Source of the DNA: Propioniciclava tarda
Lineage (GTDB): Bacteria > Actinomycetota > Actinomycetes > Propionibacteriales > Propionibacteriaceae
DNA length: 64,000 bases
NCBI RefSeq assembly: GCF_900182665.1
Contig: NZ_FXTL01000003.1
Span: 62,001-126,000, forward strand
Direction of reading: 5' to 3'
Below the pieces are notes generated by a model, which made no database searches, was not told the origin of the DNA, and was given only the letters and a program-made list of their open reading frames with translations. How positions within the stretch are numbered: position 1 is the first letter of the stretch; each line of letters begins with the position of its first letter. The translations under genes were made by a program, and so were the position numbers. Shown piece after piece: positions 1 to 64,000 of the stretch.

Positions 1-495
<495 letters not shown>

Positions 496-531
496 CTAAT
501 CCCAGCCCCTGAGTTGGGTAACCTCCAAGGC

Positions 532-1158
532 ATGCTCCTCTACCTCGTGCGACACGGTCGTACGTCGTCCAACGTCGCTGGCTTGCTGGACACCGCGCAC
601 CCCGGTGCCCCCCTGGACGAGGTCGGCCTCGCCCAGGCCGAGGCGCTCGTGGGACGCCTCAACGGCGTCCGCTTGGACGCCGTCTACACCTCGGACATCG
701 TCCGGGCCGTCCAGACCGGGACGCCCCTGGCGTCCGCGCGCGACCTGCCGCTGGCCACGCTGGCCGGCCTCCGCGAGATCCCGGCGGGGGACCAGGAGAT
801 GCTCGCCGAGTGGACGCACTACATCGACGTCCTCAGGGCCTGGGGGCTGGGGGAGCCGGAGCGTCGGCGTCCGGGCGGCGAAGACGCCCACGAGTTCTTC
901 GGACGCTTCGACGGAGCGGTCCAGACCATCGCGGACGCCGGCCACGAGGCGGTGGCCCTGGTCAGCCACGGAGCCGCCCTGCGCACCTGGCTGTCGGGGC
1001 GCGTCGAAGGCCTCACCCCGATCGACGTGGCCCATCGGCATCTGGGCAACACGGCCATCGTGACGTTGTGCGGTGAGCCGGGAGCCTGGTTCCTCGACAG
1101 CTGGGACGAGGGCGTCCATCACGACACCCCGCACGTGACCCCGAAGCGCGCGGAATGA
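532..1158 (+). CDS. histidine phosphatase (phosphoglycerate mutase-like) family protein
   Basis: A histidine phosphatase superfamily member of 208 residues, probably a cytoplasmic phosphomonoesterase of unknown substrate. The signature LVRHGRTSSN at residues 4-13 carries the phospho-accepting histidine in an RHG triad, and LVSHGAALRTWL near residue 145 supplies the second catalytic histidine. The frame is open from a TTG 18 nt upstream, but the ATG at 532 puts RHG at the usual distance from the N-terminus. The stop overlaps the start of the S51-like gene by 4 nt, so the two are translationally coupled. Substrate cannot be read from sequence; MSMEG-type phosphatases and alpha-ribazole phosphatase are both in this superfamily. 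Confidence 0.85.
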   Translation: MLLYLVRHGRTSSNVAGLLDTAHPGAPLDEVGLAQAEALVGRLNGVRLDAVYTSDIVRAVQTGTPLASARDLPLATLAGLREIPAGDQEMLAEWTHYIDVLRAWGLGEPERRRPGGEDAHEFFGRFDGAVQTIADAGHEAVALVSHGAALRTWLSGRVEGLTPIDVAHRHLGNTAIVTLCGEPGAWFLDSWDEGVHHDTPHVTPKRAE

Positions 1159-1868
1159 TCCACCTGCACGGCGGCGGCTGGGCGCCCGACGAGTCGGCCT
1201 GGACGGGGCTCTTCGTCACCGAGGCCGCCGAGCGGACCGGTCGGCGTCCGCTCATCGTGGTCGTGCTGTGGGGCGAGACGTACGAGGAAGGCGCGGCCTA
1301 CCACGACGACTACCGCGGTGACCTCATCGCGCTGGGGGCCGGCGAGGTGCGCATCGTGCAGTTGGTGGGTGCCGAGACGCTGGCCGTGGCTGACTTCGCC
1401 GACGCCGACGGGCTCTTCATCGGCGGCGGGCTGACGCCCGGCTATCACGCCGCGGTCATGGGTGTCGCGGAGCAGATCCGGGCTGCGGTCGCGGCCGGCC
1501 TGCCCTACCTCGGCATGTCGGCCGGCGCCATGATCGCCTCGGACATGGCCCTGATCGGGGGCTGGCGGCTCGGCGGCGTCCAGATCGCACCCGATCTGGC
1601 CAGCGAAGGCTTCGACGAGGTCGTCCTGGCCCCTGGGCTCGGTCTGATCCGGCCCACGGTGGACGCCCACGCCGGGCTCGGCCTCGTGGGGCGAACCGCC
1701 GCGCTCGTCGCGGAAGGTCGAATCGCCGAGGCCATCGCCGTCGACGAGAACACCTGCGCGGTCATCGGGACGGACGGAGGCGTCCGCGCTGCCGGCCAGG
1801 GCGCCGTCTGGCGGCTCATGGCTGACGCCGGCAAAGTGACGGTCCTCCGACTGCTCGACCGCAACTGA
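1155..1868 (+). CDS. peptidase S51 / cyanophycinase-like hydrolase
   Basis: A 237-residue member of the class I glutamine-amidotransferase-like fold related to peptidase E (S51) and cyanophycinase. The nucleophile elbow GMSAGAMIASD (residues 119-129) holds the presumed catalytic serine, and FIGGGLTPGYH near residue 91 matches the loop before it in S51 proteins; DAHAGLGLVGRTAALV is in the place of the family's DQHF/RxR segment. The family cleaves Asp-containing dipeptides or cyanophycin, but no cyanophycin synthetase is nearby, so the substrate is open. The ATG overlaps the phosphatase stop (ATGA), and the gene ends before a hairpin shared with a convergent symporter operon. Confidence 0.8.
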   Translation: MIHLHGGGWAPDESAWTGLFVTEAAERTGRRPLIVVVLWGETYEEGAAYHDDYRGDLIALGAGEVRIVQLVGAETLAVADFADADGLFIGGGLTPGYHAAVMGVAEQIRAAVAAGLPYLGMSAGAMIASDMALIGGWRLGGVQIAPDLASEGFDEVVLAPGLGLIRPTVDAHAGLGLVGRTAALVAEGRIAEAIAVDENTCAVIGTDGGVRAAGQGAVWRLMADAGKVTVLRLLDRN

Positions 1869-1905
1869 TTCCAGGGCCGGTCCCGACGTCCAGCCGGAAA
1901 CGCAG

Positions 1906-1937
1906 CGGTGCCCCCCGGACGAATCCGGCGGGCACCG
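1906..1937. terminator. bidirectional hairpin between convergent genes
   Basis: Two 14-nt arms (1906-1919 and 1924-1937) pair with a single C-C mismatch around a CGAA loop. The hairpin sits 37 nt after the S51-like stop and 25 nt after the convergent symporter stop, so it could terminate both. It has no U-tract, as is common in high-GC actinobacteria. Confidence 0.7.
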
Positions 1938-1962
1938 TGCATGTTGGGCCGAAGCCCGGGAC

Positions 1963-3606
1963 TCAGTGCGCGATCGCGCCTTCGGCCCCGGCGCCGGTCA
2001 TGGAGCGGACCTCCATCTCGGCCTGCTTGAGCGGGTAATCCGAGTCCTTCTTGCCGGTCGACACGGTGCCGAGGTAGGCGAGGAGGAAGGACAGCGGCAC
2101 CGAGATCAGAGCCGGGTTGTCCCAGGGGAACCACGCGAAGGAGGCATCCGGGAACATCGCGCTCGCCAGCTTGGTCTTCGACCCGATCGGGGTCGAGACG
2201 GCGGGGGAGAAGATGATCAGCACGAGCGAGATGATCAGGCCGCCGTAGATGGACCAGATCGAGCCGCGGGTGTTGAACCGCTTCCAGTAGAGCGAGAACA
2301 GGATCGAGGGCAGGTTCGCGGACGCCGCGACGGCGAACGCGAGCGCGACCAGGAACGCGATGTTCATGCTCTTGGCGAAGATGCCGCCGAAGATGGCCAG
2401 CGCGCCGATGACCAGCACGGTCATGCGGGCCACGCGGACCTCGTCCGCCGGGTCCGCCTTGCCGTTGCGCATGACGGAGTTGTAGATGTCATGGCTGAAG
2501 GACGCCGAGGCGGCGATCGTCAGGCCCGCGACCACCGCGAGGATCGTGGCGAAGGCCACGCCCGAGATGACGGCGAGGAAGATCGAGCCGGGCGTGCCCT
2601 GGCCGGGCAGGAAGAACGCCAGCGCCGGGGCGGCCGCATTGGCCTTGCCGGGCAGGCCGTTGATCGTCTTGTTGCCCACGAGGGCGGCCGCGCCGTAGCC
2701 CAGCACCAGCGTGAACAGGTAGAACGAGCCGATCAGGCCGATGGCCCAGGACACCGACTTGCGGGCCTCCTTGGCCGTGGGCACCGTGTAGAAGCGCATC
2801 AGCACGTGGGGCAGTCCCGCGGTGCCGAGGACGATGGCGGTGGCCAGCGACAGGAACGCGAGCGGATCCTTGTACTTGGCGCCCTGCGCGAACGACGGGA
2901 CGAGGCCTGCGCCGGCGTCCTTGTTCTTGACGAGGGCTGCGTCCATGACGTTCGACAGGTTGAAGCCGAACTGGGCCAAGACCCAGACGGTCATGATGCC
3001 GGCGCCCGCGACGAGCAGGACGGCCTTGATCATCTGGACCCACGTCGTGCCCTTCATGCCACCGACGAGGACGTAGGCGACCATCAGGGCGCCCACGATC
3101 ACGATGACGATGTTCTGGGGCAGGTCACCGTTCAGGCCGAGCAGCAGTGACACGAGGCCACCGGCGCCGGCCATCTGGGCGAGCAGGTAGAAGAACGAGA
3201 TGACCAGGGTCGAGATGGCCGCAGCGAGGCGGACCGGCTTGTTCTCCATGCGGAAGGACAGCACGTCGGCCATCGTGTACTTGCCCGTGTTGCGCAGCGG
3301 CTCGGCGACGAGCAGCAGAGCGACGAGCCAGGCGACGAGGAAGCCGATCGAGTACAGCAGGCCGTCGTAGCCCGTGAACGCGATGGCACCCGTGATGCCG
3401 AGGAAGGACGCCGCAGACAGGTAGTCGCCGGCGATGGCGAAGCCGTTCTGGGTTCCGGAGAACTGGGCGCCGCCGGTGTAGAACGCGGACGCCGACTTCT
3501 TGTTGCTGCCCGAGGTGACCTTGACGATGATCGTCATGGTCGCGATCACGAAGACCGCGAAGACGGCGATGTTGAGGGCGGGGACGCCGATTTCGAGGAA
3601 GTTCAC
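1963..3606 (-). CDS. sodium:solute symporter, ActP (cation/acetate symporter)-like, copy 1
   Basis: A 547-residue polytopic membrane protein of the sodium:solute symporter (SSS) family, close to acetate/short-chain monocarboxylate permeases such as ActP. Visible landmarks are NGFAIAGDYLSAASFLGITG near residue 45, the TMADVLSFRM stretch, LAQMAGAGGLVSLLLG and GLPHVLMRFYTVPTAKEAR, all typical of the ActP branch, and about 13 hydrophobic segments. I chose the GTG at 3604-3606, which overlaps the stop of the DUF485 gene (GTGA), over an upstream start that would lie inside that gene. It ends in MEVRSMTGAGA...AIAH, as does the paralogue at 53.4 kb. Substrate is inferred from family; acetate, propionate or pyruvate are all plausible in this metabolism. 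Confidence 0.88.
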   Translation of the reverse strand: MNFLEIGVPALNIAVFAVFVIATMTIIVKVTSGSNKKSASAFYTGGAQFSGTQNGFAIAGDYLSAASFLGITGAIAFTGYDGLLYSIGFLVAWLVALLLVAEPLRNTGKYTMADVLSFRMENKPVRLAAAISTLVISFFYLLAQMAGAGGLVSLLLGLNGDLPQNIVIVIVGALMVAYVLVGGMKGTTWVQMIKAVLLVAGAGIMTVWVLAQFGFNLSNVMDAALVKNKDAGAGLVPSFAQGAKYKDPLAFLSLATAIVLGTAGLPHVLMRFYTVPTAKEARKSVSWAIGLIGSFYLFTLVLGYGAAALVGNKTINGLPGKANAAAPALAFFLPGQGTPGSIFLAVISGVAFATILAVVAGLTIAASASFSHDIYNSVMRNGKADPADEVRVARMTVLVIGALAIFGGIFAKSMNIAFLVALAFAVAASANLPSILFSLYWKRFNTRGSIWSIYGGLIISLVLIIFSPAVSTPIGSKTKLASAMFPDASFAWFPWDNPALISVPLSFLLAYLGTVSTGKKDSDYPLKQAEMEVRSMTGAGAEGAIAH

Positions 3607-4067
3607 TTGCCTGCCCCCTCCAGCTTGGCCCGCAGCTTCGCGGACAGCGGATCGATGTTCTTGCTCATGTGGCGCATGTAGAGCCACGTGATCAGGAACG
3701 TGGTGACGAACTGGAGGAGACCCAGCAGGGTGCCCATGTTGACGTGGCCGAGGCCGATTTCTTGGGCCATGAACGGCTTGGCGTACACGGACAGCAGCAC
3801 GTAGCCGAAGTACCAGATGAGGAACGCGGCGGTCATCGGGAAGGCGAAGCCGCGGAAGCGCTTGGTCAACTCGGCGAACTCGGCAGAGCCCTGGACCTCG
3901 ACGAAGGCTTCTTCGGCGATCGGGTCCTTCGCGGAGCCCACGGTGTTCAGGGCGGGGAGCGGGTTATGGGACGCCGGCAGGTGACGCTCGGTGTCATAGG
4001 TGCGCAGATCAGCTTGCTCGTGCGAGGACGCGCCACTGCCTGGCGTGCGCTCGTCGGGTGTCGTCAT
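3603..4067 (-). CDS. DUF485 small membrane protein, partner of symporter copy 1
   Basis: A 154-residue protein with a hydrophilic N-terminal ~80 residues and a DUF485 (YjcH-like) domain: FAFPMTAAFLIWYFGYVLLS and a second membrane segment containing LLGLLQFVTTFLITWLYM, then a basic tail. DUF485 genes almost always precede an ActP-type symporter and are thought to form part of, or help assemble, the permease. The ATG at 4065-4067 has a good GGAGG ribosome site, and the stop overlaps the symporter start by 4 nt. It leads the operon; a 16-bp near-palindrome lies 116 bp upstream. Confidence 0.85.
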   Translation of the reverse strand: MTTPDERTPGSGASSHEQADLRTYDTERHLPASHNPLPALNTVGSAKDPIAEEAFVEVQGSAEFAELTKRFRGFAFPMTAAFLIWYFGYVLLSVYAKPFMAQEIGLGHVNMGTLLGLLQFVTTFLITWLYMRHMSKNIDPLSAKLRAKLEGAGK

Positions 4068-4375
4068 TCGACCTCCATTGGTCGGGCCTGGTGGTTGTCA
4101 CGAAATGGTGGCCAACCACATCGGTTTCGGGGCCGTCGCCCGGTGGATGTTGCGGCACCTCCGTAGAGGCTCGGCATAGGGAATCACGACGTGGTGATAT
4201 GTGTAAAGCACTCAAACCCAGTTTTTTCCCAACCGAATCCAGGACGTGATCAAACGTTGACGCGGCCAGCCGCCGACCGACGCTAGTGGCTCGGCGTCCG
4301 TGGTGGGGCTGAACCACGGGAAACTGGCGCGACGGCGTCCGAACGAAGGACGAATGACCTTGTCGGACGCGCCTT
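4068..4375. other. 308-bp intergenic region upstream of symporter operon 1
   Basis: This gap separates the DUF485 gene from the 3' end of purU, so it should carry the symporter operon promoter and leader. I see no open frame worth calling. It contains a 7-bp-arm inverted repeat (4091-4097 with 4113-4119, 15-nt spacer) just before the ribosome site, and a 16-bp near-palindrome at 4183-4198. An AT-richer stretch around 4195-4235 is the likely promoter, but no clear -35/-10 pair could be fixed. Confidence 0.5.
4183..4198. promoter_or_regulatory. candidate operator palindrome, ATCACGACGTGGTGAT
   Basis: Fourteen of 16 positions are dyad-symmetric (ATCAC and GTGAT arms around an ACGT centre). It lies 116 bp upstream of the DUF485 start, next to the AT-richer segment likely to contain the promoter. 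The half-sites point the opposite way to a CRP/GlxR site (TGTGA...TCACA), so it is not a cAMP-receptor site. The regulator is unknown. The same palindrome is not seen in front of the second symporter operon. Confidence 0.4.
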
Positions 4376-5272
4376 CTAGCTGAAGACGACCGTGCGGGCG
4401 CCATCCAGGAGGACGCGGTGCTCGGCGTACAAACGGACGGCGGTCGCCAGAGTCCGGGACTCGAGTTCGTGGCCCATCGCGGTCATGTCGGCGACGGTGT
4501 CGGCGTGGTCGACGCGCTGGACGTTCTGCTCGATGATCGGGCCTTCGTCGAGGTCTCCGGTCACGAAGTGGGCGGTCGCACCGATCAGCTTCACCCCGCG
4601 GGCGTGCGCCTGCCGGTACGGGTTCGCGCCCTTGAACCCGGGCAGGAACGAATGGTGGATGTTGATGGCCCGCCCGGCCAACGCCTCGCACAGCCGCGGC
4701 GACAGGATCTGCATGTAGCGAGCCAGCACGACCAGTTCGATGTCGTGCTCGGCGACCGCGTTCAGCACCTGCTGCTCGAAGTCTGCCTTCGTCTCGGGCA
4801 GGACGACGTGGGACTCGAACGGGACGCCGTAGAAGGACGCCAGGTCGCCGAGGTCCGGATGGTTGGCCATGATCTTGGCGACCGTGATCGGGAGGTCACC
4901 GATCCGCTGCCGATAGAGCAGGTCGTTGAGGCAGTGTCCGGCCCTGGACGCCAGGATCAGGGTGCGGCGACGGCGTCCGACGTAGTCCAGTGCCCAATCA
5001 GCGGCGAGCTCCGAGACCACGGGCGCCACCGCGTGCTCGAACACCGACCGATCGAAGCCGGATTGCACCTGGACGCGCATGAAGAAGCGTCCGGACTCGT
5101 CGGAGGTGAACTGCTGCAGCTCGGTGATGTTGCCTTGGGCCTGCGCGATCGCCCCCGTCACCGAGTGGACGATGCCCTGGCGGTCGTCGCAGGCGAAGCT
5201 CAGCACCCAGTGGCCGGAGTCCACACCGGACGCCGCGGGCGGAACGGTGGTCCTGCTGCTGGGGTTCGTCAC
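4376..5272 (-). CDS. purU: formyltetrahydrofolate deformylase
   Basis: PurU hydrolyses 10-formyl-THF to THF and formate, balancing the one-carbon pool. The 298-residue product has an N-terminal ACT domain (WVLSFACDDRQGIVHSVTGA, residues ~22-41) and a C-terminal formyltransferase-fold catalytic domain. NIHHSFLPGFKGANPYRQA carries the catalytic histidine and ATAHFVTGDLDEGPII the catalytic aspartate. Length matches the family (280-300). The GTG start at 5270-5272 has TAGGCT 8 nt upstream, compatible with a very short or absent leader. It is a stand-alone transcription unit on the minus strand. Confidence 0.93.
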   Translation of the reverse strand: MTNPSSRTTVPPAASGVDSGHWVLSFACDDRQGIVHSVTGAIAQAQGNITELQQFTSDESGRFFMRVQVQSGFDRSVFEHAVAPVVSELAADWALDYVGRRRRTLILASRAGHCLNDLLYRQRIGDLPITVAKIMANHPDLGDLASFYGVPFESHVVLPETKADFEQQVLNAVAEHDIELVVLARYMQILSPRLCEALAGRAINIHHSFLPGFKGANPYRQAHARGVKLIGATAHFVTGDLDEGPIIEQNVQRVDHADTVADMTAMGHELESRTLATAVRLYAEHRVLLDGARTVVFS

Positions 5273-5290
5273 GGTCGTGCAGCCTAGCGA

Positions 5291-5626
5291 TCAGCGGCCT
5301 GGCCTATTCACCGGTCTGCGGACGCGGGACCAGCGGCCCCCGATCCGACGAAACGGCTCGGCCAGCCCGCTCACCGCGACCTCGTGGACGGCCCGATGGA
5401 TCGCCTCGGCCACCTCCCAGGCTTCGGTGTCCTCCTCGTCGAGGCTCGAGTCGGCCACCGAGTAGCGAACCCAGATGCGCGCGCGTCCGGCGATGACGTC
5501 AACATCGAATGCCTCCACCTTGTGGCCGGACGCCTGGCAGGCCGCGACCGCAACGTCGAGAACCTCGTCCGGGGCATGTCCCGGACGCACGTCGCTGATC
5601 TCCTGGACGGCCCGAAACGATGGCAT
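5291..5626 (-). CDS. conserved hypothetical protein, 111 aa
   Basis: I do not recognise this small acidic-to-basic protein. It begins MPSFRAVQEISDVRPGHAPD and has an alternating hydrophobic pattern (VEAFDVDVIAGRARIWVRYSV) suggestive of a small alpha/beta fold, with a basic tail ending RRPVNRPGR. There are no cysteines paired for metal binding, no signal peptide and no membrane segment. Its codon positions have the high-GC third-base pattern of a real gene. TAGCCT lies 5 nt before the ATG, so it may be nearly leaderless. It is divergent from the glycosyltransferase gene, with 41 bp between them. Confidence 0.6.
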   Translation of the reverse strand: MPSFRAVQEISDVRPGHAPDEVLDVAVAACQASGHKVEAFDVDVIAGRARIWVRYSVADSSLDEEDTEAWEVAEAIHRAVHEVAVSGLAEPFRRIGGRWSRVRRPVNRPGR

Positions 5627-5655
5627 GGCTCAGGCTAACCCGGGAGGCTCGCTGT

Positions 5656-5661
5656 TAGTCT
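5656..5661 (+). promoter_or_regulatory. -10 box TAGTCT, leaderless promoter of the GT2 gene
   Basis: TAGTCT ends 6 nt before the ATG at 5668, which would place the transcription start at the A of the start codon. No Shine-Dalgarno sequence is present. No convincing -35 hexamer is seen. Confidence 0.55.
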
Positions 5662-5667
5662 CGACCG

Positions 5668-6705
5668 ATGCAGGAGCAGGCGGCGGTGACCTACGTGATG
5701 CCGGTCCTCAACGAGGCCGATCACCTGGAAGAGGCCGTCAGGGCCATCCTCGATCAGCGCTACAGCGGGGCGTCCGAGCTCGTCCTCGCGCTCGGGCCCA
5801 GCACCGACGATACGGACGCCGTCGCGGACCGTCTGGCCGCCGAGGACGCCCGCGTCCGGCTCGTGAGGGTGCCCGAGGCGAACATTCCGCTCGGCCTCAA
5901 CCTGGCGATCGCGGCTGCCCGACACGACGTCATCGTGCGTGTCGATGCCCACTCCACTCTTCCGCCGGACTACACGGCCACCATGGTGGCCGCCCTGGAG
6001 CGCACGAGCGCGGCCGTGGTCGGCGGCCTGATGGACGCCCAAGGCAAGACCCCGTTCGGTGAGGCCGTGGCGCGTGCTTACAAGAGCCCCTTCGGGCTCG
6101 GCGGCGGGGCGCATCACGACTCCGACGTCGAGGGACCGGCCGAGTCGGCGTACCTCGGCGTCTTCCGGCGGGGCGTCCTGGAGGAGTTCGGGGGCTACGA
6201 CGAGACCCTGCGGCGGTGTGAAGACTGGGAGTTGGCGTCTCGTCTGCGCACGTCCGGACGCCTCGTCTGGCTGGTGCCGAGCGTCAAGGTCGTCTACTAC
6301 CCGCGCGAAACAGTCGACAAGCTGTGGAGCCAGATGTTCGCCACGGGCGTCTGGCGGGGTGAGCTGGTCAGGCGCCAGGGGACGACCCCGCTGCGCTACC
6401 TCGCCCCGCCGATCCTGGTGTGCGCGCTGGCGCTCAGCCCCGTCGCGGCCCTGGGCCTGGCGAGGCGTCCGGCAGGTGTGGTCCGGGCGGGGCTCGCGTG
6501 CGTGGCGTCCGCCCCGGTGGTCTACGCGGTGGGCCTCGCGGCGGCGTCCTCGCGGCTGGGTGGGGCGTCCTGGGGGGACCACGCTCGCAACGTCGTCGCG
6601 ATGGCCGTGACCCACGTCTCGTGGGGCGCCGGCTTCGTCCGCGGCTTCGTCCGGGGGGCAGAGGGCATCCTCGACCGCTCGCGCGTGACCCAGCCGTCGC
6701 GCTGA
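5668..6705 (+). CDS. glycosyltransferase family 2 membrane protein
   Basis: A 345-residue GT2 (GT-A fold) enzyme transferring a sugar from a nucleotide-sugar donor, probably in envelope polysaccharide synthesis. VTYVMPVLNEADHLEEAV opens the domain at residue 6; VRVDAHSTLPPDY at ~residue 91 holds the DxD-like metal site; RRCEDWELASRLR at ~190 is the ED-type catalytic-base region. Two hydrophobic segments near residues 245-290 would anchor it to the inner face of the membrane. This layout resembles ExoA-type succinoglycan transferases, but no other polysaccharide gene is adjacent, so acceptor and product are unknown. Confidence 0.82.
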   Translation: MQEQAAVTYVMPVLNEADHLEEAVRAILDQRYSGASELVLALGPSTDDTDAVADRLAAEDARVRLVRVPEANIPLGLNLAIAAARHDVIVRVDAHSTLPPDYTATMVAALERTSAAVVGGLMDAQGKTPFGEAVARAYKSPFGLGGGAHHDSDVEGPAESAYLGVFRRGVLEEFGGYDETLRRCEDWELASRLRTSGRLVWLVPSVKVVYYPRETVDKLWSQMFATGVWRGELVRRQGTTPLRYLAPPILVCALALSPVAALGLARRPAGVVRAGLACVASAPVVYAVGLAAASSRLGGASWGDHARNVVAMAVTHVSWGAGFVRGFVRGAEGILDRSRVTQPSR

Positions 6706-6725
6706 GAACTGTCGGCGGGGCCTCG

Positions 6726-6731
6726 TAGCGT
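6726..6731 (+). promoter_or_regulatory. -10 box TAGCGT, leaderless promoter of the COG4637 ATPase gene
   Basis: TAGCGT is followed by 6 nt and then the ATG at 6738. There is no ribosome-binding site, so the mRNA is probably leaderless. Confidence 0.55.
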
Positions 6732-6737
6732 GGGGCC

Positions 6738-7901
6738 ATGCTCAAAGTCCTGGCCGTCCACGGCTACCGGTCACTGCGCGACGTCGTCTTCGAGCTCGGC
6801 CCGCTGACGGTCGTCACGGGCGCCAACGGGGTCGGCAAGTCGAGCCTGTACCGGGCGTTCGGGCTCTTGTCGGACGCCGCCCGCGGCCAGTTGATCGCCT
6901 CGCTGGCTCGGGCCGGCGGGCTGAGCTCGGTGCTGTGGGCCGGGCCCGAGTTCGTGAGCGGCGCGATGATCCGCGGCGAGGCGCCGGTTCAGGGCACCGG
7001 ACGCCGCAAGGCGCCGATCAGCCTGACGCTGGGCTTCGCGACCGAGCACCTCGGCTACCTCATCGACCTCGGCCTGCCGCAGGCCGGCGACCGGACGATG
7101 TTCTTCCGCGACCCCGAGATCAAGCGGGAGGCGGTGTTCGCCGCTCCCGAGCTACGGCCTTCCAGCGTCCTGGTCGAGCGCAATCGCAGCACGGTCAAGG
7201 TGCGCTCGACGACGGCCCTGGCCGATCTGGGCTGGCGTCTGCCGCCGCACGCGGGGCTGCTGGACGAGCTGTCCGATCCCGTGGCGTATCCGGACGTCGC
7301 GGCCGTCCGCGACGAGGTGCTGTCGTGGCGCTTCTACGACACCTTTCGGGTGGACGCCGACGCGCCGGCCCGCCGCGCGGTGGTCGGCACGCGCACCCAG
7401 GTGCTCGCGGCCGACGGCTCGGACCTGCCTGCCGCCGTCCGGACGATCATCGAGTCGGCCTGGGCGAGGCCCTTCGCGGACGCCGTGGCCGACGCGTTCG
7501 ATGGTGCGACCGTGCAGGTCGAGGAGGCGTCCGGGCGCTTCGAGCTGACGATGCGCCAGCCGGGGATGCTGCGCGAGCTCGCGGCGTCCGAATGGTCGGA
7601 CGGCACCCTGCGTTACGTGCTGATGGCGACCGCCCTGCACAGCCCGCGGCCGCCGTCGCTGCTGGTGTTGAACGAGCCCGAGACCTCCCTGCACCCGCAG
7701 GTGCTGCCCGCGCTGGGACGCCTCATCAAGGACGCCGCGACGCGCACCCAGGTCGTGGTCATCACCCACAGCGCCGCGCTGGTGGCCGAGCTGAAGGGTC
7801 GGCGGACCGCCTCGGTTGAGTTGACCAAGCGGCTCGGCGAGACCCTGGTCGCGGACCAGGGGCTGCTCACCCGTCCGCGGTGGAACTGGGGCAGTCGCTA
7901 G
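6738..7901 (+). CDS. AAA family ATPase, COG4637-type (RecF/SMC-like)
   Basis: A 387-residue stand-alone ABC-class ATPase of the RecF/SMC-like group; its fingerprint (GYRSLRDVVFELGPLTVV, TGANGVGKSSLYRAF Walker A at ~residue 30, SDGTLRYVLMATAL, then VLNEPETSLHPQVLPAL as Walker B) matches the predicted-ATPase family COG4637 as I recall it. The family's role is unknown; DNA-repair or stress functions are guesses from fold. It has no TOPRIM nuclease domain and no adjacent helicase or nuclease, so I do not assign it to an anti-phage system. It is transcribed alone, and a repeat cluster follows its stop. Confidence 0.8.
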   Translation: MLKVLAVHGYRSLRDVVFELGPLTVVTGANGVGKSSLYRAFGLLSDAARGQLIASLARAGGLSSVLWAGPEFVSGAMIRGEAPVQGTGRRKAPISLTLGFATEHLGYLIDLGLPQAGDRTMFFRDPEIKREAVFAAPELRPSSVLVERNRSTVKVRSTTALADLGWRLPPHAGLLDELSDPVAYPDVAAVRDEVLSWRFYDTFRVDADAPARRAVVGTRTQVLAADGSDLPAAVRTIIESAWARPFADAVADAFDGATVQVEEASGRFELTMRQPGMLRELAASEWSDGTLRYVLMATALHSPRPPSLLVLNEPETSLHPQVLPALGRLIKDAATRTQVVVITHSAALVAELKGRRTASVELTKRLGETLVADQGLLTRPRWNWGSR

Positions 7902-7902
7902 G

Positions 7903-8105
7903 TGCGGAGCCCTTCGACAGGCTCAGGGATCGAAGCCTGAGCGTCCCCGGTCGTCGGCTGAGCTGGTCGAAGCCCGGGTCGCGGACCGTTGGCTGAGCTT
8001 GTCGAAGCCGAGCGCCTCTGTCGTTGGCTGAGCCTGTCGAGGTCGTTGGCCGAGCCTGTCGAGTCCGGGTCGCGGACCGTTGGCTGAGCTTGTCGAAGCC
8101 CTCGC
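7903..8105. repeat. REP-like repeat cluster 1 (six GTTGGCTGAGCTTGTCGAAG-type units)
   Basis: Six imperfect copies of a ~20-nt unit lie in 203 bp between two gene ends: one in the reverse orientation near 7906-7920, then copies beginning near 7953, 7988, 8023, 8044 and 8079. A 36-nt stretch is repeated exactly at 7974-8009 and 8065-8100. Related units occur in clusters at 33.9 and 53.2 kb. Inverted pairs could form hairpins, so the cluster may also terminate transcription. Such extragenic palindromic units are common in actinobacteria; I see no adjacent RAYT-type transposase. Confidence 0.85.
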
Positions 8106-8606
8106 TCAGTCCGCCCGGACGATCTCGGACGCCACGAGGCGTCCGTCCTCGATGGTCAGCCACCCGAACGTGCCGAACGGCTGGCGGCGCGGGTCGGTGG
8201 GGGAGCCGGGGTTGAACAGGTGCAGGCCGGTGGGCTCGTCGTAGGCGTCCCACGGGATGTGCGAGTGGCCGTAGATGACGAGCGAGGCGTCCGGGAAGCG
8301 TCGCCGCATGCGCCCGGCGCGGCCGGTGCGATCCCCGGAGTCGTGGATCATCGCGACTGCCAACCCGTCGAGCGTCTCCTCGAACCAGGGCGTAGCGCCC
8401 CAGCGGCGCAGCTCCGGTCCGTCGTTGTTACCGAGCACCGCGCGCACCGGGGCCCACTGCGACAGCCCGTTGAGCACCTCGGGACGGCAGACGTCGCCGG
8501 CATGCAGGATCAAGTCGGGTCCGGACGCCAGCGCGTCCGCCAAACCCGCCGGCGTTCCCCGCCAGCGCGACGGCGCGTGGGTGTCGGAGACGACGAGCAC
8601 CCTCAT
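8106..8606 (-). CDS. YfcE-type metallophosphodiesterase
   Basis: A 166-residue calcineurin-like metallophosphoesterase of the YfcE/MJ0936 type. All metal ligands are visible: VSDTHAPSRW near residue 6, HAGDVCRPE near 39, GNNDGPELR near 60 and YGHSHIPWDA near 113. Family members hydrolyse phosphodiesters in vitro and their physiological substrates are mostly unknown. Length is typical. It lies 10 bp downstream of the patatin gene on the same strand, so both are probably one transcript ending in the repeat cluster. Confidence 0.85.
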   Translation of the reverse strand: MRVLVVSDTHAPSRWRGTPAGLADALASGPDLILHAGDVCRPEVLNGLSQWAPVRAVLGNNDGPELRRWGATPWFEETLDGLAVAMIHDSGDRTGRAGRMRRRFPDASLVIYGHSHIPWDAYDEPTGLHLFNPGSPTDPRRQPFGTFGWLTIEDGRLVASEIVRAD

Positions 8607-8616
8607 CGGGCCACCA

Positions 8617-9570
8617 TCAGTAGCCCGCTCGGTCGAGCGCCTCGAGGGCGCGCTCGCGGCCCAGGGCGATCATCTCGGTCGCGCGGAGGAAGTCGAGAGT
8701 GCCGCACGAGTCCACCGGGACGTGGACCCAGACATCGGGTGGATTGGCGGCGGTCCGGAACCGCGTCACCAGCGCCTGGCTGGCGTTCAGCGACATCGTC
8801 AGCACGTCCAGCGTCTTCAGGTCCCGCGGGAGGTCCTCGAAACCGAGATCGGACGCCGACGCGCCGTCGTCCTCGCGGCGTCCGAGGTGCGTCAGGGGCG
8901 ACAGCTGAGCCGCCGCCACCTCGGCCGCGTGCACCGCGCTGCGCCGCAGGCCACCGAGCCAGCTGGCCGCGGCCGACTCGGACTCGTCGGACGACTCGGC
9001 GACCGGCTGGCCGCCGGTGCCGCGGGCGCCCGGGGCGTTCAGGTCAACCGCGAGGGTGAAGTCGGCGGACCAGGCCGTCACGGCGTCCATCGGGACGGGA
9101 TTCATCAGCCCACCGTCCACCAGAACGCGTCCGTGGAGCTTGACCGGCGTGATCGCGGTCGGGATCGCGATGGACGCCCTGATCGCCGCGGCGACGGGGC
9201 CGTGCTCGAACCAGACCTCGCGCTGGGCGACGAGGTCCGTGGCGACCGCGACGTAGGGGATCGGCAGCTCTTCGATGCGCGCGCCGTCCAGCATGTCGCT
9301 GATCTTGTCCAGCACCCGCTGCGCCCGGACGACGCCCGGCATCCCGATCGCCGGATCCAGCAGCATTAACAGCTCGCGCTGGTTCAGCGCCGTGATCCAC
9401 TCGGTGAACGCGTCCAGTGCGCCGGCCGCCTGGAGCCCGCCGATGAGCGCACCCACGGACGTGCCCGCGATCGCGGAGACCTCGTGCCCCCGCTCATGCA
9501 GCACCTGGAGCACACCGATGTGCGCCCAGCCGCGAGCACCGCCGGATCCCAACGCGAGAGCTACCTTCAT
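8617..9570 (-). CDS. patatin-like phospholipase (RssA/NTE family)
   Basis: A 317-residue patatin-fold lipid acyl hydrolase with a Ser-Asp dyad. LALGSGGARGWAHIGVLQVL at residue 5 forms the oxyanion loop (GGxRG), GTSVGALIGG near residue 40 is the nucleophile elbow (GxSxG) and VDGGLMNPVP near residue 150 carries the catalytic Asp (DGG). It has no signal peptide and is probably cytoplasmic or membrane-associated. RssA-type proteins likely trim phospholipids or esters; substrate unknown. It is divergent from the CNNM/CorC gene across 109 bp. Confidence 0.85.
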   Translation of the reverse strand: MKVALALGSGGARGWAHIGVLQVLHERGHEVSAIAGTSVGALIGGLQAAGALDAFTEWITALNQRELLMLLDPAIGMPGVVRAQRVLDKISDMLDGARIEELPIPYVAVATDLVAQREVWFEHGPVAAAIRASIAIPTAITPVKLHGRVLVDGGLMNPVPMDAVTAWSADFTLAVDLNAPGARGTGGQPVAESSDESESAAASWLGGLRRSAVHAAEVAAAQLSPLTHLGRREDDGASASDLGFEDLPRDLKTLDVLTMSLNASQALVTRFRTAANPPDVWVHVPVDSCGTLDFLRATEMIALGRERALEALDRAGY

Positions 9571-9679
9571 GCCGAAAGCCTAGGACTCCTCACCGCGTCG
9601 TCTGTCCCTGCTGGCGTCAGCGAGCCCGTGGTAGCGTCGATGCGCCCGGGCGACCGACACCGGGCGCCAGGAGTATTCG

Positions 9680-11008
9680 TTGAATCCGATCGTCGCCAAC
9701 GTGCTGCTGATCCTCGCCTTCATCCTGGTTGGCGGAGTGTTCGCAGCAGCGGAGATGGCGCTGGTGTCCCTGCGCGAGTCCCAGGTCAAGGGGCTGGCTG
9801 GCCGGGGCAAGCGCGGGGCCACGGTTGCGGCGCTCGCTGCCAGTCCCAACCGCTTCTTGTCAGCGGTCCAAATCGGCGTGACATTGTCGGGCTTCCTGTC
9901 GGCCGCGTTCGGTGGCGCGACCTTGGCTGAGGACTTGACCCCGGTCCTGGTTGCCTTGGGCCTGCCAGCCGACGTCGCTTCTCCGGTGTCCCTGGTTTTG
10001 ATCACATTGGCGATCTCGTATTTCTCCATCGTGCTGGGCGAACTAGCTTCCAAACGGCTCGCGATGCAGCGGGCCGAGTCGTTCGCCATGGCACTGGCTC
10101 CCATGGTCAGCGTCATCGCCAGGGTGGCCCGTCCGGTGATCTGGTTTCTGGGTGTTTCGACGGACGTGGTGGTGCGCATCCTGGGGGGTGACCCGAAAGC
10201 CTCCCGCGAGGAGGTGACCGACGCGGAACTGCGCCAGTTGGTCAGCACGTCCGCGACCCTGGGTGCCGAAGAGCGGCAGATCGTCGACGAGGTCTTCTCC
10301 GCGGGCGACAAGAGCCTCCGCGAGGTCATGCTGCCGCGCACCGAGGTCGACTTCCTGGACGCCGACCTGCCGGCGTACCGCGCGATCCGCGACCTGGCGG
10401 GCAAGTCGCACAGCCGCTACCCGGTGGTCGGGCGCGACGTCGACGATGTGGTGGGCTTTCTGCACATCCGCGACCTGTTCGACCTGGATCCGGCCGAGCG
10501 TCAGGCGCCCATCGGCCAGCTGGTGCGTCCGATCGACTCGCTGCCGCAGACGGTGCGCCTCCTGCGAGCCATGACGCTGATGCGCTCGACGAACTCGCAC
10601 ATGGTGATCGTGACCGACGAGTACGGCGGTACGGCCGGCATCGTCACGCTCGAGGACCTGGTCGAGGAGCTGGTCGGCGACATCACCGACGAATTCGACG
10701 CTGTCGACGAGGAGCGCCCCACGACGTCCGCGGTGAGCGGCGAGATCGACGGGCTCACCACCCTCGAAGAGTTCGCCGAGGAGTTCGGCGCCCTGCTGCC
10801 GGAAGGCCCCTACGACACCGTCGCGGGCTTCGTCATGGCCCAGCTCGGACGCCTCCCGTCCGTCGGCGACAGCATCTCCGAAGACCTGCCGGACGCCGCC
10901 GCGAGCGACGGCGTCCAGGCGTTCAAGCTCACCGTCACCGAGTTGGACGGGCGCCGGGCCGCGCGCATCACGGTCGCGCGCGGAACTGCCGCGGAGGCGT
11001 CCGGCTAG
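9680..11008 (+). CDS. CNNM/CorC-type transporter or hemolysin-family protein (DUF21-CBS-CorC_HlyC)
   Basis: A 442-residue membrane protein with a DUF21 domain (residues ~1-190; FVLVGG-type first helix, FAAAEMALVSLRESQ, SAVQIGVTLSGFLSAAFGG), a CBS pair (~205-330; SRYPVVGRDVDDVVGFLHIR, VTDEYGGTAGIVTLEDLVEE) and a C-terminal CorC_HlyC domain. Relatives export Mg2+ or Co2+ or take part in divalent-cation resistance, with CBS domains sensing nucleotides; the old name hemolysin is misleading. The TTG start at 9680 is preceded by CAGGAG 6 nt upstream, the best start in the region. TAGCGT at 9633-9638 is a likely -10 box. Confidence 0.85.
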   Translation: MNPIVANVLLILAFILVGGVFAAAEMALVSLRESQVKGLAGRGKRGATVAALAASPNRFLSAVQIGVTLSGFLSAAFGGATLAEDLTPVLVALGLPADVASPVSLVLITLAISYFSIVLGELASKRLAMQRAESFAMALAPMVSVIARVARPVIWFLGVSTDVVVRILGGDPKASREEVTDAELRQLVSTSATLGAEERQIVDEVFSAGDKSLREVMLPRTEVDFLDADLPAYRAIRDLAGKSHSRYPVVGRDVDDVVGFLHIRDLFDLDPAERQAPIGQLVRPIDSLPQTVRLLRAMTLMRSTNSHMVIVTDEYGGTAGIVTLEDLVEELVGDITDEFDAVDEERPTTSAVSGEIDGLTTLEEFAEEFGALLPEGPYDTVAGFVMAQLGRLPSVGDSISEDLPDAAASDGVQAFKLTVTELDGRRAARITVARGTAAEASG

Positions 11009-11014
11009 TAAGGT
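11009..11014 (+). promoter_or_regulatory. candidate -10 box TAAGGT for the APH-fold kinase gene
   Basis: TAAGGT directly follows the CNNM/CorC stop and would start a transcript near 11021, giving a ~30-nt leader that contains the GAGGAG ribosome site at 11041-11046. Confidence 0.4.
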
Positions 11015-11051
11015 GACGTCGCATTCCGCGAACGGGCCTTGAGGAGCCACC

Positions 11052-12272
11052 ATCACCAGCATTGTCGACGACGGATCGAACCTGCTGGCGTCGGACGCCG
11101 TGGGCGCGGTCTTGGCCGCTGCCGTCGACCACGCCGGGGGCGCGCTTGTCTCGTGGGCACTTGACCACATCGACACGAACCCTGGTCATTCGACGACGGC
11201 CACGTACGCCGCTGAGGTCGACTGGCCCTATGGACGCCGTGAGGAATTCCTCGGTGTCTCGGCACGCGCCGCTGGCGTGACGGCGTCCGACGAGCGGGCG
11301 CAGATCTTCGGCGACGGCGACCGCGAGGTGGCCGTGTGGATCTACCCCGACGACCCGGACCTGCCCGGCCTGCGCCGCGCGGCGTATCCGGAATCCGTGG
11401 CCCGGCTGCTCAACGAGTACTCGGTCACCGCCCAGCGGGCGCACGCGTCCGAGCTGGACCTGGAGATGATCGGCTACCGGCCACGGCGGCGGGCGGTGCT
11501 GCGGGTTTCCGTCGGCCATCCGCCCGAGACGTTCTTCATCAAGGTGCTGCGGGAGCAGCTGTTCCGCGCCGTCAGCGCCCGCCACCGGCTGCTGTTGGAC
11601 GCCCGCGTGCCAGCCCCCGAGATCGCGGCGGCCACCCCGGATCACCTGCTGGTCCTGCGGCAGCTGCCGGGGCGTCCGCTGGCGAACGCCGTCTTCGACG
11701 ACGTGGCCCCCTGCACCGCCGAGCAGCTGGTCGGCCTGCTGGACTCCTTCCCGGCGTCGGTCGCCAAACTCGAGCGACGGGCCCCGTGGGCGGACGCCGT
11801 GGGTCACTACGCCGAGATGGTGGCTGCCTCGCTCCCTGCCCTCGCCCCGAGGATGACATGGCTGACGCGCGAGATCGGCGACGGGCTGGCGTCCTATCCG
11901 CCCGGGGACGAGCCGACGCACGGTGACTTCCACGAGGGGCAGATCCACGTGGCCCGAGGACGGATCTGTGGCGTCCTCGACATCGACACGATCGGTCCCG
12001 GGCGGCGCGCCGACGACCTCGCGTGCCTGATCGCGCACCTGTCGACCATCCAGCACATGACGGCCAGCCAGGCCGAGCGGGTGCACACGCTCATCCGCGA
12101 GTGGGTGCCGGTCTTCGATCGCCGCGTGGACCCCATCGAGCTGCGGCTCCGAGCCGCCGCGGTCGTGATCTCGCTGGCCACCGGCCCCTACCGCGGCCAG
12201 GAGCCGGGCTGGGAGGGCGAGACCCGGCGCATGATCGACTCGGCCGAAGCGCTGGTCCGCCAAGTTCGCTGA
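11052..12272 (+). CDS. APH-fold phosphotransferase, apparent ATC start
   Basis: A kinase-like protein of the aminoglycoside phosphotransferase/maltokinase/choline kinase fold, about 406 residues. PTHGDFHEGQIHV is the catalytic loop (HGDxHxxQ) and GVLDIDTIGPGRRADDLACL the metal-binding DxD segment; ELDLEMIGYRPRRRAVLRV and the PETFFIKVLREQLFR lysine resemble the ATP lobe. Phospho-acceptor unknown. The frame opens after a TGA at 11040-11042 and has no ATG, GTG or TTG before the GTG at 11100. A strong GAGGAG at 11041-11046 lies 5 nt before ATC 11052, and the intervening codons read as ordinary protein (DDGSNLLASDAVGAVL), so I place the start at ATC. The conservative alternative is 11100. Confidence 0.7.
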   Translation: MTSIVDDGSNLLASDAVGAVLAAAVDHAGGALVSWALDHIDTNPGHSTTATYAAEVDWPYGRREEFLGVSARAAGVTASDERAQIFGDGDREVAVWIYPDDPDLPGLRRAAYPESVARLLNEYSVTAQRAHASELDLEMIGYRPRRRAVLRVSVGHPPETFFIKVLREQLFRAVSARHRLLLDARVPAPEIAAATPDHLLVLRQLPGRPLANAVFDDVAPCTAEQLVGLLDSFPASVAKLERRAPWADAVGHYAEMVAASLPALAPRMTWLTREIGDGLASYPPGDEPTHGDFHEGQIHVARGRICGVLDIDTIGPGRRADDLACLIAHLSTIQHMTASQAERVHTLIREWVPVFDRRVDPIELRLRAAAVVISLATGPYRGQEPGWEGETRRMIDSAEALVRQVR

Positions 12273-12308
12273 TTTGGTACGCGTCGGGCCGGCACGGTCG
12301 CCCGGCGA

Positions 12309-12314
12309 TAGGGT
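12309..12314 (+). promoter_or_regulatory. -10 box TAGGGT, leaderless promoter of mutA-mutB-meaB
   Basis: TAGGGT ends 7 nt before the mutA ATG at 12322. There is no leader long enough for a cobalamin riboswitch. Confidence 0.5.
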
Positions 12315-12321
12315 GAGACGC

Positions 12322-14169
12322 ATGACGGAACAAGCGCTGAAGCTTGCCGGCGACTTCGCGGCACCCACCCAGGAGCAGTGGGAGAAAGAGGTCCTGAAGG
12401 TCCTCAACCGCAGGCGTCCGGAAGGCACCGAACTCACCATCGATCAGGCGCTGGGGCGCCTGCGCTCGACCTCGGTCGACGGTTTGACGATCGAGCCCCT
12501 GTACACCGCGTCCGACGCCCCCGCGCCGCTCGGCTACCCGGGCGTGATGCCCTTCACCCGCGGCACCAAGGCGCGGCTGGGTTCCGGCTGGCTGGTCCGG
12601 GCGCTGCACGAGGACGGCGACGTCCGGGCGACGAACGCCGCCGTGCTGGACGACTTGTCCAACGGGGCCGGCTCGGTCTGGCTGCGGGTCGGGTCGGACG
12701 CCGTGGCGCCCGCCGATCTCGCGGCGGCCCTCGCCGGCGTGAAGCCCGAGATGTGCTGCATCGCGGTCTCGGGTGTGGAGGATCAGCAGGCCGGGGCGGA
12801 CGCCCTCGCCGCGTTCTTCCGCGCGTCCGGGAAAGCGTCCGAGTGCTCAGGCAACCTGGGCATCGACCCGCTCGCGGTGGCCGCGCTGACCGGAACCCCG
12901 GCGAACCTGGGCGGCCTGGTCAAGGCCGTCACGACCGCCAAGGAGTTCGGCGACGTTCGCGGCCTCACGGTCGACGTGCTCGTCTACGACAACGCGGGGG
13001 CCGGCGACGTCGAGGTCCTGGCGTACGCGATCGCGTCCGGTCTGGAGTACGTGCGGGCGTTGGACGCCGGCGGCGTCAGCCCGTCGGTGGCCTTCTCGCA
13101 GATCACCTTCCGGGTCCCGGCAAACGCCGACCAGTTCACGACCATCGCCCGCCTGCGCGCGCTGCGCCGGCTGTGGGCACGCGTGGGCGAGGTGCTCGGG
13201 GTGCCCGACGCCGAGCGCGGCGGGGTCCAGCACGCCGTCACCTCGTGGCGCATGGTCACCCGCGACGACGCCTACGTGAACCTGCTGCGCGGCACGATCG
13301 CCACGTTCGCGGCGGCCGTCGGCGGCGCCGAGATCATCACGACGCTGCCGTTCGACACGGCCCACGGCCTGCCGAGCGAGCTCGGCCGTCGCATGGCGCG
13401 CAACACGCAGCTCGTGGCCATGGAGGAGTCCAACGTCGGTCGCGTGGCTGATCCGGCGGGTGGCTCCTGGTTTGTGGAGTCGCTGACCGATCAGCTGGCC
13501 ACGAAGGCGTGGGCGCTCTTCCAGCAGCTCGAGGCCGCGGGCGGCATGGCCAAGGCGCTCGCCGACGGCCTGGTGGCGTCCCAGATCGCCGCGGTGAACG
13601 ACGCCCGGGCCAAGGCCCTGGCGACCCGCAAGCAGCCCATCACGGGGGTGTCGATGTTCCCCCAGGCCGTCGAGCCGACGGTGGACGCCAAGCCGCGTCC
13701 GGCCGCCGTGGTCCGCGGTGGCCTGCAACCCAAGCGCGACGCCGAGGTGTTCGAGTCCCTCCGGGATCGCTCCGCGGCCGCGGGGCGTCCGCCGGTCTTC
13801 CTGGCGTGCCTCGGAGCCCGACGCGACTTCGGCGGACGCGAGCAGTTCGCGTCCAACCTGCTGCTGGTCGGCGGCTTCTCGCATCCGTCCAGCGAGGGCG
13901 GGACGCCGGCCGAGATCGCCGCGCAGGCCGCGGCGTCCGGCGCGAAGGTCGCGATCCTCTGCAGCTCCGCCAAGGTGTACGCCGACCAAGCCATCGCCGT
14001 CGCGACGGCGTTGAAGGAAGCCGGTGTCGACACGGTGTACCTCGCCGGACGCCTCAAGGAGGTCGGTGACGAGGCCGCGTCCGCCGTGATCGACGGCGAG
14101 ATCTTCGACGGCATGGACGTGGTGGCCTTCACCGAGGCGACCCTGGACCGAGTGGAGGCCCACAAGTGA
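12322..14169 (+). CDS. mutA: methylmalonyl-CoA mutase small (beta) subunit
   Basis: The non-catalytic partner of MutB in the B12-dependent heterodimer that interconverts succinyl-CoA and (R)-methylmalonyl-CoA on the route to propionate. The 615-residue product has the TIM-barrel part ([55 protein letters not shown]) and a degenerate cobalamin-binding-like C-terminus beginning near residue 475 ([20 protein letters not shown]), where the DxHxxG cobalt-ligand motif is absent, as in known MutA proteins. The start is the ATG at 12322; an in-frame upstream ATG at 12274 lies before the -10 box. It overlaps mutB by 4 nt (GTGA). Confidence 0.95.
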
Positions 14170-16355
14170 GCACTTTCCCGAGCTTCGAAACCGTCGAGCT
14201 GGGCGCGGCGGAGGTTCCCGCGGACGCGTCGTCCCGCTTCGAGCAGGTCCGCGACAGCCTGCCCACGGTCAGCGCCGGGTGGCAGACGCCGGAGCACATC
14301 CTGGTGCCGCCGCTGTACGACGACTCCGCGTACGAGGGCCTCGACTTCCTGGCCACCTACCCGGGTCTGCCGCCGTTCCTGCGCGGGCCGTACTCGACGA
14401 TGTACGTGAACCAGCCCTGGACGGTCAGGCAGTACGCCGGCTTCTCCACGGCCGAGGAGTCGAACGCCTTCTACCGCCGCAACCTGGCGGCGGGCCAGAA
14501 GGGCCTGTCGGTCGCCTTCGACCTCGCGACCCACCGCGGCTACGACTCCGACCACCCGCGCGTCGTCGGCGACGTCGGCATGGCAGGCGTGGCCATCGAC
14601 TCCATCCTCGACATGCGGCAGCTCTTCGACGGCATCCCGCTCGACCAGATGTCGGTCTCGATGACGATGAACGGCGCCGTGCTGCCGATCCTGGCGCTCT
14701 ACGTGGTGGCCGCGGAGGAGCAGGGCGTCACGCCCGATCAGCTGGCCGGAACGATTCAGAACGACATTCTGAAGGAGTTCATGGTCCGCAACACCTACAT
14801 CTATCCGCCGACCCCGAGCATGCGGATCATCTCCGACATCTTCGCGTTCACGTCCGCGAACATGCCGAAGTTCAACTCGATCTCGATCTCCGGCTACCAC
14901 ATGCAGGAGGCCGGGGCGACGGCCGACATCGAGATGGCGTACACGCTGGCCGACGGGGTGGAGTACATCCGCGCCGGTCAGAAGGTCGGACTCGACGTGG
15001 ACGCCTTCGCGCCGCGCCTGAGCTTCTTCTGGGCCATCGGCATGAACTTCTTCATGGAGGTCGCCAAGATGCGCGCCGCCCGCATGCTGTGGGCGAAGCT
15101 CGTGAAGGACTCGGGCGCCAAGAACGCCAAGTCGATGTCGCTGCGCACGCACTCGCAGACGTCCGGGTGGTCGCTGACCGCCCAGGACGTCTACAACAAC
15201 GTGATGCGAACCTGCCTGGAGGCCATGGCGTCCACGCAGGGCCACACGCAGTCGCTGCACACCAACGCGCTCGACGAGGCCATCGCGCTGCCGACCGACT
15301 TCTCGGCCCGCATCGCCCGCAACACTCAGCTGTTCATCCAGCAGGAGTCGGGCACGTGCGCTTCCGTCGACCCGTGGGCCGGCTCCGCGTACGTCGAGAA
15401 GCTGACGAACGACCTGGCCAACGCGGCCTGGAAGCTCATCGAGGAGGTCGAAGCCGCCGGCGGCATGGCCAAGGCGATCGAGGCCGGCATCCCCAAGATG
15501 CGCATCGAGGAGGCCGCCGCCCGGACCCAAGCCCGCATCGACTCCGGACGCCAGCCGCTCGTCGGCGTCAACTGCTACCTCGTGGAGAACGACGTCAAGC
15601 CTGAGGTGCTCAAGGTCGACAACAACTCCGTCCGCGACACCCAGATCGCCAAGTTGGCGCGGCTGCGCGCCGAGCGCGATCCGGACGCCGTGGCGGCCGC
15701 GCTGGCGAAGCTCACGTGGGCGGCCGAGAACGCCGATCCGACCGATCCCGAGCGGAACCTGCTCAAGCTGAGCATCGACGCTGCCCGCGCCAAGGCGACG
15801 GTCGGCGAGATCAGCGACGCGCTGGAGAAGGTGTTTGGGCGCTACACCGCGCAGATCCGTACGATCTCCGGCGTGTACAGCGCAGAGGCGGGGGAGACCT
15901 CGGCCGTGGCCAAGGCCCGGTCCCTGGTCGCCGACTTCGAGAAGGCCGAGGGACGCCGTCCGCGCATCTTGGTCGCCAAGATGGGCCAGGACGGCCACGA
16001 CCGCGGTCAGAAGGTCATCGCGACGGCGTACGCCGACCTCGGCATGGACGTGGATGTCGGCCCGCTGTTCAGCACGCCCGAGGAGGTCGCCCGCCAGGCG
16101 ATCGAGGCCGACGTGCACGTGGTCGGCGTCTCGTCGCTGGCGGCCGGACACCTCACCCTGGTGCCTGCGCTCCGTAAGGAGCTGGACGCCCAGGGCGCGA
16201 ACGACATGATGATCGTGGTCGGCGGCGTCATCCCCGAGCAGGATTTCGACGAGCTCCGCGCCGCCGGGGCCGACGCGATCTACCCGCCCGGCACGGTGAT
16301 CCCCGAGGCTGCGATCGACATGCTCACCAAGTTGGTGGCGAAGGCGACCGCGTGA
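14166..16355 (+). CDS. mutB: methylmalonyl-CoA mutase large (alpha) subunit
   Basis: The catalytic, adenosylcobalamin-binding subunit that rearranges succinyl-CoA to methylmalonyl-CoA. The 729 residues match the Propionibacterium enzyme almost end to end. The substrate-binding barrel includes [20 protein letters not shown] near residue 80, [38 protein letters not shown] and [20 protein letters not shown]. The B12 domain has [20 protein letters not shown] (DxHxxG, cobalt-ligating histidine, near residue 611) and [23 protein letters not shown] start overlapping the mutA stop. mutB and the following meaB also overlap, giving equimolar, coupled synthesis. Confidence 0.98.
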
Positions 16356-17377
16356 GGAAGTCCCCGACGGTCGAGGAGTTGGCGGCGGGAGTCCTCGCCA
16401 ACTCCCGGCCGCTGGTCGCAAAGGCCATCACCCTGGTCGAGTCGTCGCGTCCGGTCGATCGTGATCGCGCTCGCCAGCTCTTGACGGCCCTGAGTGACCA
16501 CACCGGACGCGCCGTGCGGGTCGGCATCTCGGGGGTGCCCGGCGCTGGCAAGTCGACGTTCATCGACGCGATGGGACGCCGCCTCGTCGACCGCGGCCAC
16601 AAGGTCGCGGTGCTGGCGGTCGACCCGTCGTCGACGCGCACGGGTGGCTCGATTCTGGGCGATCGCACCCGGATGGGCGAGCTAGCCTCCGAGCAGAACG
16701 TGTTCATCCGTCCGTCGCCGTCGGCGGGTCACCTGGGCGGCGTGGCGCGGGCGACCCGCGAGTCGATGCTCGTGCTGGAGGCGGCCGGCTACGACGTCGT
16801 GCTGGTCGAGACGGTGGGCGTGGGCCAGTCCGAGGTCGCGGTAGCCGACATGGTCGACACGTTCCTGCTGATCACGCTCGCTCGGGCCGGCGATCAACTG
16901 CAGGGCATCAAACGCGGGATTCTGGAGCTGGCCGACGTCATCACGGTCAACAAGGCCGACGGCGATCACGAGGCCGAGGCTCGCGTGGCGGCGCGCGACC
17001 TGGCGTCCGCGATGCGGCTGATGATCTCGGACCCCGCCGCGCGGCGTCCGCCGGTGTTGACGTCTTCGTCATACACGGGCATGGGGCTCGACGACGTCTG
17101 GGCCGCCATCCTGGAGCATCGGGTCTACGTCGAGGATCACGGGGGCCTGGCCGCCCGCCGCAACGCCCAGCAGCTCGAGTGGCTGTGGTCGCTCGTGGAG
17201 GACGGCGTGCTGGACGGCGTCCGACGCTCGGAGCGGGTCATGGCGATCCGGGGCGAGCTGGAGGCCAAGGTGGGGCACGGCGAACTCAGCGCGCTGGAGG
17301 CGTCCGAGGAACTGCTACAGGCGTTCGTCCAGGACGTTCCCCAGCTCTGGCCAATGGGGCGCTCAGACGAGGCCTGA
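16352..17377 (+). CDS. meaB: methylmalonyl-CoA mutase-associated G-protein chaperone
   Basis: MeaB (ArgK/MMAA family) is a SIMIBI GTPase that protects the mutase from inactivation and gates adenosylcobalamin loading. The 341-residue product has the P-loop [18 protein letters not shown] near residue 60, [19 protein letters not shown], the switch segment [19 protein letters not shown] and the base-specificity motif NKADGD. The GTG start overlaps the mutB stop (GTGA), placing it third in the mutase operon. Its length and the C-terminal dimerisation arm are typical. The next gene remnant follows after 59 bp. Confidence 0.95.
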
Positions 17378-17436
17378 GCCTCATGGCCGAGTCCTGATCT
17401 GACCGCCATGGTTCGGGCTTCGACGCTTGTCAGGAC

Positions 17437-17885
17437 GTGGTTCAGGTGCTGCTCGCCGGTTGGTGGGGGCTCGTCGCCGGGCTCGCCCTCCTGCTCGGGG
17501 CGGTGCTGGGGCTGTACGCCCGGGCCAGCGTCCGGACCATCGGGCTCGTCATGGGCTTCGGCGCCGGCGTCCTGATGAGCGCGGTGGCGTTCGAGCTGAC
17601 GTTGGAGTCGTTCGAGGGCGCTGGCCATCTCGCGACGATCACGGGCCTCGCGGCCGGTGCGCTGACGTTCTTCGTCGGCGACTGGCTGATCGACGCCTGG
17701 GGCGGTCATCGCCGCAAGAGCCCCACGATGCAGACGCACGCGTCCGCCGGGGGAGCGTCGGCGCTCGTGCTGGGCGCGATGCTCGACGGCATCCCGGAGT
17801 CGGCGGCGGCCTCATGCTCGTGGCCGGCTTCACCGCGGCCTTCGTGCTGAGCCACGCTACCGCCCACCAACCTCGCGTTGGCTAG
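17437..17885 (+). pseudogene. decayed ZIP-family metal transporter (internal deletion plus frame change)
   Basis: The first ~125 codons from GTG 17437 read as a normal ZIP-family permease start: three membrane segments (GWWGLVAGLALLLGAVLGLY, IGLVMGFGAGVLMSAVAFEL, ATITGLAAGALTFFVGDWLI) and GGASALVLGAMLDGIPESAA, the usual end of the first half. At about 17805 the frame changes and the sequence jumps to GGLMLVAGFTAAFVLSHA, which resembles the last membrane helix of the same family. About 100 central residues, including the second metal-binding helix, are missing. I infer a deletion that fused the two ends out of frame. The in-frame product would stop at 17850. Confidence 0.7.
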
Positions 17886-17936
17886 GCTGGGACTTTCACC
17901 GCGTCCCGATCGTGGACGCCCCGGAAAGGACCGGCG

Positions 17937-18716
17937 ATGCTCTCGGACGCCCCCGTGGTCACGGCTGATCCCTCAGCCCCCATCGCGATCATCGCGGGAA
18001 CGGGGTTCTACAACCTGGCCCAGCTGACCGATCCGACGATGCGCGACGTCGAGACCGCGTACGGGCCCGCCCGCTACGTCGAGGGCACCTGGCACGGCGT
18101 CCGGGTGCTGTTCTTGACCCGGCACGGAGCGGGGCATTCCGTGCCGCCCCATCTGGTGAACTACCGGGCGAACATCGCCGCCCTCGCCGACGCCGGCGTC
18201 CGGGACGTCTTCGCCATCAACGCCGTCGGCTCGATCGACACCTCGCTCGCCAACGGCGCACTGGTCTGCCTGGACGACTTCCTCGACTTCACCAAGTCGC
18301 GGGTGCTGACGTTCTTCGACGGGTCTGGTCCGCGCGGCGTCGTCCACGTCGACGTCGCCGACGCCTACCATCCGGCGCTGCGTCGCGAGCTCTTGGACGC
18401 CGCCGCCGCGGTCGGCGTCCAGCTGCGGGACGGGGGCGTCTACGCCTGCTTCGAGGGGCCGCGGTTCGAGTCGCCCGCGGAGGTGCGCATGGCCGCGCTG
18501 CTCGGCGCGCACGTGGCCGGGATGACGGGGGTGCCCGAGGTGACGCTCGCCGTCGAGGCCGGGCTGCGCTACGCCGCGGTCTCGTTGGTCTGCAATCCCT
18601 GCGCCGGGTTGTCAGACGTCCCGATCACGATTGAGGACGTGAACGCCGTGCTCGCGGCGTCCGGCGAGCGTGTGCTGGCCGTGTTGGACGAGGTGCTCGC
18701 GCGGAGGGCCGCATGA
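17937..18716 (+). CDS. purine / 5'-methylthio nucleoside phosphorylase (MTAP-PNP family, 6-oxopurine type)
   Basis: A 259-residue trimeric-PNP/MTAP family phosphorylase, cleaving a nucleoside with phosphate to base and (methylthio)ribose-1-phosphate. IAIIAGTGFYNLAQL is the N-terminal phosphate loop, TRHGAGHSVPPHLVNYRANI the phosphate-binding RHG/H region, and YACFEGPRFESPAEVRM the FEGP(R)F(E)S/TPAE substrate motif. The base-specificity segment reads YAAVSLVCNPCAGLSD: an Asn stands where adenine-specific MTAPs have the first Asp of TDYD, which points to 6-oxopurines such as inosine, guanosine or methylthioinosine. The stop overlaps the deaminase start, consistent with a deamination-then-phosphorolysis pathway. 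Confidence 0.82.
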   Translation: MLSDAPVVTADPSAPIAIIAGTGFYNLAQLTDPTMRDVETAYGPARYVEGTWHGVRVLFLTRHGAGHSVPPHLVNYRANIAALADAGVRDVFAINAVGSIDTSLANGALVCLDDFLDFTKSRVLTFFDGSGPRGVVHVDVADAYHPALRRELLDAAAAVGVQLRDGGVYACFEGPRFESPAEVRMAALLGAHVAGMTGVPEVTLAVEAGLRYAAVSLVCNPCAGLSDVPITIEDVNAVLAASGERVLAVLDEVLARRAA

Positions 18717-20047
18717 CCACGTTGCTGAAGAACTGCGCCTACGTCGTCACCCTGGACGCCGACGCGTCCGTGCTGCGCGACGTCGACGTGCTCATCGACG
18801 CCGGACGGATCGCCCGGATCATCGACGCACGCGACCCGCTGGCCGAGCCCATCGAAACCCTTGACGAGACCATCGACTGCTCGCGGCGCGTGGTCATGCC
18901 GGGGCTGGTCAACCTGCACACCCACCTGGCGATGACGCTCCTGCGCGGCCTCGCCGAGGACGTCGATCTCGACGGCTTCCTCACTAGGGTCTGGGCCGCC
19001 GAGGGCGCCATCATGGACGCCGCCACCGTCCGGCTCGGCACGTCGCTGGGCGCCTTGGAGTCGCTGCGCGCCGGCACCACGATGGCCGCAGACATGTACT
19101 TTCATCCGGACGCGGGCCGCGCGGGTGCCGCCGAGGTGGGGCTGCGCCTGGCCACGGGACCCGTCCTGTTCGACGGCCCCGGCCCGGACGGCCTCGCCTG
19201 GGAGCGCCGCCTCGCCGACGTCGAAGCCTGGCCCGCCCTCGCCCGGACGCTCGGCGGTCCGGACGCTCCCGATCTCGCTTGCCCGCACAGCACCTATCTC
19301 GTCTCGCCCGGACACCTCGCCGACCTGGGCCAGGTGGTCCGCGTCTGGCGGCGTCCGCTGATTCACACCCACGTCAGCGAGACCGCCGCCGAGAACGCCC
19401 AGGTCATCGCCCAGACCGGACGCCGCCCCGTCCAGGTGCTGGCCGACGCCGGATTGCTGGACGGGACGATCGGCCTGGTGTTCGGCCACGGCGTCCATCT
19501 GGACCTCGCGTCCGATCCGGCGCTGATCGGCGGCCACGCCACCATCGCGCACTGCCCGGCGTCCAACCTGAAGCTGGCCTCGGGCGCGCTGCACTGGGCG
19601 GCGTCCGTCTCTGCCGGCCTGGCGCTCGGCATCGGCACGGACGGCACGAGCTCCTCCAACGATCTCGACCTATGGGTCGCGATGCGGCTCGCCGCGATGC
19701 TCGCCCGGCTCACCTCGGGGCGTCCGGACGCCGTGACTTCCGTCGACATCCTGCGGGCGGCGACGCAGGTCGGCGCCCGCGCGCTCGGCATGGGCGACCG
19801 GCTGGGCAGCGTCGAGGTCGGCAAGGACGCGGACCTGCTCCTGATCGACTTGGACGCCGAGCACCTGACCCCGGTCCACGACGTGCACGCGCTGCTGGTC
19901 TTCGCGGCCGGCCGCTCGGACGTCTCCGACGTGTTCGTCGCGGGGGAGCGGGTCATCGCCGACCGGGTGTCCACGACGGTCGACGCCGAAGCCCTGCGGG
20001 CGCAGTCGCGCGAGCGTGCCGCCGCCGCTGTCGAGGCATGGCCATGA
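18713..20047 (+). CDS. MTA/SAH deaminase-type amidohydrolase
   Basis: A 444-residue amidohydrolase-superfamily protein of the 5'-methylthioadenosine/S-adenosylhomocysteine deaminase (MtaD/TrzN) branch. PGLVNLHTHLAMTLLRGLAE holds the HxH metal ligands, PLIHTHVSETAAENAQV the third ligand and the ET-E substrate residues, VFGHGVHLD the fourth histidine region, and ALGIGTDGTSSSNDLDLW the metal-binding aspartate. Deamination of MTA gives 5'-methylthioinosine, the natural substrate for the overlapping phosphorylase if that enzyme prefers 6-oxopurines. The ATG overlaps the phosphorylase stop (ATGA). Other aminohydrolase substrates remain possible. Confidence 0.83.
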   Translation: MTTLLKNCAYVVTLDADASVLRDVDVLIDAGRIARIIDARDPLAEPIETLDETIDCSRRVVMPGLVNLHTHLAMTLLRGLAEDVDLDGFLTRVWAAEGAIMDAATVRLGTSLGALESLRAGTTMAADMYFHPDAGRAGAAEVGLRLATGPVLFDGPGPDGLAWERRLADVEAWPALARTLGGPDAPDLACPHSTYLVSPGHLADLGQVVRVWRRPLIHTHVSETAAENAQVIAQTGRRPVQVLADAGLLDGTIGLVFGHGVHLDLASDPALIGGHATIAHCPASNLKLASGALHWAASVSAGLALGIGTDGTSSSNDLDLWVAMRLAAMLARLTSGRPDAVTSVDILRAATQVGARALGMGDRLGSVEVGKDADLLLIDLDAEHLTPVHDVHALLVFAAGRSDVSDVFVAGERVIADRVSTTVDAEALRAQSRERAAAAVEAWP

Positions 20048-20496
20048 GCTGGCCGGACGCGTCCGCGACGCCCCAAGAAGTCATCGACCGCTTCGGCCTC
20101 GAGCCGCTGGCGATCGAGGGCGGCTGGTGGGGCACGATCGAGCGGACCGCGGCTGGCAACGGCATCTGGTTCCTGATGACCCCGGACGGCGCCGGCTTCT
20201 CCGCGCTGCACCGCCTGTCGGTCACCGAGACCTGGACCTGGCTCGCCGGAGCCCCGGCGTCCATGCTCCTCTTGAGTGACGCGTCCCGCGACGTGACGTT
20301 GGACGCCGCCCGGCCGGGTGTCGTCGTCGAACCCGGCACCTGGCAGGGGGCCTCCACCCTGGGCGAGTGGACGCTCGTCGCCTGCTGGTGCGTCCCGGCT
20401 TTCACCGACGACTGCTTCGAGCTGGGTGCCCGGGCCGATCTGGCCGCCCGCCACCGCGAGCTGGCCGGACGCATCACAGAGCTGACCCGATCATGA
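20044..20496 (+). CDS. cupin-superfamily protein (DUF985)
   Basis: A 150-residue DUF985/cupin_5 protein. The fold signature is recognisable from EVIDRFGLEPLAIEGGWWG, the ligand-pocket strand GFSALHRLSVTETWTWLAG, the second cupin motif VVEPGTWQGASTLGEWTLVA and CVPAFTDDCFELGARADL near the C-terminus. Family members bind small anionic ligands; a few are sugar epimerase- or lyase-like but most are uncharacterised. I chose ATG 20044 rather than 20038 because GAGG at 20033-20036 gives it a 7-nt spacing. It overlaps the deaminase stop and is itself overlapped by the SDR gene, so all four belong to one operon. Confidence 0.75.
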   Translation: MSWPDASATPQEVIDRFGLEPLAIEGGWWGTIERTAAGNGIWFLMTPDGAGFSALHRLSVTETWTWLAGAPASMLLLSDASRDVTLDAARPGVVVEPGTWQGASTLGEWTLVACWCVPAFTDDCFELGARADLAARHRELAGRITELTRS

Positions 20497-21248
20497 GCCG
20501 CCACGCCCTGGTCACGGGCGCCACCGGCGGGCTCGGACGGGCCCTCTGCCGAGCCCTCGCCGAGACCGGCTGCGACGTCACGGTCCACCATCGATCGGAC
20601 GCCGCCGGCGCGGCCCTCCTGGCCGACGACTTGCGTCGACTCGGCCGCCGGGCGGCGGTCGTTGCCCAGGACCTGGCGGTCGACGACGTGGACGCCGCGT
20701 GCGCCGCCCTGCTGGACGCCGCCGAGCGCGAGCTCGGACCGGTCGACGTGGTCGTCGCCAACGCGTCCAGCCAGGAGCTGACCCCCTGGGCCGACCTGGA
20801 CGCCGTCGCCTGGGACCGCCTCTACTCCGGGACGCTGCGCCATACCGCCTCGCTCATCCACGCCGCCGCGCGCAGGATGACGCCGGAGCGGCGTCCGGCC
20901 ATCGTCGTGGTCGGCAGCATCGAGGGGTTCCGCCCGGCGCCGGGCCACGCGGCGTACGCAGTCTTCAAGGCGGCCGCCAACGCGCTCGTCGCCGCGGCAG
21001 CTCAAGAACTCGGACGCCGCGGCGTCCGCGTCGTCGGGGTAGCGCCCGGACTCATCGAGCGGCCGGGGCTCGCCGAGGAGTGGCCGGACGGACACGGGCG
21101 GTGGTCGCAGACCGTGCCCCTGGGGCGTCCGGTGACGCCGGACGAAGTGGCGGCCGCGGTGGCGTTCCTGGCATCGCCGGCGGCGTCCGGAGTCACGGGG
21201 ACGACTCTGGTCGTGGACGCCGGTTGGTCCGCTGCGCCGGGTTGGTGA
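20493..21248 (+). CDS. short-chain dehydrogenase/reductase
   Basis: A 251-residue classical SDR. ALVTGATGGLGRALCRALAE is the NAD(P)-binding TGxxxGxG motif, VVVANAS the NNAG-equivalent, and VVVGSIEGF with HAAYAVFKAAANALV gives the catalytic Ser, Tyr and Lys (YxxxK). The stretch VHHRSDA after the second strand suggests an NADP(H) preference. The substrate is unknown; the C-terminal segment SGVTGTTLVVDAGW is usual for 3-oxoacyl reductase or pteridine reductase-like SDRs. It closes the phosphorylase-deaminase-cupin operon, so a role in processing the released (methylthio)ribose moiety is possible but unproven. Confidence 0.8.
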   Translation: MSRHALVTGATGGLGRALCRALAETGCDVTVHHRSDAAGAALLADDLRRLGRRAAVVAQDLAVDDVDAACAALLDAAERELGPVDVVVANASSQELTPWADLDAVAWDRLYSGTLRHTASLIHAAARRMTPERRPAIVVVGSIEGFRPAPGHAAYAVFKAAANALVAAAAQELGRRGVRVVGVAPGLIERPGLAEEWPDGHGRWSQTVPLGRPVTPDEVAAAVAFLASPAASGVTGTTLVVDAGWSAAPGW

Positions 21249-21341
21249 CGACTTTGCCGAAGATTCACAATTTTCGGGTGAAGATGGGACTCGCGGAGCC
21301 CCGCTTCGATCGTTAGGGTTCATGCTCGGGGTTGCGCGCTC

Positions 21342-21375
21342 TACAATCAACGAGCCGGTTGTCATACAACTGCTC
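21342..21375 (+). promoter_or_regulatory. bmp operon promoter -10 box with overlapping inverted repeat
   Basis: TACAAT at 21342-21347 is the best -10 box upstream of the lipoprotein gene. Directly downstream, GTTGT and ACAAC (21358-21368 region) flank a CAT spacer, and flanking GAG/CTC extends the imperfect dyad over 21352-21375. Such a palindrome at the expected transcription start looks like a repressor site of GntR/LacI style. The regulator is not in the window. Confidence 0.45.
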
Positions 21376-21448
21376 GAGACCAGAGCCGTGAGCACCCGGT
21401 ACCCATGGAAACATCCTCGGCAGTCGAGGGAACGAAGGAGTATCCCGA

Positions 21449-22498
21449 ATGAAAGCAATTCGCGCCCTGGCGCTGGCGGCAGCCGCCGCACTGGCCCTGT
21501 CCGGTTGCGCCGGAGGCACAGCGGCCGCCCCGGCAGCTGAGTGCGGAACCGCCGACGCCTTCTGCATCGGTCTCGTGACCGACAGCGGCAAGGTGGACGA
21601 CAAGTCCTTCAACCAGTCCGCCTGGGAAGGCGTCCAGGCTGCCGTGAAGGCCATCCCCGGCTCCCAGTCGAAGTACGTCGAGACCACCGACACCAAGGAC
21701 TACGCGGCGAACATCAAGCAGTTCACCGACAAGAAGTACAACGTCGTCGTGACTGTCGGCTTTCTGATGACCGAGGCCACCCAGGCCGCGGCCAAGGCCA
21801 ACCCGAACGTCAAGTTCATCGGCATCGACCAGTTCCAGGACACCGCCAAGGTCGGGGAGATCGCCAACCTGGCCGGTCTGACGTTCCCCGAGGACCAGGC
21901 TGGCTACGCAGCCGGCGTCCTCGCCGCCAAGCTGAGCAAGACCAAGGTGCTCGGCCAGGTGCTCGGCATGCAGATCGCCCCCGTCGAGAAGTTCGCCAAG
22001 GGCTTCGAGGCTGGCGCCAAGTCGGTCGCCTCTGACATCAAGGTCATCACGGTCTACCACCCCGCTGGCGACAACGCGTTCACCGATCCGGCGTGGGGCG
22101 CCGCCGAGGCGCAGAAGCAGCTGGACCAGAAGGCCGACGTGATCTTCGGCGCCGGCGGCAAGACCGGCAACGGTGCGCTGGGCCAGGTCGCCAAGGCGTC
22201 CGGTGCGGGCGAGTCGATCTTCTGCATCGGCGTCGACACCGACCAGTGGAACACGGTTCCCGAGGCGCAGAAGTGCCTCGTGACCTCCGCGATGAAGCTC
22301 ATTTCCGAGGGCACCGCCGATCAGATCAAGGCCATCAAGGGCGCCACCTTCAAGGGCGGCAACGTGACGGGCAAGGCCGGCCTCGCCGAGTACCACGCGT
22401 TCGACAGCAAGGTCCCGGCTGACGTCAAGGACGCCGTGTCCAAGGTCGTCGCCGACCTCAAGTCCGGCGCGCTGCAGACCGGTGTCAAGCTCGGCTGA
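21449..22498 (+). CDS. BMP-family nucleoside-binding lipoprotein
   Basis: Extracytoplasmic substrate-binding lipoprotein of a nucleoside ABC importer (BmpA/PnrA/NupN type), 349 residues. The signal peptide ends in a lipobox, ALALSGC, with lipidated cysteine near residue 22. The mature part starts FCIGLVTDSGKVDDKSFNQS, the hallmark of BMP proteins, in which Asp/Asn residues grip the nucleoside ribose and base; GFLMTEATQAAAKANPNVKF and VIFGAGGKTGNGAL follow. A GAAGGAG ribosome site precedes the ATG. Two permeases and a double ATPase follow in the order expected for a nucleoside importer. Confidence 0.9.
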   Translation: MKAIRALALAAAAALALSGCAGGTAAAPAAECGTADAFCIGLVTDSGKVDDKSFNQSAWEGVQAAVKAIPGSQSKYVETTDTKDYAANIKQFTDKKYNVVVTVGFLMTEATQAAAKANPNVKFIGIDQFQDTAKVGEIANLAGLTFPEDQAGYAAGVLAAKLSKTKVLGQVLGMQIAPVEKFAKGFEAGAKSVASDIKVITVYHPAGDNAFTDPAWGAAEAQKQLDQKADVIFGAGGKTGNGALGQVAKASGAGESIFCIGVDTDQWNTVPEAQKCLVTSAMKLISEGTADQIKAIKGATFKGGNVTGKAGLAEYHAFDSKVPADVKDAVSKVVADLKSGALQTGVKLG

Positions 22499-22516
22499 GC
22501 CTGACTGAACACCATG

Positions 22517-22558
22517 GTTGACGGCGGGTACCGCAGGTGCCCGCCGTCAACCCGTTTT
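22517..22558 (+). terminator. hairpin after the BMP lipoprotein gene
   Basis: Perfect 13-bp arms (22517-22529 and 22541-22553) around an 11-nt loop are followed by CGTTTT. It lies 18 nt after the lipoprotein stop and 44 nt before the permease start. An intrinsic terminator here would make the binding protein more abundant than the membrane components, as is usual for ABC importers. Confidence 0.75.
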
Positions 22559-22602
22559 GAACCAACCCCTCCACCTACGTTTCGCGCACCCTGGGGAGCC
22601 CC

Positions 22603-23685
22603 ATGAGCCAACAGCGGCCAACGTCGACGCTAGCTAGGTTCCAGTCATTCCTGGTCCCGGTCCTGGCACTCGTCGTGGCATTCACCATCGGTGGGATCCT
22701 GATTTCGCTGCAAGGCGTGAATCCGTTCCTCGCCTACAAGTCGCTCTTCTCGTCCGCCTGGTTCACCAGCGACGGCCTGCTGCGCACCCTGCAGAAGACG
22801 ACGCCGTTGATCCTGACCGGCCTCGCGGTGGCGATCCCCCTCAAGATCGGCCTGTTCAACATCGGCGCGCAGGGTCAGCTGATCCTGGGCGGCCTGATGA
22901 CGGCCTGGATCGGCTACTCGCTGAACCTGCCGGGCATCCTCCTGATCCCGCTGTCGATCCTGGGTGGCATCTTCTTCGGCGCGCTGTGGGCCTGGGTGGC
23001 CGGCATCCTCAAGGCGAAGCGCAACGTCCACGAGGTCATCAGCACGATCATGCTGAACTCGATCGCGGCTGGCCTCGTCGACTTCTTCATCAGCGGGCCC
23101 ATGAAGGAGCCCGATCAGTCCATCCCCAGGACTCCCCAGATTCACTCGGGCGCCATGCTGCCCAACCTCGGCTTCATCCCGATCGGCTTCCCGGTGGCCA
23201 TCGCGCTGGCGATCGCCGTCTGGTGGATGCTCAAGCGGACGGTCCTCGGCTTCCAGTTCATCACCGTGGGTGAGAACTCCCACGCCGCCCGGTACGCCGG
23301 CATCGACATCGCCAAGACGATCATGCTGGGCATGGTCTTGGCCGGTGGCCTGGCGGGCCTCGGCGGCGCCATCGAGACGATGGGCGTCACCCACCGCTAC
23401 GAGTCGGGCTTCAACGCGGGCCTCGGCTTCGACGGCATCACGATCGCGCTGCTGGCCCGGGGCAACCCGCTCGGCACCATCCCGGCGGCCATCCTGGTAG
23501 CGACCCTGCGCGCTGGCGCAGCCAGCCTGCAGTTCGACACCGGCATCCAGCCGGAGGTGGTCGACATGCTCCTGGCCATCACGCTGCTGCTCGTGTCCAT
23601 CCCGATCCTGTCGGGCCTGCTGGGCAAGAAGAGCTCCGAGCCGCCCGCAGTGACCCCCGTCAGCAAGGAGGAGGTGCCGGCATGA
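22603..23685 (+). CDS. nucleoside ABC transporter permease 1
   Basis: A 360-residue BPD_transp_2 permease, like B. subtilis NupP, forming half of the translocation pore. About eight to ten hydrophobic segments are visible. KTTPLILTGLAVAIPLKIGL and FNIGAQGQLILGGLMTAWIG are the conserved N-terminal pair of this family, and YAGIDIAKTIMLGMVLAGGL with GFDGITIALLARGNPLG lies near the cytoplasmic coupling loop. The ATG follows GGGGAG. Its stop overlaps the next permease start (ATGA). Confidence 0.9.
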   Translation: MSQQRPTSTLARFQSFLVPVLALVVAFTIGGILISLQGVNPFLAYKSLFSSAWFTSDGLLRTLQKTTPLILTGLAVAIPLKIGLFNIGAQGQLILGGLMTAWIGYSLNLPGILLIPLSILGGIFFGALWAWVAGILKAKRNVHEVISTIMLNSIAAGLVDFFISGPMKEPDQSIPRTPQIHSGAMLPNLGFIPIGFPVAIALAIAVWWMLKRTVLGFQFITVGENSHAARYAGIDIAKTIMLGMVLAGGLAGLGGAIETMGVTHRYESGFNAGLGFDGITIALLARGNPLGTIPAAILVATLRAGAASLQFDTGIQPEVVDMLLAITLLLVSIPILSGLLGKKSSEPPAVTPVSKEEVPA

Positions 23686-24697
23686 CCGACTTCATCCGCA
23701 ACAACCGCGTCGCCGTCATCGGCGCCGCCGTCGTCCTGCTCGCTTGCATCGTGCTGACGCTCGTAGCCGGCACCGACTCCGACATCGTGCGCAAGACCAC
23801 GTCGATCCTGCGCTTCGCGTGGACGTTCGCGATCCCGCTCGTCTTGGCGGCCCTGGTCGGCGTGATCGGCGAGCGCTCCGGCGTCGTCAACATCGGCATC
23901 GAGGGCCAGATCCTCGCCTCCGCCTTCGCGGGTTTCTTCGTCGCCGCGGCGTCCGGCAGCGTCTGGATCGGCATCCTCGCCGGCCTGCTGACCGGCATGG
24001 TGATGGGCGCCTTCCTCGCGTGGCTGTGCGTCCGTCTCCGGATGGACCAGATCATCGCCGGCGTCGTGTTGAACATCGTCGCGACGGGCATCACGTCGTT
24101 CTACTACGTCCAGGGCAAGTCGCTGCCGTCCGGGGTTCCGGTCTGGGAGGTCCCCCTGCTCAGCAAGATCCCGATCATCGGACCGGTCTTCTTCCGGGGC
24201 GGCCCCATCGCGTTGGGCACCCTGGTGGTCGTCGTCGGACTGGTATTCGCCCTGTTCCACACCCGCTGGGGCCTGCGGACGCGCGCCATCGGCGAGTACC
24301 CGACGGCCGCCGACACCGCCGGCATCAACGTCAACCTGATGCGCTTCGTCAACGTCACGATGGCCGGCCTGCTCGCCGGAGCGGCCGGTGCGGTCCTGTC
24401 GATGGAGCAGAGCTCGACCTTCGAGCGCGGCATGAGCGCCGGCAAGGGCTTCTTGGCCTTGGCGATCATGATCTTCGGTGCCTGGTTCCCGGGCCGCGCC
24501 TTCTTCGCCGCGCTCTTCTTCGGCCTGATGTCGGGTCTCGCGTCGCAGTTGCAGGCGGACAAGGTCGTCAACATCCCGCAGCAGTTCATCAACCTGCTGC
24601 CGTTCGTGCTGACGCTGATCATCTTGTCCGTCGCGGCCGGTCGGGTTCGCCCGCCTGCGGCGTCCGGCCAACCGTTCGTCAAGGGAGAGGGGTCGTG

Positions 24698-24698
<1 letters not shown>
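23682..24698 (+). CDS. nucleoside ABC transporter permease 2
   Basis: A 338-residue BPD_transp_2 permease, like NupQ, pairing with the upstream permease. Landmarks are LVGVIGERSGVVNIGIEGQI, the diagnostic GIEGQ region of nucleoside and branched-chain importers, then MDQIIAGVVLNIVATGITSF and AGKGFLALAIMIFGAWFPG. GGAGG at 23668-23673 lies before the ATG, which overlaps the stop of permease 1. The stop overlaps the ATPase ATG (TGATG), so stoichiometry is set by translational coupling. Confidence 0.9.
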
Positions 24699-26201
<1,503 letters not shown>

Positions 26202-26206
<5 letters not shown>

Positions 26207-26600
26207 CCGCGACGTCGACTGGGACGCCCTCCGGGCCACGGCACGGAGGGCGTCCGAGTGCGCGTACGCGCCCTACTCCAAGTTCCACGTCGGCGCGGCC
26301 GCGCTGGTCGACGACGGTCGCGTCGTCAGCGGCTGCAACGTCGAGAACGCGGGCTACGGAGTCACGCTGTGCGCGGAGTGCGGCCTGATCAGCGAACTGG
26401 TCCTGGGCGGGGGTGGACGCCTCGTCGCGTTCACCTGCGTTAACGGCGCGGGCGACGTCATCATGCCGTGCGGCCGCTGCCGCCAGCTGCTGTGGGAGCA
26501 CGGGGGAGCCGCGCTGCTCATCGAAACGCCGCGCGGCGTCCAGACGATGGACGCCGTGCTGCCGCAGGCGTTCGGCCCCGACGACCTCGGGATCCGCTGA
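26202..26600 (+). CDS. cdd: cytidine deaminase, apparent ATT start
   Basis: Zinc-dependent cytidine/deoxycytidine deaminase, ~132 residues, converting cytidine to uridine. AYAPYSKFHVGAAALV, GCNVENAGYGVTLCAECG (C-A-E: zinc ligand and proton-shuttling Glu) and IMPCGRCRQLLWE (PCxxC: two zinc cysteines) are all intact, as in short homotetrameric CDAs. The frame opens after a TGA at 26187-26189 and contains no ATG, GTG or TTG before the conserved domain. ATT 26202 overlaps the ATPase stop (ATTAG), giving the N-terminus SRDVDWDALRATARR expected for the family. Changing the T to G to restore ATG would destroy the ATPase stop, so a simple base-call error is unlikely. add follows with no gap. Confidence 0.85.
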
Positions 26601-27677
26601 ATGGGGCTCGATCAGCAGCTGATCCGCGCTCTGCCCAAGGTCGCTCTGCACGAGCATCTGGACGGTGCCCTGCGCCCCGCGACCGTCGTCGAGCTCGCTG
26701 CCGAGGACGGGCATCAACTTCCTACGACCGACCCGGACGCCCTGGGCCGCTGGTTCTTCGACGCCGCCGATTCCGGCTCGCTCGTCCGCTACCTCGAGAC
26801 CTTCGAACACACGCTGGCCTGCATGCAGACGCGTGAGCACCTCGTCCGGGTCACCCGAGAGTTCGTCGAGGACTCGGCATCCGACGGCATCGTCTACGTC
26901 GAGGCCCGGTGGGCTCCCGAACAGCATCTGCGCGGCGGATTGAGCCTCGCGGACGCCGTCGAAGCCGTCCGCGACGGTCTGGTCGAGGGCATGGACGCCG
27001 CCGCGAGCGCGGGGCGTCCGCTCGTCGCGCAGCAGATCGTGTCGTCCATGCGGCACCTGCCGCCGCGCCGCGACGTCGCCGAACTCGCCGTCATCTACCG
27101 CGACGACACGGTGTGCGGCTTCGATATCGCGGGGCCTGAGGCGGGGTTCCCGCCCAGCCTGCAGGCGTCCACGTTCGACTTCTTGCGGCGCAGCAACGTG
27201 CCGTACACGATCCACGCGGGGGAGGCCGCCGGCGTCGAGTCCATCTGGGAGGCCGTGCATCTGTGCGGGGCGAACCGGCTGGGGCACGGCGTCCGTCTTC
27301 TCGAGGACGCCGACGGCGGCCGGCTCGGACGGGTGGCCCAGTATGTGCTGGACCGGCAGCTCCCGTTGGAGGTCTGCCCGACCTCCAACCTCCAGACGGG
27401 CGTCTGTTCGTCCGTCGCGGATCACCCGATCGGACGCCTCGCAGCGCTCGGCTTCAACGTCACGGTGAGCTGCGATAACAGGCTGATGAGCTCGACGACG
27501 CTCTCGCGGGAGCTCGCGCTCGCCTCGGACGCGTTTGGCTGGGGGCTGGACGACTTACGACGGCTCACGCTCAACGCGGCGCGTTCGGCCTTCTACCGCT
27601 ACGACAAGCGGGAACGGCTCATCGCCGACGTGATCCTTCCCGGCTTCGAGCGGGCGGGCGTCGCTACTTCTTCGTGA
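26601..27677 (+). CDS. add: adenosine deaminase
   Basis: Adenosine/deoxyadenosine deaminase producing inosine for the salvage pathway, 358 residues. ALPKVALHEHLDGALRPATV carries the HxH zinc ligands, YTIHAGEAAGVESIWEAV the HAGE motif (zinc His and catalytic Glu), HGVRLLED the catalytic His, and CPTSNLQT with VSCDNRLMSST the zinc-binding Asp region. In this last motif a Cys takes the place of the usual Thr before Asp; the Asp itself is kept. The ATG directly follows the cdd stop. The last 14 nt overlap the convergent membrane-protein gene at 27664. Confidence 0.92.
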   Translation: MGLDQQLIRALPKVALHEHLDGALRPATVVELAAEDGHQLPTTDPDALGRWFFDAADSGSLVRYLETFEHTLACMQTREHLVRVTREFVEDSASDGIVYVEARWAPEQHLRGGLSLADAVEAVRDGLVEGMDAAASAGRPLVAQQIVSSMRHLPPRRDVAELAVIYRDDTVCGFDIAGPEAGFPPSLQASTFDFLRRSNVPYTIHAGEAAGVESIWEAVHLCGANRLGHGVRLLEDADGGRLGRVAQYVLDRQLPLEVCPTSNLQTGVCSSVADHPIGRLAALGFNVTVSCDNRLMSSTTLSRELALASDAFGWGLDDLRRLTLNAARSAFYRYDKRERLIADVILPGFERAGVATSS

Positions 27678-27960
27678 AGGTCGGCACGATCCCGTTGAAG
27701 CCGATGGACCAGCCGAAGCCGTGGGCGATGATGTACGACAGGCCCAGCAAGATCGCCAGGACGACGATCGCGAACAGCGCATAGGCGATCGCGCGGTGCA
27801 GCCCCCGGCGACCTCCACTGACCTGGTCGTTCAACGCACCATCGGCAAAGGCCAGGTTCCGGAGCCCGATCGTGTACAGAGACGGCAGGCCGGCGCCCAG
27901 CAACAGGCAGGTCAGCAGGACACGCCAGGCGCCGTCGACGGCGGCAAGAAACTGATCCAT
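27664..27960 (-). CDS. small membrane protein downstream of phosphate permease
   Basis: A 98-residue protein with two membrane segments ([20 protein letters not shown] and [20 protein letters not shown]) and a short basic C-terminus ending FTKK. I do not know a function for the family. Its ATG overlaps the stop of the PiT-type permease gene by 3 nt, a pairing that is recurrent in actinobacteria, so it may be an accessory subunit of phosphate transport. The 3' end overlaps the convergent add gene by 14 nt. Confidence 0.65.
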
Positions 27961-29180
27961 CAGACGCTCGCCTTCTCGGGTGCCGGGGTGGTGGGCTCCC
28001 ACTCGTCGTTGACGTTGTGGGGGTCGACGATGTCGCGACGGCTGTGCAGGAACATCCACAGCGCAAGCCCGACCATGATGCCGAAGATGACGATCGGTCC
28101 CCAGATGGGCCCGAGCAGCGGGTCGAGCAGGTACATCAGGGCGCCGACCGCGCCTGCGCACGGCAGGGTGATCAGCCAGGCGATGACCATGCGTCCGGCC
28201 ACGCGCCAGCGCACCTTGCCGCCGGGCGCGCCCAGCCCGGTGCCCATGATGGATCCGGTGGCGACGTGCGTCGTCGACAGGGCGAAGCCCAACTGGCTCG
28301 ACGCGAGGATGACGCAGGCGGAGGACGACTCAGCGGCCACGCCCTGCGGCGGGGAGATCTCGACGAGGCCCTTGCCCATCGTGCGGATGATGCGCCAGCC
28401 GCCGAGGAAGGTGCCGAGCGCGATGGCGATGGCGCAAGCGACCTTGACCTCCCAGGGAATCGCGTGGGTGTCGTGCCACATCCCCGCCCCGATGAGGGCC
28501 AGCGTGATGACGCCCATCGTCTTCTGGGCGTCGTTCGTGCCGTGCGACAGCGACACCAGGGACGCCGTGCCGATCTGTCCCCACTTGAAGCCCGCGTTGG
28601 CGTAGCGCTGCGAGATCGTGCGGCTCAGTCGCATGACGAGCCAGGTGCCCGTCGCGGCGACGATCCCGGCGATGACGGGAGCAAAGAGGGCGGGCAGGAC
28701 GACCTTGCCGATCACGCCGTCCAGCTTCGCGCCGGTGCCGATCCACTTGACCGCGTTCGGGCCGACGGCCGCGAGCGTCGAGCCGATGAGGCCGCCGAAC
28801 AGGGCGTGCGAGGAGCTCGACGGCAGGCCGAACAGCCAGGTGAGGAGGTTCCACGTGATCGCGCCCGCCAGGCCAGCCAGCAGGATCACCAGCAGCAGGT
28901 GGCCACCGCCGGCGAGGAACTCGCCCTTGGGCGAGCCATCCGCGTTCTGGATCTTGATCACCGAGTTGGTGACCGTGAGGGCCACCTCGACGGACAGAAA
29001 AGCGCCGACCAAGTTGAGGACGGCGCTCAGGGTGACCGCTGCCTTGGGGGTCAGCGCTCGGGTGGCGATCGACGTCGCCATGGCGTTCGCGGTGTCGTGG
29101 AAGCCGTTGGTGAAATCGAAGGCGAGTGCGGTGAGCACGACCAGTCCCAGCAGGATCAACTCGGGGGTCACGTTGCTCAT
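27960..29180 (-). CDS. inorganic phosphate transporter, PiT family
   Basis: A 406-residue low-affinity phosphate:cation symporter of the PiT family. The duplicated signature is visible: [20 protein letters not shown] at residues ~16-35 (GFHDTANA) and [17 protein letters not shown] near residue 220 (GxNDAQK). Two further features are [20 protein letters not shown] and the late [17 protein letters not shown] segments. I chose MSNVTPEL at 29178-29180 because the upstream in-frame residues are not membrane-like and the first helix starts at once. The small membrane protein follows on the same transcript. Confidence 0.88.
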
Positions 29181-29407
29181 CGTAAGGGCATCCGAGCGCC
29201 CGTCTGCAACCGTCCGGACGCCTCCCGTTGCCGCCCCGTTCATGCCGGACGCCTCCGGGGGAACGTTTGCCCTACTGGGAGCACTAGTTCTCCTTGCCGA
29301 TACGGAAAGGGCTTGTCAGACGGGGATTTCGTGCCGTGTCGGTTCGATCCGTCCCAACATCGACGCCGCCGACCGTCGCGGTGGGAGAGGCGCCGATCCT
29401 GCGGCGA

Positions 29408-29413
29408 TAGTCT
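29408..29413 (+). promoter_or_regulatory. -10 box TAGTCT, leaderless promoter of metG
   Basis: TAGTCT ends 7 nt before the metG ATG at 29421. No T-box leader or ribosome site can fit between promoter and gene. Confidence 0.55.
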
Positions 29414-29420
29414 TGCGCGC

Positions 29421-31214
29421 ATGACCTCTTCGATCCTGACGCTCGCGGCGTGGCCGTACGCCAACGGCCCGCGGCACATCGGCCACGTCTCCGGGTTCGC
29501 GGTGCCGTCCGACGTGTTCGCGCGCTACCAGCGGATGGCCGGTAACGACGTGCTGTTCGTGTCGGGCACTGACGAGCACGGCACGGCGATCCAGGTCAAA
29601 GCCGACTCCGAGGGGCTGACGGCCCGCCAGACGGCCGACAAGTACCACCAGGTCATTGTCGAGGACCTCGCCGGGCTCGGCCTGTCCTACGACCTCTACA
29701 CGCGCACCACGACGCTGAACCACCGCGCCGTCGTGCAGGAGCTGTTCCGGTCGCTGCACCGCAACGGCTACGTGGTGGCGAAAAAGCAGCTGGGCGCCAT
29801 CTCGCCGTCCACCGGACGCACCCTGGCCGACCGCTACATCGAGGGCACCTGCCCGTTCTGTGGCGATCCCGGGGCCCGCGGCGACCAGTGCGACAACTGC
29901 GGACGCCAGCTCGACCCGTCCGATCTGAAGAACCCGCACAGCCGCATCGACGGCGAGGTGCCGGAGTTCCGCGAGACCGAGCACTTCTTCCTCGACCTGC
30001 CCGCGTTGGCCGAGCAGCTGCAGGCCTGGCTGGCGACGCGCCAGGACTGGCGTCCGAACGTCATCCGGTTCTCGACGCAGTTCGCCAAGGAACTCCAGCC
30101 GCGCGCGATCACGCGTGACCTGGACTGGGGCATCCCGATCCCCGTCGAGGGCTGGGAAGACGACGCGATGAAGCGCATCTACGTGTGGTTCGACGCGGTC
30201 ATCGGCTACCTCTCGGCGTCCGTCGAGTGGGCGCGGCGCCAGGGGCGTCCGGACGCCTGGAAGAAGTGGTGGCACGACGCCGGCGCCGAGTCCTACTACT
30301 TCATGGGCAAGGACAACATCACCTTTCACACGGTGATCTGGCCGGGCATCCTGCTGGGCGCGAATGGCCAAGGCTCCCTGGGTGGGACGCCGTCGGAGGT
30401 CCTCGGGACGCTCGATCTGCCCACCGAGATCGTCAGCTCTGAGTTCCTGACGATGTCGGGCTCGAAGTTCAGCTCCTCGCGCAACAAGGTCATCTACGTC
30501 ACCGACTTCCTGCGCGACTTCGGTCCGGACGCCCTGCGGTACTTCATCGCCGTCGCGGGCCCCGAGAACCAGGACACGGACTTCACCTGGGACGAGTTCA
30601 TTCGCCGCGTGAACTTCGAGCTCGCCAACGAGTGGGGCAACCTCGTCAACCGGTCGATCTCGATGGCGCACAAGAACAACGGCGCGATTCCGGCCGCCCA
30701 CGAGCTGACGGACGCCGACCGCGCGCTGCTCGAGGCGTCCAAGCTGGCCTTTGAGACGGTGGGGGAGCTCCTGAAGCGCGCCCGGCTCAAGCAGGCCATC
30801 GGTGAGGCGATGCGGGTGGTCGGGCTGGCGAACAAGTACCTCTCGGATTCGGAGCCCTGGAAGCTCAAGGACGACACCGAGCGGCGCGACACCGTGCTGC
30901 ACGTCGCGCTGCAGGTCGTGAGCGACTGCAACACGCTGCTGACGCCGTTCCTGCCGCACGCGTCCCAGAAGGTCTTCGAGGCGCTCGGCGGCGAGGGGGT
31001 CTGGGCGGCGCTGCCGGTCATCACCATGGTCGACGAGGACGGCGGGCCGTCCTACCCGGTGTTGACGGGCGACTACGCGTCCGAACAGGCGGTGTGGGCG
31101 TCGCGTCCGATCGTCGCCGGGACGCCGTTGGCCAAGCCGTCGCCGATCTTCGCCAAGCTGGACGAGAAGCTGGGCCAGACCGGTCCGGAGTGGGCGCCGG
31201 TCGAGCCGAGCTGA
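29421..31214 (+). CDS. metG: methionyl-tRNA synthetase
   Basis: Charges both initiator and elongator tRNA-Met. The 597-residue class I synthetase has the HIGH equivalent [20 protein letters not shown] at residues ~12-31, a zinc knuckle [20 protein letters not shown] near residue 145, the [16 protein letters not shown] active-site wall and a KMSKS equivalent reading [10 protein letters not shown] near residue 352. It lacks the C-terminal EMAP dimerisation domain of E. coli MetG, which is normal for actinobacteria. The ATG is preceded by TAGTCT at leaderless spacing. It is monocistronic; a vapC remnant on the other strand follows its stop. Confidence 0.96.
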
Positions 31215-31215
31215 C

Positions 31216-31398
31216 CTACCAGGTCAGGATCCGGGGGACCTCAAGGGCGGAGATCGCCCGGTTGACCGTGACCAGCGTGGCGTTCTCGATGATCGCCTGT
31301 GCCACCAGGAGCCGGTCGAAAGGTCCTGATGGGACCAGGACATTGAGCCCGCGGGAAGGGCATGGCGGGAGGTGAACGGCCAGGCCATCAGGCCTAGC
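31216..31398 (-). pseudogene. C-terminal remnant of a VapC-type PIN-domain toxin
   Basis: Reading the minus strand up from the TAG at 31216-31218, the last ~37 residues are SGPFDRLLVAQAIIENATL followed by VTVNRAISALEVPRILTW. This is the typical VapC C-terminus (DPFDRLLIAQA...LVT.D....Y.V), except that Gly replaces the PIN-domain Asp of DPFD. An upstream stop at 31399-31401 leaves no room for the N-terminal half with the catalytic acid residues, and no start codon or VapB antitoxin is seen. It is a dead fragment left 1 nt past the metG stop. Confidence 0.65.
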
Positions 31399-31465
31399 TC
31401 ATCCGTCTCTGCATCCCTGGTCCAAACCGGGTTAGTCAACCTGGTGGTGAGGCAAGGTCACGCGT

Positions 31466-32446
31466 CTAGGTGGCGTCCGTCTGGCGCGCATACCGGGACG
31501 CCAGCGCCGAGCAGGCCATGAGTTGCGCCTGGTGGAAGACCATCAACGGCAGCATGATCAGGCCGATGGGATGCCCCGCGAACAGGACCGTCGCCATCGG
31601 CAGCCCGGTCGCGAGCGACTTCTTGGTCCCACACATCTGGATCGCGATGGCGTCCGCGCGGTTGAAGCCGAGCCGGCGCGCGGTCACCCAGGTCAGCCCC
31701 AGCATGAGCGCCAGCACGACGAGGCACACGGCCACGAGCACGACGATGTCCGCGACGCCCACCATGCCCCAGATGCCCTCGCGCATGCCGGCGCTGAACG
31801 CCGAGTAGACCACCAGGACGATCGAGCCCTGATCGAACAGCTTGAGCTTCTTGTGGCGGGCGACGAATGCGCCGGTCCAGCGGCGCGACGCCTGACCCAG
31901 GACGAACGGCAGCAGGATCTGGACGCAGATGTCCACGATCGACCCAAACCCCACCGACGCGTTCCCCGTCGTGTTCATCAGGGCGATCGCCAGAAGGGGC
32001 GTCACGAACACCCCCAAGAGATTGGACGCCGACGCGCTGACGATCGCGCCCGCCACGTTGCCCTTCGCGATGGACGTGAAGTTGATCGAGCTCTGAACGG
32101 TCGACGGGCACAGCGTCACGTACAGCAGGCCCGGGTAGAGCGCGGCCGACAGTGGCGCCGGCGAGAGGGCGCCCAGCGCCAGGCCGAGAAGCGGGAACAC
32201 GACGAACGTGAACCCCAGGATCGTCAGGTGCAGGCGCCAGTGCTTGAGGCCCTTGATGGCCTCCTCGGGGTGCATCCGGGCGCCGTAGAGGAAGAACAGG
32301 CAGAAGATCGCGACCTTCGTCGCCCACGCGACGACGTCAACCATGGCGCCGCGCGCGGGGAGGAATGACGCGATGACGGCCGCCGCCAGGATCGCCAGCA
32401 GGAAGGGGTCGATCCTCAGTTTGCCCGGCGCAGCCACGAGGGCCAC
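31466..32446 (-). CDS. SBF-like transporter (YfeH / bile acid:sodium symporter superfamily)
   Basis: A 326-residue membrane protein with about ten hydrophobic segments, of the SBF_like (YfeH/SLC10A7-type) group. LRIDPFLLAILAAAVIASFL opens the protein, LLYVTLCPSTVQSSINFTSI is the conserved first cross-over motif with the substrate-site polar residues, and QMCGTKKSLATGLPMATVLF is the second. Substrates of bacterial members are largely unknown. It is stand-alone and divergent from the TrmH-type gene; only 10 bp separate the two start codons, so their promoters must overlap coding sequence. Confidence 0.82.
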   Translation of the reverse strand: MALVAAPGKLRIDPFLLAILAAAVIASFLPARGAMVDVVAWATKVAIFCLFFLYGARMHPEEAIKGLKHWRLHLTILGFTFVVFPLLGLALGALSPAPLSAALYPGLLYVTLCPSTVQSSINFTSIAKGNVAGAIVSASASNLLGVFVTPLLAIALMNTTGNASVGFGSIVDICVQILLPFVLGQASRRWTGAFVARHKKLKLFDQGSIVLVVYSAFSAGMREGIWGMVGVADIVVLVAVCLVVLALMLGLTWVTARRLGFNRADAIAIQMCGTKKSLATGLPMATVLFAGHPIGLIMLPLMVFHQAQLMACSALASRYARQTDAT

Positions 32447-32456
32447 CCTAGTCGCC

Positions 32457-33257
32457 GTGCCCCTCGTGCCGATCGACGACCCGTCCGACCCGCGGCTGGC
32501 CGACTACGTGTCGCTGCGGGACGTGTCCCTGCGCCGCTCGCTGGAGTCGGAGCGGGGACTGTTCATCGCCGAGGGCGAGAAGGTCATCCGGCGCGCGGTC
32601 TCGGCCGGGCATCGACCGCGGTCGTTCCTGCTGGCCGAGCGCTGGTTGCCCGGTCTCGCCGACATTCTGGACGCCGACGCGTCCGTCCCCGTCTACGTCG
32701 TCTCCGAGGCCCTGGCGGAGGCCGTCACCGGCTTCCACGTCCACCGGGGCGCTCTGGCGTCCCTGCATCGGGCGGAACCGGCGCCCATGGCGTCCCTGCT
32801 CGGGCTGAGTCGGCTGATGCTGGCCGAGGACATCGTCGACCACACCAACGTGGGCGCGATCATCCGCAACGCCGCGGGCCTGGGCTGGGACGGCGTCTTG
32901 CTGTCGCCGCGGGCCGCAGACCCGCTGTACCGCCGCTCGGTGAAGGTGTCGATGGGGACGGTCTTCTCCCTGCCCTGGGCGCGCGTGGACGACTGGGCGA
33001 CGGCGATCCCGGCGCTGCAGTCGTCCGGGTTCGTGGTCGTCGCGTTGGCGCTGACGCCGGACGCCGTCGCGCTCGACGAGTTCGCGGCGCGTTCGCGCCC
33101 GGAGAAGCTCTGCCTGGTCGTCGGCACCGAGGGCGAGGGCCTGTCGCGACGCTGGATCGAGCAGGCGGACGCCCGCGTGCAGATCCCGATGTCGCACGGC
33201 GTCGACTCGCTGAACGTCGCTGCGGCAACGGCGATCGCCTGCTACGCGCTGCGCTGA
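32457..33257 (+). CDS. TrmH/SpoU family RNA methyltransferase
   Basis: A 266-residue AdoMet-dependent 2'-O-ribose methyltransferase with a deep trefoil-knot fold, probably acting on rRNA or tRNA. After a substrate-binding N-terminal domain (SLESERGLFIAEGEKVIRRA), the three SPOUT motifs are DHTNVGAIIRNAAGLGWDGV (motif 1, catalytic Arg), LVVGTEGEGLSRRWIEQA (motif 2) and IPMSHGVDSLNVAAATAIA (motif 3). The exact nucleotide target is not assignable. GTG 32457 is chosen because the family's N-terminus begins there; an in-frame ATG lies upstream but inside the divergent transporter. Confidence 0.85.
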   Translation: MPLVPIDDPSDPRLADYVSLRDVSLRRSLESERGLFIAEGEKVIRRAVSAGHRPRSFLLAERWLPGLADILDADASVPVYVVSEALAEAVTGFHVHRGALASLHRAEPAPMASLLGLSRLMLAEDIVDHTNVGAIIRNAAGLGWDGVLLSPRAADPLYRRSVKVSMGTVFSLPWARVDDWATAIPALQSSGFVVVALALTPDAVALDEFAARSRPEKLCLVVGTEGEGLSRRWIEQADARVQIPMSHGVDSLNVAAATAIACYALR

Positions 33258-33306
33258 CTGCGGTTCGGCGCCCGCGCACCCGCTGGCCAGCGGCATCGCC
33301 CCGTGT

Positions 33307-33312
33307 GAGGAT
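33307..33312 (+). promoter_or_regulatory. -10-like GAGGAT, possible leaderless promoter of the globin gene
   Basis: GAGGAT keeps the essential A2 and T6 of a -10 box and ends 6 nt before ATG 33319. As a ribosome site it would be oddly placed (GAGG is 8 nt away), so both readings are possible. Confidence 0.35.
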
Positions 33313-33318
33313 GCGCCC

Positions 33319-33759
33319 ATGATGACGATCTTCGAGGCCGCCGGCGGGATGGCCGGACTGCTCGGGCTCGCCCACGCGTGGCACCGGCGCGCGTACGCCG
33401 ACGAGGTGGTGGGCCACGCGTTCGCCCACGGGGACCTGCTCGACCCGGACGGCGCCAAGGTCGCGGCCTACTGGGCTGAGGCGCTCGGCGGGCCAGCGGA
33501 GTACTCGCGCCTGATGGGCGGCGAGTCGTACGCGCTGCGTCGTCACGCCGGCAACGGCGTGCATCCGGACTTCGACGCCCGGGGCGAAGCGGTCTTCGAC
33601 GCGGCTGTCGACGACTGCTTCGAGGGGGAGTTGGCGGTGACGCTCAAGGCGTACTTCCGCTGGGCGAACCGCCACATGACGGCTTACCCGCACGCCGTCG
33701 AGGACGTTCCGGACGGCCTGACCGTGCCGCACTGGGATTGGGGCGGGCCCGTCGGCTAG
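33319..33759 (+). CDS. truncated-hemoglobin-like globin (group II type)
   Basis: A 146-residue protein of the two-over-two (truncated) globin family, binding heme and handling O2 or NO. The N-terminus MTIFEAAGGMAGLLGLAHAW and AFAHG, followed by VAAYWAEALGGPAEYSRLMG, match the group II actinobacterial subgroup; YALRRHAGNGVH is the likely proximal-histidine segment. The tail after KAYFRWANRHMTAYP is longer than in minimal trHbs. It is a single-gene unit, followed by REP-like repeats. Confidence 0.75.
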   Translation: MMTIFEAAGGMAGLLGLAHAWHRRAYADEVVGHAFAHGDLLDPDGAKVAAYWAEALGGPAEYSRLMGGESYALRRHAGNGVHPDFDARGEAVFDAAVDDCFEGELAVTLKAYFRWANRHMTAYPHAVEDVPDGLTVPHWDWGGPVG

Positions 33760-33885
33760 TCCTGTGATTGCGCGCCTGCGGTGCGGGCCAGGGCAGGTTC
33801 GAGCGGGGAAGCGTGGGCTGTCACGGCCGGGCTCCGCGCCGCTCACGGTGAGCCCGTGCGGGTGAGGGACGCCCTGACATCGCCG

Positions 33886-33984
33886 GCTGGAGCCTGTCGA
33901 CACCGCAATGTGCCCGGGGCTTCGACAGGCTCAGCCAACGGCTTCCCGCATGGGCAAGGGGCTTCGACCAGCTCAGCCAACGTC
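33886..33984. repeat. REP-like repeat cluster 2 (three units)
   Basis: Two good units of CTTCGACAGGCTCAGCCAAC type (near 33920-33939 and 33962-33981) and one degenerate unit (33889-33901) lie between the globin and def 3' ends. They are the same family as clusters 1 and 3, in the reverse orientation. The surrounding 266-bp gap (33760-34025) holds no plausible gene. Confidence 0.8.
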
Positions 33985-34025
33985 CGACCCCGTTGAACCA
34001 GGGCCTCCCCCCAGTGATCGGGGCC

Positions 34026-34646
34026 TTAGGCCTCGGGGTCCTCGTCGCCCTCGGACGCCGACGTGCGGCGCGGCGTGATGGGCCAGTCCTCGGGGTAGAG
34101 GTGATTGGTCGCGGACTGGCTTTCGTCCAGTTTCCGGCGCGCGCGCGACGACAGTCGATCGCCGAAGACCAGGCCGTTGAGGTGGTCGGTCTCGTGCTGG
34201 AGGCAACGGGCGAGCAGTCCGTCGCCGACCACGACCACGTCGCGCCCCCAGGGGTCCTGCCCGCGGCAGACGCACGTGTCGGGCCTGGCCAGCGACTCGT
34301 AGGCGCCGGGGAAGGACAGACAGCCCTCCTCCTCGGCATCCAGGTGGCGTGCCCTGCCGGTCGGCAACTCGACCACCGGATTGCAGATGGCCCCGACCTG
34401 GCGCTTGGAGTCGGCGTCCGGGCAGTCGTAGATGAACAGCGACACCCCGCGGCCGACCTGCGTGGCGGCCAGTCCGACCCCTTCTGCGGCCTTCATGGTG
34501 GCGAACATGTCGCGCACCAGCGCGCGCAGGTCGTCGTCGAAGTCGACGACGGGCTCCGTCTTGGCGTGCATCACGGGTTCCGACCAGCGGGTGATCCGCA
34601 ACACGGAACCTCCCGAGCGCAGGTCGGCGATGGTCTCGTCAGGCAC
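34026..34646 (-). CDS. def: peptide deformylase
   Basis: Removes the N-formyl group from nascent proteins co-translationally. The 206-residue product has all three motifs: EGVGLAATQVG (motif 1), EEEGCLSFPGAY (motif 2, metal Cys) and LARCLQHETDHLNGLVFGDR (motif 3, HExxH). The GTG at 34644-34646 has a strong AGGAGG site 6-7 nt upstream; an earlier in-frame ATG would precede it. The C-terminal acidic tail SEGDEDPEA is short. It is transcribed toward the repeat cluster, divergent from xerC. Confidence 0.93.
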   Translation of the reverse strand: MPDETIADLRSGGSVLRITRWSEPVMHAKTEPVVDFDDDLRALVRDMFATMKAAEGVGLAATQVGRGVSLFIYDCPDADSKRQVGAICNPVVELPTGRARHLDAEEEGCLSFPGAYESLARPDTCVCRGQDPWGRDVVVVGDGLLARCLQHETDHLNGLVFGDRLSSRARRKLDESQSATNHLYPEDWPITPRRTSASEGDEDPEA

Positions 34647-34742
34647 GCGGTCCTCCTTCGTCAGCGCGCAGCGCCGACATTCTCTCATCCCGGACGCCGT
34701 GGGTCGGACTCCTCACGCTCAGCCTCTGGCACGCTGGCGTCC

Positions 34743-35705
34743 ATGGCGACGGACCAGCAGCGCGGGGCGACGGACCCCACGGCCGACTGGCCGGCGCCCA
34801 TGCGCGCGGACCTTGCCGCCTACCGCAGTCACCTGGCCGACACCCGCAACCTGTCGGCGCACACGGTCCGCGCGTACCTGGGCGACCTCGTCGATCTCGG
34901 AGATCACCTGCTGGCTCACGCTCGCGCCGACTTTGCCGAGGCGGACCTCGCCGCGCTCCGGGCGTGGCTGGCCGCGCAGCACGCGAGGGGTTCCGAGCGC
35001 ACGACGCTGGCCCGGCGGGCCACGGCGGTCCGGGTCTTCTACGCCTGGCTGCACGACCACGGACGCGTGCCGCGGGACCCTGCGGCCGCCCTGCGCTCGC
35101 CCAAACCGGCCCGGACGCTCCCGCCGACGCTGGACCGCGGCCCCACTTCGGCCCTGTTCGAGCACCTCGCCCGACGTGTGGACGAGGCGTCCACCGATCA
35201 CGCGCGCGCCATCGCGCTGCGCGACGCGGCCATCATCGAGCTGCTCTACTCCAGCGGCCTGCGCGTGTCCGAGCTGTGCGGCTTGGACGACCGCGACCTG
35301 GATTGGGATCGCGGCCTCGTCCGCGTGCTGGGTAAGGGCGGCAAGGAGCGGACCGTACCGCTGGGGCGTCCGGCGGCGAACGCCCTCGTGGCCTGGCAGC
35401 GGGAACGCCGGCACCTCGCGGAGTCCGGGTCGCCGCTCTTCGTCGGGGCGCGCGGTGACCGCATTGATCCGCGGGTGGTCCGGCGCGTGGTCCACGAGGC
35501 CCTGGACGCCGTGCCGGACGCCCCTGCTCTGGGTCCGCACGGCCTTCGGCACGCGATGGCGACGCACCTGCTCGAAGGGGGCGCGGATCTCCGCAGCGTC
35601 CAGGAGATGCTCGGGCACGCGTCGTTGGCCACCACGCAGATCTACACCCATGTCTCCAACGAGCGTCTGCGGGCGGCCTTCGAGCAGGCGCATCCGCGGG
35701 CCTGA
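34743..35705 (+). CDS. xerC: tyrosine recombinase XerC
   Basis: Site-specific recombinase that with XerD resolves chromosome dimers at dif. The 320-residue product has an N-terminal core-binding SAM-like domain (AYRSHLADTRNLSAHTVRAY) and a catalytic domain with all active-site residues: SSGLRVSELCGLD (Arg I), GKGGKERTVPLG (Lys), HGLRHAMATHLLEGGADLRS (His-xx-Arg), LGHASLATTQ (His) and IYTHVSNERLR (nucleophilic Tyr). The usual LRHTFATHL motif is LRHAMATHL here, a mild change. Its position before an M23 peptidase and rpsB is typical for actinobacterial xerC. Confidence 0.92.
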   Translation: MATDQQRGATDPTADWPAPMRADLAAYRSHLADTRNLSAHTVRAYLGDLVDLGDHLLAHARADFAEADLAALRAWLAAQHARGSERTTLARRATAVRVFYAWLHDHGRVPRDPAAALRSPKPARTLPPTLDRGPTSALFEHLARRVDEASTDHARAIALRDAAIIELLYSSGLRVSELCGLDDRDLDWDRGLVRVLGKGGKERTVPLGRPAANALVAWQRERRHLAESGSPLFVGARGDRIDPRVVRRVVHEALDAVPDAPALGPHGLRHAMATHLLEGGADLRSVQEMLGHASLATTQIYTHVSNERLRAAFEQAHPRA

Positions 35706-35753
35706 TCCCTCCTAGCACCGTGACGGTCTGAGTCAGCCCCCTCATCACGTCGC

Positions 35754-36245
35754 TCACCCGCCCCTGATCGCCGCGGCGTCGGCGTCCGACAGCAGGATCA
35801 CCTCGCCGCCGAGCAGGCTCAGCGGGTTCAGATACGTCTCGCCCCGCCGTAGTCCCCAGTGCAGACAGACCGGGGCGGCGCACGAGTGCCCCGCTTCGAG
35901 CACGCCCATGACCTGACCCCGCGACACCCGCGTGCCCACGTCGACGGACGCGACCACAGGCTCGTAGGTCGACCGCGTGTCGCCGTGCGCCAGCACCAGC
36001 ACCGGGCGCCCCGCCAGGTCCTGGGCGAAGGTCACGACACCGTCGACGGGAGCCACCACCGCCACGCCTGCGGATGCCGCTAGGTCGACCCCGCGGTGAC
36101 CGGATCCCCACCGCACGTCGGGCGGCGCGAACGCGCCGACCACGCGACCTGGCACCGGCAGGACGCCCCGGGCGGCGGCGTCCGCGGGGGCCGCGGCACC
36201 GATGACGAGGCAGAGGGCGGTCACCAGGGCAATCAGTGTGCGCAT
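35754..36245 (-). CDS. secreted M23 family metallopeptidase
   Basis: A 163-residue exported LytM/M23-type zinc endopeptidase or lytic-enzyme activator acting on peptidoglycan cross-bridges. The signal peptide is MRTLIALVTALCLVIGAAAP with a probable AxA site at residues ~21-26. The zinc site is GSGHRGVDLAA (HxxxD) and CLHWGLRRGETYLNP; the middle HxH histidine lies in LVLAHGD. The ATG 36243-36245 follows a GGAAAGGA ribosome site. CTGACA and TAATGT upstream (complement of 36300-36305 and 36275-36280) make a weak promoter with 19-bp spacing. It is divergent from rpsB, a common arrangement. Confidence 0.85.
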   Translation of the reverse strand: MRTLIALVTALCLVIGAAAPADAAARGVLPVPGRVVGAFAPPDVRWGSGHRGVDLAASAGVAVVAPVDGVVTFAQDLAGRPVLVLAHGDTRSTYEPVVASVDVGTRVSRGQVMGVLEAGHSCAAPVCLHWGLRRGETYLNPLSLLGGEVILLSDADAAAIRGG

Positions 36246-36605
36246 GAGGGTCCTTTCCCTGATCGAGCGCACACACATTAGGCGGGTCGTTCCACCCCTT
36301 GTCAGCTCACAATTGCCCCCCGGCGCTCGGTCCCGACGGCGTCCGCACCTGCCAACAAGCGAGGCGGCGCCGGCAGCGGTTTGGCCGAGCCCAGAAGGCG
36401 GTCGTAGGATGAGCGCTGCGATCCGGCAGATCCGGGTCGACATCGCATGAGCCGAACCGTCGCCAGACGGCTGGTCCCCCGAGGTCCCCGCGAGGGGTGG
36501 GGCGTCCAGGGCCCATCAGGCGGACCGAACAGCTCGGTCCGGACAACTCAGCTGCGGCAATTCCCGCAGGCCGACCGGCCTGCCTGCCGCGAGAAAGGAA
36601 CGGCC
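36246..36605 (+). promoter_or_regulatory. rpsB promoter and structured leader
   Basis: This 360-bp divergent gap has no credible gene. A sigma-A-type promoter reads TTGGCC (36381-36386), 18 nt, TAGGAT (36405-36410), so the rpsB leader would be about 190 nt. It contains a 7-bp hairpin (36522-36528 with 36534-36540) and a nested stem: outer GCGGCA/TGCCGC (36554-36559 with 36585-36590) around inner GCAGGCC/GGCCTGC (36566-36572 with 36577-36583), ending 15 nt before the start codon and next to the GAAAGGA ribosome site. Ribosomal protein S2 autoregulates through its mRNA leader in other bacteria; the same is inferred here. Confidence 0.55.
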
Positions 36606-37565
36606 ATGGCCGTCGTTACCACGCGCCAGCTGCTGGAGGCCGGCGTCCACTTCGGACACCAGACCCGCCGCTGGAACCCCAAGATGAAGCGCTTCATCTT
36701 CAACGAGCGCAACGGCATCTACATCATCGACCTGCAGCAGTCGCTGAAGTACATCGACAACGCCTACGCCTTCGTGAAGGCGACCGTCGCCCGCGGCGGC
36801 CAGATCATGTTCGTCGGCACCAAGAAGCAGGCCCAGGAGGCCATTGCCGAGCAGGCGACCCGCGTCGGGATGCCCTATGTGAACCAGCGTTGGCTGGGCG
36901 GCATGCTCACCAACTACGGCACGATCAGCAAGCGCATCGGCAAGATGAAGGAGCTCGACGCTCTCGACTTCTCCAACGTCGCGGCGTCCGGCCTGACCAA
37001 GAAGGAACTGCTCCAGCAGAAGCGTAAGAAGGAGAAGCTGGAGAAGACCCTCGGTGGCATCAAGGACATGGGCAAGCTGCCCCAGGCCATTTGGATCGTC
37101 GACACCAAGAAGGAGCACCTCGCGATCGACGAGGCGCGCAAGCTGAAGATCCCGATCATCGGCATCCTGGACACCAACTGCGATCCCGACGAGGTCGACT
37201 TCGCGATCCCGGGCAACGACGACGCGATCCGTTCCGTCGCGCTGCTGACCCGCATCATCGCGGACGCCGCCGCCGAGGGTCTGCTGGCCCGCAGCTCCGG
37301 CGGCATGACCACCGGTGAGGTCGCCCAGCCGATGGCCGATTGGGAGCGCGAGCTGCTGGGCGCCGTCGAGCAGCCCACCTCCGAGGCTGAGGCCCTCGAG
37401 GGCAGCGACGCCGAGGGCGCCGCACTGGCCGATGAGGTCACCGCGGGCGTCGAGTCCGCCGCGATCGCCGAGCCGGCGGACGCCGTGGCCGCCGTCGAGG
37501 CTGCCGAGGCCGCGAACGAGTCGGTGGACCCGGTCGTCGAGGCCGCCGCCGACGACGCCAACTGA
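36606..37565 (+). CDS. rpsB: 30S ribosomal protein S2
   Basis: Structural protein of the 30S subunit. The 319 residues open with [20 protein letters not shown] and contain [34 protein letters not shown] and [20 protein letters not shown], all universal S2 blocks. About 60 C-terminal residues (from ~260) are an acidic Ala/Glu-rich tail absent from E. coli S2 (241 aa) but frequent in actinobacteria. ATG 36606 follows a GAAAGGA site. tsf follows after 37 bp with its own ribosome site. Confidence 0.98.
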
Positions 37566-37602
37566 ACAGATCCAGGACTAGAACGAGAAAAGAGACGCTC
37601 AC

Positions 37603-38415
37603 ATGGCAATCACCGCCGCTGATGTGAAGAAGCTCCGCGACATGACGGGCGCGGGCATGATGGACGCCAAGAAGGCCCTCGATGAGGCCAACGGTGACTT
37701 CGACGGCGCCATCGAGATCCTCCGGGTCGCGGGCCAGGCGAAGACCGCCAAGCGCGCCGACCGCGACGCCAAGAACGGCCTCGTGGCCGGCGCCGGCAAG
37801 ACGGTCATCCGTCTGGCCGCCGAGACCGACTTCGTCGCCAAGAACGACGAGTTCGTCTCGCTGGCGTCCGAGATCGTCAAGGCCGTCGCTGCGGCCGGTA
37901 TCGCCGACCTGGACGCCGCCCGGGCCGTGACCCTGGCGTCCGGACAGACCGCCGCCGAGGCCGTCGACGCGCTGGCCGCCAAGATCGGCGAGAAGCTGGA
38001 GCTCGCCGAGGTCGCGACCTACGACGGCGACACGGTGACCTACCTGCACCGCCGCAGCCAGGACCTGCCCCCTCAGGTCGGCGTGATGGTCGAGTACACG
38101 GGCGGCTCCGAGGAGTTCGTCCGCGGCATCGCCATGCAGATCGCCGCCATGTCCCCGCAGTGGGTCACGGCCGATCAGATCCCGGACAGCGTGATCGCCC
38201 AGGAGAAGCACGTCGCCGAGCTCAAGGCCGCCGAGGAGGGCAAGCCCGAGAAGATCATCCCGAACATCGTCGCGGGTGCTCTCAAGAAGTTCGCCCAGGA
38301 CAACTGTCTGGTCGACCAGGCCTCGGTCTCCGACGACAAGAAGACCGTCGGGCAGCTCCTCAAGGAGAACGGTGTCACCGTGACGCGCTTCGTGCGCTTC
38401 AACGCGGGCGCCTGA
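37603..38415 (+). CDS. tsf: elongation factor Ts
   Basis: Guanine-nucleotide exchange factor for EF-Tu. The 270-residue product has the N-terminal UBA-like domain (ADVKKLRDMTGAGMMDAKKA), the conserved ETDFVAKNDEF segment that inserts at the EF-Tu nucleotide site, and ASVSDDKKTVGQLLKENGV near the C-terminus. GAGAAAAGAGA precedes the ATG. It is co-transcribed with rpsB and ends just before a strong terminator. Confidence 0.98.
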   Translation: MAITAADVKKLRDMTGAGMMDAKKALDEANGDFDGAIEILRVAGQAKTAKRADRDAKNGLVAGAGKTVIRLAAETDFVAKNDEFVSLASEIVKAVAAAGIADLDAARAVTLASGQTAAEAVDALAAKIGEKLELAEVATYDGDTVTYLHRRSQDLPPQVGVMVEYTGGSEEFVRGIAMQIAAMSPQWVTADQIPDSVIAQEKHVAELKAAEEGKPEKIIPNIVAGALKKFAQDNCLVDQASVSDDKKTVGQLLKENGVTVTRFVRFNAGA

Positions 38416-38425
38416 TCGAACCTCG

Positions 38426-38460
38426 AACGGCCCAGCCACCCCCGGGGTGGCTGGGCCGTT
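38426..38460 (+). terminator. strong intrinsic hairpin after tsf
   Basis: Arms 38426-38441 and 38445-38460 pair perfectly over at least 15 bp with a tiny C/G loop. It begins 11 nt after the tsf stop and separates rpsB-tsf from pyrH. The usual U-tract is short (GTTCGTCGT). Confidence 0.85.
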
Positions 38461-38572
38461 CGTCGTGTGGGCCGGGCCCCGAGAGCGAGCCGTGCTCCGA
38501 GGTCCACTAGAGTGATCCACGACCCTCACAGCGTGACCGGCGCCCTCGGCGTCCAACCAGCGAAGGAGCCCT

Positions 38573-39286
38573 ATGGCCAGCCCCTACCGACGCGTCCTGC
38601 TCAAGCTCTCGGGCGAAGCCTTCGGCGGCGGCAAGGTCGGCGTCGACCCGGACGTGATCTCCGAGATCGCGGCCGAGATCAAGCAGGTCGTCGAGTCCGG
38701 GGTCCAGGTCGCGATCGTGACGGGCGGCGGCAACTTCTTCCGCGGCGTCGAGCTGCAGCAGCGCGGCATGGAGCGGCGTCGCGCCGACTACATGGGCATG
38801 CTGGGCACGGTCATGAACTGCCTCGCCCTGCAGGACTTCCTGGAGCAGGCCGGCGTGCCCACCCGCGTCCAGACCGCCATCGCCATGGGCCAGGTGGCCG
38901 AGCCCTACATCCCGCTGCGCGCGGTCCGGCACCTCGAGAAGGGACGCGTGGTCCTGTTCGGCGCCGGCTCCGGCATGCCGTTCTTCTCCACCGACACGGT
39001 CGCTGCGCAGCGCGCGCTCGAGATCGGCGCCGATGTGCTGCTGATGAGCAAGAACGGCACGGACGGCGTCTACGACTCCGATCCCGCGAAGAACCCGGAC
39101 GCCAAGCGCTACGACTCGCTGTCCTACAACGACTTCCTCGCCCAGAACCTCAAGGTCGCGGACGCCACGTCCATCAGCCTGGCCCGCGACAACAAGCTCC
39201 CCATGATCTTCTTCGACCTCGGCGTCCCCGGAAACATCGTCCGGGTCGTCCAAGGTGAGAAGATCGGCACGACGGTCCACGCCTGA
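38573..39286 (+). CDS. pyrH: UMP kinase
   Basis: Phosphorylates UMP to UDP with ATP; a hexameric amino-acid-kinase-fold enzyme regulated by GTP and UTP. The 237 residues include [15 protein letters not shown] (phosphate loop), [46 protein letters not shown] and [12 protein letters not shown], all typical. GAAGGAG lies 6 nt before the ATG, and TAGAGT at 38509-38514 is a likely -10 box, giving it a separate promoter after the tsf terminator. frr follows after 25 bp. Confidence 0.97.
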
Positions 39287-39311
39287 GCGCCGACAACGAA
39301 AGGACGCCGAC

Positions 39312-39869
39312 ATGATCGACGACATCATCAAGGACGCCGAGCGGAAGATGGGCTACACGGTCGATCACACGCGCGAGGAGTTCGCCGCCATCCGCACCGG
39401 ACGCGCCCACCCGGCCATGTTCAGCAAGATCATGGTCGACTACTACGGCTCGCCGACGCCGCTGCAGCAGCTCGCCACCTTCCAGGTGCCCGAGGCGCGG
39501 ACGGTCCTGATCTCCCCGTTCGACCGGGGGTCGATGAAGGCGATCGAGAAGGCCATCCGTGACTCCGACCTCGGCGTCAACCCGGCCGACGACGGCAACG
39601 TGATCCGCTTGGTGATGCCGCAGTTGACCGAGGAGCGTCGCCGCGAGTACATCAAGGTCGCCCGCCACAAGGCCGAGGATGGGCGCATCGCCGTCCGCAA
39701 CGGACGCCGCCACGCCCTCGACGCCATCAAGAAGCTCGAGAAGGACAAGGAGATCGGCGAGGACGACGCCAAGGGCGCCGACAAGAAGCTCGATGTGATC
39801 ACCAAGAAGTACATCGATCAGATCGACGCCGAACTCAAGGCCAAGGAAGCCGAGCTGCTCGAGGTCTGA
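39312..39869 (+). CDS. frr: ribosome recycling factor
   Basis: Splits post-termination ribosomes together with EF-G. The 185-residue product has the family start [58 protein letters not shown] and [20 protein letters not shown], matching the usual length of 185. ATG 39312 is chosen over an upstream ATG because GAAAGGA sits 6-8 nt before it. The stop overlaps the cdsA start (TGATG). Confidence 0.97.
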
Positions 39870-40744
39870 TGGCAGACGACGTCCCCACCACCGCACCGAC
39901 GAAGCGCTCGGCGGGTCGCGACCTGCCCGCAGCCATCGGGGTGGGCGTGGGGCTGATCGCCCTTGTCGTCGTCACGTTGGCGTTCTTCCACTGGGGGTTC
40001 ATCCTGCTGGTCGCGGCCATGTTGAGCCTGGGCGCCTGGGAGCTGTTCCGGGCTTTGGAGCGACTCAAGGCCCGCGCGGCGATCTGGCCGATCATCCTCG
40101 GCACGGTCGCGATGATCGCGGGGACGTACGCCTCGGCGCGCGAGCTGGCCTGGCTCGGCATCCCGTGGAACTCGGCGCTGCTGATGTTCCTGGCCGCCAC
40201 CGTCCTGGCCGCCATGATCGTCCGGATGCCGCGGGGGGCGTCCGGCTTCGTGAAGGACGCCGCCGCGAGCCTGTTCATCATCGGCTACATCGCGCTGCTG
40301 GGCTCGTTCACCGCGCTGATCCTGGCGCCGAAGGACGGCGCCGCGCGCATGGTGACGTTCCTGCTCTGCGTCGTCGGGGTCGACACGGGCGGCTACGTGG
40401 CGGGGGTCCTGTTCGGCAAGCACCCGCTCGCGCCCACGATCTCGCCGAAGAAGACGTGGGAGGGGTCGGTCGGCTCGGTCATCTTCGCGGTGGGCGTCGG
40501 CGTGGCCATGAGCGTGCTCGTCTTGGGTGCCCCCTGGTATGTCGGGGTGGTGCTCGGCATCGTGACGGTGATCTTCGGCACGCTCGGCGACCTGCTGGAG
40601 TCCATGATCAAGCGCGACGTCGGCATCAAGGACATGAGTTCGATCCTGCCCGGCCACGGGGGAGTGATGGATCGCCTCGACTCGATGCTGGTCGCCGCCC
40701 CGGCCGCCTGGCTGGTGCTCTTCCTGATGGTGCCCGGCGGATGA
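39869..40744 (+). CDS. cdsA: phosphatidate cytidylyltransferase
   Basis: Makes CDP-diacylglycerol from phosphatidic acid and CTP, the precursor of all membrane phospholipids. The 291-residue integral membrane protein has a short hydrophilic head, about eight hydrophobic segments and the C-terminal signature [20 protein letters not shown] followed by [20 protein letters not shown] and [15 protein letters not shown], containing the catalytic Asp residues. It overlaps frr at its start and rlmN at its stop. Confidence 0.95.
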
Positions 40745-41940
40745 GCGAGCTGACGGCGTCCGACCGCGAACGGCTGGCCCGCGAGGCGGACGAAGCCGCC
40801 GCCGAGCTGGACGCCCACGCGCGTGCCGGACGCGCCCTGCCGGTCGTGATGAAGGCCCCGAAGGCGGCCAAGCCGCCGCGACACTGGGCCGATCTCAAGG
40901 CGTCCGAGCGAGTGGACGCCGTCCTGGCCGCGGGCCTGCCGAAGTTCCGCGCAGGCCAGATCGATCGCCACTTCTTCAGGTCCGCGTCGGACGACCCGCA
41001 CACCTGGACTGACCTACCGACCGCCGTCCGGACGCAGCTCGCCGACACCTACTTCCCGACGCTGATCGCGCCCCTGCGCGTGCAGACCGCCGACGAGGGC
41101 ACGACGATCAAGACGCTCTGGCGCCTCCACGACGGCAACCTGATCGAGTCGGTGCTGATGCGCTACGGCGTCCCGGGCATCGCCTCCTCCGGCCCCGGAC
41201 GGCAGCGCTCGACCCTGTGCCTGTCCAGCCAAGCCGGCTGCGGCATGGCCTGCCCGTTCTGCGCGACCGGCCAAGGCGGGCTGCAGCGCAACCTCAGTGC
41301 TGGCGAGATCGTGGCGCAAGTCAAGGCGGCCACCAAGGACGGCCCCCTCAACAACGTCGTCTTCATGGGCATGGGCGAGCCCCTGGCCAACTACAAGCAG
41401 CTCATCAAGGCGCTGCGGGTCATGACGGGCGACATGGGGCTCTCGGCGCGCGGGATCACGGTCTCGACGTCCGGACTCGTCCCCCGCATGATCGAGCTGG
41501 CGTCCGAGGGGCTGCCGGTCACCCTGGCGCTCAGCCTGCACGCCCCGGACGACGAGCTGCGCAACACGCTCGTCCCGATCAACCAGCGCTACCCCGTCTT
41601 GGACGCCGTCGGCGCGGCCTTCGCCTACTTCGAGGCCACCGGACGCCGCGTCTCGATCGAGTACGCGCTGATCCGTGACGTCAACGACCAGGCCTGGCGC
41701 GCGGACGCCCTGGCCGACCTCCTCAAGGGCCACGGACGCGGCGGCGCGTGGGTCCACGTGAACCTGATCCCGCTGAACCCGACGCCCGGCTCCAGGTGGA
41801 CGGCGTCTCGTCGGCGCGACGAGCGCGAGTTCGTGGCCCGGCTGGAGAAGCGTTCGATCGCCGTCACCGTCCGGGACACCCGCGGACGCGAGATCGACGG
41901 GGCCTGCGGTCAGCTGGCCGCAGGCGAGCGTTCGGACTGA
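40741..41940 (+). CDS. rlmN: dual-specificity 23S rRNA/tRNA adenine-C2 methyltransferase
   Basis: Radical-SAM enzyme methylating A2503 of 23S rRNA and A37 of some tRNAs. The 399 residues include [20 protein letters not shown] (CxxxCxxC cluster site), [40 protein letters not shown] and [13 protein letters not shown]. The cysteine in GACGQL near the C-terminus is the second mechanistic Cys. The N-terminal ~40 residues are an Ala/Glu-rich extension. It ends flush with the convergent YhfC gene. It is unusually rich in the GGACGC/GCGTCC hexamer (13 copies in 1.2 kb by hand count). Confidence 0.96.
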
Positions 41941-42732
41941 TCAGGACGCGTCGACGGCGACCGTCGTCGGAAACGTCGGCCCGAGCCGGCGCACCACCCC
42001 GATCAGCAGGATCGCGACGACCGCGATCAAGGCGAACTCGACCACCGCGATCGGGACCTTCGCCTGCACCGCCGAGATGACGCCCAGGTTCACGACCCCG
42101 TGCACGACGACGGCCACGACCCAGGCCAGCAGCTTGCGCCCGTGGACGATGCCGGCGAGCACCACCAGCGAGAGCGCGATGTGCAGGCCGATCGCGCCGA
42201 TGCGTTCGAGCCCGGCCAGTCCGAAGTCCCACCAGGGGGTCTGGGTCATGGCCTTCTCGATCTGGGCGGCCACCTCGGGGGTCAGCGTCTTGGTCACGGC
42301 TGGCCACTGGCCGGTGTTCATCATGACCGCGATGACTAGGTTGTTCAGGTTGACCAGCCCGACGAGCAGGATCGCCTCGAGTCCGCCGTGGCCGAGGCCG
42401 AACGCGACCCCGTCCGCGAGCCGGTGGAAGGCCTTCATCAGCAGCACCAGGACGACGAGGCGTCCGGTCTCTTCGAACAGCCCGGCGCTGAAGCTGGCCA
42501 CCGGCGCCGACAGGAGCACCGACTTCGCCGGATCGCCCAGGCTGGGCACGACGATCGTCATCAACGGGATCCGCAGCACGACCTGCGAGACGAAGAACGC
42601 CAACATGCCGCACCAGAAGGCGCGTCCGACCTTGCCGAAGCGGCGGAGCAGTAGGACGGCGCCTCCGAACGGCAGCGCGATGCAGACGATGACGGTGAGC
42701 GCCATCAACACGATGGCCGCAACGGGCACCAT
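41941..42732 (-). CDS. YhfC family intramembrane metalloprotease-like protein
   Basis: A 263-residue membrane protein with about eight hydrophobic segments, of the YhfC group within the CPBP/PrsW-like glutamic intramembrane protease superfamily. The presumed active residues are visible: SAGLFEETGRLVVLV (EE-type motif), FGLGHGGLEAILLVG (GHG...E) and VVVHGVVNLGVI near the C-terminus (H..N). The targets of this family are unknown. A GAGGAGG ribosome site precedes the ATG. It is probably expressed downstream of the LOG gene. Confidence 0.75.
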   Translation of the reverse strand: MVPVAAIVLMALTVIVCIALPFGGAVLLLRRFGKVGRAFWCGMLAFFVSQVVLRIPLMTIVVPSLGDPAKSVLLSAPVASFSAGLFEETGRLVVLVLLMKAFHRLADGVAFGLGHGGLEAILLVGLVNLNNLVIAVMMNTGQWPAVTKTLTPEVAAQIEKAMTQTPWWDFGLAGLERIGAIGLHIALSLVVLAGIVHGRKLLAWVVAVVVHGVVNLGVISAVQAKVPIAVVEFALIAVVAILLIGVVRRLGPTFPTTVAVDAS

Positions 42733-42771
42733 GGCTACCTCCTCGAGCTCGGGTCCAACCTAACGCGCGCC

Positions 42772-43848
42772 TCAGTCGAGCGCGGCGATGGCGTCCTCGA
42801 TCGTGTCGACGAGGTGGACGTGGGGCTGCATCAAGCGTCCGGACGCGAGCGCCGCCAGCAACGGGTAGGCGGGAACGGTCTCGGTCCAGTAGTCGAGCCC
42901 GACCAGCACGAGCGGACGCAGCTGGTGCAACTCGGCGGCGTAGTAGTTGCGGGTGACGGACTGGAAGATCTCCTGCACGGTGCCAGCGGCGCCCTCGGTG
43001 AAGATCAGCCCGCCTCCGCACAGCGACAACAAGACGTCCTCGCGGATGGCGTTGTCGAAGTACTTGGCGATGCCGGTCGCGAAGACGTTGGGCGGCTCGT
43101 GCCCGTAGAACCACGTCGGGACGCCGAGGGTCGGTTTCGTGCAGTGATAGCGGTCGCGGACGGCCAGGCCCAGGGACGCCCAGGCCTCGATGCTGTGGTG
43201 GAACGTCGGCACGCTTGCCAGTTCGTCGCAGGCGGCGTCCAGGTCGGCCGCCGTGCCCCCGAAGGACGCCCCCAGGTTGGCCGCCTCCATCGCGCCTGGT
43301 CCGCCGCCGGTCACGACGAGGCGTCCGGACGCCGCGAGCTGGGCTGCCAGCCGGGCGGTCCGCCGATAGGCCTCTGAGCCCCGGGCGATCGCGTGACCGC
43401 CCATGATGCCCACGCCGAGGGCCTGGTCCGGGGCGGCCTCGGCCAGGGCGTCCGAGATGGCGTGGTCGTGCAGGGCACGGGCCAGGGCGGCGTCCAGCAG
43501 TGACGACGCTCCCCTCAGCGTCCAGGAGTAGTTGCGGCCGTCCGGGGTGGAGGGGTAGCCGCGATCGAGGCCGCGGTACAGCTCGTCGGCGTTGTAAAGG
43601 CTGGCGCGGTAGGCGTTGAACGGCACGTCCGGGAGCCGCGGAAAAACGAGCGCCCCGCGGCGCGCCAGCGAATCGGCCGCCGAGGCCGACAGGTCGCAGC
43701 CCAAGAACAGGGCGTTGTGCACGTCGGTGCGCTCGAGGATCGGCTGCCGTGCGGTCAAGTCCAGGCTCTGCACCGCGCAGCCGCGCAGCGTGCCCTCGCC
43801 TGCCACGTGGGCGTCGAAGGCGTCCAGAGTCTCGATCTCGCGGCGCAC
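42772..43848 (-). CDS. LOG-family Rossmann nucleotide-binding protein
   Basis: A 358-residue protein with a LOG (cytokinin riboside monophosphate phosphoribohydrolase-like) domain in its C-terminal two thirds. LVVTGGGPGAMEAANLGA is the GGGxxGxM nucleotide loop. The catalytic PGGxGTxxE motif reads TEGAAGTVQEIF, so the first Gly pair is altered while GT and E remain. An N-terminal ~130-residue extension (CDLSASAADSLARRG) is of a kind seen in long LOG relatives. It probably hydrolyses nucleotide N-glycosidic bonds. The GTG start has TAGTCT 6 nt upstream, so the mRNA is likely leaderless. Confidence 0.75.
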   Translation of the reverse strand: MRREIETLDAFDAHVAGEGTLRGCAVQSLDLTARQPILERTDVHNALFLGCDLSASAADSLARRGALVFPRLPDVPFNAYRASLYNADELYRGLDRGYPSTPDGRNYSWTLRGASSLLDAALARALHDHAISDALAEAAPDQALGVGIMGGHAIARGSEAYRRTARLAAQLAASGRLVVTGGGPGAMEAANLGASFGGTAADLDAACDELASVPTFHHSIEAWASLGLAVRDRYHCTKPTLGVPTWFYGHEPPNVFATGIAKYFDNAIREDVLLSLCGGGLIFTEGAAGTVQEIFQSVTRNYYAAELHQLRPLVLVGLDYWTETVPAYPLLAALASGRLMQPHVHLVDTIEDAIAALD

Positions 43849-43854
43849 GGTGAG

Positions 43855-43860
43855 AGACTA
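43855..43860 (-). promoter_or_regulatory. -10 box TAGTCT, leaderless promoter of the LOG gene
   Basis: On the minus strand TAGTCT is followed by 6 nt and the GTG start at 43848. The divergent dxr start is only 17 bp away, so the two promoters overlap. Confidence 0.55.
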
Positions 43861-43865
43861 GCGCC

Positions 43866-45068
43866 GTGCGTGACGTCATCATCCTGGGAAGCACCGGCTC
43901 CATCGGCACCCAGGCGCTCGACGTCATCTCCCGTAACCCGGACGCCTTCCGCGTCGTCGGGCTGGGCGCCGGCGGCGGCAACGTGGCGTTGCTCGCCGAG
44001 CAGATCGCGGCCTTCCGGCCTCGGCTCGTTGCAGTCGCCACCTGGGACGCCGCGAAGGCCCTGGCCCGAGCCCTGCATGAGGCGGGGGTCGGCGTCCACG
44101 AGGTCGCGGTGGGGCACGGCGACGCGGCGATGGAGGCGCTCGCGGCGTCCCCGTGCGACGTCGTGCTCAACGGCATCACCGGCGCCGCCGGGTTGAAGCC
44201 GACGCTCGCGACGCTGAGGGCCGGCACGACGCTGGCGCTGGCCAACAAGGAGTCCCTGGTGATCGGCGGACGCCTCGTCACCTCGGCCGCCGCCCCCGGC
44301 CAGCTGGTCGCCGTCGACTCCGAACACTCGGCGCTCGCCCAAGCACTGCGGGCGGGCGCCCGGGGTGAGGTTCGGCGGCTGATCCTCACGGCGTCCGGCG
44401 GCCCCTTCCGCGGACGCACCCGCGACGAGCTCGCCGATGTCACCCCGGACCAGGCCCTCGCGCACCCCACCTGGGCCATGGGCCGCGTCGTGACGATCAA
44501 CTCCTCGACGCTGATGAACAAGGGCCTGGAACTGCTCGAGGCGGCGCTGCTGTACGACGTCGACGTCGACGACATCACCGTGGTCGTCCACCCCACCTCC
44601 GACGTGCACTCGATGGTCGAGTTCTGCGACGGCGCCACCATTGCCCAGGCCAGCCCCCCCGACATGCGCCTACCGATCGCCCTCGGCATCGCCTGGCCCG
44701 ACCGCGTCCCGGACGCCTCGCCGACCTACGACTGGTCCGTGCCGCGCACGTGGTCGTTCGAGCCGCTGGACGACGAAGCCTTCCCGGCCGTGAACCTCGC
44801 CCGCCGCTGCGGCAAGGCCGCCGGCACCGCGCCCGCCGTGTTCAACGCCGCCAACGAGGTCTGCGTGGACGCCTTCTGCGACGGACGCCTGCCCTATTTG
44901 GGCATCGTGGCTACCGTGTCGGCCGTGGTTGACGAGCATCTGGCAGGGACCGCCGCGTCGGCGTCCGGACGGCACGTCGGCGACGACGAACTCACCGTGG
45001 ACGCCGTCTTGGCCGCCGACGCCTGGGCGCGAGAGCGGGCGTCCGAGCTGACCGGGACCCCGACGTGA
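43866..45068 (+). CDS. dxr: 1-deoxy-D-xylulose-5-phosphate reductoisomerase
   Basis: Second step of the MEP isoprenoid pathway, converting DXP to MEP with NADPH. The 400-residue enzyme has the NADPH loop IILGSTGSIGTQALDVISRN, ALANKESLVIGGRLV, the metal/substrate segment VDSEHSALAQAL, and LTASGGPFRGRT with HPTWAMGRVVTINSSTLMNK. GTG start; no ribosome site is evident. rseP and ispG follow, and dxr-rseP-ispG is the standard actinobacterial arrangement. Confidence 0.97.
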   Translation: MRDVIILGSTGSIGTQALDVISRNPDAFRVVGLGAGGGNVALLAEQIAAFRPRLVAVATWDAAKALARALHEAGVGVHEVAVGHGDAAMEALAASPCDVVLNGITGAAGLKPTLATLRAGTTLALANKESLVIGGRLVTSAAAPGQLVAVDSEHSALAQALRAGARGEVRRLILTASGGPFRGRTRDELADVTPDQALAHPTWAMGRVVTINSSTLMNKGLELLEAALLYDVDVDDITVVVHPTSDVHSMVEFCDGATIAQASPPDMRLPIALGIAWPDRVPDASPTYDWSVPRTWSFEPLDDEAFPAVNLARRCGKAAGTAPAVFNAANEVCVDAFCDGRLPYLGIVATVSAVVDEHLAGTAASASGRHVGDDELTVDAVLAADAWARERASELTGTPT

Positions 45069-46348
45069 CGATCCTCCTCAACGTCGTCTTCGGGCTCCTG
45101 TTCTTCGCCGCCCTGATGGCCTGCGTCGCCCTGCATGAGGTCGGGCACATGCTGCCGGCCAAGCTGTTCGGCGTGAAGGTGCCGAAGTACTTCGTCGGCT
45201 TCGGCAAGACCCTCTGGTCGACCAAGCGCGGCGAGACCGAGTACGGCGTGAAGGTGTTCCCGCTCGGTGGATTCGTGCAGTTGCTCGGGATGTACCCGCC
45301 GAGGCGTCCGGACGCGCGCGACACCAGGCTGCAGCGCTTCGCCGACGACGCCCGCGAGGCCGAGTGGGAGGACATCGAGCCGGCCGACCAGGCCGCGCAT
45401 CGCCTCTTCTACCAGCAGAAGACCTGGCAGAAGCTGGTCATGATGGCCGGCGGCATCACGATGAACCTCCTGCTGGCCTTTGTGCTGACTTGGGGCGTCC
45501 TGGGCTTCCACGGGGCCGTCCGCCAGCAGACCACGGTGTCCGGCGTCGCTGCGTGCAGCAAACCGTCCAACCCGGACGGCACCTGCGCCGCCACGGACCC
45601 CGCCTCACCGGCCGTCCAGGCGGGCCTCACCGCGGGCGACAAGATCGTCGAGTTCAACGGCGTCGCGATCACGTCCTTCGACCAGCTCACGGCCCTGATC
45701 CGCGCGAACGCCGACCGGGAGGCGTCCGTCGTCGTCGAACGCGGGGGCGTCCGGACGCCGCTGAAGACGGTCCACACGGTCGTCGACGCGCGCCGCGACA
45801 ACCTGGACCCGAGCAAGTTCGTGCAGGTCGGCACCCTCGGCTTCGGCGTGACGGCTGTGCTGCAAAAGGGGGGTCCGGTCGAGGCGATCGGCGACCTGAA
45901 GACGATGACCGAGCAGTCCGTGGTCGCCCTCGTCCAGCTGCCGGTGAAGGCGTTCAACGTGGTGGCCGATCTGGTCACGGGCAAGCCCCGCGACGTCTAC
46001 GGACCGATCAGCGTCGTGGGGGCGTCCACGGTGGCCGGCGAGGTGGCGACCGCGGATCTGCCCGTGGGCTACAAGGTCGCCATGTTCGTCAGCCTGCTGG
46101 CCTCGGTGAACCTCTTCCTGGCCCTGTTCAACCTGGTGCCGTTGCCGCCGCTCGACGGCGGGCATATCGTCGGGGCTTTGTACGAGGTGGCACGCCGTGG
46201 CGTCGCGCGACTTCGGGGCTTGCCCGACCCGGGGCCCGCCGATACCGCCAAGATGTTGCCCGTGGCCTACCTCGTCGGTGGGCTCGTGCTGCTGATGGGC
46301 GTCGGACTGATCGTCGCCGACATCGTGTCTCCGGTGAAGATCTTCTAG
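45065..46348 (+). CDS. rseP: site-2 protease RseP family (M50)
   Basis: Membrane-embedded zinc protease that cleaves anti-sigma factors and signal-peptide remnants within the bilayer. The 427-residue protein has HExxH in [20 protein letters not shown] (residues ~20-39), a PDZ domain near residues 160-230 ([20 protein letters not shown]) and the third zinc ligand in [20 protein letters not shown] near residue 355. A soluble loop of ~45 residues between the first helix and [19 protein letters not shown] is typical of actinobacterial Rip1-like proteins. The GTG start overlaps the dxr stop by 4 nt. Confidence 0.92.
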
Positions 46349-46361
46349 CGAAGGAGAAGTC

Positions 46362-47510
46362 ATGGCCGTCAACCTGGGCCTGCCCGCCGTTCCGCCGCCC
46401 GTGCTGGCCCCGCGTCGTCCGACGCGGCAGATCCGGGTGGGCAGGGTCGGCGTCGGCTCGGACCACCCGGTCTCTGTGCAGTCGATGACCACCACCCCGA
46501 CCGACAACATCGACGCGACGCTGCAGCAGATCGCTCAGTTGACCGCCGCCGGTTGCGACATCGTGCGGGTCGCCGTCCCGAACCAGTCGGACGCCGACGC
46601 GCTGCCGATCATCGCGAAGAAGTCGGCGATCCCCGTGATCGCGGACATCCACTTCCAGCCCAAGTACGTCTTCGCCGCGATCGACGCCGGCTGCGCGGCC
46701 GTCCGGGTCAACCCGGGCAACATCAAGGAGTTCGACGACCAGATCGCCGCCATCGCCAAGGCGGCCACGGACGCCGGCGTCAGCTTGCGCATCGGCGTCA
46801 ACGCCGGCTCGCTCGATCGTCGGCTGATGGCCAAGTACGGCGCGGCTACGCCTGACGCGCTGGTCGAGTCGGCCCTGAACGAGGCCCGCCTGTTCGACGA
46901 GGTGGGCTTCCGCGACTACAAGATCTCGGTCAAGCACCACGACCCGGTCGTGATGGTCCAGGCCTACCGCAAGCTGGCCGCGGCCACGGACGTGCCGCTG
47001 CACCTCGGCGTCACCGAGGCCGGACCGGCCTTCCAGGGCACGATCAAGTCGTCGGCGGCCTTCGGCATCCTGCTGGGCGAGGGCATCGGCGACACCATTC
47101 GCGTCTCGCTGTCAGCCGATCCGGTCGAGGAGGTCAAGGTCGGCCTCAAGCTGCTCGAGGCGCTGAACCTGCGCCAGCGGCAGATGGAGATCGTGTCCTG
47201 CCCCGGCTGCGGGCGCGCCCAGGTCGACATCTGGGGGCTCGCCAATGCGGTGACCGACGGGCTCGCCGACCTCAAGGCGCCCTTGCGGGTCGCGGTCATG
47301 GGCTGCGTCGTCAACGGTCCGGGCGAGGCCCGCGAGGCCGACCTCGGGGTGGCCGCCGGCAACGGCAAGGGCCAGATCTTCGTGAAGGGCGAGGTCGTCA
47401 AGACCGTGCTGGAGTCGGAGATCGTCGCCACCTTGATCGAGGAGGCCAACAAGATGGCCGCCGAGATGGAGGGCGCCGAAGGCTCCGCGGAGGTTGTCGT
47501 CGCCCGATGA
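46362..47510 (+). CDS. ispG: (E)-4-hydroxy-3-methylbut-2-enyl-diphosphate synthase
   Basis: Fe-S enzyme of the MEP pathway reducing MEcPP to HMBPP. The 382 residues contain [55 protein letters not shown] and the C-terminal cluster domain with [13 protein letters not shown] and [18 protein letters not shown], giving the three 4Fe-4S cysteines and the conserved Glu. GAAGGAGAA precedes the ATG. Its stop overlaps the GNAT gene start (ATGA). Confidence 0.97.
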
Positions 47511-48334
47511 ACGTCCGGGTCCTCGACCGGTCCGACCGCCGGGCGGTCGCCGCGCTGGTCGATGCCGACCCGGTGCTCAACGTCTTCGTCGCGTCCCGGC
47601 TGGCCGCCGGCGTCCTGGAGCGGCACGCTCCGGGCGAGCTGTGGGGTTATCCCGGCCGGACGCCTCGCAGCGTCGTCCACGTGGGCGCCAACTTGGTGCC
47701 CGTCAACACCGACGAGGCGTCCAGCAGGGCGTTCGCTGACCGGATGGGTCCGGTGCGGCCGTTCTGCGCCATCGTCGGGCTGACCGATGAGGTCACACGC
47801 CTGTGGCGCGACCTGTCCGACGTCTGGGGTGACACCTACGCGGGCGCCCGCGCCGTGCGTGAGCGCCAGCCCGTCATGGCGACCGGCCGGCTGTGCCCGA
47901 TCGCGGAGGACCCCCGGGTGACGCGCGTGACGGCGTCCGACTTCGACGCCTACTTCGCCGCGGCCGTCGCGATGTACACCGAGGAACTGGACGAGAATCC
48001 GCTGGAATCGAACCCGTACGGGTATCGCCGCTACGTGAAGACGCTGATCGAGACCGGACGCGCGTTCGGGATCATCGAGGACGGAGAGGTCCTCTTCAAG
48101 GCCGATCTCGGGGCGGTCGGCGGGGGAGTGGCCCAAGTCCAGGGCGTCTGGGTGGCGCCGAAGCTTCGTGGCCGCGGGCTCGCCGCGCCCGCGATGGCGA
48201 CCGTCACCAACACCGTCGTACGCTCGGGGCGGACGGCGTCCCTCTACGTCAACGACTTCAACACCCCGGCCATCGCCACCTACCGGCGCTGCGGCTACAC
48301 CGACCGCGGCATGTTCACCACAGTTCTCTACTAG
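47507..48334 (+). CDS. GNAT acetyltransferase with N-terminal DUF4081 domain
   Basis: A 275-residue protein. The N-terminal half ([20 protein letters not shown], then [11 protein letters not shown]) resembles DUF4081, and the C-terminal half is a GNAT acetyl-CoA domain with [20 protein letters not shown] (pyrophosphate-binding loop R-x-x-G-x-G/A) and [20 protein letters not shown]. Such genes regularly follow ispG in actinobacteria; their acceptor is unknown. It overlaps ispG by 4 nt and is the last gene of the dxr-rseP-ispG operon. Confidence 0.82.
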
Positions 48335-48359
48335 TCCGACGCCGCTCGGCACCCGGGCC

Positions 48360-48365
48360 TACAGT
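48360..48365 (+). promoter_or_regulatory. -10 box TACAGT, leaderless promoter of the SRPBCC gene
   Basis: TACAGT ends 6 nt before ATG 48372; no ribosome site is present. Confidence 0.5.
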
Positions 48366-48371
48366 CGGCGT

Positions 48372-48869
48372 ATGAGCGAGCACCTGTCGGCCCACCTCAA
48401 GATCCAACGACCCGTCAGCGAGGTGTTCGACTTCGTGCGGCGTCCGGAGCACCACACCGACTTCGACGCATCCGGCATGGTCGGACGCGCCGTCACGCCC
48501 GGCCCCATTCGCAACGTCGGGGACGTCTTCACGATGGAGATGACGTACACGGACGCCGCGGGTCGCGAGACCCGCTACCGGACCGACAACCACGTCACGG
48601 CGTTCGAGCCCGGACGCCTCGTCGAGTGGGCGGTGGCGCCTGCGGGCGGCGAGCTGCTGGGGTGGCGATGGCGCTACGCGTTCCACGCGGACGGCGACGC
48701 GGCCACGGTCGTCACCGAGACGTACGACTGGGCGGGCACGTCCGAGCAGAACCGCCGCGACTACGGCGTCCCGGCGTTCAAGAAGGCCGACCTGGAGGCG
48801 TCCCTGGCGCTGCTCCAGTTAGCCCTCGTCGCCGCCCACGGTGACCAGCCGAGGCTCGAGGGCGACTGA
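48372..48869 (+). CDS. SRPBCC (START-like) family protein
   Basis: A 165-residue single-domain helix-grip protein of the polyketide cyclase/SRPBCC superfamily, which binds a hydrophobic ligand in a central cavity. [20 protein letters not shown] opens the domain and [13 protein letters not shown] with a long C-terminal helix closes it; [14 protein letters not shown] is the typical central strand pair. The ligand is unknown. It is a single-gene unit between the ispG operon and proS. Confidence 0.75.
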
Positions 48870-48899
48870 CGCAGTTCGGCCCGTCCGGGGCCGACGCAC

Positions 48900-48905
48900 T
48901 AGGCT
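48900..48905 (+). promoter_or_regulatory. -10 box TAGGCT, leaderless promoter of proS
   Basis: TAGGCT ends 7 nt before the GTG start at 48913. No ribosome site or T-box leader fits. Confidence 0.55.
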
Positions 48906-48912
48906 GCGGGGC

Positions 48913-50673
48913 GTGATTGCCCGCCTGTCGAATCTGTTCGTTCGTACCCTTCGCGAGGACCCGGCGGACGCCGAGGTCCCGAGCCACCGCTGGCTCGTCC
49001 GCGCCGGCTACATCCGCCGCGCCGCGCCCGGCATCTACACCTGGCTGCCGCTGGGGCTGAAGGTACTGGCGAAGGTCGAGCGGATCGTCCGCGAGGAGAT
49101 GGACGCCATCGGCGCCCAGGAGGTCCGGTTCCCGGCCCTGCTGCCGCGCGAGCCCTACGAGGCGACGAACCGCTGGACCGAGTACGGCCCCAACCTCTTC
49201 CGGTTGAAGGACCGCAAGGGCGTCGACATGCTGCTCGGACCCACCCACGAGGAGATGTTCACCCTGCTCGTCAAGGACCTGTACGGCTCGTACAAGGACC
49301 TGCCCTTGAGCCTCTACCAGATCCAGACGAAGTACCGCGACGAGGCGCGTCCGCGGGCCGGACTGCTGCGCGGACGCGAGTTCGTGATGAAGGACTCCTA
49401 CTCCTTCGACATGGACGCCGAGGGCCTGCAGGCGTCCTACGACGCGCATCGCGCGGCGTACATCAAGATCTTCGACCGGCTCGGCCTGGAGTACGTGATC
49501 GTCAAGGCGACCTCCGGCGCCATGGGAGGGTCGGCGTCCGAGGAATTCCTGGTCATCGCGGACAACGGCGAGGACACCTTCGTCCGCTCGCCCGGCGGCT
49601 ACGCGGCCAACGTCGAGGCCGTGACGACGCTGGCCCCCGCGCCGGTCGACAGCTCGGACGCCCCTGCGCCGTACGCTGTGCCCACGCCCGGGACGCCCGG
49701 GTGTGACGAGCTCGTCGAGCTGCTGAACCGCGACTTCCCGCGCGCCGAGGGTGCCTGGACGACGCCCGAGACGCTGAAGAACATCCTGTTCACGCTGCGC
49801 TTCCCGGACGGGAAGACCAAGCCCATCTGCGTCGGCCTGCCCGGCGACCGCGAGGTCGACCTCAAGCGCCTGGAGGCGTCGGTCGCGCCCGCCGAGATCA
49901 TTCCGTTCGGCGACGAGGACTTCGCCAAGTACCCGACGCTGGTCAAGGGCTTCATGGGTCCGGACGCCCTGGGCTCGGCGTCGGCCTCCAAGATCGAGTA
50001 CCTGGCCGACCCGCGCCTGGTCGCGGGCAGCCGCTGGATCTCGGGCGCCAACCGCGTCGACGAGCACGTCATCGGGCTGGTCGTCGGCCGCGACTTCACC
50101 CCCGACGGCTACCTGGACGTCGCCGAGGTCCGCGAGGGCGATCCCGCGCCGGACGGCTCGGGCCCGCTGACCCTGGCCCGCGGCATCGAGATGGGCCACA
50201 TCTTCCAACTCGGCAAGAAGTACGCCGAGGCGCTCGGCCTCAAGGTGCTCGACGCGAACGGCAAGCTCGTCACCGTGACCATGGGCTCCTACGGCGTCGG
50301 CGTCTCGCGGGCGGTCGCGGCCGTCGCCGAGAACACCTGCGACGACAAGGGGCTGGCCTGGCCGCGGGCGCTCGCGCCCTACGACGTGCACCTGATTCCG
50401 GCGGGCAAGGACGAGTCGATCTACGCCGCGGCCGAGGCGCTGGCGTCCGAGCTGTCGGCGCGTGGCGTGGAGGTGCTGCTGGACGACCGCAAGGCCTCGC
50501 CCGGGGTCAAGTTCACCGACGCGGAGCTGCTCGGCATGCCCACGTCCGTCGTGCTCGGACGCAGCCTCGCCGACGGTCTCGTCGAGGTGCGCGATCGTGC
50601 GTCCGGGGAGCGGACTGACGTTCCGCTGGCCGAGGCGGCGGACCGCATCGTCGCCCTCGTCCAGGGTCGCTAG
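48913..50673 (+). CDS. proS: prolyl-tRNA synthetase (bacterial type, with editing domain)
   Basis: Class II synthetase charging tRNA-Pro. The 586-residue product has motif 1 around [20 protein letters not shown], motif 2 in [20 protein letters not shown] and motif 3 in [20 protein letters not shown]; an inserted editing (INS/YbaK-like) domain spans residues ~235-385 ([19 protein letters not shown]). The C-terminal anticodon-binding domain reads [23 protein letters not shown] 48913 is chosen because the family N-terminus ([14 protein letters not shown]) begins three codons later and a -10 box sits 7 nt upstream. Confidence 0.96.
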
Positions 50674-50805
50674 TCCGGACGCCGTGGCGGTCCCGCGGAC
50701 GGCTCCTGTCCGGCGACCCGCACGGTCGTCCGGGCTGGCCTGCCTGCCGAGGGTTCGCTGGGCGGCCGGCGAGCGGCGAGGACGGCGTCGGGACGGGTCG
50801 CTCGA

Positions 50806-51597
50806 ATGACCGGGCTCGAGCTGCCCCTGGCGGCCATCGTTGCCCTGATCGCGGCGGCCTTCGTCGCCGGGTGGATCGACTCGATCGTCGGCGGGGGAGG
50901 GCTGATCCAGCTGCCGGCGCTGCTCATCGGCCTGCCGCAGGGGACGCCCGTCCCGACGATCGCGGGCACCAACAAGGTCCCCAGCTCGATGGGGACCGCG
51001 GTGGCGGCGTCCACGTACCTGCGGAAGGTCAAGATCGACTGGTGGGGGCTGCTCCCGCTCGTCGCGGGCTCGGCGATCGGGTCGGCGCTGGGGGCCCAGC
51101 TGACGCACTTCCTCGACCGGAAGGCGTTCAACCCCTTGGTGCTCGGCGCGATCATCGCGGTCGGCTGGTACACCTACCGGCGTCCCGCCCTCGGCCTGCA
51201 CGCGAACGTGCGGCACTCGGGCTGGCGCGGCTACGCCTGGCTAGGTGGAATTGGGCTGCTCGTCGGTCTGTGGGACGGCTTCGTCGGGCCGGGCACTGGC
51301 ACGTTCTTCCTGATCCTGCTGGTGGCGATCATGGGCTTCGACTTCCTGCTCGCCACGACGCTGGCCAAGCTCGCCAATTTGACCACCAACCTGGCCGCGA
51401 TCGCCGTGTTCGGGGTGTCGGGCAACATCCTGTGGGGCCTGGCCCTGTGCATGGGCGTCGCCAACCTCACCGGCGGCTTCCTCGGCTCGCGGACGGCCCT
51501 GCGCAACGGCAACGCCTTCGTCCGCAAGGTGTTCCTGGCGATGATCGTGATCCTGGGCGCCAAGCTGGCGTGGGACACGATCGCGCAATTCGTCTGA
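50806..51597 (+). CDS. TSUP family (TauE/SafE) membrane exporter
   Basis: A 263-residue membrane protein with about eight hydrophobic segments, of the YfcA-like TSUP family, which moves sulfite, sulfonates or other small anions. The duplicated family motif appears as AGWIDSIVGGGGLIQLPALL near residue 25 and as LLVGLWDGFVGPGTGTFFLI near residue 150. Substrate unknown. The 132-bp gap after proS shows nothing recognisable. Confidence 0.82.
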   Translation: MTGLELPLAAIVALIAAAFVAGWIDSIVGGGGLIQLPALLIGLPQGTPVPTIAGTNKVPSSMGTAVAASTYLRKVKIDWWGLLPLVAGSAIGSALGAQLTHFLDRKAFNPLVLGAIIAVGWYTYRRPALGLHANVRHSGWRGYAWLGGIGLLVGLWDGFVGPGTGTFFLILLVAIMGFDFLLATTLAKLANLTTNLAAIAVFGVSGNILWGLALCMGVANLTGGFLGSRTALRNGNAFVRKVFLAMIVILGAKLAWDTIAQFV

Positions 51598-51728
51598 CAC
51601 ACCAGACCGGCTTGGGGTTGCCCTGGCCGCCCGATATGCTGCGCTGATCGTCCGCCAGGATGGTTTTGAAAACTGCACCGCACAACTGGATCCCCTTCGC
51701 GGCGGTGCCGTCATCGAAGGAGTGGGTC

Positions 51729-52247
51729 ATGCGCGTTGCCGACATCGAAGACGTGATCGCGGCCGCTGCCGCCGCGTCCGAGCTGGAGATCGATCGCATC
51801 GAGACCGCTGCCGCCGGACGCCGCACGGTGCTGCGGATCTTCCTCGACGGTGACGGTCCGGACGGCCGCGGGCCCAGCCTCGACCAGATCGCCCAGGCCA
51901 CCCGCGCGATCTCGGCGGCCCTCGACGAGTCCCCGAAGGTCGGCGATGCGCCCTACGTGCTGGAGGTCTCCTCCCGCGGCGCGACCCGGCCCCTGACCGA
52001 TCCGAAGCACTTCCGCCGCAACCTCGGACGCCTCGTCGAGCTGTCACTGGCCGACCACAGCAAGGCGAGTGGCCGCATCAAGGCAGCCGACGCCGACGGC
52101 GTCCGGCTCGACGTGGCCGGCGCCGAGCGTGACGTGCCCTTCGCCGACATCACCAAGGCGGTCGTTCAACTCGAACTGACCAAGCTCCCCGACGAGGACG
52201 AGTCCGACGTCTTCGACGACGACACTGACGACACAGAAGAGGTGTGA
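51729..52247 (+). CDS. rimP: ribosome maturation factor RimP
   Basis: Required for 30S subunit assembly. The 172 residues have the N-terminal alpha/beta domain ([40 protein letters not shown], the VSSPG-type motif) and a C-terminal SH3-like domain ([15 protein letters not shown]), followed by an acidic tail [18 protein letters not shown]. In the VSSPGLDRPL motif, Pro-Gly-Leu-Asp is replaced by Arg-Gly-Ala-Thr, as in other actinobacteria. ATG 51729 has AAGGAG 7 nt upstream. nusA follows after 1 nt. Confidence 0.9.
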
Positions 52248-52248
52248 C

Positions 52249-53220
52249 GTGGACATCGACATGACGGCCCTCCGCAGCCTGGAACGCGACAAGGACATCC
52301 CGCTCGACGTGCTGGTGGACGCCCTGGAGGACGCCATCCTCAACGCGTACGCCAAGAGCACCAACCCCGTGAAGGGAGCCCGCGTCTCGCTCGACCGCAA
52401 GTCGGGCAAGGTGACCGTCTGGGCGCCGGAGCTTGACGACGAGGGCAACGCCATCGGCGAGTACGAAGACACCCCCGAGGGCTTCGGACGCGTCGCCGCC
52501 GCGACCGCCCGCCAGGTGATCTTCCAGCGCCTGCGCGAAGCCGAGGACGAGCAGAAGTTCGGGCACTTCTCGGCCAAGGAGGGCGACATCCTGATGGGTG
52601 TCATCCAGGCCGACCGCGACAGCCGCACGGTCCGGGTCGACCTGGGTCCGCTCGAGGCGATCATGCCGCTGGCCGAGCAGGTGCCGACCGAGGATTACGC
52701 CCACGGCAAGCGCCTGCGCGTCTACGTGGTGTCGGTCCGGCGCGAGCCCAAGGGGCCGGTCGTCGTCGTCTCCCGGACGCACCCCAACCTGGTGCAGCGG
52801 CTGTTCAAGATGGAGGTCCCCGAGATCGAGACGGGCGTCGTCGAGATCAAGGCCGTCGCTCGCGAGGCCGGACACCGCACCAAGATCGCCGTCGTCTCGA
52901 ACGACAACAACGTCTCGGCCAAGGGCGCCTGCATCGGCCCGATGGGGCAGCGGGTGCGCGCGGTCATGAACGAGCTGAACGGCGAGAAGATCGACATCAT
53001 CGACTGGTCGGCCGACGGCGCGACGTTCGTCCGCGAGGCGCTCTCGCCGGCGAAGGTGGCGTCGGTGACGGTCACCGATCAGTTCGCCAAGGCCGCCCGC
53101 GTCATCGTCCCCGATTACCAGCTGTCGCTCGCCATCGGACGCGAAGGCCAGAACGCCCGCCTCGCCGCGCGCCTCACTGGCTGGCGTATCGACATCCGTC
53201 CTGACACCGCTCAGGACTGA
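52249..53220 (+). CDS. nusA: transcription termination/antitermination factor NusA
   Basis: RNA-polymerase-associated factor for pausing, termination and rRNA antitermination. The 323 residues have the N-terminal polymerase-binding domain, an S1 domain (~135-205; [20 protein letters not shown]) and two KH domains ([28 protein letters not shown]-equivalent [39 protein letters not shown]). It lacks the acidic repeats of E. coli NusA, as is normal here. GTG start 1 nt after rimP. ylxR-infB should come next, but a symporter pair on the other strand intervenes. Confidence 0.96.
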
Positions 53221-53240
53221 CGCCGACAGGCCCAGAGCCG

Positions 53241-53320
53241 CCCTTCGACAAGCTCAGGGATCGTTGGCTGGGCTTGTCGAAGCCCTCTGGCCCCGCCGTT
53301 GGCTGAGCTTGTCGAAGCCC
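53241..53320. repeat. REP-like repeat cluster 3 (three units, one inverted pair)
   Basis: A 15-nt arm at 53243-53257 and its near-complement at 53268-53282 (one mismatch) can form a hairpin with a 10-nt loop; a third unit follows at 53298-53318. Same family as clusters 1 and 2. It starts 20 nt after the nusA stop, on the left flank of the inserted symporter pair. Confidence 0.85.
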
Positions 53321-53374
53321 TCCGCCGCCGTCTGGCCCCTGCGGCGTTCGATCTCGATCGTGGACGCCGACGCG

Positions 53375-53415
53375 AACGAAACCGGCCGCCTCCTGACGGG
53401 GACGGCCGGTTCGTT
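53375..53415. terminator. hairpin between nusA and symporter copy 2
   Basis: AACGAA plus CCGGCCG (53375-53388, one bulged A) pairs with 53403-53415. It lies 12 nt past the symporter stop codon, ends in a short T-rich stretch on the plus strand (GTTGTTGG), and could stop transcription from either side. Confidence 0.7.
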
Positions 53416-53426
53416 GTTGGTCGAGG

Positions 53427-55043
53427 CTAGTGCGCGATCGCCTTGCCGGCGCCGGCGCCGGTCATGGACCGGACCTCCATCTCCTTGGCGAGTTCCTCGT
53501 CGCCGCGGACCTTGCTGGTGAGGGTCCCGATGTAGCCGGCCAGGAAGGCCAGCGGGATGCTGACCAGGGCCGGGTTGTCCAGCGGGAACCACGCGAAGTT
53601 GATGCCGTCGCCCAGCATGGCCGTCTTCGCGCCCGAGATGGCGGGGGAGAAGACGATCAACACGACGGCCGAGATCAGGCCGGTGTAGATGCTCCACACC
53701 GAGCCGCGGGTGTTGAACCGTGGCCAGTAGAGCGTGTAGAGGATCGAGGGCAGGTTCGCGGACGCCGCCACGGCGAACGCCAGCGAGATCAGGAACGCGA
53801 TGTTTTGGCCGTTGGCGAAGATGCCACCGACGATCGCCAGGACGCCGATCACGACGCTGGTGATACGCGCGACCTTCACCTCCTGCTCGGGATCGGCCTT
53901 GCCGTCTTTCAGGATCGAGTTGTACACGTCATGGGCGAACGACGCGGACGCCGTGATGGTGAGCCCGGCGACGACGGCCAGGATCGTGGCGAAGGCCACG
54001 CCCGAGATCACGCCCATGAAGACCTCGCCGCCCAGGTTGAGCGCCAGCAGCGGGGCCGCCGCGTTCGCGCCGCCCGGAGCCGCCATGATCGTCTTCTGAC
54101 CGACCAACTGGGCAGCGCCCATGCCAAGGATGAGCGTCAGCAGGAAGAAGACGCCGACCAGGATGATCGCCCAGACCGCCGAGCGGCGGGCCTCCTTGGC
54201 CGTGGGGACGGTGTAGAAGCGCATGAGCACGTGCGGCAGACCGGACGGGCCAGCGATGAGCGCGAGGGAGAGCGACAGGAAGGAGAGCTTCGTCCAGTCG
54301 GTCGTGCCGTACTTCATCATGGGCGACAGGATGTCCTTGCCAAGACCGGTGTTCTTGTCGAGGCCAGCGGTCTGAGCGGAGACCAGCAGGTGGTCGAGGC
54401 TGAATCCGTTGTGGAACATGACCAGCGCGGCCATGATCACGGCGCCGCTGATGAGCATCACGGCCTTGATCATCTGCACCCAGGTCGTGCCCTTCATGCC
54501 GCCGATGAGCACGTACGTGATCATCAAGACTCCGACCAGCCCGATCACCAACGATTGCATGTTCTTGTCAGAGACGCCGAGGAGAAGGGCGACCAGGCCG
54601 CCCGCGCCGGCCATCTGGGCGAGCAAGTACACGAACGAGATCACGAGGGTGGACGTGGCTGCAGCGGTTCGGACCGGCTTTTGCTGCATCCGGAAGCTCA
54701 AAACGTCGGCCATCGTGTACTTGCCGGTGTTTCGCATCGGCTCAGCCACGAGGTACAACGCCAACAGCAGGGCGACGAAGAAGCCGACCGAGTAGAGCAT
54801 GCCGTCGTAGCCGGAGATCGCGATAGCGCCGGTCACTCCGAGGAAGGCGGCCGCCGAGAGGTAATCGCCCGTGATCGCGAGGCCGTTTTGGCGTCCGGAG
54901 AAGGCTGCTCCGCCGGTGTAGAAGTCGGACGCCTTGGACTTTTGCCGCGTGACGATGATGACGATGGCCATCGTGGCCACGACGAACAAGGCGAAGACGA
55001 TGATGTTGATCGTCGGATTGCCGTAGGTGGCGAGCGGGGTCAT
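53427..55043 (-). CDS. sodium:solute symporter, ActP-like, copy 2
   Basis: A 538-residue SSS-family permease paralogous to the gene at 1963-3606. Both share NGLAIxGDYLSAAxFLGxTG, TMADVLSFRM, LAQMAGAGGLV, LPHVLMRFYTVPTAKEARxS and a MEVRSMTGAGA...AIAH C-terminus, so a monocarboxylate (acetate, propionate or pyruvate) substrate is again likely. The ATG at 55041-55043 overlaps the DUF485 stop (ATGA). It sits inverted inside the nusA-infB gene string. The N-terminal and loop sequences differ clearly from copy 1, so the duplication is old or the copy was acquired. Confidence 0.88.
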   Translation of the reverse strand: MTPLATYGNPTINIIVFALFVVATMAIVIIVTRQKSKASDFYTGGAAFSGRQNGLAITGDYLSAAAFLGVTGAIAISGYDGMLYSVGFFVALLLALYLVAEPMRNTGKYTMADVLSFRMQQKPVRTAAATSTLVISFVYLLAQMAGAGGLVALLLGVSDKNMQSLVIGLVGVLMITYVLIGGMKGTTWVQMIKAVMLISGAVIMAALVMFHNGFSLDHLLVSAQTAGLDKNTGLGKDILSPMMKYGTTDWTKLSFLSLSLALIAGPSGLPHVLMRFYTVPTAKEARRSAVWAIILVGVFFLLTLILGMGAAQLVGQKTIMAAPGGANAAAPLLALNLGGEVFMGVISGVAFATILAVVAGLTITASASFAHDVYNSILKDGKADPEQEVKVARITSVVIGVLAIVGGIFANGQNIAFLISLAFAVAASANLPSILYTLYWPRFNTRGSVWSIYTGLISAVVLIVFSPAISGAKTAMLGDGINFAWFPLDNPALVSIPLAFLAGYIGTLTSKVRGDEELAKEMEVRSMTGAGAGKAIAH

Positions 55044-55510
55044 GCCGCGGCTCCCTTCTCGAGCTTGGTGCGGAGGGCGGACGATGCCTTGTCGAGCTTG
55101 GTGTTGGCGAAGCGGACGTAGAGCCAGGTCCACAGCCAGACGACGACGTACTGGACGAGACCGAAGGCGAACCCGACGGTCAGGCCCTTCATGCCGAAGA
55201 ACGGCTGCTTCATGAAGCCGACGGCGTAGATGGAGAGCACGACGTAGGTGAAGTAGACGACCAGGGCGGCGATCGTCATGGGGAAGGCGAAGTTGCGGAA
55301 GGTGCTGCGCAGCTTGGCGAACTCGGGCGAGCCGTGCACCGCGACGAACTGCGACGTGGACGGCTCCGCGTGCGGGGCGTCCAGGTGGACCAGCGCCGGC
55401 AGCGGCCAGTGGTCGGCGGGCAGGTGGAACTCGGTGCCGTCCTCGGCGTAACCGCCGCCGGGATGGTAGGGCTGCGAGGCGTGCGCCTCGTCGGTGCGTT
55501 GATCCTGCAT
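55040..55510 (-). CDS. DUF485 small membrane protein, partner of symporter copy 2
   Basis: A 156-residue DUF485 protein with a hydrophilic N-terminus (~75 residues, His/Ala/Pro-rich), then FRNFAFPMTIAALVVYFTYV and a second membrane segment FGLVQYVVVWLWTWLYVRFA, and the basic tail LRTKLEKGAAA. The domain matches the copy-1 partner (FAFPMTaAflxxYFxYVxLS, WLYxRxxxxxxD..S..LR.KLE.). It leads the operon and is divergent from ylxR, with 149 bp between their starts. Confidence 0.85.
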   Translation of the reverse strand: MQDQRTDEAHASQPYHPGGGYAEDGTEFHLPADHWPLPALVHLDAPHAEPSTSQFVAVHGSPEFAKLRSTFRNFAFPMTIAALVVYFTYVVLSIYAVGFMKQPFFGMKGLTVGFAFGLVQYVVVWLWTWLYVRFANTKLDKASSALRTKLEKGAAA

Positions 55511-55647
55511 GGGACCCCCTCGTTGGGATGTAGGACTGCATGGATGCGCCCCCGGAGATGGTGCTGGGTGAGGGGCTCAGGCAGGAGGCTATTGTCTCGA
55601 CGTCAAGATTGACTAGATCGAGAGATATCGGGTTGATCACGTTCCGT

Positions 55648-55653
55648 TAAGCT
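55648..55653 (+). promoter_or_regulatory. -10 box TAAGCT, leaderless promoter of ylxR-infB
   Basis: TAAGCT ends 6 nt before ATG 55660. This promoter would be needed because the inverted symporter pair cuts ylxR-infB off from nusA transcription. Confidence 0.5.
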
Positions 55654-55659
55654 GAACGG

Positions 55660-55914
55660 ATGCCGACCAGGACGTGCGTCGGCTGCCGCGTAGCAGCCGA
55701 GCAGGACGAGTTGACCCGCATCGTCGTCAGCGACGGGGTCTTCATCGTGGACGCCGCACGTCGCCTCCCCGGACGCGGGGCCTACGTCCACCCGGGCTGC
55801 GTCGCGCAAGCGATCCGCAGCCGCGGCGTCCAACGAACCCTCAAGGTGGCGGCGGTTCCGTCCGACCAGCTGGACGAGCTGCTCCGAGGCCTGGCGGCCG
55901 GTTCGGCCGTTTAG
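55660..55914 (+). CDS. ylxR: YlxR family RNA-binding protein (DUF448)
   Basis: An 84-residue YlxR protein; relatives bind RNA and modulate transcription, including RNase P components in Bacillus. The family signature opens the protein, TRTCVGCRVAAEQDELTRIV, followed by GRGAYVHPGCVAQAIRSRGV. YlxR lies between nusA and infB in most bacteria; here the infB side is kept but the nusA side is interrupted. Confidence 0.88.
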   Translation: MPTRTCVGCRVAAEQDELTRIVVSDGVFIVDAARRLPGRGAYVHPGCVAQAIRSRGVQRTLKVAAVPSDQLDELLRGLAAGSAV

Positions 55915-55998
55915 GCCAAACGGCGTCCGTCGCCTTAGACTTGGCCCGCGCTTCGCACGCTCAGGTGTGAACACAACCGACGAAAGTGAGCTCCGCTC

Positions 55999-56038
55999 AT
56001 GAACGCTCGATGAGTACCCAGAAATGAGCACAAACTAA
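55999..56038 (+). other. three overlapping mini-ORFs in the infB leader
   Basis: ATG 55999 reads M-N-A-R-stop, ATG 56010 reads M-S-T-Q-K-stop and ATG 56024 reads M-S-T-N-stop; each start overlaps the previous stop as ATGA. They end 42 nt before the infB GTG. They could be chance or a translated leader; only weak ribosome sites are seen. Confidence 0.35.
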
Positions 56039-56041
56039 ACC

Positions 56042-56063
56042 GGTCCGCGCACTGACGCGGACC
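56042..56063 (+). promoter_or_regulatory. leader hairpin before infB ribosome site
   Basis: GGTCCGCG (56042-56049) and CGCGGACC (56056-56063) form a perfect 8-bp stem with a CACTGA loop, immediately before the GAAGGG ribosome site at 56065-56070. It may insulate or modulate infB translation. Confidence 0.5.
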
Positions 56064-56080
56064 TGAAGGGAACATACCTC

Positions 56081-58969
<2,889 letters not shown>

Positions 58970-58993
58970 TCGATTCGGCAGCTGAATCTGAGT

Positions 58994-59106
58994 GGGGCGG
59001 GGCCGGGACACCCCGGTCCCGCCCCCTCCAGATGATCCGGACGAGGCCCTCGTCCGCATCATCTTCCGGACGCCCGACCGAACCCTGACCGGGGTGTCCC
59101 GGCCCC
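58994..59106 (+). terminator. infB-rbfA attenuator-like region with two alternative folds
   Basis: Fold A is a local terminator-type hairpin: 58994-59007 pairs with 59012-59025 (one wobble) 25 nt after the infB stop. Fold B uses a perfect 18-bp long-range stem, 58999-59016 with 59089-59106, enclosing a second inverted repeat (59031-59045 with 59049-59063, one 2-nt mismatch). Both folds use 58999-59016, so they are mutually exclusive. Fold B ends 70 nt before rbfA. Confidence 0.65.
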
Positions 59107-59176
59107 TTATTCGCCGTGGAGGCTTCCGCTGCCGGGTGCGGTGGGGATGGAAGTCAAGAAAGAAAGGGCTTGTCAC

Positions 59177-59623
59177 ATGGGAAACCCTCGGTACATCAAG
59201 ACCGGTGAGCAGATCAAGCAGATCGTGGCCACCTACATCGAGCGACGCCTGAAGGACCCGCGCCTCGGCTTCGTGACCGTCACCGACGTGCGCATGACCG
59301 GGGACGGGCGCGAGGCGTCCATCTTCTACACCGTCATGGGCGGCGAGCAGGAGCGGACGGACACGGCGGCAGCGCTGGAGTCCGCGCGCGGAATGATCCG
59401 CTCGACGGTCGGCAAGCAACTGGGGATGAAGTTCACCCCGAGCATCACCTTCATCCTGGACGCCATCCCCGAGACCGCCGCCGAGATCGAGGCGGTTCTG
59501 GCCAAGGCGCGCGGGCTGGACGCCGAGGTCGCGGCGAAGGCCGAAGGCGCGGTCTACGCGGGCGAGGCCGACCCGTACAAGAAGCCGCACGTCGACGACG
59601 AAGACGAGGACGACGAGGAGTGA
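59177..59623 (+). CDS. rbfA: ribosome-binding factor A
   Basis: 30S maturation and cold-adaptation factor binding 16S rRNA near helix 1. The 148 residues have the KH-like fold: TGEQIKQIVATYIERRLKDP, RLGFVTVTDVRMTGDGREAS, FYTVMGG and PSITFILDAIPE. The C-terminal ~30 residues are acidic (DDEDEDDEE end). ATG 59177 is chosen because the family begins M-x-NPR; earlier in-frame starts add an atypical leader. AAAGG lies 9 nt upstream. The stop overlaps the truB start. Confidence 0.93.
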   Translation: MGNPRYIKTGEQIKQIVATYIERRLKDPRLGFVTVTDVRMTGDGREASIFYTVMGGEQERTDTAAALESARGMIRSTVGKQLGMKFTPSITFILDAIPETAAEIEAVLAKARGLDAEVAAKAEGAVYAGEADPYKKPHVDDEDEDDEE

Positions 59624-60516
59624 CCTCGGGCTTCCTGGTCGTCGACAAGCCGCAGGGCTGCACGTCGCACACCGTGGTGGCGCGCGCTCGGCGCGCGCTC
59701 GGCACCAAGAAGATCGGCCACGCCGGGACGCTCGACCCGTTGGCGACCGGCGTGCTCCTGCTCGGCGTTGGCGCCGGGACGCGCCTGCTCGGTCACCTGA
59801 CGCTCGCTGACAAGACGTACGAGACGACGATCCGGCTGGGCGTCTCGACCGTCACGGACGACTCCGAGGGCGAGATCACCGCCGCACCCGGGGCGTCCGG
59901 TCTGGATCGCGGCCGACTGGACGCAGCCGTCGCCGCCCTGACCGGCGACATCGTCCAGGTGCCGAGCGCGGTCTCGGCGATCAAGGTGGACGGCAAGCGC
60001 GCCTATGCCCTCGTCAGAGCTGGCGAGGCGGTCGAGCTCAGGGGCCGCCCGGTGACGGTCTCGGCCTTCGACGTCCTGGCCGTCCGCGAGACCGACGCCG
60101 ACGGCGTCCGCGTCATCGACATCGACGCCCGGATCGACTGCACGTCCGGCACGTATGTGCGGGCCTTGGCGCGCGATCTCGGGATCGCGCTCGGGACCGG
60201 CGGGCACCTCACCGCCCTGCGCCGGACGCGCGTCGGCCCCTTCAGCATCGACGACGCGACCTGGGACGCCGCCCCCCACGACCCAGGGGCGGGGGAGTGG
60301 CCCCGCCCGGCCCTGATGGATCTCGCGGACCTGGCGCGCCGTTGCTTCCCCGTCGTAGAGGTGGACGCCGACGCGGCCCGCGACATCGGCTACGGACGCC
60401 CGCTGGCCCTCGAGGTGCCGGCCGACCCGACGGCACTGATCTACGACGGACGCTTGTTGGCCCTCTACCGGCCCGCGGCTGGCGGTTCGGTTCCGGTGGC
60501 GGTGCTCCCGGGGTGA
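59620..60516 (+). CDS. truB: tRNA pseudouridine-55 synthase
   Basis: Makes pseudouridine 55 in the T-loop of tRNAs. The 298-residue product opens FLVVDKPQGCTSHTVVARAR and has GHAGTLDPLATGVLLLGVG, with the catalytic Asp in TLDPLATG. KTYETTIRLGVSTVTDD, PSAVSAIKVDGKRAY and the DCTSGTYVRALARDLGIALG block follow, all standard. A PUA-like C-terminus is present. The GTG start overlaps rbfA by 4 nt; its stop overlaps the GTG of a decayed membrane-protein gene. Confidence 0.95.
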   Translation: MTSGFLVVDKPQGCTSHTVVARARRALGTKKIGHAGTLDPLATGVLLLGVGAGTRLLGHLTLADKTYETTIRLGVSTVTDDSEGEITAAPGASGLDRGRLDAAVAALTGDIVQVPSAVSAIKVDGKRAYALVRAGEAVELRGRPVTVSAFDVLAVRETDADGVRVIDIDARIDCTSGTYVRALARDLGIALGTGGHLTALRRTRVGPFSIDDATWDAAPHDPGAGEWPRPALMDLADLARRCFPVVEVDADAARDIGYGRPLALEVPADPTALIYDGRLLALYRPAAGGSVPVAVLPG

Positions 60517-61080
60517 GGCCCACGGAGCCCCTGAGCCGTGCCGTGCTCGGCACGGCTTCGGCGCTCGCGGCTGCGCTGGGGGTGGCGGTCTTCGAGTTCA
60601 TCGCGGTGGTCGAGCGCGGCGCTCGCGAACAACTCGTAGACCTCACGTTGTACCGGGACGCGCTCGCGTCCCTGTTCGCGCTGGCTCTACTCGGCTCGTG
60701 GCCGGTGGTGAACAACATCATCTCGGGGCAGGGCAGCGCAACTCGTGGGCCTGGCCGTGTTCCCGGGCGACTCGGTCGCCTACTGGACGCGCTATCTCGT
60801 GGACGGCCTTCGCGGCGGTCCGCCGGCCAGCTTCGACAACCGATCGATCCTGGCGTTTTGGCTGCGTCGCGGCCTGGATCAGCCGTGGCCGATGATCCTC
60901 GCCGGGGCGTGCGGGGTCCTCGTGGCGATCGTGGCCTTCCGGCACGCGACCCAGCTGTTCAAGGCCGGACACGCCGCGCGGGCCGCAATCCTGGTGGGCT
61001 GCCTGGGCGGACCGTGGACGCCGGTGAGGTTGGTAGTGTTCTCCAGGCGCGCCGACGGCGCGGGATCGGGGATGAGGTGA
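60513..61080 (+). pseudogene. decayed GT87-type membrane mannosyltransferase
   Basis: From GTG 60513, overlapping the truB stop, the frame reads a typical GT87/DUF2029 start: a first membrane helix (LGTASALAAALGVAVFEFIA), LVDLTLYRDALASL with the catalytic-type Asp, then ALLGSWPVVNNIISGQ, which resembles the family's S-x-P-V-x-x-N-x-x-x-GQ motif. Intervening residues are missing. Near 60740 the frame shifts and continues as VFPGDSVAYWTRYLVDGLRG, FDNRSILAFWLRRGL and a final hydrophobic stretch, again in GT87 order, before running into the ribF start. I infer deletions plus a frameshift. A functional product is very unlikely. Confidence 0.65.
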
Positions 61081-62000
61081 GCCAGTCAGTCGTCGTGATC
61101 GGCAACTTCGACGGCGTCCACCCCGGACACCGCGAGGTGCTGAAGGCCGCCCGCCAGGCTGAGCCTGGGCTGCCGCTGATCGTCGTCACGTTCTGGCCCC
61201 ACCCGCTGGCCGTCCTGCGGGCGACCGGCGCGCCGCTGCTGCTGACGCGGCTGGCGGAGCGGGTCGCACTCCTCAAAGAAGCCGGGGCGGACGAGGTCCG
61301 GGTCATCGACTTTACGCCCGCCTTCGCCGCCTTGACCCCGGAGGCGTTCATCACCGACGTCATCGCACCGCTCGACCCGGCGCGGGTGGTGGTGGGGGAG
61401 AACTTCCGCTTCGGCCGGGGGGCGTCCGGCAACGTCGAGACCCTGCGGCAGCTCGGAGCCGGGCGGTTCAAGGTCACGGGCCTCGGGCTGGTCGGCCACG
61501 AGGACGTCGACACGTGCTCGACCCTGATCCGGACGGCCTTGGCGGACGGCGATGTCGCCCTGGCCGCCGAACACCTGGGGCGTCCGTTCCGGTTCAGCGG
61601 GGTCGTGCGGACCGGCGACAGACGCGGACGCCAGCTCGGCTTCCCGACCGCGAACCTGCCGGTGCCCGCTGAACTGGCCTGCCCGCTCGACGGCGTCTAC
61701 GCCGGCTGGGTCACGCGGCTTGACGGCCTGGACGCCCACGGCGCGGCGCTCGCGCCCGGCGCGGGTCCCGAGCGGTGGCCGGCGGCCATCTCCGTCGGGA
61801 CGAACCCGACGTTCGACGGCATCGACCGCCGGGTGGAGAGCTACGTGCTCGATCGCACCGATCTGGAGCTGTACGGGGCCCCCATCGCCGTCGACTTCGT
61901 CGATCGCATCCGCGGTCAGGTCCGGTTCGACGGCATCGAGGCCCTGATCGTCCAGATGGACGACGACGTCCTGCGCTGCCGGGAGATCCTCGGTTCCTGA
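61077..62000 (+). CDS. ribF: bifunctional riboflavin kinase / FAD synthetase
   Basis: Makes FMN from riboflavin and then FAD. The 307-residue product has an N-terminal nucleotidyltransferase domain (VVIGNFDGVHPGHREVLKAA; VVGENFRFGRGASGNVETLR) and a C-terminal kinase domain (TGDRRGRQLGFPTANLPVPA with the PTAN motif; ISVGTNPTFDGIDRRVESYV; RGQVRFDGIEALIVQMDDD). The GTG at 61077 overlaps the stop of the remnant upstream; a GGGGATGAG stretch is the nearest ribosome site. It closes the infB-rbfA-truB-ribF series. Confidence 0.95.
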   Translation: MSQSVVVIGNFDGVHPGHREVLKAARQAEPGLPLIVVTFWPHPLAVLRATGAPLLLTRLAERVALLKEAGADEVRVIDFTPAFAALTPEAFITDVIAPLDPARVVVGENFRFGRGASGNVETLRQLGAGRFKVTGLGLVGHEDVDTCSTLIRTALADGDVALAAEHLGRPFRFSGVVRTGDRRGRQLGFPTANLPVPAELACPLDGVYAGWVTRLDGLDAHGAALAPGAGPERWPAAISVGTNPTFDGIDRRVESYVLDRTDLELYGAPIAVDFVDRIRGQVRFDGIEALIVQMDDDVLRCREILGS

Positions 62001-62145
62001 CGGGCCCCGGCCGGAGTCTCGTCAACGTTCGCGTTCTCGATGCACGCATCGGCGCGGACTCGACTCATCGCAGCAATCCAGCCCCCGACACATGGCGGCG
62101 TGCCCGACCTCGGCGCCGCACACCCGGTGGACGCACCATGGGTCC

Positions 62146-62610
62146 GTGGAGTACCTGGCAGTCCTGCTGATCGGCGCGGTGGCGCTGACCTGGGGCCTGC
62201 TCGCCGGCCGTCGGCGTCCGCCACTGCCGGTCGACCCACAGGACGCCGACGAGCTTGATCGGCTCGGACGCGAGGTCCTGCTGGAGGAGCACCTGAACCG
62301 CGCCGCCGCGCTGGTGATGGCGCTCACCCGCATCCACGCTCGGCGCGTCCCGCTCGAACACGTTGACCCTGACCCCGGCATCAAGGGGCAGGGCTACCTG
62401 CGGTTTGCGGACTCCACCACGATCCTGGCACGCTCGTCCGACACGGGGGACCTGGGCATGGTGGCGTCCGCGTTGCTCCTCGGACGCGTCCTCGTCGCGA
62501 CCTGGGCAGACGACGGAACGGCGGTGAAGATCAACCTCGCCTGGGCGTCCGGAAGCCGAACGGTCCAGGCCGTGGCCCTCGCGGACCCGTCAGCGGTTGA
62601 TCGTGAGTGA
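62146..62610 (+). CDS. hypothetical membrane-anchored protein
   Basis: I do not recognise this ~154-residue protein. One N-terminal membrane segment (YLAVLLIGAVALTWGLLAG) is followed by a charged stretch with DADELDRLGREVLLEEHLNR and a soluble alpha/beta domain including GIKGQGYLRFADSTTILARS. I chose GTG 62146 because it places the helix at the N-terminus; an in-frame ATG at 62092 would prepend a Cys/His-rich, unlikely leader. The 3' end overlaps the convergent GNAT gene by 21 nt. Confidence 0.55.
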   Translation: MEYLAVLLIGAVALTWGLLAGRRRPPLPVDPQDADELDRLGREVLLEEHLNRAAALVMALTRIHARRVPLEHVDPDPGIKGQGYLRFADSTTILARSSDTGDLGMVASALLLGRVLVATWADDGTAVKINLAWASGSRTVQAVALADPSAVDRE

Positions 62611-63060
62611 CTTGCGGAAGATGGCCTCGCGGGTCTCGGCGCCGTCCTCGTCGGTGACGACCCGGTGGTCGCCGGTCGGCGTGTAGTCGAGCCCGATGTA
62701 CATCGGGATGGCCGCGGGGTTCTCCGGGTCGACGCCCAGCTTGACCGAGTTGAAGCCCTGCTGGGCGGCGATGCCCTCGATGAACCGGGTCAGCTTCACG
62801 CCAAGGCCCTGGCGCCGGTACTCGGGGTAGACCCACAGCGTCAGCATCTCCGGACGCAGTTCGTTGTCGGCCCTGCAATCCAGGGCCACATAGCCGGCGA
62901 CTTCGTCAGGCGTGAAAGCGCCGACGAAGAAGAAGTCGCCCGAGGCAGCCAGAGCCAGGTTGCGTTGGGCGAAGTTCGAGCCGGGCCGCACCTCGCGACT
63001 CTCCAGCAGGGCAAGGTCGTCCGGAGTGCACAGGCGCACGTCAACGGGATGATTGCTCAT
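62590..63060 (-). CDS. GNAT family N-acetyltransferase
   Basis: A 156-residue single-domain acetyltransferase. LTLWVYPEYRRQGLGVKLTR is the acetyl-CoA pyrophosphate loop (R-x-x-G-x-G/A), preceded by the beta-4 strand and followed by GFNSVKLGVDPENPAAIPMY, the usual N-x-x-A-x-x-x-Y/M-G-F region reading PAAIPMYIGLDY. Acceptor unknown. A GAGGAGCAAACCG ribosome site precedes the ATG. It overlaps the convergent hypothetical gene by 21 nt. Confidence 0.8.
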   Translation of the reverse strand: MSNHPVDVRLCTPDDLALLESREVRPGSNFAQRNLALAASGDFFFVGAFTPDEVAGYVALDCRADNELRPEMLTLWVYPEYRRQGLGVKLTRFIEGIAAQQGFNSVKLGVDPENPAAIPMYIGLDYTPTGDHRVVTDEDGAETREAIFRKSLTINR

Positions 63061-63188
63061 CGGTTTGCTCCTCGTGGGTGATGTGCTCGTGAGCCCTCAG
63101 TCTCCTCGCTCCGGCGCGAGGCGTCCAACTGAGGGCTTGCCCAGCGAGTGCACGGAGCCTCCCTCAAGCGGACGCCCCAGGCGCGCCG

Positions 63189-63220
63189 AGGGCCCGCCCC
63201 GCCGAAGCGGAACGGGCCCT
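63189..63220 (-). terminator. terminator of pntB with UUCG-type tetraloop
   Basis: On the minus strand, AGGGCCCG pairs with CGGGCCCT (63213-63220 with 63189-63196) and encloses CCGC-TTCG-GCGG, an extra-stable tetraloop hairpin. It lies 13 nt past the pntB stop. The rest of the 172-bp gap to the GNAT gene contains only its ribosome site. Confidence 0.7.
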
Positions 63221-63232
63221 GCGGCGTCCGGA

Positions 63233-64000
63233 CTAGGACTGCGTGTTCAGCGCGGTCAGGATGTCGGTGACGGCGTTCTTGGCGTCACCGAACAGCATCT
63301 GCGAGTTCTCCTTGAAGAACAGCGGGTTCTGGACGCCGGCGTAGCCGGTCGCCATCGACCGCTTGAACACGATCACGTTCTCGGCCTTCCAGACCTCGAG
63401 CACCGGCATGCCGGCGATCGGGCTGGTCGGGTCGTCGAGGGCCGCCGGGTTGACCGTGTCGTTGGCGCCGATGACGAGCACGACGTCGGTCTCGGGGAAG
63501 TCCTCGTTGATCTCGTCCATCTCCAAGACGATGTCGTACGGCACGTGCGCCTCGGCGAGCAGGACGTTCATGTGGCCCGGGAGGCGTCCGGCGACCGGGT
63601 GGACGCCGAAGCGCACCGTGACGCCGTGGGCGCGCAGCTTGGAGGTGAGCTCCGCGACCGCGTGCTGGGCCTTGGCGGTGGCCATGCCGTAGCCGGGCGT
63701 GATGATGACGCTCTTGGAGTTCCACAGGAGCTCTGCGGCTCCGGCGGCGTCGATCTCGCGGTGCTCACCGGTGACCTCAGCTCCGGACGACACCGGCGTC
63801 GCGCCCTCGCCGAACCCGCCCGCGATGACGGACACGAACGACCGGTTCATGGCCTTGCACATGATGTAGCTCAGGATCGCGCCGGAGCTACCGACGAGCG
63901 AGCCGGTGATGATCAGCAGGTTGTTGTTGAGCATGAAGCCCGCTGCAGCCGCGGCCCAGCCCGAGTACGAGTTGAGCATCGAGACCACGACCGGCATATC
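63233..64000 (-). CDS. pntB: NAD(P) transhydrogenase subunit beta, C-terminal part (runs off right edge)
   Basis: Proton-translocating transhydrogenase beta subunit, passing hydride between NADH and NADP+ across the membrane. The visible 255 residues begin [20 protein letters not shown], the end of the membrane domain, then two more helices and the NADP(H)-binding domain [23 protein letters not shown] (GYGMA nucleotide loop), [40 protein letters not shown] and [19 protein letters not shown]. The stop is at 63233-63235. The N-terminal half and probably pntA lie beyond the window. Confidence 0.95.

Follow-up and report, generated by a model that had tools for sequence, protein, structure and literature searches.

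The stretch of DNA analysed here, 64,000 nucleotides in length and referred to below as the window, includes the genes infB, rbfA, truB and ribF, and the names that these were given in the first-pass annotation are borne out by matches to protein models. Between the infB stop codon at 58969 and the ATG of rbfA at 59177 there is a gap of 207 nt. It contains a long inverted repeat, P1, which begins 29 nt past the infB stop and whose 3' arm ends 70 nt before the start of rbfA. It also contains a competing local hairpin, P0, and, at the tip of P1, a conserved segment referred to as the cap (Table 1).

Table 1. Genes and repeat features at the infB-rbfA junction of the window
Feature	Position	Strand	Basis or remark
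infB (translation initiation factor IF-2)	56081..58969	+	ORF; NCBIfam IF-2 model, E 1.7e-232
P0, local hairpin that competes with P1; C-box paired with G-rich sequence upstream of it	58994..59025	+	Fold prediction
P1 5' arm, long stem	58999..59018	+	Perfect complement of 59087-59106; covaries in relatives
C-box CCGCCC of the cap	59019..59024	+	Conserved among copies
P2, inner hairpin of the cap, 7+8 bp	59030..59064	+	Predicted fold
Cap 3' box ACGCCCGACCGAACCCT	59070..59086	+	Conserved; loose form in 52/57 copies
P1 3' arm, long stem	59087..59106	+	Inverted-repeat scan
rbfA	59177..59623	+	ORF and protein-model match, E 6.3e-27 (below the model's curated cut-off)
truB	59620..60516	+	ORF and protein-model match

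P1 is a perfect stem of 20 bp, its arms separated by 68 nt, and is the longest perfect inverted repeat in the window when loops of 3-150 nt are allowed. The existence of this stem had been recognized before, with a length of 18 bp that needs to be corrected to 20 bp, and it had been judged unlikely to have arisen by chance. That judgement is sound: in 20 simulated windows generated by a first-order Markov model, the longest stem reached 14 bp. As P1 exceeds the longest stem in all 20 simulated windows and recurs with covariation, a chance origin is ruled out. The second longest perfect inverted repeat in the scan is an 18-bp hairpin with a 3-nt loop at 38424-38462. Inverted repeats CTTCGACAAGCTCAG and TCGACAGGCTCAG, at 53243-53317 and 7914-8040, represent a second, shorter repeat in the window, and words resembling CTTCGACAAGCTCAG/TCGACAGGCTCAG are found near some copies of the capped element in other genera.

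The inverted repeat that the first-pass annotation saw enclosed by the long stem is real and corresponds to P2. The local hairpin, P0, lies exactly where it had been placed and comprises 14 bp (58994-59007/59012-59025), with three more pairs beneath. P0 and P1 are unable to coexist because both need the strand 58999-59018, and the two folds are mutually exclusive, as had been proposed. The segment 58970-59030 folds to -45.6 kcal/mol (z -5.96), an energy equalled by none of 200 shuffled sequences. For the gap as a whole the optimum is -110.9 kcal/mol (z -4.23), and it holds P0 and not P1. The local hairpin had also been called terminator-like, a description that fits its stem but not what follows it. 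A scan of 58900-59200 returned no terminator-like site with a T-rich tail and no promoter-like site, and neither stem is followed by a U-tract, there being at most four T in any 8 nt of the gap. The same maximum applies to all six gaps of the genus in which the element is found. A canonical Rho-independent terminator is therefore rejected, its hairpin being present and its U-tract absent in all six of these gaps.

Thirteen genomes of the window's genus were sampled, and rbfA was found in all of them. Six carry the element between infB and rbfA (G000, which is the window's genome, G005, G006, G008, G009 and G010), with a layout in which an arm ending in GGTC or GGTTC is followed by the CCGCCC box, the inner part, a GCCCGACC...CCCTGA box, of which G009 has a variant, and the complement of the arm. 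The element was not found in the infB-rbfA gap of the other seven genomes. Among the capless gaps, those at L010, L013, L147, L016, L017 and L020 have other hairpins, the one at L010 resembling the local hairpin of the window, and the gap at L150 is only 9 nt long. Three capless gaps from three species of the genus (L010, L013 and L147) have in common another conserved hairpin, GCTCCCA...CTGATGC and its complement. A sequence that could be a promoter, YACTARACTGC...GTTCGAGA, lies just before rbfA at L010, L011, L013 and L147.

The arms of P1 at infB vary between species of the genus, to the extent that their identity (0.41) equals that of shuffled arms. A search for compensatory changes, which the first-pass annotation had put forward as a check, was positive: in an alignment of infB-rbfA copies from five species (A4), 11 of the 14 P1 pairs are altered on both sides. 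In A4, 92.9% of the P1 cells are paired, as against 25.5-45.7% when the alignment is slid by 1-3 columns; A4 takes in five of the six carrier gaps, G009 being misaligned, and its rows were trimmed to end in the arms, so that the register was given and not found. Between the window and G006, the cap at infB has an identity of 0.79 and the C-terminus of InfB is 93% identical. Across the family, 29 of the 35 infB-rbfA gaps tested fold with z <= -3 (60 shuffles each). These 35 come from the 91 of 110 loci in which infB was located, the rest of the 91 consisting of 39 without a located rbfA start, 12 with gaps below 40 nt and five with gaps above 300 nt. A search for rbfA gave no match in two of 117 genomes, and 80 of the remaining 85 main places were taken.

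The cap recurs, as CCGCCC, an inner part and ACGCCCGACC...CCCT, on long, near-perfect stems at unrelated loci, from which it follows that the element is not specific to rbfA. The first covariance model (R1), derived from five of the gaps, matches the gap copies and other sites in 15 of 198 genomes of the family, with 18 places in a single Micropruina genome (G050). A second covariance model (R2, 26 copies) has matches in 23 of 391 genomes of the order, all belonging to one family and to six of 40 genera, with 11 copies in G065, an Enemella genome, seven in G017 and five in G040. A third (R3) finds the element in seven of 394 sampled genomes of the class, two from the window's family and five from a second family, in which the same boxes sit on their own perfect or near-perfect arms of 22-29 bp. 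The counts from these large searches are lower bounds, because stricter filters and samples were used. The window's own genome has a single copy. In an Enemella genome, copies occur in pairs of opposite orientation about 1.8 kb apart, at L272 (1082-1205 and 2885-3008) and L273 (1004-1127 and 2813-2936). The L272 pair flanks an ORF of 439 amino acids (1360-2679) that by eye is HNH/DUF222-like, and the composite may move as a unit.

Several matches were set aside in assembling the copies. Those in coding regions at L004-L006 showed no more than a degenerate motif and were discarded as chance, and L007 had none. Rows L003:636, L231:2354 and L262:1621 of the R1 and R2 searches, together with two extra L284 rows, were treated as false or degenerate. 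An alignment of 26 of 31 loci (A6) omits L244 (likely coding and false), L246 and L257 (near-duplicates of L239), L249 and L149, and the final copy set omits L244, L246 and L257, the duplicate G005/G009 loci and most of the near-identical Enemella loci. Of 67 matches, 57 from 23 genomes entered the statistics of the family, with a cut-off for the arms of at least 15 nt. Nine of the ten omitted had arms below 15 nt by extension, some through register errors, and the tenth was a second L272 row.

In the 57 copies, Watson-Crick pairs are found at 1280 of 1338 arm positions, and 26 copies are perfect. The stems measure 15-38 bp, the lower end being the cut-off, with a median arm of 23, and the caps measure 48-82 nt. 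The C-box reads exactly CCGCCC in 47 copies and YYGCCC in 55. A T stands directly after the 3' arm in 41 of 56 copies, which suggests a fixed boundary of the element. In g6 (12 copies), the cap has an identity of 0.93, compared with 0.47 for the arms and 0.35 for shuffled arms; in g18 (21 copies), which we take to be a 'Microlunatus-like' genus, the corresponding values are 0.83, 0.46 and 0.39. The arms of the palindromes are about as alike as shuffled arms in g6, g18 and g1, and the comparison with the caps indicates that in these genera the arms belong to the site and the caps to the family. In Micropruina (13 copies), cap and arms are both alike (0.93 and 0.85), and the Enemella copies also have arms in common between sites; in these two genera the sequences suggest that the arms have been carried along by recent dispersal.

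Covariation of P1 extends beyond infB. In 26 copies, two-sided changes occur at 12 of 14 pairs, in an alignment that was fitted to the model. In 13 copies from g6 and g15, P1 is paired in 99.5% of cells, with two-sided change at nine of 14 pairs, and the inner hairpin is paired in 90.7% of cells, with two-sided change at four of 13. A check for arms copied from nearby DNA found that an arm 13-mer recurs elsewhere in the locus in five rows, two of which represent the same locus.

Some sites are occupied in pairs of species, and here the cap can be set beside its flanks, bearing in mind that the two measures differ in kind, the cap being scored as matches over the shorter length and the flanks as aligned identity. 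The cap scores 1.00 in L282/L290 (flanks upstream and downstream 79/84%), L293/L294 (90/90%) and L238/L247 (84/82%), 0.92 in L267/L297 (84%, one flank), 0.90 in L260/L270 (83/86%) and 0.88 in L261/L270 (82/87%). In L265/L266 it equals the upstream flank (0.95; flanks 95/91%), and in L260/L261 it is less alike than the flanks (0.83; flanks 92/92%). It therefore exceeds both measured flanks in five of the eight pairs and the single measured flank in a sixth. Together with the values at infB, these pairs indicate strong conservation of the cap at most, not all, sites.

The position of the copies relative to genes is biased. Judged by crude gene calls based on ORFs and GC bias, element and upstream gene are co-oriented at 36 of 45 distinct sites and opposed at nine (sign test p 6.6e-5), and they are co-oriented at 24 of 27 sites when Micropruina and Enemella are set aside. 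For this count, sites that were orthologous or duplicated were pooled into 11 groups, and loci with an ORF across the element were omitted; one site had no upstream call. Behind co-oriented genes, the distance from stop to arm is 1-193 nt (median 51, 44 rows). At convergent loci, the element is closer to the stop of the co-oriented gene in 13 of 13 cases, two of which are orthologues. Searches with 20 of the 30 upstream proteins gave a match to a named family for 19, mostly housekeeping. The first ten (10/10) are gyrB, yebC, clpX, aspS, nuoD, a primary-type sigma factor, lysS, uvrB, ffh and map. The second ten (9/10) comprise 6-phosphogluconate dehydrogenase, an ANTAR response regulator, GTP cyclohydrolase I, a UvrD-like helicase, a 2-oxoacid dehydrogenase acyltransferase, glucosamine-6-phosphate isomerase, IstB, an ABC ATPase and a SpoU methylase. 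No association with one regulon is seen among copies behind gyrB, yebC, clpX, nuoD, aspS, lysS, uvrB, ffh, map, GTP cyclohydrolase I and others. Behind yebC, the same site is kept across two genera (L241/L303). In the second family, six of nine copies, amounting to five distinct sites, lie 2-41 nt behind a co-oriented gene, and three (L354, L355 and L360) are not closely behind one. EF-Tu is encoded upstream of L357, as identified by protein search, and, by near-identical sequence, of L361. This pattern of orientation and position suggests an association with the 3' end of the preceding gene, which in the window is infB.

A P0-like stem of more than 7 bp is found only in the window's genus. 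The CCGCCC box can pair perfectly with upstream sequence over 7-11 bp in all six carriers, which, being kin, amount to much less than six independent cases. Among the 51 copies from other places, the best match between C-box and upstream sequence spans 0-7 bp, 7 being reached by one copy. Minimum-energy folds of the growing transcript have P0-type pairing first and P1 once the 3' arm has been made in five of the six species. P0 is lost in G009 at some lengths before the 3' arm is complete, the full gap of the window reverts to P0, and G005 stays in P0 throughout. When P1 is forced, it is better than local-only folds by 16-26 kcal/mol in four of the six species, so that a balanced switch is hardly to be expected in these four. 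In G005, where 11 bp were forced, its advantage is about 2 kcal/mol, and in the window it falls about 1 kcal/mol short. Left unrestrained, the window and G005 both settle in a P0 fold, which lies 5.0 and 9.5 kcal/mol, respectively, below forced P1. On these predictions, the exclusive folds are a trait common to the carriers of the genus; in four species they take the form of an ordered rearrangement, and in the window and G005 the two folds compete more closely.

In high-GC actinobacteria, terminators consisting of a hairpin and a U-tract are scarce, and how genes end is debated. The reading that we favour, with a probability of about 0.45, is that the element in the gap is a putatively transcribed 3'-end hairpin of infB and one copy of a dispersed family. 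P1, presumably its working fold and 20 bp long here, would bear the conserved cap, in which two C-rich strands enclose an inner part, frequently the hairpin P2. Situated 29 nt past infB, the hairpin most likely defines or protects the 3' end of the infB mRNA, and may separate infB from rbfA-truB-ribF and/or lower the expression of the latter. P1 could present a barrier to 3' exonucleases and/or a roughly two-turn substrate for RNase III, with weak termination perhaps added at the hairpin, whilst the cap is probably bound by a sequence-recognising protein. In the window's genus, the upstream stretch would pair with the C-box first, giving P0, which in most species P1 would displace during synthesis of the 3' arm. 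Propionibacterium acnes belongs to the same family as the window's organism. One study of P. acnes reports staggered, RNase III-like cuts in base-paired mRNA (PMC3848588). Counting against a 3'-end hairpin are the predicted optimum in the window and G005, which is P0 and not P1, the presence of the element at infB in only six of 13 genomes of the genus, the nine of 45 sites with opposite orientation and the three of nine copies in the second family that are not closely behind a co-oriented gene, a cap that at infB is less alike than the protein, and the dispersal with related arms in Micropruina and Enemella, as would be expected of a mobile repeat.

A functionless mobile repeat is the main rival, although we consider it rather unlikely. 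It would be a non-autonomous DNA repeat, similar to a MITE or REP, accumulating in or near the 3' hairpins of genes, with arms that are paired through template switching and not through any use of the RNA by the host. The dispersal of copies is in keeping with this, as are 25 matches to a pattern of the right end in G050 and 15 in G065, with none to the reversed pattern in either genome; known copies in G008, G051 and G095 escape the right-end pattern. The arms common to the Enemella copies and the patchy presence of the element also fit, the latter both at infB and in the gyrB-gyrA gaps of g18, three of 19 of which contain the element by eye. No clean empty site is evident among the other g18 gaps, which by eye are too divergent. 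Template-switch mutation during replication could, moreover, create covariation without selection and maintain perfect stems (PMC8794818). However, the orientation bias towards the upstream gene is not accounted for by such a repeat, nor is retention at the same site across species and, behind yebC, across two genera, nor a cap that is more alike than the measured flanks in six of eight same-site pairs. There was also no match in plasmids and phages with one Micropruina query, and none in viral contigs with one exact pattern.

The first-pass annotation had taken the two folds to be an attenuator dedicated to rbfA-truB-ribF, in which P0 and P1 would be alternative states, one of them stopping RNA polymerase. 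Both stems are possible in all six carrier species, P1 covaries, and the two folds of the window lie within 5 kcal/mol of one another. In E. coli, a terminator named t3 closely precedes rbfA and is the likely end point of one transcript band (PMC6511841), which gives a precedent for a brake at this junction, and a BIME-based attenuator before rbfA has been proposed in enterobacteria (PMC2965389). As an account of the element, attenuation is nevertheless improbable, given that no U-tract follows P0 or P1, that P1 outweighs local-only folds in four of the six species, and that P0-like matches are so short outside the genus. A device dedicated to these three genes is contradicted by the cap behind many unrelated genes, including 13 convergent pairs without a co-oriented downstream gene, and by the seven genomes of the genus in which the gap has no element. 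An rbfA attenuator is possible as a genus-specific addition to the element. Improbable too, and placed last, is a simple U-less ('I-shaped') intrinsic terminator of infB with an incidental cap. Such terminators are described for mycobacteria (PMC12288462), and the copies do lie at short distances behind co-oriented stops, but a paper title cited in that source says that the mycobacterial polymerase requires a U-tract, and a sequence-conserved cap common to two families would be left unexplained.

The reading as a 3'-end hairpin can be taken further, to a proposal that we put forward tentatively and at rather less than even odds. The element might represent an undescribed class of actinomycete 3'-end RNA, in which a conserved, protein-binding cap sits on a site-specific stem of about two turns behind housekeeping genes in at least two families. 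Its arms would be kept paired by template switching and selection together, and a co-transcriptional rearrangement from P0 to P1, gained in the window's genus, could set the timing of termination or of processing at the infB-rbfA junction. A capped 3' hairpin with a freely changing stem, occurring behind gyrB, infB, EF-Tu and similar genes, would provide a concrete, testable module for the formation or protection of 3' ends. Long stems at the same site in related species provide a natural series with which to test template switching against selection in stem pairing.

We place the element, which is apparently undescribed, among the dispersed extragenic hairpins or structured RNAs of 3' UTRs. 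No family of Rfam 15 reaches its gathering score in the window or in seven loci with copies. Among weak matches up to E 1, the best (E 0.0085) scores 24.6 bits with a eukaryotic-type microRNA model whose gathering score is 94, and these weak matches are read as chance hairpin matches. A literature search found no title or start of an abstract describing the element, which is weak evidence of absence as most subscription journals lie outside the search. The infB-rbfA gaps of Nocardioides resemble that of the window in having nested long inverted repeats with arms able to pair in more than one way, but their palindromes consist of a different dispersed unit, GACCGGGCACTTC...; the cap motif did not turn up among them, and R2 has no match outside the window's family in the order sample. 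In eight of these gaps (L170, L189, L195, L218, L187, L198, L173 and L178), perfect arms of up to 22 bp enclose or adjoin inner ones whose length reaches 20 bp. The unit GACCGGGCACTTC... has 42-107 matches per genome at up to two mismatches in six of six genomes, often 31 nt apart, and its reversed pattern has 0-3 matches per strand. Three of the 80 loci in the survey of these gaps lacked infB.

The L17 downstream element (PMC2864571) is likewise a conserved RNA structure in a likely gene 3' UTR, but it is found behind genes for one protein, whereas the capped element is found behind many. E. coli t3 is comparable in position, being a structure at the infB-rbfA operon junction, and it differs in that there is no U-tract here; before cold stress, the rbfA mRNA is the least abundant of the E. 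coli operon (PMC6511841). Like the element, REP and BIME sequences are dispersed extragenic palindromes, some of them upstream of rbfA, and they have been suggested to act in mRNA stability or termination. As described in PMC3733652 and PMC2965389, REP families have stems of 5-13 bp and GTAG or CGTC tags. The element described here has, instead, stems of 15-38 bp that in three genera differ from site to site, and what is conserved in it is the cap, 48-82 nt long, at the tip.
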